From the NCBI GenBank assembly GCA_945860565.1, contig CAMAQS010000011.1, positions 1 to 45,129 on the forward strand: 45,129 nt of DNA, written 5' to 3'. Below the pieces are notes generated by a model. The model saw nothing but the letters and a program-made list of their open reading frames with translations. It did not search any database and had not been told where the DNA came from. The DNA comes from Chitinophaga pinensis (GTDB lineage: Bacteria > Bacteroidota > Bacteroidia > NS11-12g > UBA955). This document shows, piece after piece, positions 1 through 45,129 of the stretch (position 1 is its first letter; each line of letters opens with the position of its first letter). The position numbers and the translations under genes are program-made.

Positions 1-720
1 GCCATTAATACGGTTGTCGCAAATAATACCATTATATCACCAACTACATTTGTGCTGCGTTTGCTCTCAGATGAATCTACGTTTGAAAATAAAAACAATA
101 CATTCACAAACAACTTGTTCTATTTAGAAAAAACAATTTATTTTAATGGTAGCAGTTCGGCCAAAAACATCGACTTTCAAAGTATTGTATTTCAGAATAA
201 CCTATTCTACGCTGTTCATAAAACAAACTGGACTGGTCCCGATCCCAATGGTGGTGATTATGATGCAGAAGAAATAAAAGGAGTGAAGTTTTTGAATACA
301 ATTGTTTCAAATCCACTTTTTAAGGACTATTCCAAGTTTGACTTTAAGCCAAGCAGTGGAAGTCCCGCATTGTCGGCAGGTGCCAATATAAAAGAACCAA
401 TGCTAGATTTTTTTGGCAATTCATTTCTAGCGCAGCGTGCTATAGGAGCCATTGAATCAGATGCCAATTCTACAGACGTCAAAACGGTTTCTTTGGTTAC
501 AGAATGGATGATTTATCCCAACCCAGTAAAGAATATATTGCATTTGGTATCATCAAGTACTGGCGATTTTGAAGTTGAAATTTTTAGTCAGGATGGAAGA
601 AGTGTATTGAAATCTCATAATGTGAGTCATCTAAATGTTGAAGGCTTAACACAGGGATTATTTTGGGTGAAAATTTCTCAAAATGGTAAAATATTCAATT
701 ACCGATTTTTGAAGTTGTAA
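1..720 (+). CDS. Secreted beta-helix-type protein with T9SS type A sorting domain (5' truncated)
   Basis: The frame is open from base 1, so this is the 3' end of a longer gene that starts outside the window. About 239 residues are visible. The first ~100 have the Asn/Thr/Ser-rich, irregular look of a right-handed parallel beta-helix. They are followed by the phrase SPALSAGAN and then GAIE, the usual closing segment of such surface proteins in Bacteroidota. The last ~75 residues form a T9SS type A sorting domain: a YPNPVKN motif, a beta-rich stretch, and an ending in NYRFLKL. By family knowledge the product crosses the outer membrane through the type IX system and loses this tail on the cell surface. 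No catalytic residue can be named from this fragment, so its substrate is unknown. Confidence 0.85.
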   Translation, partial: AINTVVANNTIISPTTFVLRLLSDESTFENKNNTFTNNLFYLEKTIYFNGSSSAKNIDFQSIVFQNNLFYAVHKTNWTGPDPNGGDYDAEEIKGVKFLNTIVSNPLFKDYSKFDFKPSSGSPALSAGANIKEPMLDFFGNSFLAQRAIGAIESDANSTDVKTVSLVTEWMIYPNPVKNILHLVSSSTGDFEVEIFSQDGRSVLKSHNVSHLNVEGLTQGLFWVKISQNGKIFNYRFLKL

Positions 721-867
721 TTGATTTTTTGGTTAGGATAACACATAAAGTTTGACAGAAATATTGATTAGAAATTAGAATGCTAACGGATTACTAGAAT
801 TGCAAATTTTTAATCCTAATCCAAACACACTTTTTTGCACCCAATTATTTTTTCTGTTCTTCGTTTT

Positions 868-1260
868 TTAAATTACAGGTGTGCAAATTTCAAGTAAAAA
901 TCCGTCAATATCTCGGATATAGCCGACGGTTTGACCCCAAGGTTTTTGTATCGGTTTTTCGGTTAATATTGCCCCAAATTCTAAAGCTTTGTCAATAATA
1001 GTTTCAACATTGTCCGCAACCAAAGCCAATTGTATCCCAAAAGGTTTGTCTGATTGAGAGCTTTCTATAAATCCATTTTTCAAATTTGAATTTGCTAATT
1101 TTTTTGAGACAAATGAAATAGTAGTCTCTCCTGTTAAAAGTTCCCCATAGTCATTTTCAGGTGTTATAAATTTCCTTTCAAAGCCAAATGCTCTTTCATA
1201 GAACACTATTGACTTTGATACATCTGAAACGTATAAAATAGTGTATCCAAATTTTATCAT
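868..1260 (-). CDS. VOC (glyoxalase/bleomycin-resistance fold) family protein
   Basis: The 130-residue protein has the betaalphabetabetabeta pattern of the vicinal oxygen chelate fold: an N-terminal YTILYVSDVSKSIVFYE module, then a second half that closes with GQTVGYIRDIDGFLLEIC. The late Glu of FLLEI matches a usual metal ligand of the fold. Members range from glyoxalases to dioxygenases and drug-binding proteins, so the substrate cannot be assigned. The gene stands alone, with no operon partner on its strand within 370 bases. The length is normal for a single-domain VOC protein. Confidence 0.8.
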   Translation of the reverse strand: MIKFGYTILYVSDVSKSIVFYERAFGFERKFITPENDYGELLTGETTISFVSKKLANSNLKNGFIESSQSDKPFGIQLALVADNVETIIDKALEFGAILTEKPIQKPWGQTVGYIRDIDGFLLEICTPVI

Positions 1261-1358
1261 TTTTTCTTGAGTTCTTTAAATTCAAATTTCGCTTAAAAAT
1301 ATTTAAACATCTTGAATCTTTATAAATTTAATTTACTTTATTGGGGTATATTCATAGT

Positions 1359-1520
1359 TTACTTATCAATAGGTTCAATGATAGATACAATGCCCCTTTT
1401 TTTCGCATCAAAAGACCATTGAACTTGCACTACAGTACCTTCAATTTGGTCAAGTAGTAAAAAAGTGTAAATGTTTTCAGTTGGATAGAGTGTAAATCTA
1501 CCATTTCTAGAAACAATAAG
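1359..1520 (-). pseudogene. Remnant of a short hypothetical protein gene, 5' end lost
   Basis: Reading the minus strand from 1520 to the TAA at 1361-1359 gives a 53-codon open stretch with protein-like composition. It contains SRNGRFTLYPTENIYTFLLL followed by VVQVQWSFDAKKRG. This resembles the C-terminal half of short hypothetical proteins I remember from Bacteroidota, with a pattern like NGRY-LYPT-N-Y-FL-LDT-G-WQVQW; that likeness is from memory and not verified. The frame has no ATG and is closed by a TAA at 1523-1521. No continuation was found in the other two frames. I read it as a gene that lost its N-terminal half; a non-ATG start is less likely. Confidence 0.5.
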
Positions 1521-1563
1521 TTATGATTTAAATCAAATTGGATTAATTCTAAATGTACCCCAT

Positions 1564-1597
1564 AAAAAATGCCCTCGATTTTGAGGGCATTTTTTTT
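1564..1597 (-). terminator. Intrinsic terminator after gapA
   Basis: Perfect stem ATGCCCTC (1569-1576) / GAGGGCAT (1583-1590) with a 6-nt loop. It is flanked by A5 on one side and T7 on the other, so it could work in both directions. It lies about 40 nt past the gapA stop codon. Confidence 0.85.
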
Positions 1598-1633
1598 ATC
1601 CTTATAACTAAAAACGCTACAAGTATTTATTAA

Positions 1634-2653
<1,020 letters not shown>

Positions 2654-2670
2654 TTAATCAAATTATGGTC

Positions 2671-3360
2671 TTAACCCTTTGGTTTTAAGGGTCTAATTTC
2701 AAGATTAACTGAATGGAAATTTGCAGGAGACATCAAGGCGAATACAATATGGTCCGCAACATCCTCTGCTTTTAACATATTATCGTGTGCTTTTATATTT
2801 TCTGAATTTCTAAAAAAATCAGTTTTTACAGAACCAGGGTAAACGCATGTAACTTTTACACCAAATTCTCTCACTTCTTTATACAAAGCATCAGAAAATC
2901 CCCTAACCGCAAATTTAGTGGCACAATACCCTGAAACTTGAGAATACCCTTCTAATCCTGCTATCGAAGCGATGTTTATTATATGTGATTCAGATTGCTT
3001 TTTCATGAATGGAAGTGCAAGCTTACATCCATAGAAAACACCTGAAATGTTTGTATTTATCATAGAGTTCCAATCTTCTACCGACAAATCTTCACATAAG
3101 CCGAAGTATCCCAAACCTGCATTATTAATAAGTATATCAATTTGTCCATGTGTATCAACAACAAATTTAAAAGCCGTTTCCATTTGTTCGAATGATTGAA
3201 CATCGGCATGCAAGCATTTGTAACTCGGATGAGTAAATGTGCATTCACTTCGGCATATACCATAAACAAATGCACCTTGTTCTATTAATTTTAAAACACA
3301 TTGGTGGCCTATTCCTTTATTGGCACCAGTAATAATCGCAATTTTATTTTTTAAATTCAT
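2671..3360 (-). CDS. Short-chain dehydrogenase/reductase (SDR)
   Basis: A 229-residue classical SDR. The N-terminal cofactor loop is ITGANKGIG, followed by NNAG, and the catalytic Ser-Tyr-Lys set is visible as IASIAG, then the Tyr and Lys of YCATK. A proline-glycine pair (YPGSVKTDF) follows, as in the family. It is a soluble NAD(P)H oxidoreductase with unknown substrate. Its start overlaps the 3' end of mnmH by 17 bases, so it is probably translated from the purS-DUF4286-mnmH message. Nothing in the sequence ties it functionally to tRNA modification or purine synthesis. Confidence 0.88.
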   Translation of the reverse strand: MNLKNKIAIITGANKGIGHQCVLKLIEQGAFVYGICRSECTFTHPSYKCLHADVQSFEQMETAFKFVVDTHGQIDILINNAGLGYFGLCEDLSVEDWNSMINTNISGVFYGCKLALPFMKKQSESHIINIASIAGLEGYSQVSGYCATKFAVRGFSDALYKEVREFGVKVTCVYPGSVKTDFFRNSENIKAHDNMLKAEDVADHIVFALMSPANFHSVNLEIRPLKPKG

Positions 3361-4384
3361 GGTTTATCGTTTTTTCAATGTTTAATAAGTCTTTTTCGAA
3401 GTTAGACCAATTAAAAGGAATACTCTTAATTCGTACTTTGTTGTTTTGAATAGAGTAATCATAGGTTTTATCATAATAAACCAACAATTTATCAATCCAA
3501 TGTTCAAAATCTTTGTTCTCAAGGGCGGTTATGGCTTCATTTAAATGTTGCCCTCCAAGCCTCTTTCTCAATTGGCTGGTTTTTTCAATGAGTGTTGATA
3601 TTTCAAAATGTGAATATTCGTAAACAAGTCTCTTTATTCTAGTGTTTTTGTCTACTTCGATGACTAAAATTTTCGATGTGTTAAAATTGTCCCATAATGA
3701 ATTAGGAATAAAACAAGTGCCAATCAACCGACTTTCATTTTCAACAAGTATTGGCATTCCTAAATCAAATTTACAAACGGTTTCAAAAATCAAATTTTCA
3801 AACATTTCAGTACTTGGTTGTGCGGGTTTACCCAAGCCACCAAAAGCACTGCCTTTATGATTGGCTAATTGTTCTAAATCCAAAACTTGAAATTGCTTGG
3901 TTGCCAATTTTGTTAATATTTCGGTTTTGCCACTACCAGTACGACCACCTAATATTAAAAACTTATATGGCGCATTAAAAGTATTTTGAACATGTGTGCG
4001 ATAAGATTTATAACCACCCAGAAGCTGTATGGTTGGTTTTCCAGACCATTGACTTAATGAAGCAGCGATATAACTGCGCAAACCACCTCTCCAACAATAA
4101 AACGCAAGTGGTTTAGAATCGCTTTGTAATTGAATATATTTGCTATATAACTGACTCATATTAGGACCCACCAATTCGAGTCCTCTTTTTACAGCTTCAA
4201 TACGTCCCATTTGCTTATAAAGCGTTCCAATCTCTGCTCGCTCCGCGTCATTCAGCAGGGGTACGTTTATGGCATTTAAAATATGTCCTTTTTGAAATTC
4301 ACTTTCACTGCGAACATCAATAAGGGTTAAATTATCTCTTGTTTTTAAGAAGTCCCCAATACTGACTGTCCTTATTACGGACAT
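3344..4384 (-). CDS. mnmH: tRNA 2-selenouridine synthase (rhodanese + P-loop)
   Basis: The 346-residue protein has an N-terminal rhodanese domain (LIDVRSESEFQKGHI; catalytic Cys in FYCWRGGLRS near residue 93) and a C-terminal P-loop domain (Walker A GGRTGSGKT near residue 145). This is the MnmH/SelU architecture. The enzyme replaces sulfur with selenium at the wobble 2-thiouridine of tRNA Lys/Glu/Gln, through a geranylated intermediate, and needs selenophosphate from SelD. SelD is not in this window. The gene overlaps DUF4286 upstream by 10 bases and the SDR gene downstream by 17, so translation is coupled. Confidence 0.92.
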   Translation of the reverse strand: MSVIRTVSIGDFLKTRDNLTLIDVRSESEFQKGHILNAINVPLLNDAERAEIGTLYKQMGRIEAVKRGLELVGPNMSQLYSKYIQLQSDSKPLAFYCWRGGLRSYIAASLSQWSGKPTIQLLGGYKSYRTHVQNTFNAPYKFLILGGRTGSGKTEILTKLATKQFQVLDLEQLANHKGSAFGGLGKPAQPSTEMFENLIFETVCKFDLGMPILVENESRLIGTCFIPNSLWDNFNTSKILVIEVDKNTRIKRLVYEYSHFEISTLIEKTSQLRKRLGGQHLNEAITALENKDFEHWIDKLLVYYDKTYDYSIQNNKVRIKSIPFNWSNFEKDLLNIEKTINHEFKK

Positions 4385-4695
4385 AGCGTGGAAATTTCTT
4401 CTAGAACGGTTCTAAAAGCAATAAATTTATCTCCAAATTTCGCAATGGTCTTTTGTTGTAATGCTGAACCATGCTTTTCTCTATATTGGGTCAATAGCTC
4501 AATAGAATTACAACTGTATTGTATGGCGTAAGAAATTTCATGTTTTTCATCGGTTAAATTCAAAATCTTTAAAATTTTGGATTCTATAAAATGTTGAGTC
4601 GATAATACTTCTGGAATGTGCTCCGTTAGCATCCATTCTAACCAATCAGATTCGATTTGTTCGTCAACAACACATGTTACGTTGTAAACAATCAT
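4375..4695 (-). CDS. DUF4286 family protein
   Basis: The 106-residue protein begins MIVYNVTCVVD and has the conserved WLEWMLTEHIPEVL stretch of the DUF4286 family, which is common in Bacteroidota. It looks like a small cytosolic ferredoxin-like alpha/beta protein with no signal peptide. Function is unknown. Its ATG overlaps the purS stop as ATGA, and its end overlaps mnmH, so it is the second gene of a tightly coupled operon. The fused neighbourhood is suggestive only and does not assign a role. Confidence 0.85.
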   Translation of the reverse strand: MIVYNVTCVVDEQIESDWLEWMLTEHIPEVLSTQHFIESKILKILNLTDEKHEISYAIQYSCNSIELLTQYREKHGSALQQKTIAKFGDKFIAFRTVLEEISTLCP

Positions 4696-4943
4696 AATTC
4701 AGATATTCTTATTTTGTAAGATTCCATTATAAGATTGGCAAGCAATTTTTTTGAAGCTGTATCTGCAGCTTCGAAAGCAGAGCTTTCATTGTCAGCTTCT
4801 ATTTCTAAGGTAATAAATCGTCCAACACAAACTTCCAGAACGTTATTTAAACCAATAGACGACATGCTATGAGTTACCGCTTTTCCTTGTGGATCTAATA
4901 AGCCTTTTTTCGGCAATACTTCTATTTCAGCTAAGAATTTCAC
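4692..4943 (-). CDS. purS: Phosphoribosylformylglycinamidine synthase subunit PurS
   Basis: The 83-residue protein matches the small PurS subunit: KFLAEIEVLPKKGLLDPQGK at the N-terminus, then a VGRFITLEIE strand. PurS bridges PurL and PurQ in the FGAM synthase complex (FGAR + ATP + Gln to FGAM). A GTG start at 4943 is chosen because the alignable family start lies there; the longer frame up to 4988 reads through the predicted promoter. The -7 element ends 4 nt before this GTG, so the mRNA is probably leaderless. purL and purQ are not adjacent. Confidence 0.85.
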   Translation of the reverse strand: MKFLAEIEVLPKKGLLDPQGKAVTHSMSSIGLNNVLEVCVGRFITLEIEADNESSAFEAADTASKKLLANLIMESYKIRISEL

Positions 4944-4947
4944 AATA

Positions 4948-4955
4948 CAAAAATA
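4948..4955 (-). promoter_or_regulatory. -7 promoter element (TATTTTTG) of the purS operon
   Basis: Perfect TAnnTTTG on the minus strand, with only 4 nt to the GTG start at 4943. The predicted transcription start falls at or next to the start codon. This supports the GTG over any upstream start. Confidence 0.6.
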
Positions 4956-4994
4956 CTGTAAATTCCTTCTTTGACTGTAAATTAGCAAAAAATT

Positions 4995-5621
4995 ATGTTA
5001 CGAAATTGCTTTATTACAATTTCCCTCTTGGGGATGTTATTGGTTCTGTCTTGTAAAAATCCCAAAAAAACGAGTACCAACGATTCAAATAATACTGAGA
5101 TTATTGACACTTTAAACAAATTATCGGGTTACGTTTCTTCTGGTGAAAATTATATACTCAAACAAGTTTCAAAAAAACCATTGCTTCTAATTGGTAAAAA
5201 TTATGAAACAGAACATAAGAATATTTCAACCTTAATTATTGGTACCTTGAATGTTTTAAATGAATTTTTATTGTCCAATAAAATTAAAATGGACGGTTCA
5301 ATAATGTGTGTTTACGATAAAATTCCCACCGAAAACGAAAAAATCAAGATTTTTGTCGGTATTCCAATTCAAAAGGAAACGAAAGTGAAATCTGATTTTG
5401 TATTCTTGAAAATTCCTGGAGGGAGTTATCATAAAGCAACGGTAAATTTAGGACTTGGTAAAACCACAAAAATGTGGGGTTTAATAACACAAAATTTAAG
5501 AAATAACGGTTTTGAAATCCCACTTCCAATTTATGAATATCCGTCGGATGCGAGAAATTTTAATATGACCACTGAAATCACACATTCTAATCTTTTAATT
5601 CCTGTTAAATCACAAAAATGA
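4995..5621 (+). CDS. Lipoprotein with GyrI-like (effector-binding) domain
   Basis: The 208-residue protein starts with a hydrophobic signal and the lipobox LVLSC (Cys near residue 20), so it is probably anchored in a periplasm-facing or outer membrane. The mature part (residues ~50-205) has the pattern of a GyrI-like/AraC effector-binding domain: paired strands such as LIGKNYET, IFVGIPI, and LKIPGGSYHKATVNLG, where the G-Y-H phrase is typical. Such domains bind small amphipathic molecules. An extracytoplasmic, lipid-anchored version is less usual. Its stop overlaps the next ATG (ATGA), coupling it to the LD-carboxypeptidase gene. Ligand unknown; the fold call is by pattern only. Confidence 0.6.
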   Translation: MLRNCFITISLLGMLLVLSCKNPKKTSTNDSNNTEIIDTLNKLSGYVSSGENYILKQVSKKPLLLIGKNYETEHKNISTLIIGTLNVLNEFLLSNKIKMDGSIMCVYDKIPTENEKIKIFVGIPIQKETKVKSDFVFLKIPGGSYHKATVNLGLGKTTKMWGLITQNLRNNGFEIPLPIYEYPSDARNFNMTTEITHSNLLIPVKSQK

Positions 5622-6514
5622 TAATTCCACCTTATCTAAAATCTGGTAATACCATTGCTTTAATTGCACCTTCAAGATTTGTAGAAAGTGAAAATATTGA
5701 TGCCTTTAAAATATGGGCGGAAAGTCAAAATTGGAACGTTTTGGAAAGTCCAAATTTGTATTCTAGAGAGAATCAATTTGCAGGATCTCAATCTTTGAGA
5801 ATTGAAGATATTTCTTGGGCATTAAATCATAGCAAAATAAAAGCTGTTTTTGCTTGTCGGGGGGGATATGGGAGTATGCCATTACTCGAGTCGTTAAAAA
5901 CGATAAACTTTACTAAAAATCCGAAGTGGTGGATTGGCTTCTCTGATGTAACTGCGTTGCATTTTTTGTTTCAAAAACAAGGTTTATCCTCTATTCATGG
6001 CCCTATGCCTTTTCAATTTAACAAAGGAGATAATATCTCAATTGAGAATTTCAATCATTTAAGTTTAACATTACAAGGGAAAAAGTCCATTATTCATAAA
6101 GTCACTTTAAATGATGGCTTCAATTTAAGAGATTTTTCCGGTGAACTTTGGGGGGGGAATTTATCCATTGTTTTTGCCATGTTATCGGCCAATATTTTTC
6201 CTGATTTTACCAATAAAATTATCTTTTTAGAAGATCTCGATGAATACTATTATCACATTGATAGAATGATCGTTGCTTTAAAATTAAGGGGTGTTTTTGA
6301 GCAATGTAAAGGTATTTTAATTGGTTCAATGATAGATATGCATGACAACGCGATACCTTTTGGAAAAACAACAACTGAAATAGTATTGGATGCAGCGAAG
6401 GATTATAATGTTCCCATTATTTTTAATGTCCCTTGTGGACACGGCCCTAAAAATATTGCATTAAAAATGGGAATGAATTGTACCTTTGACGGCAGTATTT
6501 TATTTCAAGATTAA
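5618..6514 (+). CDS. S66 family LD-carboxypeptidase (LdcA/MccF-like)
   Basis: The 298-residue serine peptidase cleaves L,D-bonds. Known members remove the terminal D-Ala of murein tetrapeptides or detoxify peptide-nucleotide antibiotics. Visible: IALIAPS at the N-terminus; CRGGYGS; the nucleophile Ser in GFSD (residue ~109); the Glu region LEDLDEYYYHIDRM; and the His region PCGHGPKN. There is no signal peptide, so it probably acts in the cytosol on recycled murein peptides. The gene carries a G7 run (5859-5865) and a G8 run (6150-6157), unusual in such AT-rich DNA. A +1 slip at the G8 run would give a stop about 15 codons later, before the Glu/His part of the active site. Confidence 0.88.
   Translation: MIIPPYLKSGNTIALIAPSRFVESENIDAFKIWAESQNWNVLESPNLYSRENQFAGSQSLRIEDISWALNHSKIKAVFACRGGYGSMPLLESLKTINFTKNPKWWIGFSDVTALHFLFQKQGLSSIHGPMPFQFNKGDNISIENFNHLSLTLQGKKSIIHKVTLNDGFNLRDFSGELWGGNLSIVFAMLSANIFPDFTNKIIFLEDLDEYYYHIDRMIVALKLRGVFEQCKGILIGSMIDMHDNAIPFGKTTTEIVLDAAKDYNVPIIFNVPCGHGPKNIALKMGMNCTFDGSILFQD
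5859..5865. repeat. G7 homopolymer inside the LD-carboxypeptidase gene
   Basis: Seven consecutive G in the codons for CRGGYGS. It is one of two long G tracts in this gene. Confidence 0.9.
6150..6157. repeat. G8 homopolymer inside the LD-carboxypeptidase gene
   Basis: Eight consecutive G encoding the Trp-Gly-Gly of ELWGGN. The reading frame is intact at this length. It is the longest G tract I noticed in the window and a possible slippage site. Confidence 0.9.
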
Positions 6515-6516
6515 TC

Positions 6517-6975
6517 GTGATTTCAAGTAAAACATATATTGCACTAACAAAATTTGCCATTGTTGGAGGATTCTCGTTTTTTATAGATCTTTCTGTTTAT
6601 TATTTATTGAGTCAAACTATGCAAACCTTTATTGCGAAAAGCTTGGGTATTGTATTGGCCACTTGGGTGAATTATCAATTAAATAAACGTTGGACATGGG
6701 GTCAAAAAAACAAAAACAAAGATCGTTTTGCTCGATATATTGCACTGTATACATTTAGTGGAATATTGAACGTAATATCAAATGAGATTTTTTTATCACA
6801 TATTCCCATCGCAGATTTAACCCTGAATTTGAATTACCCAAGTCAAAATTTGAACACCGATATTTTTGCAGTAAAAATCAATAAATTTTTTGCGGTGATA
6901 TTTGCAACTGCCATTGGTATGATGATGAATTTTATAGGTCAAAAAATTTGGGTTTTTAAGGAAAAAATAAATTGA
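6517..6975 (+). CDS. GtrA family membrane protein
   Basis: The 152-residue protein has four predicted membrane helices and the GtrA signature KFAIVGGFSFFIDLSVYYLL, then a NYQLNKRWTWG loop and a C-terminal repeat of the pattern (NFIGQKIWVF). GtrA proteins are proposed to move polyprenyl-linked sugars across the inner membrane for surface polysaccharide or lipid glycosylation. The start is GTG at 6517, 2 nt after the preceding stop, so it belongs to the lipoprotein-carboxypeptidase operon. No glycosyltransferase partner is adjacent; the GT87 and GT39 genes are 17-23 kb away. Confidence 0.88.
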   Translation: MISSKTYIALTKFAIVGGFSFFIDLSVYYLLSQTMQTFIAKSLGIVLATWVNYQLNKRWTWGQKNKNKDRFARYIALYTFSGILNVISNEIFLSHIPIADLTLNLNYPSQNLNTDIFAVKINKFFAVIFATAIGMMMNFIGQKIWVFKEKIN

Positions 6976-7007
6976 TTGCGTTATCATCTCCGTTAATGTT
7001 AACTTTG
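6976..7007 (+). promoter_or_regulatory. Promoter of ricT: -33 TTG and -7 TAACTTTG
   Basis: TTG at 6976-6978, 21-nt spacer, then a perfect TAnnTTTG at 7000-7007, 23 nt before the ATG. This is one of the more complete promoter matches in the window. Confidence 0.6.
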
Positions 7008-7030
7008 TCAATAACATTTTAATTTAATTT

Positions 7031-8425
7031 ATGTCTTGTTCATCATGTGGAACTAAAAGTGGAGGAAGTTGTTCGCCCGCAGGTTGTAAAAGTAACGGAA
7101 CGTGCGGTACTAGTGGGTGTAATGCTTTAAATGTATATGATTGGTTTAAAGATATGGATTTGCCGGAAGGCCATACACCTTTTAATATCGTAGAGGTTAG
7201 GTTTAAAGGAAGTAGAAAAGAATTTTTTAGAAACAGCAATAATATAGATTTATTCTCTGGCGATCAAATAGTTGTCGAGAGTTCTGTTGGTTTTGATATT
7301 GGTACCGTTTCAGCTACCGGTGAAATAGTTAGACTTCAATTAAAGAAATATCGTGTGCGTGAAGATTCAGATGAAATGTTAAAAGTTTTGAGAATTTCCA
7401 ACGAAAAAGAATTAGAGAAGTTAGCGAGTTGTAAAGAACGCGAAGACGAGACTTTGGAAAAAGCAAGAACCATCTCATTTGAATTAAATCTTGCCATGAA
7501 AATTAGCGATATTGAAATTCAAGGCGATGGTAGAAAGGTGATTTTCTTCTATACAGCCGAATCTAGAGTTGATTTTAGAGAACTAATCAAGAGATATGCC
7601 GATGAGTTTAAAATGAAAATCGAAATGCGTCATATTTCTTACCGAGAAGAAGCCTCTCGTTTAGGGGGGATTGGTGATTGTGGTAGGGAATTATGCTGTT
7701 CCACTTGGTTAACAGATTACAAACAAGTGAATACCGGCGCTGCAAGGGTGCAAAATTTAAGTATCAACATGGAAAAATTAGCCGGTCAATGCGGTCGACT
7801 TAAATGTTGTTTAAATTACGAATTAGATACCTATTTGGAAGCAGTTGATGAGTTTCCTAAAGCTAAAATTGTGAAATTAGATACTGTAAGTGGAACTGCT
7901 TTTGCCCGCAAAACAGATATTTTAAAACGTTTAATTTGGTTTTCTTACGATGATAGTCAAACTTGGGTTCCTTTACCAGTTAAAAAGGTAAATGAATGCA
8001 TGGAAGAAAATAAAAATGGAGTGAAAGTAGCCATTTTAACTGATTTAGCACCAGCCAATTTGATTCTGGAAAAAGCCATTAATGATGGAAGCAATTCTGA
8101 TTTTATTGATAATTCAGAGCTAATGAAAGAAGATGCATTTAAAGATTTGGCCAATTTAAAGTCTAGTAAAAATAACAATAGAGACAATAATTCTAAGAGG
8201 AATAAAAACCAATCGCGCCCTTCGAATAATAACAACCGCCCACAAAATCAAACTAAACCCTCGAGTTCCTCAAATTCGTCTGATCTATCTAAACCAACGA
8301 GTAATCAAAACCAAGGCAATACAATTATAAAAGATCAACCAAAAAACAACAATCAGAATAAATTCAAAAAACCCAAATTCAAACCAAAAAATAATTCTTC
8401 TGATATAAATAAAAAGCCAGAATAA
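7031..8425 (+). CDS. ricT: RicT/PSP1-family protein with basic disordered tail
   Basis: The 464-residue protein has a Cys-rich N-terminus (MSCSSCGTKSGGSC), a PSP1 C-terminal-type core with the conserved cysteines GDCGRELCC and QCGRLKCC (residues ~215-260), and a ~90-residue tail of Asn, Lys, Ser, Arg and Gln without predicted structure. In Bacillus subtilis, RicT with RicA and RicF carries Fe-S clusters and directs RNase Y maturation of mRNAs; in other bacteria PSP1 proteins link to the cell cycle. The core is normal for the family, while the tail is an addition. A promoter lies upstream and a bidirectional terminator overlaps the stop codon. Confidence 0.85.
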   Translation: MSCSSCGTKSGGSCSPAGCKSNGTCGTSGCNALNVYDWFKDMDLPEGHTPFNIVEVRFKGSRKEFFRNSNNIDLFSGDQIVVESSVGFDIGTVSATGEIVRLQLKKYRVREDSDEMLKVLRISNEKELEKLASCKEREDETLEKARTISFELNLAMKISDIEIQGDGRKVIFFYTAESRVDFRELIKRYADEFKMKIEMRHISYREEASRLGGIGDCGRELCCSTWLTDYKQVNTGAARVQNLSINMEKLAGQCGRLKCCLNYELDTYLEAVDEFPKAKIVKLDTVSGTAFARKTDILKRLIWFSYDDSQTWVPLPVKKVNECMEENKNGVKVAILTDLAPANLILEKAINDGSNSDFIDNSELMKEDAFKDLANLKSSKNNNRDNNSKRNKNQSRPSNNNNRPQNQTKPSSSSNSSDLSKPTSNQNQGNTIIKDQPKNNNQNKFKKPKFKPKNNSSDINKKPE

Positions 8426-8435
8426 ATTCTGGCTT
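8414..8435. terminator. Bidirectional terminator between ricT and the LTXXQ-like gene
   Basis: Perfect inverted repeat AAGCCAGAAT / ATTCTGGCTT around the ricT stop codon, with A-rich sequence on one side and T-rich on the other. It serves the two convergent genes at 8425 and 8441. Confidence 0.75.
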
Positions 8436-8440
8436 CTTTA

Positions 8441-8785
8441 TTATTTGCGATTTTCGCGTCGTTTTTTATGATTTTCCTTCATAAGCGATTTAGCCTTTTC
8501 TTGTTGCTCTTTTGTTAAAATGGAGTTTAGTTTTGACCGATGCTCTTTTCTGTTATTTTTTCTTTCTACTTTGTTTTCCTTTGTTAAGGATTCATTTTTG
8601 GTTACAAATTCTAAATTAGCACTTCTAACTTGTGATTCTTGTTCTGCTGTAAGGGCCAATTCAGTTTTCATTTTGGCCGTTAACTTATCGGCTTTTTCTT
8701 GGGTTGATAATTTTCCTTTCGGGTCGTTTTGTGCATTTAGCATACCGCTAATTGCCACAATTGTTAATAATAGAAACTTTTTCAT
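8441..8785 (-). CDS. Small secreted Spy/CpxP-like (DUF4890-type) protein
   Basis: The 114-residue protein has a signal peptide (MKKFLLLTIVAISGMLNAQ) and a highly charged helical mature part. It contains ALTAEQESQV and ILTKEQQEK, two copies of an LTxxQ-like motif, and ends in a Lys/Arg-rich segment. This is the layout of DUF4890/Spy-type periplasmic proteins. Spy and CpxP act as envelope chaperones or stress sensors in Proteobacteria; the role in Bacteroidota is not established. It is followed convergently by ricT and precedes no same-strand gene closely. No clear promoter element was found upstream. Confidence 0.75.
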   Translation of the reverse strand: MKKFLLLTIVAISGMLNAQNDPKGKLSTQEKADKLTAKMKTELALTAEQESQVRSANLEFVTKNESLTKENKVERKNNRKEHRSKLNSILTKEQQEKAKSLMKENHKKRRENRK

Positions 8786-8885
8786 ATCTGTTTGTGTTAA
8801 TTACTTCTTTGACGAACTTTAATCAAACAGGTTTAATCTGAAAAGAACGAACTAGATGAAAACACACAATTAAACGATGAAGCCC

Positions 8886-11705
8886 TTAACGACTCAAATA
8901 CATGCTTTTTTGTTTGTACAAATCCCTGAAAACAGGGTCTTTGGTATCTTTAAAAAAGAGAATTGCTTCGCCTGTACTTTTCATTTCAGGGCCCAATTCC
9001 CGATTTACGTTAGGGAATTTATCAAAACTAAAGACGGGTTGTTTTATGGCAAATCCTTCAGGTCTGGCTTTAAATTTAAAATCACCAACCTTATTAACGC
9101 CTAACATAATTTTCATCGCCATGTTAATGTATGGTATGTCGTATGCTTTGCATATAAATGGCAAAGTGCGTGATGCACGTGGATTCGCCTCTAAAACATA
9201 GACTTTTTCATTTTTGACCGCAAATTGAATGTTTAACAATCCAAGTACATTCAATGCCCTAGCAATTTTAATGGTATATTCCTCAATCTGTGCGATAACA
9301 TTCTCACTTAAACTAAACGGAGGCAAAACAGCACTACTATCTCCACTATGGATTCCAGCAGGTTCTATATGTTCCATCATTCCAATGATGTGTACATCTT
9401 CACCATCACACAAACAATCTGATTCAGCTTCTTCCGCACGATCTAAAAAATGATCAATCAATACACGATTTCCAGGTAAATCTCCCAGTAATTTAACAAC
9501 TGCAGTTTCTAAGTCCTCGTCGTTTATTACAATCACCATACCTTGACCACCTAAAACATAACTCGGTCTCACCAAAACGGGGTATCCTACTTTATTCGCA
9601 ATTTCAATCGCTTCGTCAGCGTTTACAGCAACACCGTATTTCGGATATGGAATTTCCAATTCAGCAAGTAAATCACTAAATCTACCTCTATCTTCAGCAA
9701 TATCCATGTTTTCAAAGGTTGTTCCTATGATTTTAATCCCCTTTTCATGAAGTTTTTCTGCAAGTTTAAGTGCAGTTTGACCACCCAATTGTACAACTAC
9801 ACCTTCTGGTTTTTCATGCTCAATAAGTTCCCATAAATGTTCCCAATAAACGGGTTCAAAATACAATTTATCAGCAATGTCGAAATCTGTACTAACGGTC
9901 TCAGGATTACAATTTAACATGATGGCTTCATAACCTGCTTCTCTTGCCGACAATATACCATGAACACAACTGTAATCAAATTCAATTCCCTGACCAATTC
10001 TATTTGGACCACTACCCAAAACAATGATTTTCTTTTTATTGTCAGATTTACTTTCGTTTTCTGATTCAAAAGTTGAATAATAATAGTTTGTAGGACTAGG
10101 AAATTCAGCGCTACAAGTATCCACCATTTTATAGGTTCGTTTAATTCCCAATTTTTTTCGGGTTTCATAAACTTCTTCTGCCATGGTATTTCCACCTAAT
10201 AACCAAGCTATTTGTTCGTCGGAGAAACCTTTTTCTTTGGCTATTTTTAGAAGAGAGTAGGGGATATTGTCAATTTTATATCGCTTTACTTCATTTTCAG
10301 TTTTTACTAAATCGTGAATCTGTTCTAAAAACCATCGATCAATACGGGTGATTTTTTGAATCGATGTAATCGGAACACCCAATGAAATCGCATCATGAAT
10401 TTGAAATATTCTGTTCCAACTTGCATGTTCTAAACCATAAATAAGTTCCTCAAGATTTTTACTGCTCTTACCATCTGCACCAATACCGTGTCGCCCAATT
10501 TCTAAACTTTGGCAAGCCTTTTGTAATGCCTCTTGAAAACTTCTACCAATTGCCATTACTTCACCCACACTCTTCATTTGTAAACCTAATTCTTGATCAG
10601 ATCCGGGAAATTTATCAAAATTCCATCGTGGGATTTTTACAATAACGTAATCTATTGCAGGCTCAAAAAATGCACTTGTAGTTTTTGTTACAGGATTTTT
10701 TAATTCGTCTAAGTAAAATCCAATTGCCAATTTTGCTGCAATTTTTGCAATAGGATAACCAGTAGCCTTAGAAGCTAAAGCAGAACTTCGACTTACCCTT
10801 GGATTTATTTCTATTGCAATTATTTCTTCATCCGCTGGATTTACAGAAAATTGAACATTACAACCACCCGCAAAAACCCCCATTGAACGCATCATCTTAA
10901 ATGCTAAATCACGCATTCTTTGAAATGTGGTATCACTTAGTGTCATAGCTGGGGCAACAGTAATACTATCTCCTGTATGAATTCCCATAGGATCAAAGTT
11001 CTCTATGGTACAGATTACGGTAATATCGTCTTTACTGTCTCTTAAAAGTTCTAATTCATATTCCTTCCAGCCTAAAACTGCCTTTTCTACTAGTACTTCA
11101 TGCACCGGACTGGCTTCTAAACCCCTAATTAGCGCTTTGTCGAAATCCTCTTTTTTATGCACAAAACTTCCACCACTACCGCCCAATGTATAACTAGGAC
11201 GAATTACCAAAGGAAATCCAATTTTTTGCGCTATTTCTTTGCCTTCCAAATAGCTGTTTGCAACTTGACTTGGTGCAACACCTATCCCCAATTCTACCAT
11301 TAATTGGCGGAATTTTTCTCTATCTTCCATTTTATCAATGGCTTCGATATTTACACCTATGATACGAACATTGTATTTTTCCCAAATACCAAGTTCTTCG
11401 AGTTCTTTTGCTAAGTTTAAAGCCGTCTGTCCACCCATAGTTGGCAATACAGCATCTATATCTTGTTCTTTTAAGATACTCTCAATGCTTACTGAATTTA
11501 ACGGTAATAAATAGATATGGTCGGCATTGATTTTATCTGTCATAATAGTCGCAGGATTACTGTTTATCAATGAAACTTTAATTCCTTCTTCTCTTAGACT
11601 TCTAGCAGCCTGTGAGCCTGAGTAATCAAATTCACAAGCTTGTCCTATAACAATCGGTCCACTGCCAATTATCAATACGTGTTTTATAGAGGGGTCCTTT
11701 GGCAT
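8886..11705 (-). CDS. carB: Carbamoyl-phosphate synthase large subunit
   Basis: Makes carbamoyl phosphate from glutamine-derived ammonia, bicarbonate and two ATP, for pyrimidine and arginine synthesis; partner CarA is not in the window. The 939 residues show the duplicated ATP-grasp layout: IIGSGPIVIGQACEFDYSG at the start and VLGSGPNRIGQGIEFDYSC near residue 560, with matching PSYVLGG-type and EINPR/EANPR motifs in each half. The protein stops shortly after GPEMKSTGEA, where the E. coli enzyme (1073 aa) continues into its ~135-residue allosteric domain. It therefore lacks the UMP/ornithine regulatory domain. I believe this shorter form is normal in the phylum. Confidence 0.96.
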   Translation of the reverse strand: MPKDPSIKHVLIIGSGPIVIGQACEFDYSGSQAARSLREEGIKVSLINSNPATIMTDKINADHIYLLPLNSVSIESILKEQDIDAVLPTMGGQTALNLAKELEELGIWEKYNVRIIGVNIEAIDKMEDREKFRQLMVELGIGVAPSQVANSYLEGKEIAQKIGFPLVIRPSYTLGGSGGSFVHKKEDFDKALIRGLEASPVHEVLVEKAVLGWKEYELELLRDSKDDITVICTIENFDPMGIHTGDSITVAPAMTLSDTTFQRMRDLAFKMMRSMGVFAGGCNVQFSVNPADEEIIAIEINPRVSRSSALASKATGYPIAKIAAKLAIGFYLDELKNPVTKTTSAFFEPAIDYVIVKIPRWNFDKFPGSDQELGLQMKSVGEVMAIGRSFQEALQKACQSLEIGRHGIGADGKSSKNLEELIYGLEHASWNRIFQIHDAISLGVPITSIQKITRIDRWFLEQIHDLVKTENEVKRYKIDNIPYSLLKIAKEKGFSDEQIAWLLGGNTMAEEVYETRKKLGIKRTYKMVDTCSAEFPSPTNYYYSTFESENESKSDNKKKIIVLGSGPNRIGQGIEFDYSCVHGILSAREAGYEAIMLNCNPETVSTDFDIADKLYFEPVYWEHLWELIEHEKPEGVVVQLGGQTALKLAEKLHEKGIKIIGTTFENMDIAEDRGRFSDLLAELEIPYPKYGVAVNADEAIEIANKVGYPVLVRPSYVLGGQGMVIVINDEDLETAVVKLLGDLPGNRVLIDHFLDRAEEAESDCLCDGEDVHIIGMMEHIEPAGIHSGDSSAVLPPFSLSENVIAQIEEYTIKIARALNVLGLLNIQFAVKNEKVYVLEANPRASRTLPFICKAYDIPYINMAMKIMLGVNKVGDFKFKARPEGFAIKQPVFSFDKFPNVNRELGPEMKSTGEAILFFKDTKDPVFRDLYKQKSMYLSR

Positions 11706-11721
11706 AATTGCAAAAATTTCA

Positions 11722-11729
11722 CAAAATTA
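11722..11729 (-). promoter_or_regulatory. -7 promoter element (TAATTTTG) of carB
   Basis: Perfect TAnnTTTG on the minus strand, 16 nt before the carB start codon. No well-spaced -33 TTG was seen. Confidence 0.55.
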
Positions 11730-11777
11730 GATTACTTCTATTAAAATTAACAGTTTTGTTGATAAATGAACAGCGAT

Positions 11778-12722
11778 TTAATTTAAAAGCAAAAAGCTGA
11801 AGTATTCTAAGAAAAACAAAATCCAATATAATTTATAAAATTTCTTCAATGATGTTTGGTTTGAAATATCCGTTTTTAATGCCATAATCACAAACGCTAC
11901 GAATGTAATAATGTGAAATACAATGAAATATAACAAACCAAATGGTAAATGCGCTTGGTTAGTTTGTGTGTAAATATCGTTATTAAGATAATTTAAAATC
12001 CCCCAAAAAATAAGAAAAAGATAACCAGCTCCTACAGTGGTTGTCCCTAAATTCATGGCTGTTTTTCTCGAAAATCTGACTGCTACTGTACGAATATTGT
12101 ATTTTAAATCTCCTTCTGTGTCAGGTAAATCCTTAAACCAAGCAATCCCTAAACTAAAACAAGTCATAAACACCGTCAATGGCAACATCCAGAATTCTAC
12201 AATAAATTGCCCTTCTTTAAATTGAATGAAGTGAAGTGCCACACCCACATTTACCAATGGCCCTCGAACCAATGAAATGGCCATTGCTGCCCAGAAATGA
12301 AAACGTTTAAAACGAATAGGCGGAATGGAATATGCAGCTCCTAAAAGTAGAATGGTGAATATCAAACATCCAAAATAAAAACTTAAAAAAAAAGAGATGA
12401 TTAATGCCATAAACAGCCCAAAAAATGAAATTATTTTGCCTTGTTTTAAAGTCAAATCACCTGTTATTAATGGTAAATTGGGCTTATTAAGTGCATCTAT
12501 ATCACGGTCGTACACTTGATTTATTCCGGTAATAAAAAGATTGCAAGCCAAACATGCGAAAAGAGTTTGTAAATAAAAAATAATTGAATTTGAATGTAAT
12601 GCTTCTTCAAATTTGAATACCAATAAAAACAAAATACTTATGCTTATAATACTACCAATGATAGTATGGGGTCTGCTAAATTTCCAAACAGATTTAAAAA
12701 AATTATTCCTTTTCAATTCCAT
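11778..12722 (-). CDS. Homogentisate phytyltransferase-like UbiA prenyltransferase
   Basis: A 314-residue inner-membrane protein with about nine helices. The first UbiA Asp motif is INQVYDRDIDALNKPNLP (residues ~64-81) and the second is KDLPDTEGD (~196-204). The whole run, including WKFSRPHTIIGS at the N-terminus, AYSIPPIRFKRF in the middle and FYKLYWILFFLEY at the C-terminus, follows cyanobacterial and plant homogentisate phytyl/prenyltransferases (Slr1736/VTE2), as I remember them, more closely than MenA or UbiA proper. These enzymes join a prenyl diphosphate to homogentisate with loss of CO2, the committed step to tocopherols and plastoquinone. The gene is divergent from the phytol-kinase fusion with 34 bp between start codons. 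The prenyl donor and acceptor are inferred. Confidence 0.78.
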   Translation of the reverse strand: MELKRNNFFKSVWKFSRPHTIIGSIISISILFLLVFKFEEALHSNSIIFYLQTLFACLACNLFITGINQVYDRDIDALNKPNLPLITGDLTLKQGKIISFFGLFMALIISFFLSFYFGCLIFTILLLGAAYSIPPIRFKRFHFWAAMAISLVRGPLVNVGVALHFIQFKEGQFIVEFWMLPLTVFMTCFSLGIAWFKDLPDTEGDLKYNIRTVAVRFSRKTAMNLGTTTVGAGYLFLIFWGILNYLNNDIYTQTNQAHLPFGLLYFIVFHIITFVAFVIMALKTDISNQTSLKKFYKLYWILFFLEYFSFLLLN

Positions 12723-12756
12723 ACAAAGTTCAGTAAATCCATGGATATTTGCTTAA

Positions 12757-14211
12757 ATGTGGGAATTATTTAAAATCCAGCTAGTTGGTATCGTATTGAG
12801 CATATTTTGTACAGTATATTGGTCTAAATTATATCCCAAACACTTATTTTTATCCCGAAAAATATTACACATTTTGGTAATTTCGCTAAGCGGAAATATC
12901 ATTTTTTTGCTTCCAGATGAATATTTAAAAATCGTTATTATAATTATATCAATTTCGAGTTTTATTCTGTTTTTTCTGGTTCAGAAGGGATTTTTTAAAT
13001 CAGATCAACGAAAAAGTTGGGGCATTTTTTATTTTCCCGTTGGCTTATTATTTCTGTTGCTGGTATTTCCAAATGAACGCGAATTAATTGGAATTGCATA
13101 CTATATTTTGGCTTTTTCAGATGGCTTTTCAGCTATATTTGGACGATTGTCGCCTATTTGGTTGCCCTCCAAATTTCGGAAAATCAATCATATAAATTGG
13201 AGTCCTGATTCGAAAACAATGATCGGATCAATGGTATTTGCTTTATCTACGGCATTGATTTTATGGTTATTTCTTTCCGCTGATGCAGCCTCCAATTTTA
13301 AAAATCTGGTTGCAGTAATTTGGTTTATTGCATTAATTTTAATGGGAGTGGAATTATCTGCATCCAAAGGTAGCGACAACCTTTTTGTTCCCATATTTGG
13401 GTTTTTGTTTTTGCATAATATCGAAAATATTTTTCTTATGTTAAATGAACATCTCATTTACTATTTACCCTTATTACTCATGGGTATTGTTTTCATAAAA
13501 AAATTCAATTGGTTATCTAATTCTGGTATTTTCCAAGCAATTTTATTATTGACTTCAATGGTTATGGCTAAATTTACACTATTGCCAATATTGTTGTTTT
13601 TTATATTGGGTTCTATTTCAAGTAAATTAAATAAAGTACAGAAATCAGATAGCAAACATGGTAAGGCCCGCGATGGGTATCAGGTTCTTGCAAATGGAGG
13701 TGTTGTTTTATTATTGGCTTGGTTAAAAATTGAATCTCAAAATGAAATATTTAGTATACTCATGTATGTTTCAATTTGTATTTCTATGGCCGATACATTT
13801 AGCAGTGAATTTGGTATGAAATTCGGTGGCCAACCATGGGATATAATTAGATTTAAAAGAATAAATCAAGGCTTGAGCGGTGGAGTTAGTTTAGCTGGAA
13901 CCATTGCATCATTTATGGGGGCAGGGATTATTTCTTTATGTTATTTTTACCTCCATTCTGATGGCTTTGTGACTTTATTAATCTTATTTAGTGGTGTAAT
14001 GGGCTCTCTAGTTGATAGTGTCTTAGGGAGTTTATTTCAACCGAAATTTAAATCGGAATTTGGGGAAATTATGGATTTTGGAAAAAAAGAAGACAGAGTT
14101 TCGGGATATGCTTTGTTTTCAAATGATTTTGTAAATTTTCTAAGCAATGTAATCGTAACTGGTTTGTCTTATTTTGCGATTTTAGTTTATTTTATGTATT
14201 TATTTGGTTGA
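12757..14211 (+). CDS. Fused phytol kinase (VTE5-like) and phytyl-phosphate kinase (DUF92/VTE6-like)
   Basis: A 484-residue polytopic membrane protein with two family signatures in tandem. Residues ~1-235 resemble the dolichol/phytol kinase family: LSRKILHI, YYILAFSDGFSAIFGR, SKTMIGS, and VELSASKGSDNLFVPI. Residues ~240-484 are DUF92: SKHGKARDGYQVLANGG, then MADTFSSEFG and NQGLSGGVSLAGT. In plants and cyanobacteria separate VTE5 and VTE6 proteins phosphorylate phytol to phytyl-P (CTP-dependent) and then to phytyl-PP. Here both would be in one chain, divergent from the homogentisate phytyltransferase-like gene. Geranylgeraniol or another prenyl alcohol could be the real substrate. The ATG at 12757 follows an imperfect -7 element by 5 nt. 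Confidence 0.8.
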   Translation: MWELFKIQLVGIVLSIFCTVYWSKLYPKHLFLSRKILHILVISLSGNIIFLLPDEYLKIVIIIISISSFILFFLVQKGFFKSDQRKSWGIFYFPVGLLFLLLVFPNERELIGIAYYILAFSDGFSAIFGRLSPIWLPSKFRKINHINWSPDSKTMIGSMVFALSTALILWLFLSADAASNFKNLVAVIWFIALILMGVELSASKGSDNLFVPIFGFLFLHNIENIFLMLNEHLIYYLPLLLMGIVFIKKFNWLSNSGIFQAILLLTSMVMAKFTLLPILLFFILGSISSKLNKVQKSDSKHGKARDGYQVLANGGVVLLLAWLKIESQNEIFSILMYVSICISMADTFSSEFGMKFGGQPWDIIRFKRINQGLSGGVSLAGTIASFMGAGIISLCYFYLHSDGFVTLLILFSGVMGSLVDSVLGSLFQPKFKSEFGEIMDFGKKEDRVSGYALFSNDFVNFLSNVIVTGLSYFAILVYFMYLFG

Positions 14212-14444
14212 TTTTAATCTAAAATCACAAATTGGAAAGTTTTGGTTCAATTTTTGTGGGATTTTTTCCTTTGGTAGATTTAACAAAACAAGAGAATATT
14301 TTTTCTCTCTTTGGGGGAGAAAGTGTATTAAATTGTATACAATGTATAAATAATCATTAGCTGATTATGCGATTTCAAATATATTCGCAGACATCTATTG
14401 ATTATTTTTAATCTTAAATCACGCAATTAATAGACTAATTAAAT
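14212..14444. promoter_or_regulatory. 233-bp leader of the adhesin operon with a 12-bp palindrome
   Basis: It contains a perfect palindrome, ATTGTATACAAT, at 14332-14343, and just before it an imperfect hairpin (TTTCTC...GAGAAA near 14300-14323). I see no strict TAnnTTTG element here, unlike most other upstream regions in the window. The palindrome could be an operator, but this is speculative; nothing else is recognised. Confidence 0.3.
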
Positions 14445-17400
14445 ATGAAAATGAAGAGTACAATCCGAATAAATCAAAAACTACTTTTGTATTTTAACCG
14501 ATGTGTAAGTCAAATGGTTACTCACGTTAAAATGATGGTTTTACTTGTTGTAATAGGTTTGGTTTTGCCAAAATTAAAAGCACAATCGATTAGTATTATA
14601 TCCTCAACTCAACCTTCCTGTTTTGGTGGAAATAATGGAAGTATCACTGCTCAAGTAATTGGAGGTACAGCAGATTATCAGTTTGAAATAGATTCGGGAC
14701 AGGCAATTTTAACTTATTTCGCATTACAAGTTTCAAATTCATTTACTTTTAATAATCTACGTTCGGGTATGAGTTATACCATTCGTTGTAAAGACCTCAA
14801 TGGTGGTGGTGGGCCATATTCTAGTGCTATTGTGAATCTTTCGCAACCAAGTAGTTTATTAAAACCGAATGCATCTAAAGTTGATGTTCTATGTAAAGGA
14901 AACAGCACTGGTTCTGTTTCTTGTGTTCCTTCAGGTGGCGGAAATGTGGTATCTTATTTTTGGTCGCCAATAGGAGTTAATACCCAAACAGTAAATTCTC
15001 TTCCTGCTGCGGTTTATACAGTCACCGTAACCGACGACAATGGTTGTTCTCAAAGTGAAATAATTGAGATTTTGGAGCCTTCATTTAATTTATCTGCAAC
15101 AGCGCCATCAAATCTAAGTTCAAATGTATCTTGTAATGGTGGTAGTAATGGAAGTGCTACTTGTGTTGCAATTGGTGGAACATCGCCTTATACTTACAGT
15201 TGGAATACAAGCCCAGTTCAAACAAATGCTGTAGCAACTAATTTAACGGCGAATAACTATATATGTACTGTTAAAGACAATAATAATTGTCAAACCACTG
15301 CGAGCATAACTATTACACAACCTACACCAATTGTAGTTACTACTACTCCAACAAATTCATTGTGTAATGGTAATAGTAGTATCAGTTTCTCAGCAACTGG
15401 AGGTGTAGGAGTGATAAATCAATTTGACATAAACAATGCGGGTAATTTTTCAATTATTTCCTCAATTTCTAATTTAGTAGATGGGAATTACATAATTACA
15501 GCGAAGGATGCAAATAATTGTTTAAAATCTAGTTCCGTTACCATTACCCACACAGACAATGTAGCCCCCACAGCCATTGGCAAATACATAACATTAAATT
15601 TAAATTCTTCTGGAACTGCATCTATAACTGCATCATCAGTTAATAACGGAAGTAACGACAATTGCAATGCAGTGCTATCTATCGATAAATCAAGTTTCAC
15701 CTGTTCTGATACAGGTCAAGTACCTGTAATTTTAACTGCAACAGATCCTGATGGACGTAAAGATACAGCTTTGGTATATGTCCTTGTTAAAGATATAACC
15801 CCACCAGTAATTGCAAATTATGCCCTTACTAAAGTGTACATTAACAATTTAGGTGCTGGTACTTTAACCGGTTTAATGCCAGATAGCGCATCCACAGACG
15901 AATGTGGAATTTTTAAAAGAACAGTTTGGCGTCAAGCATTTCAATGCACCGATGCCAATCAAAATTTTTCAGGAAATTTTGAGGTGAGAGATATCGCAGG
16001 CAATATCTCCAATAAAACAATCACAGTTAGAGTCTTGGATACACTTAGACCAACTACTTTGGTCGTTAAAAACATCAATGTTTATCTTAAACAAACAGGA
16101 AAAGATACAATTGGTTATGCGGATCTATTTACCAGTGCATCAGACAATTGTGGAATCAGTAAAATTTATATCTCAACTGCCAGCGACAGTGTTTTTGATT
16201 GTTCCAAAAAAGGAATTAATAAAGTAAAACTTTTTGTTGAAGATGCTTCTGGGAACAAAAGATGGTCGGAATCTACAGTAACAGTTCTAGATACCTTAAA
16301 ACCCGATTCATTGAAAGTTCAAAATGTAACCTTGTTTCTAGATGTTAATGGAACAGCCACTCTCCACGATACCGATGTGGTTAAATATACGAGAGATAAT
16401 TGTGGAGTTGTAGATACAACATTGCAAAAATACAGTTTCGATTGTTCCAATTTAGGAAACAATAATTTAAAGGTAACCATTGCTGACGCCTCTGCAAATA
16501 AACTTGAAAAAACAGTTAATATCACGGTTTTAGATACCATTAAACCAACTCCAATTGTAGTTAAAAGCCCACTGGTTTATTTGGATAGTTTTGGCAATGC
16601 CAGCCTCACATGGATGGATGTATTTACCAGTTCATCAGATAATTGTGGAATCACAAATTGGTTTTTAACGGATTCAGTTTTTACCTGCTCAGATACGGGT
16701 ACATTTAAGATTACCGCTACAGTCGCAGATGCTTCGGGAAATGTTACCACCAAAGAAGCAACTGTAATTCTAAAAGATACCCTTGCTCCTTTCAATTTAA
16801 TATTGAAAGATACGGTTTATGCTTTCCTAGATAATTCAGGCAATTATAAAATCAATAACCTGGATGTTATTCTTAACGTAGAGGAAAATTGTGCAATCAG
16901 TAAAGTTGTTTATTCCGATAGCATTTTCAATTGTTCAGATCTTGATTCTTTTAGAATTTTTGTGGCTATCTACGATTATTCTAATAACCTAACTTTTGAT
17001 TCATTTGAATTATTGTTATTTGATTCCACACCACCTATTGCAAAGTCCCATACAAAAGATACATTTTATTTAAATACTTCTGGTGCTGTCAACATAACAC
17101 CTTTTGATATTGACAATGGTAGTTCAGATAACTGTTCTGGATTTTCAAGGTCTATAAACATTAGTTCATTCTTTTGTAACAGTGCAAGCAAAAGAACAAA
17201 TGTAATTTTAACAGTAACAGATGCGTCTGGCAATGTTTCAAAAGATACAAGCGATGTACTTATTTTAGACACCGTAAAACCCATCATTATTTTAAAGAAT
17301 CCTAAACTTTACCTTAATTCTGCAGGTAAAGACACTTTGCATTTGTGGCAAGTAGATGGAGGTAGTTATGATAATTGTACAATAAAAAGAAGAACTTTAA

Positions 17401-19229
17401 GCGATACTCTTTTTGATTGTTCAAAGGTGGGTAATAGAAGTATCAACTTTATAGTTGAAGACATTAATGGCAATATTTCTATGGCGATTTTAAATTTCCA
17501 AGTTTTGGATACCATTTCACCTGTTTTAACAGTTAAGAATACAACCATTTTCATTGACACTTCTGCAAAAGCAACTTTGAAGGAATCCGATGTCGTAATA
17601 TCTAAAACAGATAATTGTCAAACAGACAGCCTTCTATTAAGTAAAATTATTTTTAATTTATCCAATGTCGGTAACAACAATGTAGTGGTTACATTAAAAG
17701 ACAAAAATGGCAATGTCGTTAAAAAGACAGTTATTGTAAACGTAGTAATCGGTGATTCAGACAATGACAAAATTCCAGACTATATCGAGAAAAATAAAGA
17801 TACTGATATGGAGGGAATTTTGGACTATTTAGACCAAGATTCTGACAATGATGGTTTAATTGATAGTGCCGAAAATAATAGTCTAGCAACATTAATTGAT
17901 ACCGACAATGATTTAATTCCAAATTACTTAGATTTAGATTCAGATAATGACGGTATTAACGATGTGATTGAATTAAATGTTGCAGACTTGGATTCTAACG
18001 GAATAAAAGATAATTTAAATCTGGTAATTTTTGTAGCAGTTGATACCGATTTAGACGGACTTTCAGATTATAAAGATTTAGATTCAGACGCTGATGGATT
18101 AAAAGATCTTTACGAAAGCTTAAAGAATTATACAGATGCCAACAATGATGGTATTGTAGATGGAATTGACAGTGATTTAGATGGAATATTAGATAATGCA
18201 GATAAATATGTTGGATTTGGAGATAAATTGGATATCTATCCCGTGGATACCGATAAAGATCTAATACACGATTGGCGCGATACCGACTCGGATGGAGATA
18301 AAATTCCAGACAAAGTAGAAACTTTTGCCGATTTTGATGTGGATGGGTTTCCCAATTATAGAGATCTAGATTCAGATGGTGATTCTATTAAGGATAGCAT
18401 AGAAGCAGGTTCAAATGGCAATATTCCTGTAGATACCGATGGTAACAATGATCCAGATTATTTAGATTTAGATTCTGATGACGATAAGATTTTGGATCAA
18501 CTTGAGGCAGGTTCAGACCCTAATAATCCTGTTGACACTGATTCAGATGGATCTTATGATTTTAGAGACTTAGATTCAGATGATGATTCAATTTCGGATG
18601 AATACGAAGCCGGTACCGATCCCAACAACCCCGATGATTCGGATTCAGATGGTATTTATGATTTCAGAGAGACAGATTCAGACAACGATGGTATTTCTGA
18701 TAAAAATGAAGCAGGTTCTGATCCATTAAATCCATTGGATTCCGATGGGGATGGATTGGATAATTTTAGAGATCCAGATTCTGATAATGACGGTATCAGT
18801 GATAAGGTAGAAGGTGAAATAGATACCGATGGTGATGGAGTGAAAAATTATATTGATGTAGATTCCGATAATGACGAAGAAACAGACAGTAGAGAAGGTA
18901 CTAAAGATCAAGATGGAAATGGAATACCTGATTACATAGATGCCCAGATTAGAATACCAGAAGGCTTTTCTCCAAACAGCGACGGCGTAAACGATTTGTT
19001 CTATATCAAAGGATTACAAGTCTTTACCAAAGCAGAAGTAATTGTGTTTAATAGGAATGGACAGGTTGTTTTTGAATCGTCTAGACCATACAACAACAAA
19101 TGGGATGGTTCTAATCAATCCAATTTGCCAATTGCCGGTGATCTTCCAGAAGGTCTTTATTATTACGTGTTTAAATTTAATGGTCAGAACAGAGAGCCAA
19201 TTACAGGTAATTTTTATATCAAACGCTAA
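14445..19229 (+). CDS. Giant SprB-repeat adhesin with gliding-motility-type C-terminal domain (T9SS type B)
   Basis: The 1594-residue product is modular. Residues 1-47 are a long signal peptide ending in LKAQ. About 48-370 hold SprB-type repeats (each with CxGxxxGS and a YTVTVTDDNGC-like strand). Residues 371-1102 hold nine ~81-residue repeats (D-T-x-x-P at each start, a central DNC and a later F-x-C, a likely disulfide pair, followed by DASGN). About 1103-1500 are Asp-rich thrombospondin type 3-like, presumably Ca2+-binding, repeats. Residues 1502-1594 are the CHU_C/TIGR04131-type domain (PEGFSPNSDGVNDLF ... GNFYIKR). By family knowledge it is exported by the T9SS and held at the surface by a PorP/SprF protein, which is the next gene. 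The role in adhesion or gliding is inferred. Confidence 0.88.
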   Translation: MKMKSTIRINQKLLLYFNRCVSQMVTHVKMMVLLVVIGLVLPKLKAQSISIISSTQPSCFGGNNGSITAQVIGGTADYQFEIDSGQAILTYFALQVSNSFTFNNLRSGMSYTIRCKDLNGGGGPYSSAIVNLSQPSSLLKPNASKVDVLCKGNSTGSVSCVPSGGGNVVSYFWSPIGVNTQTVNSLPAAVYTVTVTDDNGCSQSEIIEILEPSFNLSATAPSNLSSNVSCNGGSNGSATCVAIGGTSPYTYSWNTSPVQTNAVATNLTANNYICTVKDNNNCQTTASITITQPTPIVVTTTPTNSLCNGNSSISFSATGGVGVINQFDINNAGNFSIISSISNLVDGNYIITAKDANNCLKSSSVTITHTDNVAPTAIGKYITLNLNSSGTASITASSVNNGSNDNCNAVLSIDKSSFTCSDTGQVPVILTATDPDGRKDTALVYVLVKDITPPVIANYALTKVYINNLGAGTLTGLMPDSASTDECGIFKRTVWRQAFQCTDANQNFSGNFEVRDIAGNISNKTITVRVLDTLRPTTLVVKNINVYLKQTGKDTIGYADLFTSASDNCGISKIYISTASDSVFDCSKKGINKVKLFVEDASGNKRWSESTVTVLDTLKPDSLKVQNVTLFLDVNGTATLHDTDVVKYTRDNCGVVDTTLQKYSFDCSNLGNNNLKVTIADASANKLEKTVNITVLDTIKPTPIVVKSPLVYLDSFGNASLTWMDVFTSSSDNCGITNWFLTDSVFTCSDTGTFKITATVADASGNVTTKEATVILKDTLAPFNLILKDTVYAFLDNSGNYKINNLDVILNVEENCAISKVVYSDSIFNCSDLDSFRIFVAIYDYSNNLTFDSFELLLFDSTPPIAKSHTKDTFYLNTSGAVNITPFDIDNGSSDNCSGFSRSINISSFFCNSASKRTNVILTVTDASGNVSKDTSDVLILDTVKPIIILKNPKLYLNSAGKDTLHLWQVDGGSYDNCTIKRRTLSDTLFDCSKVGNRSINFIVEDINGNISMAILNFQVLDTISPVLTVKNTTIFIDTSAKATLKESDVVISKTDNCQTDSLLLSKIIFNLSNVGNNNVVVTLKDKNGNVVKKTVIVNVVIGDSDNDKIPDYIEKNKDTDMEGILDYLDQDSDNDGLIDSAENNSLATLIDTDNDLIPNYLDLDSDNDGINDVIELNVADLDSNGIKDNLNLVIFVAVDTDLDGLSDYKDLDSDADGLKDLYESLKNYTDANNDGIVDGIDSDLDGILDNADKYVGFGDKLDIYPVDTDKDLIHDWRDTDSDGDKIPDKVETFADFDVDGFPNYRDLDSDGDSIKDSIEAGSNGNIPVDTDGNNDPDYLDLDSDDDKILDQLEAGSDPNNPVDTDSDGSYDFRDLDSDDDSISDEYEAGTDPNNPDDSDSDGIYDFRETDSDNDGISDKNEAGSDPLNPLDSDGDGLDNFRDPDSDNDGISDKVEGEIDTDGDGVKNYIDVDSDNDEETDSREGTKDQDGNGIPDYIDAQIRIPEGFSPNSDGVNDLFYIKGLQVFTKAEVIVFNRNGQVVFESSRPYNNKWDGSNQSNLPIAGDLPEGLYYYVFKFNGQNREPITGNFYIKR
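15555..17750 (+). repeat. Nine tandem ~81-aa Ig-like repeats in the adhesin
   Basis: Nine copies diverged in sequence but fixed in length (732 residues in total). Each starts with a D-x-x-x-P phrase and most have the DNC / C-S cysteine pair. Repeat 2 has DECG in place of DNC, repeat 6 has EENC, and repeat 9 has lost the second cysteine (IFNLSN). Confidence 0.85.
17754..18941 (+). repeat. Asp-rich TSP3-like repeat array in the adhesin
   Basis: About 395 residues of DxDxDG loops separated by short linkers such as DYLDLDS and EAGSDPNNP. Period is irregular. One unit shares 23 identical bases with the array in the downstream OmpA gene (18678-18700 versus 22501-22523). Confidence 0.85.
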
Positions 19230-19247
19230 CAGTTAAAATCGAAAAAA

Positions 19248-20198
19248 ATGAGAAAAATACTTTTAAACCTAATAATAAGCACTTATTTTATGTTAGGTTG
19301 CATAATAAATACGAATGCTCAACAAGAGCAAATGTATTCCCATTATGATTATAATACATTGGCCATAAATCCAGCTTACGCTGGGGCTAAACAAACATTT
19401 GTCGCCAATAGTCTTGCTCGCCTTCAATGGTTAAATTTGCCCGGTGCACCAAGATATTATAATTTAGGAGTGCATAGTCCACTTGTAAAAGATTTTGGAG
19501 TCGGTCTAAATTTACAAACTGGTTCTTTGGGAAAGTTTAAAAATGCAAGTCCTTTATCAGAAACGCAAATTGCCGGTAGTATTGCTTATAATAAACAACT
19601 AACAGAAAATTTAAGATTAGCAGTTGGATTAAGACTCGGAGTATATAATTACAATATCAATCTATCTCAAATGCAACTTTACGATCAGTCTGATGCCGCT
19701 TACAAAAACAATGATATAAATATTACTGCCCCATTAACAGGGTTTGGTGTTTATTTATATTCAGAGAAATTCTTTACAGGAATATCGGCTCCAAGAATGT
19801 TGTTTATTCCAACTGAATTGAAAAATGATATAAATATTCAATTGATAGCTGTTACACAATTTTATGGGTTTGCAGGTTATGTTTTTGACGCTTCACAAGA
19901 TTTAAAAATTAAAACAACCACTCAAGTTAAAGTCGCCCAAGGTATTCCCGTTCAAATAGATTTAAATGCACATGCAATTTATTTAGAAGATTATTCAGTT
20001 GGATTATTTTACCGAACTGGTGGTGAAGCTGGTTTGATGGCAACTGTTAACTTAAATCCAAATTTTACCGTAGTTTATTCTTATGACCACCGATTGGCAC
20101 CATTAAATACTTATGTTAATGGTTCTCATGAATTTGGCCTACAATATAAGATTCCCTATGTTTCAAATAGTCGTGTAAGAGTACCTAGATATTTTTAA
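19248..20198 (+). CDS. PorP/SprF family outer-membrane protein (type IX secretion)
   Basis: The 316-residue protein has a signal peptide (ends TNAQQ) and the family opening QMYSHYDYNTLAINPAYAGA, then alternating beta strands expected of a ~14-strand outer-membrane barrel, as in the TIGR03519 family. SprF of Flavobacterium johnsoniae is needed for surface display of SprB, and PorP-like proteins accept type B cargo. Its position 18 nt after the type B adhesin gene and 1 nt before the OmpA gene matches the sprB-sprF order. This copy is probably the dedicated partner of the upstream adhesin rather than the core PorP of the secretion machine. Confidence 0.92.
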   Translation: MRKILLNLIISTYFMLGCIINTNAQQEQMYSHYDYNTLAINPAYAGAKQTFVANSLARLQWLNLPGAPRYYNLGVHSPLVKDFGVGLNLQTGSLGKFKNASPLSETQIAGSIAYNKQLTENLRLAVGLRLGVYNYNINLSQMQLYDQSDAAYKNNDINITAPLTGFGVYLYSEKFFTGISAPRMLFIPTELKNDINIQLIAVTQFYGFAGYVFDASQDLKIKTTTQVKVAQGIPVQIDLNAHAIYLEDYSVGLFYRTGGEAGLMATVNLNPNFTVVYSYDHRLAPLNTYVNGSHEFGLQYKIPYVSNSRVRVPRYF

Positions 20199-20199
20199 A

Positions 20200-23100
20200 A
20201 TGAGAAAAAATTTAACCATTCAAAAATTAGTTAATCCCAATGTTTTCATGTTGTTATTAACCTTTTTTACCTTAAACCAAACCTTCTCTCAAGCTTCTTT
20301 AGTAAACAAACTAAATCAACATAAATATGCTGAAATCGTTCGGCGAAACAATAACAAGACACGGTCAAAATTTAATGATTATTTAAATCAACGGGCCTTA
20401 GCTTTTTCATATGCTCAAATGGATGTTCCTGAAAAAGCGTTCGATGCATACTCAGAATTGCTTGAAAGATACACAGATAGAGTAGATGCTGTTGATAAAT
20501 TGAATTTTGCACTTAGTGCACGAAAAATGGAATTATATGGTCTATCTGATAGCATTTTATTGTCGCTTAAAGATACTGCATTTATAGGTTTACCACTTTT
20601 TGAAGAATTAACTCAACAATTCTTTATTGAAAATAAAGATAAACGAGCAAACTATTGGGAAGAGTTCGATTTTATTGATAACTATAATATTAAAGCATTT
20701 CCTCAAAATAGCAAAATGGGTGAATATGGCCTAGTAAAGGATGGAAAAGGTTACTGCTATTATTCAACACATAAACAAAAAGGTCTTTGGAAAATTCTAT
20801 CAGCAACCCACGAACAGCCATACCATAAAGTTTACCGCGCAAGATATTCCGATAGTTCTTTTATAATGGAGAAGGAAGCTTCGCTAAATAAAAGCCGCAC
20901 AAACCAACATGTTAGTTTCGTTGATCAAAAAACAGGTTGGATTTATATTACCCGAAATGCTCAAGATCCAAATAGAAACAATGAAAAAGTTTTACAGATT
21001 TATGCAATGAAACCTGACGCAACAGGTAAAAAGTGGATAGAAATGCCTTTTCATTTAAATAATACCAATCATTCGCTTGCAGATTTAGTTATATCTCCTG
21101 ATAGAACAAGAATTGTTTTTGCCTCAGATATGCCCGGTGGTTATGGTAAGTCAGATTTGTATGAAGCACCCATTATTCGCGATGATGAAAATGGAATAAA
21201 AGTAGGCCAACCAGTTAATCTAGGTCCACAAATTAACACCATGTTGCGGGACAATTTTCCGAGATTTTCCGATTCTGGAGATTTCTATTTCTCTTCTGAA
21301 GGACATTTGGGCTTCGGTGGATTGGACATCTATACTGTCGATAAAAATTCTAGTATGATTTTGAATTTAGGTAGACCTATTAACTCTAATATGGATGATT
21401 TTGCAGGCTCCTTTCACGATAAATGGGGAAGTTTGTCCTCGAATAGAAATACCAATTCATTCAACGACAATATTTATTATTTCCAATGGCATGAGGACAT
21501 TAAAAATGAAACCATTGAAGAAAAGTCAACAAAAGATGGTGTGATTGTAAAAGTTGTTGACGACGATTCTAATGAACCTTTACCTGCCGTTCGAGTTGCT
21601 TTTGATAATTTAGAGGACGAAGAAAGAGCCGTTCAATTCACAACCGATTCTTTGGGTTTTATAAAGTATGATAGTATGCTAAAATCTGCTAAAGTACAAA
21701 TAGCAGTGCATCCATGTGGATATAAATATTCTGCAACTGAAGATTTTAAACTAAATAAAAAAGGACAGAAAGTTTTTACCATTAGAGCACAAAAATATAG
21801 AGTAGGTGAAGATTTAGGTTTACTATTTAATGTTAAACCTATATATTTTGAATCAAATAGCTATAAACTTACAATTCAAAGTAAAGATGAATTAGATAGA
21901 GTAGCTTTAGTCCTAAAAGACAATCCTGGATTATTAATTGAATTGGGTGCGCATACCGACTCTAAAGGTACAGATGCAAACAACTTATTATTGTCTGAGA
22001 ATAGAGCAAAATCAGTCTATTCTTACTTAAATCAAAGAGGTATTACCAAACAGAGGTTAAAGTATAAAGGCTTTGGTGAATCCAAATTACTGAACAAATG
22101 TCTTAATGGTGTTAATTGTTCTGATCAAGAACATCAAATAAATCGGAGAACAGAGTATATTATTAGTGGTTTAATTCCATGTGATGGCTCATTTGTGCAG
22201 CCTCCAATTGAAAATGTAGATCAACTCGCAAGTACAAATGAAAATGGATCTAATGTTGATAAAACAATTAAACCATCTGATGTAAAGTTGGCGAATTCTG
22301 TAGATAAAACTAACAATAAAAAGAATAACAACAAAAAGGATAAAACTTCAAATGAAACTTCAGGAAGTGATTCTAAAGACACTAAGAATTTAGTTAAGCA
22401 AAAGGAACCATTGGTAGTAAACAATGAACCAGTGGATCAAACGCCTCTTAAAATAGGTGACGCTGACGCTGACGGTATTCCAGATTATTTAGATTCTGAC
22501 TCAGACAACGATGGTATTTCTGACGCAATTGAAGGTAGAAGAGATTCTGACAACGATGGTTTGCCTAATTTTATTGATAAAGATTCTGATAATGATGGTC
22601 TAACCGATGCTTTTGAAGGCTCATTGGATTTTGATAAAGATGGTAAGTCAAATGCAACAGACACTGATTCAGATAACGATGGTATTTTGGACAAAACCGA
22701 AGGTTCTGAAGATTTTGACAATGATGGCAATCCCAATTACTTAGATTTAGATTCTGATAACGATGGAATTTCTGACAAGTTGGAAGGAATGAAGGATGTT
22801 GATTCTGATAACATTCCAAATTACCTTGATCTTGATTCAGATGGTGATGGTTTAAATGATTCAGATGAGACCGGTAAAGATATTGATAAAGATGGGAAGC
22901 CAAATTATTTGGATTTGGATTCTGACAATGACGGAATTTCAGATGAAGTTGAAGGTTTAAGAGATTCTGATAAAGACGGAAAAGCAGATTTTATTGATAC
23001 AGATAGCGATGAAGATGGTATTCCTGACAAATTTGAAGGTCCTGGCAATTACAAAGCATATAAGCCTACTGACCAGTTATCAAGAAATGACAATTCAAAC

Positions 23101-23385
23101 ACGGTTAAAAATAACAATAATGTAAAATCAGGTTCCGATAATTCACAAGATATTATTTATAGAGTTCAAATAAAAATGTCTGGTAAACCAATGAATAAAA
23201 GACAATTTAAAGTCTTAGGATTTAATGATTATTTTGAATATCGCGACGGAATTTATTATAAATACACTACAAGTGAAGTTTTCAAATCTGAGGAACAAGC
23301 GGAAAACAGAAAACAAGAAATCCGCAATAATGGAATACCAGATGCCTTTGTTGTTAAATTCCAGAACGGGAAACGAATAAACTAA
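20200..23385 (+). CDS. PorE-like OmpA protein with TSP3-like array and C-terminal SPOR domain
   Basis: A 1061-residue envelope protein. Order: signal peptide (~1-31, ends TFSQA); a TPR-like helical region (~32-130); a PD40/WD40-type propeller (~170-430, with blades such as MPGGYGKSDLYEA); a carboxypeptidase-regulatory-like domain (~447-530); an OmpA peptidoglycan-binding domain (~540-658, with HTDSKGTDANN and NRAKSV supplying the Asp and Arg); a Lys/Asn/Ser linker; exact 28-residue TSP3-like repeats (754-947); and a C-terminal SPOR domain (984-1061, YRVQIK ... DAFVVKFQNGKRI). The first half matches T9SS PorE-type proteins that tether the machine to murein. The TSP3 and SPOR additions are unusual. 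It starts 1 nt after the PorP/SprF stop. Confidence 0.85.
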   Translation: MRKNLTIQKLVNPNVFMLLLTFFTLNQTFSQASLVNKLNQHKYAEIVRRNNNKTRSKFNDYLNQRALAFSYAQMDVPEKAFDAYSELLERYTDRVDAVDKLNFALSARKMELYGLSDSILLSLKDTAFIGLPLFEELTQQFFIENKDKRANYWEEFDFIDNYNIKAFPQNSKMGEYGLVKDGKGYCYYSTHKQKGLWKILSATHEQPYHKVYRARYSDSSFIMEKEASLNKSRTNQHVSFVDQKTGWIYITRNAQDPNRNNEKVLQIYAMKPDATGKKWIEMPFHLNNTNHSLADLVISPDRTRIVFASDMPGGYGKSDLYEAPIIRDDENGIKVGQPVNLGPQINTMLRDNFPRFSDSGDFYFSSEGHLGFGGLDIYTVDKNSSMILNLGRPINSNMDDFAGSFHDKWGSLSSNRNTNSFNDNIYYFQWHEDIKNETIEEKSTKDGVIVKVVDDDSNEPLPAVRVAFDNLEDEERAVQFTTDSLGFIKYDSMLKSAKVQIAVHPCGYKYSATEDFKLNKKGQKVFTIRAQKYRVGEDLGLLFNVKPIYFESNSYKLTIQSKDELDRVALVLKDNPGLLIELGAHTDSKGTDANNLLLSENRAKSVYSYLNQRGITKQRLKYKGFGESKLLNKCLNGVNCSDQEHQINRRTEYIISGLIPCDGSFVQPPIENVDQLASTNENGSNVDKTIKPSDVKLANSVDKTNNKKNNNKKDKTSNETSGSDSKDTKNLVKQKEPLVVNNEPVDQTPLKIGDADADGIPDYLDSDSDNDGISDAIEGRRDSDNDGLPNFIDKDSDNDGLTDAFEGSLDFDKDGKSNATDTDSDNDGILDKTEGSEDFDNDGNPNYLDLDSDNDGISDKLEGMKDVDSDNIPNYLDLDSDGDGLNDSDETGKDIDKDGKPNYLDLDSDNDGISDEVEGLRDSDKDGKADFIDTDSDEDGIPDKFEGPGNYKAYKPTDQLSRNDNSNTVKNNNNVKSGSDNSQDIIYRVQIKMSGKPMNKRQFKVLGFNDYFEYRDGIYYKYTTSEVFKSEEQAENRKQEIRNNGIPDAFVVKFQNGKRIN
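22498..23040 (+). repeat. 84-bp exact-period repeats (28-aa TSP3-like units) in the OmpA gene
   Basis: Units begin at 22498, 22582, 22666, 22750, 22834, 22918 and 23002, a constant 84-bp step; the last is partial. Each encodes DSDxDGxxD, then a Glu-Gly turn, then a second D-x-D-x-D/N loop and xNYLDL. A half unit precedes at 22459. Confidence 0.93.
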
Positions 23386-23425
23386 AATTAATGTGTGCAT
23401 TAGAATTTTGTTCAAATTCACATAA

Positions 23426-24634
23426 ATGAAATTGCAAATAAAAAATAAGTATTGGTTCTTACTTATTCTATTTTTTCTTACCGCAATATTTGTTGCGGTA
23501 AGAAACTATTATATGCCTGAGTTAACAATTAGATTAACGGAGTTTCCAATTAAAGCATATAATAATTACGTAATTTTTAGAGAATCTTTTTGGCATATAT
23601 TCAACGGTAAGCCACTTTATCAAACCTACCATCCAGATTATTACGACGTATTTAAGTATACTCCTACTTTTGCTGTTTTTTTTGGGATATTCGCATTTCT
23701 TCCAGATTTGGTAGGATTGATTCTTTGGAATCTTTTGAATGCAATATTGCCATTTTATGCTTTCTCTCAATTAATAGTATTTCAACAGGATAAGAAGTTA
23801 TTTATCCTTATATTTATCTTATTGGAATTGGTTACTTCATTAATGAATAGTCAAAGCAATGGTTTATTACTTGGTTTGATGATGCTTGGTATTTCTGCTT
23901 TTCAAAGAGAACAGATTTCAAAATCGGTTTTATTTATTCTTTTAACTGCCTTTATTAAACTCTTTGGAGTGGTATTATTTGCGCTCTATTTGCTTAAACC
24001 ACATCTCATTAAAAAATCAATTGTTTATTCAATTGTCATTTTCTCCATATTGTTTTTGTTACCTCTCGTATTCATAAGTTGGGATTATCTTTTGATTCAA
24101 TATGAAAAAATGTTCTTATTGCTTAAAAAAGACAGTCTTACATTCGTTAAGTTTTCTGTTAATGGATGGATTTATAATTGGTTTGGGTTTTTACCAAATA
24201 AGACATATTTATTGATTTTTGGACTAGTGGCTCAATTGGTCCCAATATATTTTATCCGTTTAAAAACATTGAATAATGATATTTTATTGAAATATGCAGC
24301 ATCATGGGTAGTATGGACCGTTATATTTAATCACATGGCCGAATCAGCGACATTTGTTATAGCCGTGGGAGGAATATCATTGTATTTATTAAGTTTAAAG
24401 AAATGGAATTGGGTTCATTACATCCTTATATTTTTAACCGTTGCTTTTACTGAATTGGGTCCAACGGATATTTATCCAGTTAGTTTAAGAATTTGGATTG
24501 TAGAAACAGCTCAACTTAAAGTGTTTCCGTGTATATTATTTTGGATATTAATGACTGTAGAAAACATCAATGGCGAAATTAATTATAACAAAAATGGCGA
24601 CACAAATTGCGTCGCCACTAAAGCTCAAAATTAA
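23426..24634 (+). CDS. GT87/DUF2029-type polytopic membrane glycosyltransferase
   Basis: The 402-residue protein has about ten hydrophobic helices and the family layout: a first helix (WFLLILFFLTAIFVAV), a periplasmic loop with FRESFWHIFNGKPLYQTYHPDYYDVFKYTP, and repeated membrane segments afterwards. GT87 enzymes use polyprenyl-phosphate sugars as donors on the periplasmic side of the inner membrane; the product is unknown. It lies 40 nt past the adhesin operon and may be read through from it, which could link it to surface glycosylation (inference only). Its last codons (NKNGDTNCVATKAQN) double as the pnp terminator on the other strand. Confidence 0.7.
   Translation: MKLQIKNKYWFLLILFFLTAIFVAVRNYYMPELTIRLTEFPIKAYNNYVIFRESFWHIFNGKPLYQTYHPDYYDVFKYTPTFAVFFGIFAFLPDLVGLILWNLLNAILPFYAFSQLIVFQQDKKLFILIFILLELVTSLMNSQSNGLLLGLMMLGISAFQREQISKSVLFILLTAFIKLFGVVLFALYLLKPHLIKKSIVYSIVIFSILFLLPLVFISWDYLLIQYEKMFLLLKKDSLTFVKFSVNGWIYNWFGFLPNKTYLLIFGLVAQLVPIYFIRLKTLNNDILLKYAASWVVWTVIFNHMAESATFVIAVGGISLYLLSLKKWNWVHYILIFLTVAFTELGPTDIYPVSLRIWIVETAQLKVFPCILFWILMTVENINGEINYNKNGDTNCVATKAQN
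24590..24617 (-). terminator. Intrinsic terminator of pnp, inside the convergent GT87 gene
   Basis: Minus-strand stem TGGCGAC (24617-24611) / GTCGCCA (24601-24595), followed by T5. It lies 24 nt past the pnp stop codon and within the coding sequence of the opposite gene. Confidence 0.75.
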
Positions 24635-24640
24635 TAGTGA

Positions 24641-26848
24641 TTAGTCTCTATTAGGTCTATTGTTACTTCTTCTGTTGTCCGAATTTCTTGAATTTGAACT
24701 AGGACGTGATTCCCTTGGTTCTCTTTCAATATATCCCTCAGGTTTTTCAGTTAAAGCTTTTTTGCTCAAGCGATATTTCCCAGTTTTTTTGTCAACTTCT
24801 ACTAGTTTAACATCTAAGATTTCACCATCTTGAAATAAACCTTCCATAGTTGGTGTTTTTTCCCAAGAAATTTCACTGATATGTAACAATCCATCTTTTC
24901 CTGGCATGAATTCAACAAACGCACCAAAATCTGTAATGGTTTTAACTTTTCCAGTGTAAGTTTTACCTACTTCTGGAATGGCTACAATTCCTTCAACAAT
25001 ACTTCTTGCTTTAGACATACTTTCTGCATTTTCAGAAAGTATTTCAACAAAACCTTTTCCTTCTCTTTCCTCAATAGAAATGGTAGTGCCTGTTTGAGCT
25101 TGAATATCTTGAATTATTTTTCCTCCTGGTCCAATTACTGCTCCAATAAATTCCTTATCGATTACAATTACCTCTATTCGAGGTGTGTGTGCTTTTAATT
25201 CGGTATTGGTTGTGGAGATGGTTTTTTCCATTTCTCCAAGAATATGTAATCTGCCTTCCTTTGCTTGTTTCAAAGCTTCGTAAACCATATCCCAATTTAA
25301 TCCGTTGATTTTAATATCCATTTGGCAAGCTGTAATACCATCTTTGGTTCCAATAACTTTAAAGTCCATATCTCCAAGATGATCTTCATCGCCCAAAATA
25401 TCAGTTAAAATTTTAAATTTACCCGTTTCATTGGTAATTAAACCCATGGCAATTCCGCTTACAGGTTTTTTCAAGTGAATTCCGGCATCCATCAAAGCCA
25501 TAGAACCAGCACAAACTGTAGCCATACTTGAAGAACCATTTGATTCCAAAATATCACTTACAATACGAATTACATAAGGTACGTCTAGTGGTAACATAAC
25601 TTTTAATCCTCGTAATGCAAGATTACCATGTCCAATTTCTCTTCTTCCTGGTCCTCTGTTAGGTCTAACTTCACCAGTTGAAAAACCTGGAAAATTATAA
25701 TGTAACATTAAACGGCTATGACCATGTAACATAGGCGCGTCAAGTAGTTGTTCATCTAATTTACCTCCTAAAGTTATGGAAGTAAGTGACTGTGTTTCTC
25801 CTCTTGTAAATACTGCAGATCCATGGGCCGCTGGCAAATAATCAATAACAGTTGAAATCGGTCTAACCTCATTCGTTTTACGACCATCTAATCGTTTGCC
25901 AGATTCGAGTATCATTTCTCTCATTTGGTTATACTCTGCTTCATGAAAGTATTTTTTTGCCAAACGGGTCATTCTAGATTCATCTTCTCGGCCTTCAAAT
26001 TGTTTTACATAATCTTGAACAATTGCTTTGAATTGTTCTGTTCTTTCCTTTTTGGTTTTGCCACTTTCAGCAACTACTCTAATTGCCGCTGATGTTTCAT
26101 TTATAACTTTTTCACGCAATTCAGCATCATTGTCCTCGTGATTATATTCTCTAAATGGCTTGCGACCTCCCAATTTTTCTAATAACTTCCATTGTTCTTC
26201 ACATTGTTTTTTTATAGCATTGTGACCAAATTTTAAAGCCAATAAGAAATCATCTTCTGAAAGTTCATGCATTTCACCTTCAACCATATTTAAGTCTTGT
26301 GCTGTTCCCCCTAAGAGAATGTCTAAATCTGATTTTGCTAATTCTTCCTTGGTAGGATTAATTATAAATTCACCATTTATTCTTCCAACACGCACCTCAG
26401 AAATAGGTCCTTGAAATGGTATGTCTGTCAACATTAATGCTGTAGACGCGGCCAATCCTACATAAGAATCTGGTAAAATATTTTCATCAGAAGAAATTAA
26501 GGTTAACATCACCTGTGTGTCTGAATGATAATCCTCAGGAAACAAAGGTCTTAAACATCTATCAACCAACCTTGAAATTAATATTTCATAATCTGATAAT
26601 CTTGCTTCACGACGTAAGAAACTTCCTGGGATTCTACCCACCGCAGCAAATTTTTCTTGATAATCTACACTTAGGGGTAAAAAGTCTATACCTTCTTTGG
26701 CATCGTAATTACTTACAACTGTTGCCAAAATCATGGTTTTTCCTACTTTAACTACGCAACTTCCTTGTGCTTGACGGGCCAATCTACCCGTTTCAATTTC
26801 AATGATACGGCCATCGCCGGTATCAAATTCTGTTTTTGTTATATTCAT
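24641..26848 (-). CDS. pnp: Polyribonucleotide nucleotidyltransferase (PNPase)
   Basis: 3'-to-5' phosphorolytic exoribonuclease that yields nucleoside diphosphates; a trimer and degradosome component by family knowledge. The 735 residues show two RNase PH cores (first ~1-220; second ~310-545 with SMATVCAGSMALMDAG and the catalytic Asp region DILGDEDHLGDMDF), a KH domain with GPGG (~555-615), an S1 domain (YTGKVKTITDFGAFVEF, ~625-695), and a short Arg/Asn/Ser tail. It sits downstream of rpsO, the classic arrangement, with a terminator hairpin in the 76-nt gap. Expression therefore depends on readthrough or on a promoter I cannot see. Confidence 0.97.
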   Translation of the reverse strand: MNITKTEFDTGDGRIIEIETGRLARQAQGSCVVKVGKTMILATVVSNYDAKEGIDFLPLSVDYQEKFAAVGRIPGSFLRREARLSDYEILISRLVDRCLRPLFPEDYHSDTQVMLTLISSDENILPDSYVGLAASTALMLTDIPFQGPISEVRVGRINGEFIINPTKEELAKSDLDILLGGTAQDLNMVEGEMHELSEDDFLLALKFGHNAIKKQCEEQWKLLEKLGGRKPFREYNHEDNDAELREKVINETSAAIRVVAESGKTKKERTEQFKAIVQDYVKQFEGREDESRMTRLAKKYFHEAEYNQMREMILESGKRLDGRKTNEVRPISTVIDYLPAAHGSAVFTRGETQSLTSITLGGKLDEQLLDAPMLHGHSRLMLHYNFPGFSTGEVRPNRGPGRREIGHGNLALRGLKVMLPLDVPYVIRIVSDILESNGSSSMATVCAGSMALMDAGIHLKKPVSGIAMGLITNETGKFKILTDILGDEDHLGDMDFKVIGTKDGITACQMDIKINGLNWDMVYEALKQAKEGRLHILGEMEKTISTTNTELKAHTPRIEVIVIDKEFIGAVIGPGGKIIQDIQAQTGTTISIEEREGKGFVEILSENAESMSKARSIVEGIVAIPEVGKTYTGKVKTITDFGAFVEFMPGKDGLLHISEISWEKTPTMEGLFQDGEILDVKLVEVDKKTGKYRLSKKALTEKPEGYIEREPRESRPSSNSRNSDNRRSNNRPNRD

Positions 26849-26866
26849 TTTAAAAAAATTTTAATA

Positions 26867-26901
26867 AAAAGCCCCGCTTCGCATTTGCGAACGGGGCTTT
26901 T
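26867..26901 (-). terminator. Strong hairpin terminator/attenuator between rpsO and pnp
   Basis: Stem of GCCCCG/CGGGGC plus TTCGC/GCGAA with a single bulged base and an ATTT loop, A/T tracts on both sides. On the minus strand the T tract follows, so it should end rpsO transcripts before pnp. E. coli also has a terminator in this gap. Confidence 0.85.
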
Positions 26902-26924
26902 CTATTCATACATGTAAATTAGGA

Positions 26925-27194
26925 TTACTTACGTAGACCTAATTCTTTAATTAAATTACGATACTTGAAAATATCTTGTTTTGCAAGATAGTTAAGTAAG
27001 CTGCGTCTTTTTCCTACAAGTTTTATTAAAGATAGCTCCGCGCTTTTATCTTTTTTCGCAGTTTTTAGGTGACCACTAATAAAATTGATTCTTTCAGTAA
27101 ACATGGCAACTTGTGCTTCTGTGCTGCCCGTATTTTGCTCACTACCACCAAATTTTGTAAAAATTTCCTTTTTTCTTTCCGCTGTTAATTGCAT
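26925..27194 (-). CDS. rpsO: 30S ribosomal protein S15
   Basis: The 89-residue protein is full length for S15. Visible conserved parts: FGGSEQNTGSTEAQVAMFTERI near the N-terminus, the four-helix core, and KRRSLLNYLAKQD with the C-terminal YRNLIKELGLRK. S15 binds 16S rRNA early in assembly of the 30S platform. A perfect TAnnTTTG lies 19 nt upstream of the ATG, and no Shine-Dalgarno is present. The following pnp gene is separated by a terminator hairpin. Confidence 0.98.
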   Translation of the reverse strand: MQLTAERKKEIFTKFGGSEQNTGSTEAQVAMFTERINFISGHLKTAKKDKSAELSLIKLVGKRRSLLNYLAKQDIFKYRNLIKELGLRK

Positions 27195-27213
27195 TTTTTC
27201 AGTAATTGAACCG

Positions 27214-27221
27214 CAAAGTTA
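27214..27221 (-). promoter_or_regulatory. -7 promoter element (TAACTTTG) of rpsO
   Basis: Perfect TAnnTTTG on the minus strand, 19 nt before the start codon. The -33 TTG is not evident at the usual spacing. Confidence 0.6.
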
Positions 27222-27308
27222 AGTTATTTTAGTAAATTGTGGAAATAAATATTGAAGTTTTTCCATTTTTATCCTTAACTGTTCACTCGACTTTTAACTT
27301 TTTCTTAT

Positions 27309-27336
27309 AAAAACAAAATCCTGGACGAATCCAGGA
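27309..27336 (-). terminator. Intrinsic terminator with no annotated gene in front of it
   Basis: Six-bp GC-rich stem with a 6-nt loop, followed on the minus strand by T4GT5. It lies upstream of the rpsO promoter and does not serve any known minus-strand gene. Confidence 0.6.
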
Positions 27337-27380
27337 CCTTGCCAGTTATGAAAACTTAAATCTACCCCAAGCATAAAACA
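27309..27380 (-). ncRNA. Candidate ~70-nt orphan small transcript upstream of rpsO
   Basis: On the minus strand a TATATTTG element (27391-27384) is followed about 75 nt later by an intrinsic terminator: TCCTGG (27336-27331) / CCAGGA (27324-27319) with an ATTCGT loop, then a T4GT5 tract to 27309. No annotated gene lies between them. A 26-codon frame starts at 27374, but its stop (27296-27294) is past the terminator, so a non-coding RNA is the better reading. Family unknown. Confidence 0.3.
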
Positions 27381-27383
27381 AAT

Positions 27384-27391
27384 CAAATATA
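27384..27391 (-). promoter_or_regulatory. -7 element (TATATTTG) facing away from the ABC exporter gene
   Basis: Perfect TAnnTTTG on the minus strand, between rpsO and the ABC exporter gene. It would drive the candidate small transcript and lies about 46 nt from the plus-strand -7 element of the exporter. Confidence 0.4.
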
Positions 27392-27436
27392 AAAAGGTTT
27401 TGGAGTTTCTTTTTTCTTAATACAATTCACCTGAAC

Positions 27437-27444
27437 TACATTTG
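27437..27444 (+). promoter_or_regulatory. -7 promoter element (TACATTTG) of the ABC exporter gene
   Basis: Perfect TAnnTTTG only 8 nt before the ATG at 27453, so the 5' leader should be no more than a few nucleotides. Confidence 0.55.
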
Positions 27445-27452
27445 CCTAAGAT

Positions 27453-29228
27453 ATGGGTGCCCTTAAATCTCTTAATCCTTATTTGTTAAAATATAAATGG
27501 TCCATTTTAATAGGAATTACTTGTGTAATCTTAAGCAATATATTTGCAATTTATATTCCCGTTTATGTTAGGCAAGCAATAGACGATGTAGTTGCTATAA
27601 CTCAAATTTTACCGAATAGTCAAGGAAATATTCTATATAAAAATATACTTTTTAATGCTCTTGGTTTTGGTGCGATGGTTTTTATCGCCGCCATTTTTAA
27701 AGGAATATTTCTGTATTTAATGAGACAAACGCTCATTGTTGCTTCAAGAAATATTGAATTTGACCAGAAAAATGAACTTTATTCCAAATATCAAGAGTTA
27801 GACGAAACGTTTTATCGGAAAAATTATACAGGTGATTTGATGTCTAGAATATCTGAAGACATTTCTAATGTACGCATGTACATTGGTCCATCAATAATGT
27901 ATTTTGCCAATATTTTATTTTCTTTTATTCTAATTATTGGTCAGATGGCTACAATTAACTGGCATCTTACACTTTGGGTTTTGATTCCTTTGCCATTTCT
28001 TTCCTATTCAATATATAAAGTGAGTAGCTTAATTAACATAGGAAATAAGCAGATTCAAGAACAATTATCCATTATTACAACTAAAGCACAAGAATCATTT
28101 GCAGGTATTAGAATTATTAAGTCATTTGGAGCAGAATTTGAATTTGCTTCCGATTTTAAATCTACTGGAATTGAATACAAAAAGAAGAGTTTAAAATTAG
28201 CCAAAATCAATGCGTTATTTTTTCCTTTGATGACTTTATTGATGGGTGTTAGCACGATTATTGTCCTTTATATTGGTGGTTTAGAAGTCCAGAAGGGAAA
28301 ATTTACTGCCGGAAATGTTGCTGAATTTATAATTTACTTAAACATGCTAATTTGGCCTGTCGCAAGCTTAGGTTGGACTACGGCTTTGGTTCAAAAAGCA
28401 AGTGCCAGCCAACAAAGAATTCAAGAATTTTTGAAAATTCCCGTATTAAAGAATCTACAAAATTTGGTCTTTAAGTTTAATGATGTTGTTTCTATTTCGA
28501 ACCTTAGTTATCAATATGCAGATAAAAATGATTTTGCGATTAGAAATCTTGAATTTGAAATTAAAAAAGGACAGTTTATTGGATTGGTTGGTAAAACAGG
28601 TTCAGGGAAGTCTACATTTCTTCAAATTTTAGCCCGACAATTGAACATTCATGAAGGTAGTTATAAATTAGATGGTATTGATATTGGCAATATCGATCTT
28701 GTCGATTTTAGAGACAATATAGCTTACGTACAACAAGATGTTTTTTTATTAAGTGATACGATCAAAGAGAATATATTATTTGGTTCTAAATCTGTGCCAA
28801 CCAATGAAATGCTGAATCAAATCTTAGACGTAACTCAATTAACCAACGATTTGAAAAATTTCCCTGATGGCATAAATACGGTCATTGGTGAAAGGGGTGT
28901 TTCCTTATCTGGTGGACAAAAACAAAGAGTTTCTTTGGCCCGCGCACTAATGAAAAAGTCAGAAATTCTAATACTGGATGATTGTTTAAGTGCAGTTGAC
29001 GCCGATACTGAAGAGCGGATTCTTTCCAAATTAAAAATTATCATGAAATCAAAAACGGTAATTATGGCAAGTCATAGAATTACCCCATTAATTTTAGCTG
29101 ATACAATATTGGTTTTAGAGAATGGAGAATTAACAAATTCTGGAAATCATGATTATCTTCTAGAGTCCAATGATTTTTATGCTTGGTTGAATGAAAATCA
29201 GAATAATTTTCATTCTAATACAGTTTGA
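27453..29228 (+). CDS. ABC exporter, fused membrane and ATPase domains (MsbA-like)
   Basis: The 591-residue half-transporter would act as a homodimer in the inner membrane. Residues ~1-325 hold six membrane helices of the type I exporter domain. Residues ~340-580 are the ATPase: Walker A GKTGSGKST (~378), Q-loop YVQQD, signature SLSGGQKQR, Walker B ILILDD, D-loop SAVDADTE, and the switch His in ASHRI. Substrates of this family include lipid A, other lipids, peptides and drugs, and nothing here decides among them. The gene begins 8 nt past a -7 element and has no same-strand partner within 130 nt. Confidence 0.92.
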   Translation: MGALKSLNPYLLKYKWSILIGITCVILSNIFAIYIPVYVRQAIDDVVAITQILPNSQGNILYKNILFNALGFGAMVFIAAIFKGIFLYLMRQTLIVASRNIEFDQKNELYSKYQELDETFYRKNYTGDLMSRISEDISNVRMYIGPSIMYFANILFSFILIIGQMATINWHLTLWVLIPLPFLSYSIYKVSSLINIGNKQIQEQLSIITTKAQESFAGIRIIKSFGAEFEFASDFKSTGIEYKKKSLKLAKINALFFPLMTLLMGVSTIIVLYIGGLEVQKGKFTAGNVAEFIIYLNMLIWPVASLGWTTALVQKASASQQRIQEFLKIPVLKNLQNLVFKFNDVVSISNLSYQYADKNDFAIRNLEFEIKKGQFIGLVGKTGSGKSTFLQILARQLNIHEGSYKLDGIDIGNIDLVDFRDNIAYVQQDVFLLSDTIKENILFGSKSVPTNEMLNQILDVTQLTNDLKNFPDGINTVIGERGVSLSGGQKQRVSLARALMKKSEILILDDCLSAVDADTEERILSKLKIIMKSKTVIMASHRITPLILADTILVLENGELTNSGNHDYLLESNDFYAWLNENQNNFHSNTV

Positions 29229-29306
29229 ATTCGTAAGATTTTAAAGAACTTATGAAATGTTCAGATTAAGACTGTAACAAAATTAAAAAATTAAAGAGTC
29301 AATGTC

Positions 29307-29336
29307 TTGCTATGCTCAATATTTTTCGCATATTTG
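29307..29336 (+). promoter_or_regulatory. Promoter of the DUF3276 gene: TTG, 19-nt spacer, CATATTTG
   Basis: -33 TTG at 29307-29309 and a 7-of-8 -7 element at 29329-29336, 27 nt before the ATG. A weak GAAAGG at 29351-29356 lies 7 nt before the start, a rare Shine-Dalgarno-like sequence here. Confidence 0.45.
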
Positions 29337-29363
29337 CTTTTAATAATTTAGAAAGGTAAGCCT

Positions 29364-29681
29364 ATGCAGGAAGACAACTACAACGAACAAAACCAACAAG
29401 AAGAAATTTTCTCTAAGAGAATTAGGGCGGGAAAAAGAACATACTTTTTCGATGTTAAAGCCACCAGAAATAACGATTTTTATATAACTATTACTGAAAG
29501 TAAACGCAGTAGGTTTGATGATGGCTCTTTTGTAAAAACAAAAATCCATTTGTATAAAGAAGATTTTAACAAATTTTCAGAAGCGCTTACCGAAACCATT
29601 GGTCATGTAAAATCAAACTTATTGCCTGAATATAATTTTGATGAATATTCTAGGGATCACAATGATGGTGAAGAAAATTAA
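29364..29681 (+). CDS. DUF3276 (PUR-domain) nucleic-acid-binding protein
   Basis: The 105-residue protein matches the short PUR-alpha-like family of Bacteroidota and spirochaetes: EEIFSKRIRAGKRTYFFDVK, then FYITITESKR and HLYKEDFNKFSEAL. One PUR repeat folds as a beta sheet with a helix and dimerises to bind single-stranded DNA or RNA in known members. The target in this organism is unknown. A terminator follows the stop codon but lies within the start of the next gene (29703-29733). Confidence 0.9.
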   Translation: MQEDNYNEQNQQEEIFSKRIRAGKRTYFFDVKATRNNDFYITITESKRSRFDDGSFVKTKIHLYKEDFNKFSEALTETIGHVKSNLLPEYNFDEYSRDHNDGEEN

Positions 29682-29699
29682 TCATTTTAAGTTGGTAAA

Positions 29700-31115
29700 A
29701 TGAAAAAGGCTATCATCATCGGTAGCCTTTTTTCAATAAATATTTTATTGAAATTATGGTTTTCTTTATATTGTGAGCTTAATAATGATGAACTTTTTTC
29801 ATTATACCACGCCCAGATGTCTGTAAAAAACATATTCTTACAATTATCCTCAGGAAATAATCCTCCTCTATTTGAACTATTTTTACATTTTTGGATTAAA
29901 TTTTCTGGAATTAATAACCCTTGGTTAATCAGAATCCCGTCAGTGCTTTTTAGTTCCTTCACCGCTTTAATCATATTTCAAATCGGAAATATCATTAAAG
30001 GCTTTAAAGTTGGGCTTGCCGCGGCAATTTTATTTACACTTTCGCAATTTGCCAATGAAACCAGTGTTTTATTGAGAGCTTATCCCTTGTTGGTTTTTCT
30101 TTTAACGGCAAATTTTTTAGCATTCATACATCTATTTACGTTAAATAAAAAAAAGAGTTTATTTTGGATGTTTGTTTGGATTATAACCCAAACATTGGTT
30201 TGGTATACCCACTATTTTTCAATTTGGATAATAATTTCACAGGGTTTATTTTCACTCACAAATAAGAAGCAATTTCTTGCGTTTTTAAAAATGTCTTTTT
30301 TCCCTATTCTGTTTTTTTCACCGTTCATCCCCATTTTATACAATAGATTTTTAAATTCTTCATCAGGAACTTGGGTTCAAACAGCTCCTTATGATGCAAT
30401 ATATTTAACACTTTGGAAGTATGGTAATAAGCCATACATGGCAGTGCTTTTTATAATTGCTATTGTTTACACAATTCGATTGTTTATTGCACAAAAATCT
30501 GTTAATGGAATGGCTATCATTTATTGGTATTTTGTACCAACATTTTTAATGTTTATACTCTCTATTCCATCTCGTTTTGCAATACCGATGTTTACGGATT
30601 TATATCTTTATTTTACTTCACCTGCCCTATTTCTTTTGGTTTCTTTTGGTATAGTTCATTTTGTTGAATCAATTAATCAGAAAAATCGAATTTATATTTA
30701 TTTGGCTTCACTTTCCATTTCAATTCTCTCTTTCTTTCCTGTTAAGTCTAATAATAAATTGACAGACATAAATCCAATTGCATTTAATAATTTAACAATT
30801 GCCGTTTACCCTGCTTCCAATTGTTTTAGTTACATGTATTATTTTGATAAATCTAAATTTAAACAAGTACAACAAGAAAATATTTATTTGAATATTTCAA
30901 AATTATTACAAAAATCGAATGTGTTTATCATTGATTCAAACGTGTTTTATTATGATACAATTCAATCTAATACACAGTGTAAATTACTCAATTTTGAAGT
31001 AAATAGAACTTTGGATACTCAATTGTTGAACAGATGGATAGTAAAAAACAAGTTTTTAACCATAAAAAGTTCTGAAAAAAACCAAAACTTTCAAATAGTA
31101 GACTTCATAAATTAA
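29700..31115 (+). CDS. GT39-type (PMT-like) membrane glycosyltransferase
   Basis: A 471-residue polytopic protein. The first helix (~4-24) is followed by a luminal loop with the acidic pair NNDELFSLYHAQ, then NNPPLFELFLHFWIKF, the conserved N-terminal pattern of ArnT/PMT-type enzymes. About eleven more hydrophobic segments follow, then a ~100-residue C-terminal soluble part. Such enzymes move a sugar from a polyprenyl-phosphate donor to protein or lipid outside the inner membrane; the acceptor is unknown. I keep the start at 29700 because the next Met would lose the catalytic acidic pair. A perfect terminator hairpin overlaps codons 2-11. Confidence 0.8.
   Translation: MKKAIIIGSLFSINILLKLWFSLYCELNNDELFSLYHAQMSVKNIFLQLSSGNNPPLFELFLHFWIKFSGINNPWLIRIPSVLFSSFTALIIFQIGNIIKGFKVGLAAAILFTLSQFANETSVLLRAYPLLVFLLTANFLAFIHLFTLNKKKSLFWMFVWIITQTLVWYTHYFSIWIIISQGLFSLTNKKQFLAFLKMSFFPILFFSPFIPILYNRFLNSSSGTWVQTAPYDAIYLTLWKYGNKPYMAVLFIIAIVYTIRLFIAQKSVNGMAIIYWYFVPTFLMFILSIPSRFAIPMFTDLYLYFTSPALFLLVSFGIVHFVESINQKNRIYIYLASLSISILSFFPVKSNNKLTDINPIAFNNLTIAVYPASNCFSYMYYFDKSKFKQVQQENIYLNISKLLQKSNVFIIDSNVFYYDTIQSNTQCKLLNFEVNRTLDTQLLNRWIVKNKFLTIKSSEKNQNFQIVDFIN
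29703..29733 (+). terminator. Intrinsic terminator overlapping the first codons of the GT39 gene
   Basis: Perfect 10-bp stem AAAAAGGCTA (29703-29712) / TAGCCTTTTT (29723-29732) with a 10-nt loop and a T6 run. It starts on codon 2 of the GT39 gene and would end DUF3276 transcripts. Confidence 0.8.
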
Positions 31116-31150
31116 ACGAGCTTACATTCTTTATTGTTTACTTGAAATCG

Positions 31151-31158
31151 TATTTTTG
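31151..31158 (+). promoter_or_regulatory. -7 promoter element (TATTTTTG) of the DUF4199-plsC-gatC operon
   Basis: Perfect TAnnTTTG, 4 nt before the ATG at 31163. The predicted transcript is leaderless. Confidence 0.55.
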
Positions 31159-31162
31159 CTGA

Positions 31163-31690
31163 ATGTATAAAAAAGTAGCCTTGTATGGTTTGGCATTTGG
31201 TTCGTTGAGTGCGAGCATGATTCTTATTAACTACTTGAACAAGTTATACCTTACTCGGAGTTTTGTTTCAGCGATTCCTGTGTTGGCAAATGTAATCATT
31301 GTAGGTTTTGGTGTTTATTTTCTAATAAAAAAGATAATGTTCGAACCCAATAAAAAGCCTATTTCTCTTGGAAAGGCTTTATTTGCGAGTTTGCTTACTG
31401 CTCTTATTGCAGCTATTTGCAACATAGCGGCATATCAACATATAAAACTAAATAAAAAGGAATATTTTGAGGATTTTAGGAATACTCAAATTAAGCAAAT
31501 GGATATACATCTTAGTAGAGATAGTTCTTTAAACCTCAGCGAAAGAAGTAAGAAAAAAGAAGAAGCCACAAGAAATTTAGACGAAAATATGTCAACAGGT
31601 GCATTTGCACGCACTGAAATACAAATGTTTTTGTCTGTTGCATTGGTTATTACTTTGCTTGTTTATGTTGCCAATCAAAAAAGACAATGA
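31163..31690 (+). CDS. DUF4199 membrane protein
   Basis: The 175-residue protein has four hydrophobic segments (about residues 5-25, 37-56, 70-92 and 150-170) and a charged, helical stretch of ~55 residues before the last one. This is the DUF4199 layout, a Bacteroidota inner-membrane family of unknown function. The start at 31163 is set by a -7 element 4 nt upstream. Its stop overlaps the plsC ATG (ATGA), so the two are translationally coupled. Position beside an acyltransferase hints at a membrane-lipid setting but proves nothing. Confidence 0.8.
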   Translation: MYKKVALYGLAFGSLSASMILINYLNKLYLTRSFVSAIPVLANVIIVGFGVYFLIKKIMFEPNKKPISLGKALFASLLTALIAAICNIAAYQHIKLNKKEYFEDFRNTQIKQMDIHLSRDSSLNLSERSKKKEEATRNLDENMSTGAFARTEIQMFLSVALVITLLVYVANQKRQ

Positions 31691-32421
31691 GAATTATTTT
31701 TGGTAGAATATGGTTCGTTTGGTATGGTTTAGTTTTCATACTTCTTTTTTTGGCTTTTTATCCCTTTTTCTATTTACTTTTATCTCATAAAAAGGGTTAT
31801 ATAATGGCCGATAGATTTAGAAAAATTTGGGGTAAAATTGTTACTTATTCTACATTTATGTTTCCTAAAATAATCTATGAAACACCCTTATCTTCAAAAA
31901 AACAATTCATATATTGCCCAAATCATATTTCTTATTTAGACATAGTTTTAACCGGTAGTTTTTTACCTTCATTTAATTTTTTTATGGCAAAAATGGAGTT
32001 AAGCAAATTGCCTTTATTCAAAATTTGGTTTAGAACTTTGGATGTTCCAGTGAAACGAGAAAATTTGCGAAGTGCCCATTCAGCATTCTTTGAAGCTGCA
32101 AAGAAGTTAGACAATGGCGCAAACCTGATCATTTTTCCCGAAGGAAAGATTCCCAATGATACTCCCAAAATACACTATCCCTTAAAACCAGGCGCATTTA
32201 AATTGGCCATTGAAAAAGGTCTCCCAATTGTGCCCATAACCATACTAGATAATCTTAATCGTTTAGATATAGAAAAGTATGTTTGTTTTCCGGGTAAAAT
32301 GAGAATGATTGTACATGCACCGATTGAAACTAAAGATTTATCGATAGACGATGTTAAATCTTTATCAGATCAAGTATATTCGATAATTCATTCAGAATTA
32401 ATTAAACATAATATTATATGA
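31687..32421 (+). CDS. plsC: 1-acyl-sn-glycerol-3-phosphate acyltransferase
   Basis: Acylates lysophosphatidic acid to phosphatidic acid at the inner membrane. The 244-residue protein has an N-terminal membrane segment (~8-32) and the acyltransferase motifs NHISYLD (HX4D catalytic pair, near residue 79) and FPEGK (usual form FPEGT), followed by GAFKLAIEKGLPIVPI. PlsC-family members also include ornithine-lipid and other acyltransferases, so the acceptor is probable, not certain. It is coupled by ATGA overlaps to both DUF4199 upstream and gatC downstream. Confidence 0.88.
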   Translation: MRIIFGRIWFVWYGLVFILLFLAFYPFFYLLLSHKKGYIMADRFRKIWGKIVTYSTFMFPKIIYETPLSSKKQFIYCPNHISYLDIVLTGSFLPSFNFFMAKMELSKLPLFKIWFRTLDVPVKRENLRSAHSAFFEAAKKLDNGANLIIFPEGKIPNDTPKIHYPLKPGAFKLAIEKGLPIVPITILDNLNRLDIEKYVCFPGKMRMIVHAPIETKDLSIDDVKSLSDQVYSIIHSELIKHNII

Positions 32422-32714
32422 TCGTTGACAATAACACAATAAATCGATTGGCAATTCTTGCCAAACTACAATTCGATGAAGTAGAAATGGAATCTATTAC
32501 AAGTGAGTTGGAAAAGATTGTACTTATGTGTGAACAATTAAAGAATGTCGACACCAATGGAATTGAGCCATTAATTTATATGACAAATGCTCAGAATGTT
32601 TTAAGGGATGATGTTGTTTCACAAGAAATTAATCACGAAGATGCACTCAAAAATGCCCCTAAAAGAGACAGTGATTTCTTTAGGGTACCCAAAGTGATTG
32701 AATCCAATGAATAA
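32418..32714 (+). CDS. gatC: Asp/Glu-tRNA amidotransferase subunit C
   Basis: The 98-residue protein is the small subunit that holds GatA and GatB together for the Gln-tRNA(Gln)/Asn-tRNA(Asn) transamidation route. Visible: the N-terminal [15 protein letters not shown] with following helices, the turn [16 protein letters not shown], and the C-terminal [16 protein letters not shown]. gatA and gatB are not adjacent. Its start overlaps plsC by 4 bases and its end overlaps the following ATPase gene by 8, so four genes are translated as a chain. Confidence 0.95.
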
Positions 32715-33390
32715 ACCAATTATTTCTTTAGAGGGCATTACCAAAACATATTATTTAGGTGAGCAAGTAGTAAATGCACTTAGATCCATTGATTTGGCAA
32801 TATTAAAAGGTGAGTACATTGCACTTATGGGACCAAGTGGTTCTGGCAAAAGTACCTTAATGAATATAATTGGTTGTTTAGATAGTCCTACAAGTGGAAA
32901 TTATTGGTTAAATAACCAAGAAGTAAGTAAAATGTCGGATAGCGACTTAAGTGTGGTTAGAAATAAGGAAATAGGATTTGTTTTTCAAACATTTAATTTA
33001 TTGAATAGGTTAAATGCAATTGATAACGTAGCCTTGCCTTTGGTTTATGCGGGTATCCCCAAAAAACAAAGGGAAGAACAAGCAAAGCTAGTTCTGGAAA
33101 AGGTAGGGTTGAAAGATAGAATGAATCATAAACCAAACGAGTTATCGGGTGGGCAACGACAACGTGTAGCTGTAGCTAGAGCATTGGTCAATAACCCAAG
33201 CATTTTATTGGCTGATGAACCAACAGGAAACCTAGATTCTAAAACAAGTCATGAAATAATGGCGCTTTTCGAAGAGATTTATGCTGCAGGTAACACCATT
33301 GTTTTGGTTACTCATGAAGAGGATATTGCCAACCATGCTAGAAAAATAGTAAGACTCAAAGATGGAGTCGTAGAAAAAACTTTAATTTAA
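32707..33390 (+). CDS. ABC transporter ATP-binding protein, MacB/LolD type
   Basis: The 227-residue ATPase has Walker [11 protein letters not shown]-loop VFQTFNLL, signature [13 protein letters not shown], Walker [14 protein letters not shown] and the switch His in VTHE. The GNLDS and PLVYAG phrases mark the MacB/LolD/FtsE-like group, whose partners are four-helix permeases that work by mechanotransmission (lipoprotein release, efflux, cell-wall control). The partner permease is not in the window. The ATG at 32707 inside the gatC end is preferred to the in-frame TTG at 32698. Confidence 0.9.
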
Positions 33391-33431
33391 ATTTGGCTCT
33401 TTAACCCATTTTTTACAACTTGCAGTATCTC

Positions 33432-34937
33432 ATGATTTCATCTGCAATAAGTTGGTATTTTAGACAACGCCATCAGGAACTATGGCAAATGTCTACTAAT
33501 TCAACAAAATACCAGCTTGAATTGTTGGAGTATTTTACAGAAAAGCTTTCTAGAACGGCTTATGGTATTTCTTTGGGAGTTAAAGATAGTATAGAATACG
33601 AAGAATTTAAAAAGAGAGTTCCAATTGCTGTTTATGAAGATCTAAAGCCCTATATCTTAAGATCTATGAATGGGGAACAGAAATTGATTTGGCCTGCAGA
33701 CATCACATGGTTTGCTAAAAGTTCCGGAACAACAAGCAATGAACCTAAATTTATACCAATAACGTTTGAAGCTTTAGAGTACAATCACTTTAAAGGAAGT
33801 AAGGAACCCATAACACAATTCTTTGATTTTAGTCCAGATGCTAAAATTTTTGATGGAAAGGGTTTGTTAATAGGCGGATCTCATAAGGTCAATCAGATGA
33901 ATTCTAAATCATATTACGGTGATTTAAGTGCCGTACTAATGAGTCACATGCCCACTTGGGCGAATTGGAAAAGCACGCCCGATTTACATATTGCCATTAT
34001 GGATAATTGGGAGGAAAAATTAGAAAAAATGGCTTTGGCAACAATTCAAGAAAATGTTACAAGCATTAGTGGAGCTCCAACTTGGTCTTTGGTTTTGCTT
34101 AACAGGATTTTAGAAATTACTGGAAAGTCTAACGTCCACGAGGTTTGGCCAAATCTAGAACTTTTTATTCATGGGGGAATGAGTTTTGAACCTTACAGAC
34201 AAAAGTTTCTTTCCATTTTGTCAGATCCCAAAATGACTTACATAGAAACATATAACGCAAGTGAAGGATTTTTTGGTGTCCAAGCAGCTTTGGGTAAAAA
34301 GGAAATGTTGCTAATGACCCATCATGGTGTTTTTTATGAGTTTTTTCCTGTTAATGAACCACCAGAAAATGCAATTCCGCTTTGGGAGGTTATTCCAAAT
34401 GTAAATTATGGTATGATAATTACCAACAATAGCGGATTATGGCGCTACTTAATTGGAGATACTGTTATGTTTTCTTCATTAAATCCGCCGCTTTTTAAAA
34501 TAACAGGAAGAACTAAACTGTTTATAAACGCTTTTGGGGAAGAACTAATAATCGATAATACAGAAACTGCCATTGCCAATACTTGTCATGTTTTAAATCA
34601 GAGTTTGGTCGATTACACGGCAGCACCAAGATTTGAAAAAGGTTCTGAAGGACATGAATGGATTATTGAATTGGAAGAACCAATTATAGACAAAGAATTG
34701 TTTATAAATTTGTTAGATGAAAATCTTAAAAAAGTGAACTCGGATTACCAAAGTAAAAGAAATGGCGATATTTTAATGAAATTACCTACGGTACATTTTG
34801 TTCCTAAAGGCACTTTTAACCTTTGGTTGCAAAAGAAAGGTAAACTTGGTGGTCAAAATAAAGTTCCGCGTTTATCAAATTCTCGATTACTTTTAGATGA
34901 AATTTTGTCCGCATTTAAAAATGCAGCTTCAAATTAA
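33432..34937 (+). CDS. GH3 family acyl-acid amido synthetase-like protein
   Basis: The 501-residue protein belongs to the GH3 branch of the adenylating superfamily. The nucleotide loop is FAKSSGTTSNEPKFIPIT (near residue 95-112), and the later YNASEGFFGVQ and LIGDTVMF ... ITGRTKLFINAFGEEL match the A5/A8-type motifs. Plant GH3 enzymes adenylate hormones such as auxin and jasmonate and join them to amino acids. Bacterial members are common in Bacteroidota and their substrates are unknown. The ATG at 33432 is preferred to an in-frame TTG at 33420. It follows the ATPase gene by 41 nt and may share its transcript. Confidence 0.85.
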   Translation: MISSAISWYFRQRHQELWQMSTNSTKYQLELLEYFTEKLSRTAYGISLGVKDSIEYEEFKKRVPIAVYEDLKPYILRSMNGEQKLIWPADITWFAKSSGTTSNEPKFIPITFEALEYNHFKGSKEPITQFFDFSPDAKIFDGKGLLIGGSHKVNQMNSKSYYGDLSAVLMSHMPTWANWKSTPDLHIAIMDNWEEKLEKMALATIQENVTSISGAPTWSLVLLNRILEITGKSNVHEVWPNLELFIHGGMSFEPYRQKFLSILSDPKMTYIETYNASEGFFGVQAALGKKEMLLMTHHGVFYEFFPVNEPPENAIPLWEVIPNVNYGMIITNNSGLWRYLIGDTVMFSSLNPPLFKITGRTKLFINAFGEELIIDNTETAIANTCHVLNQSLVDYTAAPRFEKGSEGHEWIIELEEPIIDKELFINLLDENLKKVNSDYQSKRNGDILMKLPTVHFVPKGTFNLWLQKKGKLGGQNKVPRLSNSRLLLDEILSAFKNAASN

Positions 34938-34943
34938 CTTACT

Positions 34944-34951
34944 TATTTTTG
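34944..34951 (+). promoter_or_regulatory. -7 promoter element (TATTTTTG) of kbl
   Basis: Perfect TAnnTTTG starting 7 nt past the GH3 stop and ending 21 nt before the kbl ATG. It overlaps the in-frame TTG at 34949, which argues against that upstream start. Confidence 0.55.
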
Positions 34952-34972
34952 TCGGAAATTAATCAATCTATT

Positions 34973-36166
34973 ATGTACGGCAAACTCCAAGAATTTCTAA
35001 GAGAAGAATTAAATCAAATTGAATCCTCTGGCCTTTTAAAAAAAGAACGAATTATTACATCTCCCCAAGATGCTGAAATAAAGCTAGATTCAGGGATGGA
35101 AGTAATAAATTTCTGTGCCAATAATTATTTAGGCTTAAGTAGCCATCCCCGAGTTACCGAAGCAGCAAAAAAAGCAATTGATACCCATGGTTTTGGAATG
35201 AGTAGCGTTCGATTTATTTGCGGAACACAAGACATACACAAAGAACTCGAAAAGAAAATAGCTGATTTTTATCAAACTGAAGATACTATTTTATATGCTG
35301 CGGCTTTTGATGCAAATGGAGGAGTTTTTGAACCGCTTTTTGGTGCAGAAGATGCTATAATTAGCGATGAATTAAACCATGCATCCATAATCGATGGAGT
35401 TAGATTGTGTAAATCAAAAAGATACCGTTACAAAAATAACAATATGGAGGATTTAGAAAAAACCCTTCAACAAGCAAATTCAGATGGTGCCCGTTTTAAA
35501 ATCATTGTTACTGACGGCGTATTCTCTATGGATGGTTCTGTAGCACAGCTTGATAAAATTTGTGATTTGGCGGATAAATATGATGCATTAGTGATGACAG
35601 ACGAATGTCATGCTGCAGGTTTTATTGGAGCAAAGGGTAAGGGTGTGCCTGAACATTGCGGAGTTCTAGGTAGAATTGACATTATTACAGGTACTCTTGG
35701 AAAAGCACTTGGTGGGGCAATGGGAGGATATACAACAGGACGCAAAGAAATAATTGAAATGTTAAGACAGCGCAGTAGACCGTATTTGTTTTCCAATTCT
35801 TTGGCTCCAAGTATAGTAGGTGCGAGTATTGAAGTGCTAAATATGATTGCCGAAACAACTGAATTTAGAGATAGATTAGAAAACAATGTGAAACGGTTTA
35901 AATCTGGTGTTAAAAATGCAGGATTTGATTTCAAAGACGGCGATAGCGCCATTGTACCTATCATGTTATATGATGCCAAGTTAAGCCAACAAATGGCAAA
36001 CATGTTATTGGATGAAGGTATTTATGTAATTGGATTTTTTTATCCCGTTGTACCAAAAGATCAAGCTAGAATTAGAGTACAACTTTCTGCCGCACATACC
36101 GATGAACATATTGATAAAGCTATAGCTGCTTTTATAAAAGTAGGAAAAACCTTGGGTGTTATTTGA
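34973..36166 (+). CDS. kbl: Glycine C-acetyltransferase (2-amino-3-ketobutyrate CoA ligase)
   Basis: PLP enzyme of the alpha-oxoamine synthase family that cleaves 2-amino-3-ketobutyrate with CoA to glycine and acetyl-CoA in threonine breakdown. The 397 residues (E. coli 398) include MYGKLQEFL at the start, NNYLGLSSHP, the Asp/His cofactor contacts TDECHAAGFIG, and the PLP lysine in TGTLGKALGGAMGG. The start is set at the ATG 34973, where the family begins, and not at TTG 34949. Threonine dehydrogenase (tdh), its usual partner, is absent here. Two amino-acid permeases follow. Confidence 0.93.
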   Translation: MYGKLQEFLREELNQIESSGLLKKERIITSPQDAEIKLDSGMEVINFCANNYLGLSSHPRVTEAAKKAIDTHGFGMSSVRFICGTQDIHKELEKKIADFYQTEDTILYAAAFDANGGVFEPLFGAEDAIISDELNHASIIDGVRLCKSKRYRYKNNNMEDLEKTLQQANSDGARFKIIVTDGVFSMDGSVAQLDKICDLADKYDALVMTDECHAAGFIGAKGKGVPEHCGVLGRIDIITGTLGKALGGAMGGYTTGRKEIIEMLRQRSRPYLFSNSLAPSIVGASIEVLNMIAETTEFRDRLENNVKRFKSGVKNAGFDFKDGDSAIVPIMLYDAKLSQQMANMLLDEGIYVIGFFYPVVPKDQARIRVQLSAAHTDEHIDKAIAAFIKVGKTLGVI

Positions 36167-36204
36167 GTTTTAATAATAATTTTAATGAATACCTCGGTTT
36201 TTCA

Positions 36205-36212
36205 TATATTTG
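36205..36212 (+). promoter_or_regulatory. -7 promoter element (TATATTTG) of the first APC permease
   Basis: Perfect TAnnTTTG, 20 nt before the ATG at 36233. Confidence 0.6.
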
Positions 36213-36232
36213 ACGCTTAACAAAAAATATAA

Positions 36233-37807
36233 ATGTCGATCTGGAGAAAAAAATCACTTGATGTAATTTTACAACATGCTCAATCGAGCAATCTAAAAAG
36301 AACTTTAGGTGCTGCCAATTTAATAGCTTTAGGTATTGGCGCTATTATTGGTGCTGGACTATTTGTTCGTACCGCTGCTGCAGCTTCTGATGCTGCAGGT
36401 TCGGGCGTCACACTTTCATTTATCGTTGCAGCCATCGGTTGTGCCTTTGCAGGTTTGTGTTATGCAGAATTTGCTGCAATGATTCCAATTTCAGGCAGTG
36501 CTTATGCTTATTCTTATGTTACAATGGGTGAATTGGTAGCATGGATTATTGGTTGGGCCTTAATGATGGAATATGCTTTGGGTGCAGCCACTGTTTCTAT
36601 TGCTTGGAGTGAATATTTAAATGAACTTGTGGGAGGCAAGATACCCTATGAATGGTGCCATTCCCCTTTTGAGAAGTTATACAGAACGGGTGCTGATGGT
36701 GTTTTGGCAATAAAGAGTGCTTTCCCTTCATGGCAAGGTATTGACAAAGGAATTTTAACACCTGACCAATTTAAACTTTTACCAGCCAATTTATCTAGTA
36801 TGGTTCAAATTCACTCTGGTATAATTAATGCTCCTGCTTTAGTTATATTGTTTCTTATTACTTTGGTTCTAATAAAGGGAACAAAAGAATCAGCGACTAT
36901 AAATGCAGTCATAGTTTTTGTAAAAGTGGCCATTGTACTTATTTTTATTACTATAGGTTTTAAATTTATCAATCCAGCTAACCATGAGCCATATTTAATA
37001 CCTCAAGGAACTCCGGGCCACGAAGGCTTTTTTAAATGGGGTTGGGGTGGCGTTTTGGGTGGTGCTGCCATTGTATTTTTTGCATTTATCGGTTTCGACG
37101 CAGTAAGCACGACTGCGCAAGAGGCCAAAAATCCAAAAAGAGACATGCCTATTGGTATTTTGGGTTCTTTATTGGTCTGTACCATATTATATATTTTATT
37201 TGGCCATGTGTTAACTGGTGTAGCCCATCACAGTGAATTTGCCGCTGCGGGTAAAGAAGCGTCCGTTTCTTATGTTATAAAAACGTATATGAAAGGTTAT
37301 GAATGGCTCTCAACGGGTGTTTCTGTGGCAATTTTAGCTGGGTTTTCTTCAGTGATTTTGGTTATGCTTATGGGACAAAGTCGTGTATTTTATTCTATGA
37401 GCCAAGATGGTTTAATCCCCAAAATGTTTGGTGAATTACATCCAAAATTTCATACACCGCATAAAGCCAATTGGATTCTTTTTGTTTTTGTAGGCGCGTT
37501 TGCCGCTTTTGTGCCAGGTGATGTGGCGGGTGATTTAACTTCGTTTGGTACTTTGTTTGCCTTCGTTTTAGTGAGTGCGGGTATTCTTATTATGCGCAAA
37601 AGCAATCCAGATGCTGTTAGACCATTTAGAACTCCACTTGTACCTTTAATTCCAATTCTGGGTGTAATAGTTTGTTTGGCGATGATAGCTGCGTTGGATT
37701 TAAATACCTTAACTGCCGCCTTGTTATGGATGATTTTAGGTTTGGGTATTTATTTTGGGTACTCTAGAAAACATTCTCATCTAGGCAAAGAGCAAAAAGA
37801 CAATTGA
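36233..37807 (+). CDS. APC family amino-acid permease (cationic amino-acid transporter type)
   Basis: The 524-residue protein has about 12-13 membrane helices. The APC helix 1 motif is LIALGIGAIIGAGLFV, with a following SFIVAAIGCAFAGLCYAEFAAMIPISGSAYAYSY. Helix 6 has FFAFIGFDAVSTTAQEAKNP, a phrase typical of the CAT/YfnA group, which imports cationic or branched amino acids by ion coupling. The substrate is not fixed by the sequence. It has its own -7 element and a terminator after the stop, so it is probably monocistronic despite the second permease just downstream. Confidence 0.9.
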   Translation: MSIWRKKSLDVILQHAQSSNLKRTLGAANLIALGIGAIIGAGLFVRTAAAASDAAGSGVTLSFIVAAIGCAFAGLCYAEFAAMIPISGSAYAYSYVTMGELVAWIIGWALMMEYALGAATVSIAWSEYLNELVGGKIPYEWCHSPFEKLYRTGADGVLAIKSAFPSWQGIDKGILTPDQFKLLPANLSSMVQIHSGIINAPALVILFLITLVLIKGTKESATINAVIVFVKVAIVLIFITIGFKFINPANHEPYLIPQGTPGHEGFFKWGWGGVLGGAAIVFFAFIGFDAVSTTAQEAKNPKRDMPIGILGSLLVCTILYILFGHVLTGVAHHSEFAAAGKEASVSYVIKTYMKGYEWLSTGVSVAILAGFSSVILVMLMGQSRVFYSMSQDGLIPKMFGELHPKFHTPHKANWILFVFVGAFAAFVPGDVAGDLTSFGTLFAFVLVSAGILIMRKSNPDAVRPFRTPLVPLIPILGVIVCLAMIAALDLNTLTAALLWMILGLGIYFGYSRKHSHLGKEQKDN

Positions 37808-37828
37808 TTTAATTAAAATTTCAACTAG

Positions 37829-37857
37829 AAAAGGCTTGGAAAAATCTGAGCCTTTTT
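37829..37857 (+). terminator. Intrinsic terminator after the first APC permease
   Basis: Perfect 8-bp stem AAAAGGCT (37829-37836) / AGCCTTTT (37849-37856) with a 12-nt loop, ending in T5. It lies 22 nt past the stop codon. Confidence 0.8.
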
Positions 37858-37875
37858 AATTTATAAATAGTTTAT

Positions 37876-37880
37876 AGAGG
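37876..37880 (+). promoter_or_regulatory. Shine-Dalgarno-like AGAGG, unusual for this genome
   Basis: Purine tract AGAGG ending 4 nt before the ATG at 37885. Most starts in the window have only A/T-rich leaders, so this is one of very few SD-like sites. Confidence 0.35.
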
Positions 37881-37884
37881 AAAT

Positions 37885-39384
37885 ATGACAAAAAAGCTTG
37901 GAATAGTAGATGCTACGTTATTGGTATCTGGCAGCATGATTGGTAGTGGTATTTTTATCGTTGCCTCAGACATGTCTAGAATGTTAGGTAATGCCACTTT
38001 TGTCATTTTAGCTTGGGTGCTTACCGGGATTATTACATTGTTTGCAGCTCTTTCTTTCGGAGAATTGGCGTCAATGATGCCCAATGCCGGCGGTCAGTAT
38101 AATTTTATAACTAGAATATATGGAAAGAGGGTAGGTTTTGTTTATGGTTGGTCTGTTTTTACCGTTATTTTAACTGGAGTAATGGCCGCTGTAGCAATGG
38201 CATTTGCGAAATACATGTTGGTGTTCTTTCCTGAGTGGCAGAATTACTCTTTTATTAATTTGTCTTTAGGCGATTATCTCTTTTCAATTGGTCCGACTCA
38301 GGCCATTGCTGTAGCAATGATTTTAGTATTGACTTACATAAATAGTAGAGGAGTAGACCATGGAAAATGGATACAACGTATTTTTACAGTGGCTAAACTT
38401 CTTGCATTATGCCTCATCATTTTTGGCTCTATTTATTTACTCATTTTTGCACCTAAAAATAGCTTTTTGGCTTCGAATTTCGAATCTCCATTTTCTGTAT
38501 CAACGTGGAATAAAACACTGCTGTCTTGGAATAGCTGGAAGAGTATTTTCGATCTAGATTTTTTGATAATTGCTTTTAGTTCTGCTATGGTTGGTAGTCT
38601 TTTTAGCTCAGACGCGTGGCAAGGAATTACATTTATGAGTGCTGAAATTAAAGATCCAGTGAAGAATATTCCTAAAGCATTATTCTATGGCACCACTATT
38701 GTCACCGTTGTCTATGTTTTAACAAATTTAGCCTATTTTACGTTGTTGCCTATTAAAGGCATAACAGCAGATACCAGTAATTTAATACTAAAAAATGGCG
38801 TTGCATTTGCAGAACAAGATAGAGTGGGTATTTCAGCTACGGCAATATTAATGTCCACTTTTAACCTTGGAGATGGTAAACTTTTGGGTACTTATTTTAT
38901 GGCTATTTTGATTATGATTTCTACCTTTGGTTGCAACAATGGTCTCATTTTATCGGGTAGCAGACTTTATAAGGCAATGGCTGATAATGGATTGTTTTTT
39001 CAAGCAGCCTCTAAGTTAAATAGTAGATTGGTTCCTGGAAATGCACTAAAAATGCAAGCATTTTGGGCTTCAATTTTGTGCCTTTCTGGATCTTATGGTG
39101 ATTTACTCAATTACTGTACTTTCGCTTCACTGTTATTTTATATTATAACGGTAGCGGGTTTAATTCTTTTGAGAAAAAAGGAACCAAACGCAGATAGACC
39201 ATATAAAGTATTTGGATATCCTTATGTTCCCGTTTTGTACGTAATTTTTGCGAGTTTGATTTGCTTGGGGATATTAATAAGTCAATGGAAAATAGCGGTA
39301 TCAGGTATAGCAATTGTCCTTCTAGGGGTACCAATCTATTATTTTTTTGATAAATCGCGCAAAATTAATAGCCCGCTTCAATAG
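37885..39384 (+). CDS. APC family amino-acid permease (LAT type)
   Basis: The 499-residue protein has about 12 helices. Helix 1 reads LLVSGSMIGSGIFIV, followed by LSFGELASMMPNAGGQYNFITRIYG, and helix 6 has SSDAWQGITFMSAEIKDP; these mark the L-type amino-acid transporter branch of APC. It is distinct from the permease just upstream (different helix 1 and 6 motifs), so the pair is not a recent duplication. Substrate unknown. A terminator separates the two genes. The last 20 bases overlap the 3' end of the convergent aroF gene. Confidence 0.88.
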   Translation: MTKKLGIVDATLLVSGSMIGSGIFIVASDMSRMLGNATFVILAWVLTGIITLFAALSFGELASMMPNAGGQYNFITRIYGKRVGFVYGWSVFTVILTGVMAAVAMAFAKYMLVFFPEWQNYSFINLSLGDYLFSIGPTQAIAVAMILVLTYINSRGVDHGKWIQRIFTVAKLLALCLIIFGSIYLLIFAPKNSFLASNFESPFSVSTWNKTLLSWNSWKSIFDLDFLIIAFSSAMVGSLFSSDAWQGITFMSAEIKDPVKNIPKALFYGTTIVTVVYVLTNLAYFTLLPIKGITADTSNLILKNGVAFAEQDRVGISATAILMSTFNLGDGKLLGTYFMAILIMISTFGCNNGLILSGSRLYKAMADNGLFFQAASKLNSRLVPGNALKMQAFWASILCLSGSYGDLLNYCTFASLLFYIITVAGLILLRKKEPNADRPYKVFGYPYVPVLYVIFASLICLGILISQWKIAVSGIAIVLLGVPIYYFFDKSRKINSPLQ

Positions 39385-40222
39385 CCGCTTTTTCATAATC
39401 GAATTGTCGATTTTGAAAATGTGCCAGTTGATTTAGTGGTTGCAACATGTGATGGAATTGATCAAAAAATAAACTCTGATCTCCATCACTCAATGCCTCT
39501 TCTGGCTGATTGTGTACTTCTATGATTAAACCATCGGCACCAGCAGCTATAGCAGCTTGTGATATAGGTTTTATCAAATCTCTTACACCAGTACCTTGGC
39601 TTGGGTCCAAAATAACGGGCAAATGGCTCAGCATTTTAACAAGTGGAATTGCCGATATGTCTACAGTATTTCGTGTAGAATTCTCAAAAGTCCGAATTCC
39701 TCGCTCGCAAAGTATTACCTTTTCATTACCACCTGAAACAATATATTCAGCAGCCAAAAGCCATTCTTCTATGGTACTGCTCATTCCCCTTTTAAGTAAT
39801 ATTGGTTTCTTAGACTTTCCCAAAGTTCGTAACAATGGATAATTTTGCATGTTGCGTGTGCCTACTTGAATAATGTCTACATATTCTTCAAATTCTTCGA
39901 TTTTATCACTACTCATAATTTCCGATACAACAGACATCCCGTATTTATCTGCCGCATCCCGCATTAATTGTAAACCTTCAGTCTTTAAACCTTGAAATGA
40001 ATATGGACTTGTTCGCGGCTTATAGGCTCCACCTCTCAGAAATTTTATATTGTGTTTAGATAAAAACTCGGTAATGGTAAAGATTTGTTCTTTATTTTCA
40101 ACTGCACAAGGTCCTGCAATCATCAACAAATCCAAACCGATTTTTACATTATTGACTTCAAAAACAGTATCCGATGATTTCCATTCTCGGCTTACAAGTT
40201 GATAAGGCTTTCGCGTAGACAT
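39365..40222 (-). CDS. aroF: 3-deoxy-7-phosphoheptulonate synthase, type I-beta
   Basis: Condenses phosphoenolpyruvate and erythrose-4-phosphate in the first step of the shikimate pathway. The 285 residues show MIAGPCAVENKEQI, the LRGGAYKPRTSPYSFQGL substrate loop, LLKRGMSSTIEEWL, CERGIRTFE, and DPSQGTG. Many relatives carry a fused chorismate mutase or an N-terminal regulatory domain; here both ends are short, so neither is present. It overlaps the permease gene by 20 bases tail to tail and lies just after the DUF4270 gene, possibly in the same transcript. Confidence 0.93.
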   Translation of the reverse strand: MSTRKPYQLVSREWKSSDTVFEVNNVKIGLDLLMIAGPCAVENKEQIFTITEFLSKHNIKFLRGGAYKPRTSPYSFQGLKTEGLQLMRDAADKYGMSVVSEIMSSDKIEEFEEYVDIIQVGTRNMQNYPLLRTLGKSKKPILLKRGMSSTIEEWLLAAEYIVSGGNEKVILCERGIRTFENSTRNTVDISAIPLVKMLSHLPVILDPSQGTGVRDLIKPISQAAIAAGADGLIIEVHNQPEEALSDGDQSLFFDQFHHMLQPLNQLAHFQNRQFDYEKAAIEAGY

Positions 40223-40242
40223 GTATATGAAACGGTTAACTT

Positions 40243-41559
40243 CTATTTTAGTTTGGAATAATTAAGGTATAATTTGGTTTTAGTTTGGTCAATTACACAC
40301 CGAGCACCAATAACAGGTTGATCGCTGGGAACCGCCAAATACAAGCCATTGTTTACGTCTAAATTGTTGAAATACTTTTTGTTGAGGATGTCTTGGATGT
40401 GTCTAGTTATTCGGAATTTATATGATTTTCTTATTGGATCATAAATCCCTCCATAATTCGATGAAACCAAAGCATCTTCGATAAGATAATTGCGTTTTGA
40501 ACTTGCATTGACAGGCCTAAATAAATTCATTCTTGGAGGTGCAAAAAATTCTTCGGAATAATCTTGAACAAAAAATTCTATTTCCGCTCTGTGAATTGCA
40601 ATGTTTCCATTGTTAATGAGATTTGTTAAATAGGGAATTTCAATTTTTGTTTTAACCCCACTCAACGCTTGGGCATAGGTTTTAGAGTAATGCTTATTTC
40701 CATTTGTCAATTGTTCGGAAATTTCGGGTTTATATGGTCCAGTTATTCCGTTGTTAATAGACGATGAACTTCCCCCAAAACCAAACAAAAAAGTATTTGT
40801 ATCTTGGTAATAGAGCATGATTTTTGCCCTATATGCTGTTGAAATGATATTATTTATATCAAAGACAGCAAATGTCCCCTCGTTTTCTGGCAAGCCAGTG
40901 TTTTCAGGAATTATTGCAATACCAGTAAAATATTTGGCCAAATTGGTATTGTTTTCGTACGCATCTTTTGGCATATTCATTAGATATTTTGCAAAATCTT
41001 TAGAAAGTTTGATTCTTAAACCATCGAACGCCTCTAATTTGCCCTTGCGGAAATTTATGCTGTCACTTAAGGTTTGGATTAATTGTCCGTAATAAGTGGT
41101 TTTTTCAGAAGTTTCAATGCCTACAGTATTTGTCTGGTAATATGTATTACTGCTATTTATGGATTCCTTTGTTCTATAAACTGAAAGTTGATGTGGGTAA
41201 TTTCTATTTCCATAAAAGTTTAAACCATCAACCGCAGGGATAAATAAAATAGCAGAATCTGCCTCTTCAGTATTTGGAAAAGTAGAATTTGGTTCAATAA
41301 TTACCAAATTAGCATATAGGGAGGATTTGCTAATTCCAAAAATACCATCGTTTAATTGGCCTATAAGCGCATAACTTATACCATTGCCGGGCAATGAGTC
41401 TTCGTCTATAGTTGATGCTATTAAAGTCAAAGAATCAATGACATTAAACGAAAGTTGATCACCGTCACCTTGGCCTTCTATACGTATATTCCCTTTTTCT
41501 TTAGAACAGGCAGCCAATAAAACCGTAAAAACCGCAAAAATGAAAATATTCCTTCTCAC
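40243..41559 (-). CDS. DUF4270 lipoprotein
   Basis: The 438-residue protein has a signal peptide with lipobox LAAC (Cys near residue 18), so it is a probable outer-membrane lipoprotein. The mature protein is beta-rich, with the DUF4270 pattern: an early YALIGQLNDGIFGISKSSLYANL segment, a central carbohydrate- or DNRLRE-like region, and a C-terminal YLAVPSDQPVIGARCVID. Function is unknown. It is 11 nt after the GT5-like gene and in the same orientation. I recall the GT5-like / DUF4270 / panC neighbourhood from other Bacteroidota. Confidence 0.8.
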   Translation of the reverse strand: MRRNIFIFAVFTVLLAACSKEKGNIRIEGQGDGDQLSFNVIDSLTLIASTIDEDSLPGNGISYALIGQLNDGIFGISKSSLYANLVIIEPNSTFPNTEEADSAILFIPAVDGLNFYGNRNYPHQLSVYRTKESINSSNTYYQTNTVGIETSEKTTYYGQLIQTLSDSINFRKGKLEAFDGLRIKLSKDFAKYLMNMPKDAYENNTNLAKYFTGIAIIPENTGLPENEGTFAVFDINNIISTAYRAKIMLYYQDTNTFLFGFGGSSSSINNGITGPYKPEISEQLTNGNKHYSKTYAQALSGVKTKIEIPYLTNLINNGNIAIHRAEIEFFVQDYSEEFFAPPRMNLFRPVNASSKRNYLIEDALVSSNYGGIYDPIRKSYKFRITRHIQDILNKKYFNNLDVNNGLYLAVPSDQPVIGARCVIDQTKTKLYLNYSKLK

Positions 41560-41570
41560 TGTTTGTGGTT

Positions 41571-42374
41571 TTACGACATTAATTTTTCGTAAAATGTGGT
41601 GTAATTCGCCTCAGTGTTTTCATCGCTATGGCGCATTACCAATTTACCGTTTAAGTGGCTTTCAACCGATCTGTGCGCTTCAGCACAAGCCGTAACAATA
41701 CCGTCAGAATGTTTAACCGCACCAATTTGAACTTTATTTACAGAAGCATTTTCGTAACACTCCAAACAATCGTCTCCAATTGAATTTAAGCTTGCTTTAC
41801 GAACAAAATCACTTCCCAAACTATCGTCAACATTTTCGTGATATACACTGTAAACAACTTTTGTATCCCTAAAAACGGGTTCGTCTTTATAAATGGTTTT
41901 TAAGTACAATGGAATTAAACTTGTCATCCAACCTTGACAATGAATTATGTCTGGAGACCAACCAAGTTTTTTTACTGTTTCCATTACCCCTTTACAGAAG
42001 AAAATCGTTCGCTCATCGTTGTCTTCAAAGAATTTACCATCGTCGTCATTAAATACATTTTTGCGATGAAAAAAATCTTCATTGTCAAGGAAATAAACTT
42101 GCATTTTGGTGTTTGGTACTGAAGCAACTTTAATGATAAGAGGATTGTCGTTGTCGTCAATTGAAATATTAATGCCCGACAAACGCACTACTTCGTGTAG
42201 ACGGTTTCTTCTTTCATTAATAACACCAAATCGGGGGACTAGTCTCCGGATTTCATTTTCTTGCTCTTGCAATGCTTGTGGAAGCATTCTGGCTATTGTT
42301 GCGAGGGGAGATGTCTCTAAGAAAGGCGACATTTCGGAACTTACAAACAACACACGTTTTTTTCTTAAATCCAT
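41571..42374 (-). CDS. Half-length glycogen/starch synthase-like (GT5 N-domain) protein
   Basis: The 267-residue protein corresponds only to the N-terminal Rossmann domain of GT5 glycogen synthase (VLFVSSEMSPFLE, RLVPRFGVINERRNR, DIIHCQGWMTSLIPLYLK). True enzymes are ~470-500 residues with a second domain that binds most of the ADP-glucose. The KTGGL nucleotide-sugar motif is replaced by ETSPL. A stand-alone synthase role is therefore unlikely; a binding or regulatory role, or a partner domain elsewhere, is possible. It is divergent from panC and followed by DUF4270. Confidence 0.8.
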   Translation of the reverse strand: MDLRKKRVLFVSSEMSPFLETSPLATIARMLPQALQEQENEIRRLVPRFGVINERRNRLHEVVRLSGINISIDDNDNPLIIKVASVPNTKMQVYFLDNEDFFHRKNVFNDDDGKFFEDNDERTIFFCKGVMETVKKLGWSPDIIHCQGWMTSLIPLYLKTIYKDEPVFRDTKVVYSVYHENVDDSLGSDFVRKASLNSIGDDCLECYENASVNKVQIGAVKHSDGIVTACAEAHRSVESHLNGKLVMRHSDENTEANYTTFYEKLMS

Positions 42375-42409
42375 AGTTTAACGGGTTCTCTATAAAAATT
42401 TAGAGTTTA

Positions 42410-42440
42410 CAAAATTAACGAAAAAAAATCGGTTTTTCAA
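42410..42440 (-). promoter_or_regulatory. Promoter of the GT5-like/DUF4270 operon: TTG, 20-nt spacer, TAATTTTG
   Basis: On the minus strand, -33 TTG at 42440-42438 and a perfect TAnnTTTG at 42417-42410, 35 nt before the start codon at 42374. Together with that of ricT, it is the most complete promoter match. Confidence 0.6.
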
Positions 42441-42485
42441 AACAATTCAAGCCCTAGTACCTTTATTTGCAAGCAATAAAATAAA

Positions 42486-43304
42486 ATGATTGTCTTGTTT
42501 TCCAGGGATTCCTTGTTATCCTACAAACAAAATCTGAATAAACCATTGGCTTTTGTTCCTACCATGGGTGCCTTGCATGATGGACATTTGTCGTTGGTCG
42601 AAAAAGCACAAAACGATGGATTTGAAGTCCTAGTTTCTCTCTTTATTAATCCCAGACAATTTAACAATCCTGAAGATTTGTTAAAATATCCAAAAACCAT
42701 CCCCCAAGATTTAGAATTGTTAAAACGCATTAAAACCCATGCTGTGTTTATTCCGGATTATCAGGCTATTTACCAAAACAATCAAACCAATGAAATATTT
42801 ATAGATTCTGAAATTCAACATAAGTTCGAAGGACATTACCGCCCTGGACATTTCAACGGGGTCATTTCCGTTTTATACGAGTTTTTTAACCTTATACGTC
42901 CACAAGCAGCCTATTTTGGTCAAAAAGATTTGCAACAATGTAGCATTGCCCATCTAGTAATAAAAAAATATTTTTCGAATATTGAATTTCACAGATTAGA
43001 AACAAAAAGAGAATCCAATGGACTAGCCATGAGTAGCAGAAATGCCAGGCTTTCATTACGTGCTAAAAATATTGCAGCCATTATTTTTGATCAACTTCAG
43101 CTAATTTCAAAACAACCTTCTACGCACAATCTGCATTTGGTAGCAAAGAAAATAAATGAAGCAGGAATAGAAATTGAATATCTAGATATTATTGATATTC
43201 AAACTTTTGATTCATGGAATGGTATACCGTCTAAAAATCAAGCCATCATTTTTGCTGGATATTTGGAAGGCATCCGCTTGATTGACAATCTGATCATTTC
43301 TTAA
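42486..43304 (+). CDS. panC: Pantothenate synthetase
   Basis: Joins pantoate and beta-alanine with ATP to make pantothenate, the CoA precursor. The 272 residues include FVPTMGALHDGHLSLVEKA (HIGH-type motif), SLFINPRQFNNPEDLLKYP, HYRPGHFNGV, and the YFGQKDLQQ and MSSRNARLS loops of the active site. The length is normal. panD, often next to panC in related genomes, is not here; dtd is instead convergent with a 1-nt gap. Confidence 0.95.
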   Translation: MIVLFSRDSLLSYKQNLNKPLAFVPTMGALHDGHLSLVEKAQNDGFEVLVSLFINPRQFNNPEDLLKYPKTIPQDLELLKRIKTHAVFIPDYQAIYQNNQTNEIFIDSEIQHKFEGHYRPGHFNGVISVLYEFFNLIRPQAAYFGQKDLQQCSIAHLVIKKYFSNIEFHRLETKRESNGLAMSSRNARLSLRAKNIAAIIFDQLQLISKQPSTHNLHLVAKKINEAGIEIEYLDIIDIQTFDSWNGIPSKNQAIIFAGYLEGIRLIDNLIIS

Positions 43305-43305
43305 A

Positions 43306-43758
43306 TTACTCCCTCTTTTTAGAGTCAATCGCAATGGTAACTGGTCCGTCTAAACACAATTCAATTTGCATATCTGCCCCAAACACCCCACGCGGCACAC
43401 TTCTATTTAATTCCGATTCCAACATTTCTAAAAATGTTTCATATAATGGAATTGCAACTTCAGGTTTCGCAGCTTGAATAAATGAAGGTCGATTTCCTTT
43501 CGAGGTTTTAGCGTGTAAAGTGAATTGACTAACTACCATTATGTCTTGTGAAAGTTCCTTAACAGACATGTTCATTTTGCCCATTTCGTCTGATAGAATC
43601 CGCATATTTATTAACTTTCCAATCAACCATTGTATATCCGATAAGTCATCGTTTTCCTCTAAGCCAATTAACACAAATAAACCATTACCGATAGAACCAA
43701 CCACAGTATTTTCTACCAAAACTCGTGCAGTTTTAACTCTTTGAATTACCAATCGCAT
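43306..43758 (-). CDS. dtd: D-aminoacyl-tRNA deacylase
   Basis: Hydrolyses D-Tyr and other D-amino acids, and glycine from misacylated tRNA(Ala), to proofread translation. The 150 residues begin MRLVIQRVKTARVLVEN and contain SQFTLHAKTSKGNRPSF, the family's active-site SQFTL segment, with Gly-Pro near the end (DGPVTIAID, a variation on the usual NGPVT). The ATG at 43758 is chosen because it is the family start; a TTG two codons upstream is unlikely. It is convergent with panC. Confidence 0.94.
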   Translation of the reverse strand: MRLVIQRVKTARVLVENTVVGSIGNGLFVLIGLEENDDLSDIQWLIGKLINMRILSDEMGKMNMSVKELSQDIMVVSQFTLHAKTSKGNRPSFIQAAKPEVAIPLYETFLEMLESELNRSVPRGVFGADMQIELCLDGPVTIAIDSKKRE

Positions 43759-43843
43759 GCTCAAATAAACGTGTTTTTTGGTTTTTCTTGTGTAAAAATG
43801 ACATATTTTAAGATTAAAATTGAGTAACTTGCTTCCTTAAAAG

Positions 43844-45129
43844 ATGCATTATTCTAAAAAAATTAAACTAATACTTCTTTGTTTGACTTGGATATGTTGT
43901 GGCAAAACCTCAGCACAAAATAAATTTTCGCTGAGTCAAACTATCCATAAAGACAGCATTTATTATTATTTGAAGAATAATACCAATGCCACCATAAAAG
44001 CTTCAGCTATTACATGCACTTGGTTTCACATGAAGGGAGATTTGGTTTTCTGGCCTGAAGACAAGAGCATTCCATTAAACATTTCAACCACTACTGGTCG
44101 TTTTCAAGGAAATACGTTCACTTTTAGGAGACGTTCAGACCAAAAACTGGCCTTTAGCCGATTTATCAATCCTGGTGATAGTGCCATTTTTGTCAGAGCA
44201 ACGAATTACAATAAACAACCCGATACGCTCATGTGTGCAAACATGCAGTTGTATTATTTAGACACTAACGGCGAAGCATTTAACGACGAAGTTTATCCAA
44301 ATTTTTCGCAGAAATGCCCATTTCAACGTGTATTTTTGGTTGGTAATTTAAGCAACGATGGCATCCGTTTTGGGAGTTCTGCAAATAAAACACTCCATGC
44401 ATCTAACACATGCTCAACCGGACTCATTGTCGTAATCATTCATCGCTCAACACTTAAACCCACTACAGCGCCCGGAATTGAACCTCAATGCAGCGACGGC
44501 AGAAAATGGACCTCTTTTGGTTATCCAACCGATGAGCAAATATTTTATCGATTTGACTTTACAGACACCAGCAATAAAACCAAATTCGTTCAGTTTTTGG
44601 AAGCAATAAACAATGGAGATCATGTATTTTTTTCTACTCCAGCAAGAGTGGCCACGGATCTTAGGGATAAACGTTTATCCAATGCCATGAAATTAATAGG
44701 CTCAAATGACTCAATTGGCAAAACTTTGTACTCCGATAAAATGTTCACTGGATACGGACAAAAAGGCGGCAAACCAGGTTCAATTTTCTTTAAGAGAGAA
44801 GATAAAAATAATTTTGTTCCTGTTATAAAAGAGTTCTTTTTCTTGCAAGATCAAGAGTATTCCGAAAACAATTCATTCGCTCTGTGTTACGAACCCACCA
44901 CAGCCAAAATATTGGAAGAACAACCCAATAAACCTACTTCCACCGAAATAATAAACCAATCGCATTTTTCCGTTTACCCAAATCCATCAAATTCATTTAT
45001 TTTTATAGAAAAAGCGAATCCAAAAGCGGAAGAGTTTGTTTTAACCAATAATGTAGGTAAGGTTATTCAAAATATTACAATAAAAGACTTTAAGAATGAA
45101 TTGTTTATTGGTGATTTGATTCCCGGATG
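43844..45129 (+). CDS. Secreted protein with T9SS type A sorting domain (3' truncated by window end)
   Basis: The frame is open from the ATG at 43844 to the window edge (428 codons) with no stop. The signal peptide ends in KTSAQ. Residues ~30-170 are beta-rich with several Cys. Residues ~190-330 contain STGLIVVIIHR, FYRFDFTD, INNGDHVFFST, KLIGSN and GSIFF, a pattern similar to ILEI/FAM3-like domains seen in some Bacteroidota T9SS proteins; this fold call is tentative. The tail has SVYPNPSNSFIFIE, the start of a type A sorting domain, of which only the last ~15-20 residues should be missing. It is divergent from dtd. Confidence 0.82.
   Translation, partial: MHYSKKIKLILLCLTWICCGKTSAQNKFSLSQTIHKDSIYYYLKNNTNATIKASAITCTWFHMKGDLVFWPEDKSIPLNISTTTGRFQGNTFTFRRRSDQKLAFSRFINPGDSAIFVRATNYNKQPDTLMCANMQLYYLDTNGEAFNDEVYPNFSQKCPFQRVFLVGNLSNDGIRFGSSANKTLHASNTCSTGLIVVIIHRSTLKPTTAPGIEPQCSDGRKWTSFGYPTDEQIFYRFDFTDTSNKTKFVQFLEAINNGDHVFFSTPARVATDLRDKRLSNAMKLIGSNDSIGKTLYSDKMFTGYGQKGGKPGSIFFKREDKNNFVPVIKEFFFLQDQEYSENNSFALCYEPTTAKILEEQPNKPTSTEIINQSHFSVYPNPSNSFIFIEKANPKAEEFVLTNNVGKVIQNITIKDFKNELFIGDLIPG

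What the first reader, a model, noticed from the sequence alone, without database searches (positions are those of the whole stretch)
11778..14211. Divergent pair encoding a possible complete prenyl-alcohol-to-prenylquinol route, with the two kinases fused
The minus gene follows homogentisate phytyltransferase along its whole length (SRPHTIIGS, INQVYDRDIDALNKPNLP, KDLPDTEGD, C-terminal LFFLEY). The plus gene joins a VTE5-like phytol kinase and a DUF92/VTE6-like phytyl-phosphate kinase in one 484-aa chain. In plants and cyanobacteria these three activities turn free phytol into the tocopherol precursor. The remaining genes look non-photosynthetic, so this may be salvage of algal phytol (or geranylgeraniol) into a tocopherol-like antioxidant or quinone. 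The fusion would channel the monophosphate. I cannot tell whether this fusion has been described.
Basis: partly seen in the sequence, partly recalled or inferred. Interest (0 to 1): 0.85.

Follow-up and report, generated by a model that had tools for sequence, protein, structure and literature searches.

The report
Possible phytol-to-prenylquinol salvage gene pair
An apparently non-photosynthetic Bacteroidota bacterium carries, back to back, a vitamin-E-type prenyltransferase gene and a fused pair of phytol-activating kinases, suggesting that it turns chlorophyll's phytol into an antioxidant-like quinol; the fusion itself is common in the phylum, but its link to this prenyltransferase is rare and conserved.

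Summary
Window 11778-12722 (-) encodes a homogentisate-phytyltransferase-type UbiA protein: 251 bits against NCBIfam's cut-off of 226, both Asp-rich motifs present, grouping with cyanobacterial HPTs and apart from the genome's four other UbiA proteins. Window 12757-14211 (+) joins a VTE5-like phytol-kinase domain to a VTE6/DUF92 domain, with 34 bp between the two start codons.

The fusion is not unusual in the phylum and mostly occurs without HPT. What is unusual is its link to HPT. Of 41 non-cyanobacterial HPT loci with enough flank, 34 have the DUF92 gene divergently beside HPT, 28 of them fused. Outside the window's lineage, 26 of 29 also have an undescribed class-I methyltransferase directly upstream of HPT. 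In two Saprospiraceae MAGs without the fusion beside HPT, a geranylgeranyl-reductase-family gene lies near HPT instead.

Best reading: CTP-dependent salvage of a prenyl alcohol, probably algal phytol, to phytyl-PP, then prenylation of homogentisate (HPPD present). The methyltransferase was not found in this genus, nor a tocopherol cyclase in this genome, so the likely product is MPBQ-like, not tocopherol. All activities and the substrate are inferred, none shown.

The parts
11778..12722 (-). HPT-type UbiA prenyltransferase (314 aa); first Asp motif N68/D72/D76, second D198/D201/D205
   Evidence: NF009525 251 bits, cut-off 226; motif residues invariant in 11 relatives; tree with cyanobacterial HPTs
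12757..13449 (+). N-terminal half of the fusion: VTE5-like (phytol/prenyl-alcohol kinase type) domain, about residues 1-231; R34 K35 xx H38, G89, D122, K153, G157, E199, D207 N208
   Evidence: profile hits separate ~240-aa ORFs in 10/10 cyanobacteria; shared motifs; best PDB match CdsA, Z 7.7
13450..14208 (+). C-terminal half of the fusion: DUF92 / VTE6-like (phytyl-phosphate kinase type) domain; R305 D306, Q309 V310 N313, D346 T347 xS349 S350 E351, S374 G375, D420 S421, N456
   Evidence: PF01940 E 1.9e-50; conserved residues; best PDB match CarS 5guf, Z 7.0, residues 329-479
12723..12756 (.). 34-bp divergent intergenic region between the two start codons (11-77 bp in most relatives without the methyltransferase; negative values in three probably reflect over-long ORF calls)
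   Evidence: gap list

Best explanation
The pair is a prenyl-alcohol salvage route feeding a homogentisate prenyltransferase. The N-terminal half of the fusion uses CTP to phosphorylate a free prenyl alcohol (most likely phytol released from algal chlorophyll); the C-terminal DUF92 half adds the second phosphate to give prenyl (phytyl) diphosphate; the HPT on the other strand joins this to homogentisate made by HPPD, releasing CO2 and PPi and giving 2-methyl-6-prenyl-benzoquinol (MPBQ-type). Most other HPT-bearing Bacteroidota then probably C-methylate the ring with a clustered methyltransferase; that gene is not found in the window's genus. Shown by computation: gene identities, conservation, linkage, HPPD presence. 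Inferred: all catalytic activities, phytol as substrate, homogentisate as acceptor, the role as membrane antioxidant or redox quinol, and any channelling.
For: HPT model above its equivalog cut-off and far above ChlG/MenA/UbiA models; clade with cyanobacterial HPTs, apart from the genome's own MenA, CyoE and two DGGGPS-like proteins. DUF92 half over the Pfam cut-off. N-half profile detects cyanobacterial stand-alone proteins in 10/10 genomes with the same motifs. AF2 model pLDDT 88, pTM 0.86; N-half and C-half each match best a CTP-using intramembrane enzyme, CdsA (Z 7.7) and CarS (Z 7.0). Linkage: 34/41 non-cyanobacterial HPT loci have DUF92 divergently adjacent, 28 fused; of the 29 loci outside the window's carB-linked lineage, 20 have the fusion and 26 the methyltransferase. 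The methyltransferase model's closest folds are the aromatic C-methyltransferases CouO and NovO (Z 16). In Saprospiraceae L094/L123 a GG-reductase-family gene lies near HPT instead, i.e. the other route to phytyl-PP. HPPD in 34/38 HPT-bearing genomes including this one. Of 11 genomes of the window's family other than G000 that were tested, none has a GG-reductase-family gene over cut-off, so a phytyl tail would have to come from outside. No ChlG-type protein among the genome's five UbiA proteins, in line with a non-phototroph.
Against: No biochemical data. The fusion is common in the phylum without HPT, so its substrate need not be phytol for HPT. TIGR00297 on the DUF92 half stays under its cut-off (89 of 206). 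Some HPT-bearing relatives keep DUF92 but have no detectable VTE5-like protein (G065, G067, G069, G508), so the first kinase step is dispensable or done otherwise there. The window's own genome has one GG-reductase-family gene on contig C139 (206 bits, cut-off 159), so a de novo route to a reduced tail cannot be excluded for it. The structural Z values are modest for helical proteins.
Confidence: 0.6

Rival explanations
1. Same enzymes, other tail: the kinases salvage geranylgeraniol or farnesol (recycled from the cell's own isoprenoids) and HPT makes a geranylgeranyl-type (tocotrienol- or plastoquinone-like) quinol; phytol is not involved.
For: Plant FOLK and VTE5 are related and differ in substrate (PMC9782597, PMC10849223). 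Most module-bearing genomes tested lack a GG-reductase-family gene over cut-off. The fusion also occurs in many genomes without HPT.
Against: Prenyl diphosphates are made de novo in these cells (established knowledge of bacterial isoprenoid synthesis), so linking two salvage kinases to HPT would seem unnecessary for a GG tail; in L094/L123 a GG reductase takes the kinases' place near HPT, which points to a reduced, phytyl tail.
Confidence: 0.25
2. The UbiA protein is a relative of HPT acting on another aromatic acceptor, so the product is not an MPBQ-type quinol although the tail is salvaged.
For: Only 251 bits (cut-off 226) for the window protein, compared with 510 for a cyanobacterial HPT and 377 for the Calditrichota one. 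UbiA acceptor specificity cannot be read from sequence here.
Against: HPPD, which makes homogentisate, is present in 34/38 of these genomes; a C-methyltransferase-like gene is clustered with HPT in most lineages; cyanobacterial HPTs nest inside the Bacteroidota HPT tree.
Confidence: 0.12
3. The fusion is a CTP-dependent lipid cytidylyltransferase or another lipid enzyme, and its neighbourhood with HPT is incidental.
For: Closest folds are CdsA and CarS, cytidylyltransferases; the fusion often occurs without HPT.
Against: Divergent adjacency is kept in 34/41 loci, in different gene neighbourhoods; the N-half matches the cyanobacterial ~240-aa family with phytol-kinase-like motifs; COG1836/VTE6 proteins are tied to phytyl-phosphate metabolism in the literature (PMC5694494, PMC9782597, PMC3223725).
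Confidence: 0.05

Closest known systems
Plant/cyanobacterial phytol salvage to tocopherol: VTE5 (phytol kinase, Synechocystis P74653), VTE6 (phytyl-phosphate kinase, COG1836/DUF92), HPT (VTE2)
   Same: All three enzyme families are present and linked; HPPD supplies the acceptor
   Different: VTE5 and VTE6 are one polypeptide here; the genes are adjacent; the host looks non-photosynthetic; no cyclase (VTE1) found in this genome
Stand-alone VTE5-VTE6-type fusions across the phylum (e.g. L205-L212, L214-L224)
   Same: Same two-domain architecture of about 480-570 aa
   Different: No HPT within three genes in the loci read, and HPT in only 2 of 395 sampled genomes of the phylum; the fusion must serve something else there
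Cyanobacterial HPT locus (L114, L131, L137 etc.)
   Same: HPT family; a methyltransferase in the neighbourhood in 8 of 10
   Different: Methyltransferase of a different family (UbiE/ArsM-like hits); kinases not beside HPT (0/10)
CdsA (4q2e/4q2g) and CarS (5guf) CTP-dependent intramembrane enzymes
   Same: Best structural matches of the two halves; CTP use would be shared
   Different: They transfer CMP to a lipid phosphate; the kinases are expected to transfer a phosphate

Membership tests
Homogentisate phytyltransferase (HPT, NF009525) | Whole-protein score over the curated equivalog cut-off | tested here: met
   251.1 bits, cut-off 226; ChlG, MenA, DGGGPS models far under theirs
Homogentisate phytyltransferase (HPT, NF009525) | Two Asp-rich motifs for Mg-prenyl-PP | tested here: met
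   NQVYDRDID and KDLPDTEGD; motif residues invariant in 11 relatives
Homogentisate phytyltransferase (HPT, NF009525) | Clade with known HPTs rather than MenA/CyoE/DGGGPS | tested here: met
   fork support 83/78; no chlorophyll synthase or plant HST reference in the tree (ChlG excluded by score only)
Homogentisate phytyltransferase (HPT, NF009525) | Prenylates homogentisate | not testable with these tools
   needs an enzyme assay
DUF92/VTE6 phytyl-phosphate kinase | PF01940 over its cut-off | tested here: met
   172.1 bits, cut-off 27.5, residues 241-467
DUF92/VTE6 phytyl-phosphate kinase | TIGR00297 over its cut-off | tested here: not met
   89.3 bits, cut-off 205.85; a family-of-unknown-function model that another fusion of the phylum (L205) also fails (114 bits)
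VTE5-type phytol kinase | Shared profile and motifs with cyanobacterial stand-alone relatives | tested here: met
   (10/10 genomes, E 1e-16 to 1e-24), motifs.
VTE5-type phytol kinase | PF01148 CTP_transf_1 over its cut-off | tested here: inconclusive
   No hit for the window N-half; cyanobacterial relatives also score none or under cut-off
VTE5-type phytol kinase | CTP-transferase-superfamily fold | tested here: inconclusive
   Best PDB match CdsA, Z 7.7, rmsd 5.4 over 163 residues; Z under 8 can be chance for helical proteins
Tocopherol pathway | HPPD | tested here: met
   C31, 451.8 bits, cut-off 277
Tocopherol pathway | Tocopherol cyclase (VTE1, PF14249) | tested here: not met
   None in the genome (87.7% complete) at E<=1
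Tocopherol pathway | MPBQ methyltransferase | tested here: inconclusive
   The HPT-linked methyltransferase family is not found in G000 and six genus mates; plant or cyanobacterial VTE3 models were not searched

The most novel reading that the evidence does not exclude
Uncultured, non-photosynthetic, largely lake-dwelling Bacteroidota scavenge phytol from algal chlorophyll and make their own tocochromanol-type prenylquinols from it with a dedicated locus (fused phytol/phytyl-P kinase, C-methyltransferase, HPT), contrary to the textbook rule that only photosynthetic organisms make this lipid class; some Saprospiraceae have a de novo version with GG reductase and a cyclase-like protein.
Probability: 0.45. 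Interest if true: 0.78.

Novelty: new variant of a known kind. Interest (0 to 1): 0.58.

Why it matters
Reviews state that tocochromanols are made solely by photosynthetic organisms (PMC5745509, PMC9515888). A conserved HPT locus in apparently non-photosynthetic Bacteroidota, coupled to prenyl-alcohol kinases, would break that rule at least up to the quinol precursor. It would also give a fate for phytol, a very abundant lipid released from algal chlorophyll, and offer a one-polypeptide phytol-to-phytyl-PP activator for vitamin E engineering. It makes the question what VTE5/VTE6-type proteins do outside phototrophs directly testable with one two-gene expression experiment.

Tried and rejected
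Assembly or frameshift artefact: rejected, the fused ORF recurs in many genomes. UbiA as MenA, CyoE, DGGGPS or chlorophyll synthase: rejected by scores; the genome's own MenA, CyoE and DGGGPS-like paralogues lie elsewhere. Sequence homology between the two halves: profile-profile comparison gives probability 10.6% only, so an internal duplication is not supported by sequence. Solved structures by sequence for the fusion: none. Fusion as unique to this locus: rejected. Papers on the fusion: full-text searches found none describing it. The founding VTE6 paper (vom Dorp 2015) and PlantSEED (Seaver 2014) are not held, so prior mention of bacterial VTE5-VTE6 fusions cannot be excluded; Gerdes 2011 (PMC3223725) already predicted COG1836 to act in phytol-phosphate metabolism. 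TRIC and MgtE structural matches to the C-half were taken as common helical arrangements.

Full report
Observation. The two ORFs are at the stated coordinates with 34 bp between start codons. The minus-strand protein scores 251 bits with NCBIfam's homogentisate phytyltransferase equivalog (cut-off 226); the chlorophyll-synthase model gives 72 of 313 and MenA 13.8 of 277. The plus-strand protein carries DUF92 on residues 241-467 (172 bits, cut-off 27.5). Its N-terminal half has no Pfam or NCBIfam match.

What the N-terminal half is. A profile of this half from 14 sequences, relatives included (A4), finds a separate gene of about 240 aa in all ten cyanobacterial genomes tested (E 1e-16 to 1e-24). 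The shared motifs are RKxxH, a G followed by F/Y, D-G-x-x-A-x-x-G, K-S/T-x-x-G-S and E-x5-G-x-D-N. AlphaFold2 gives the fusion pLDDT 88 and pTM 0.86. The closest solved structures are CdsA for residues 10-224 (Z 7.7) and CarS for residues 329-479 (Z 7.0), both CTP-using intramembrane lipid enzymes (Foldseek also ranks CdsA first). The Z values alone would be weak, but it is notable that both halves independently pick the expected superfamily. The halves do not resemble each other by profile.

The genome. G000 is a Bacteroidota assembly of 2.39 Mb, 87.7% complete. It has five UbiA proteins: heme O synthase, MenA, two DGGGPS-like and the HPT. None is a chlorophyll synthase, in line with a non-phototroph. 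HPPD is present (451.8 bits); tocopherol cyclase is not found. One GG-reductase-family gene sits on contig C139 (206 bits, cut-off 159); its specificity is unknown, and none of the genus mates tested has one over cut-off.

Conservation and linkage. The divergent pair is kept at the same place, beside carB, in nearly all genus mates in which the fusion was found. In other genera it sits in unrelated neighbourhoods (L044, L045). A scan of 84,980 genomes with the HPT profile gave 443 relatives, the best 80 kept: 69 non-cyanobacterial loci with a called HPT ORF and 10 cyanobacterial. In the 41 non-cyanobacterial loci with more than 3.2 kb upstream, 34 have DUF92 divergently adjacent, 28 fused to the VTE5-like half and 6 alone; 26 have a methyltransferase directly upstream of HPT. 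All 26 lie among the 29 loci outside the carB-linked lineage. Apart from HPT, the kinase and the methyltransferase, the families that recur belong to the shared gene order of one lineage. Cyanobacterial HPT loci have neither (0/10), but 8 of 10 carry a different methyltransferase. The record titles of these MAGs point largely to lakes (Erken, Baikal and others).

The methyltransferase. It has no family match in Pfam or NCBIfam in the Bacteroidota members scanned and only weak generic hits in the Calditrichota one. Its model (pLDDT 94) is a class-I SAM methyltransferase whose best matches are the aromatic C-methyltransferases CouO and NovO (Z 16). It is not found in G000 or six genus mates, so the window's lineage presumably stops at the unmethylated quinol or uses another enzyme.

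A natural control. In Saprospiraceae L094 and L123 the kinases are not beside HPT; a GG-reductase-family protein lies divergently next to HPT in L094 (TIGR02032 216.7 bits, cut-off 158.8), and a homologue 80% identical lies two genes upstream in L123. Reduction of GGPP is the other known way to phytyl-PP (established knowledge). The same genomes have a divergent tocopherol-cyclase-family protein (73-76 bits, cut-off 26.6). By contrast, of 11 genomes of the window's family other than G000 that were tested, none has a GG reductase over cut-off. This exchange of neighbours is the best indirect sign that the donor is phytyl-PP; it rests on two related MAGs only.

The fusion by itself. In 395 genomes sampled across the phylum, 272 have some match to the fusion profile, a large share of those listed over both halves, but only two have HPT at E <= 1e-25. 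In the 19 such regions read in which the kinase gene was recovered there is no HPT or clustered-type methyltransferase within three genes, and no partner common to all families. So the fusion is a general device in the phylum, and HPT seems to have been paired with it in some Bacteroidia. Some HPT-bearing lineages kept DUF92 and have no detectable VTE5-like half; [quoted passage not shown]

Mechanism. Step 1 (inferred): N-half, prenyl alcohol + CTP to prenyl-P. Step 2 (inferred): C-half, prenyl-P + CTP to prenyl-PP. Step 3 (inferred, strongest by family): HPT, homogentisate + prenyl-PP to MPBQ. HPPD for homogentisate is shown to be encoded. CTP preference of VTE5 and VTE6 is from the literature (PMC9782597). 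Phytol as the alcohol is the most likely reading, with geranylgeraniol or farnesol as the main alternative.

Verdict. The conserved HPT-kinase-methyltransferase module in apparently non-photosynthetic bacteria is the interesting part.

Noticed in passing
L096:3594-4325, L087:4196-4924 and others (alignment A3): Undescribed class-I SAM methyltransferase family with no Pfam/NCBIfam match in the Bacteroidota members scanned, directly upstream of HPT in 26 of 29 loci outside the window's lineage; fold closest to aromatic C-methyltransferases.
   Followed up: partly
L094:8775-9953 (-) and L123:1-1011 (+); L143, L144: Saprospiraceae MAGs with HPT near a geranylgeranyl-reductase-family gene, and a tocopherol-cyclase-family (PF14249) protein elsewhere in the same genomes: a possible fuller tocochromanol route in non-phototrophs.
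   Followed up: partly
L124:5167-6859 and L145: Calditrichota MAG with HPT (377 bits), a convergent copy of the same methyltransferase family, and a PF14249-like protein in the genome.
   Followed up: partly
L070, L072, L076, L083: Lineage with HPT beside DUF92 alone and no detectable VTE5-like protein in the genome: the first kinase step is lost or replaced.
   Followed up: partly
window 14445-19229, 19248-20198, 20200-23385: 1594-aa protein with SprB repeats and a type IX secretion CHU_C domain, followed by what look like a PorP/SprF-type and an OmpA-type protein rich in DSDNDGISD repeats; conserved beside the fusion in the genus.
   Followed up: no
G000:C2:2138-2995 and G000:C98:1654-2592: Two DGGGP-synthase-like UbiA proteins in the window's genome, of unknown role in a bacterium.
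   Followed up: no
G000:C139:1534-2691: Geranylgeranyl-reductase-family protein (206 bits) on a 3.8-kb contig, not found over cut-off in genus mates; G+C content fits the genome.
   Followed up: partly
window 33420-34937: Protein that by eye looks like a GH3-type acyl-adenylate family member, next to a glycine C-acetyltransferase-like gene; not searched.
   Followed up: no
record titles of L061, L064, L067, L076, L091: Several lake MAGs are labelled Chitinophaga pinensis or Chryseobacterium gleum although several share the gene order of the window's unnamed Bacteroidota lineage; the names look unreliable.
   Followed up: no
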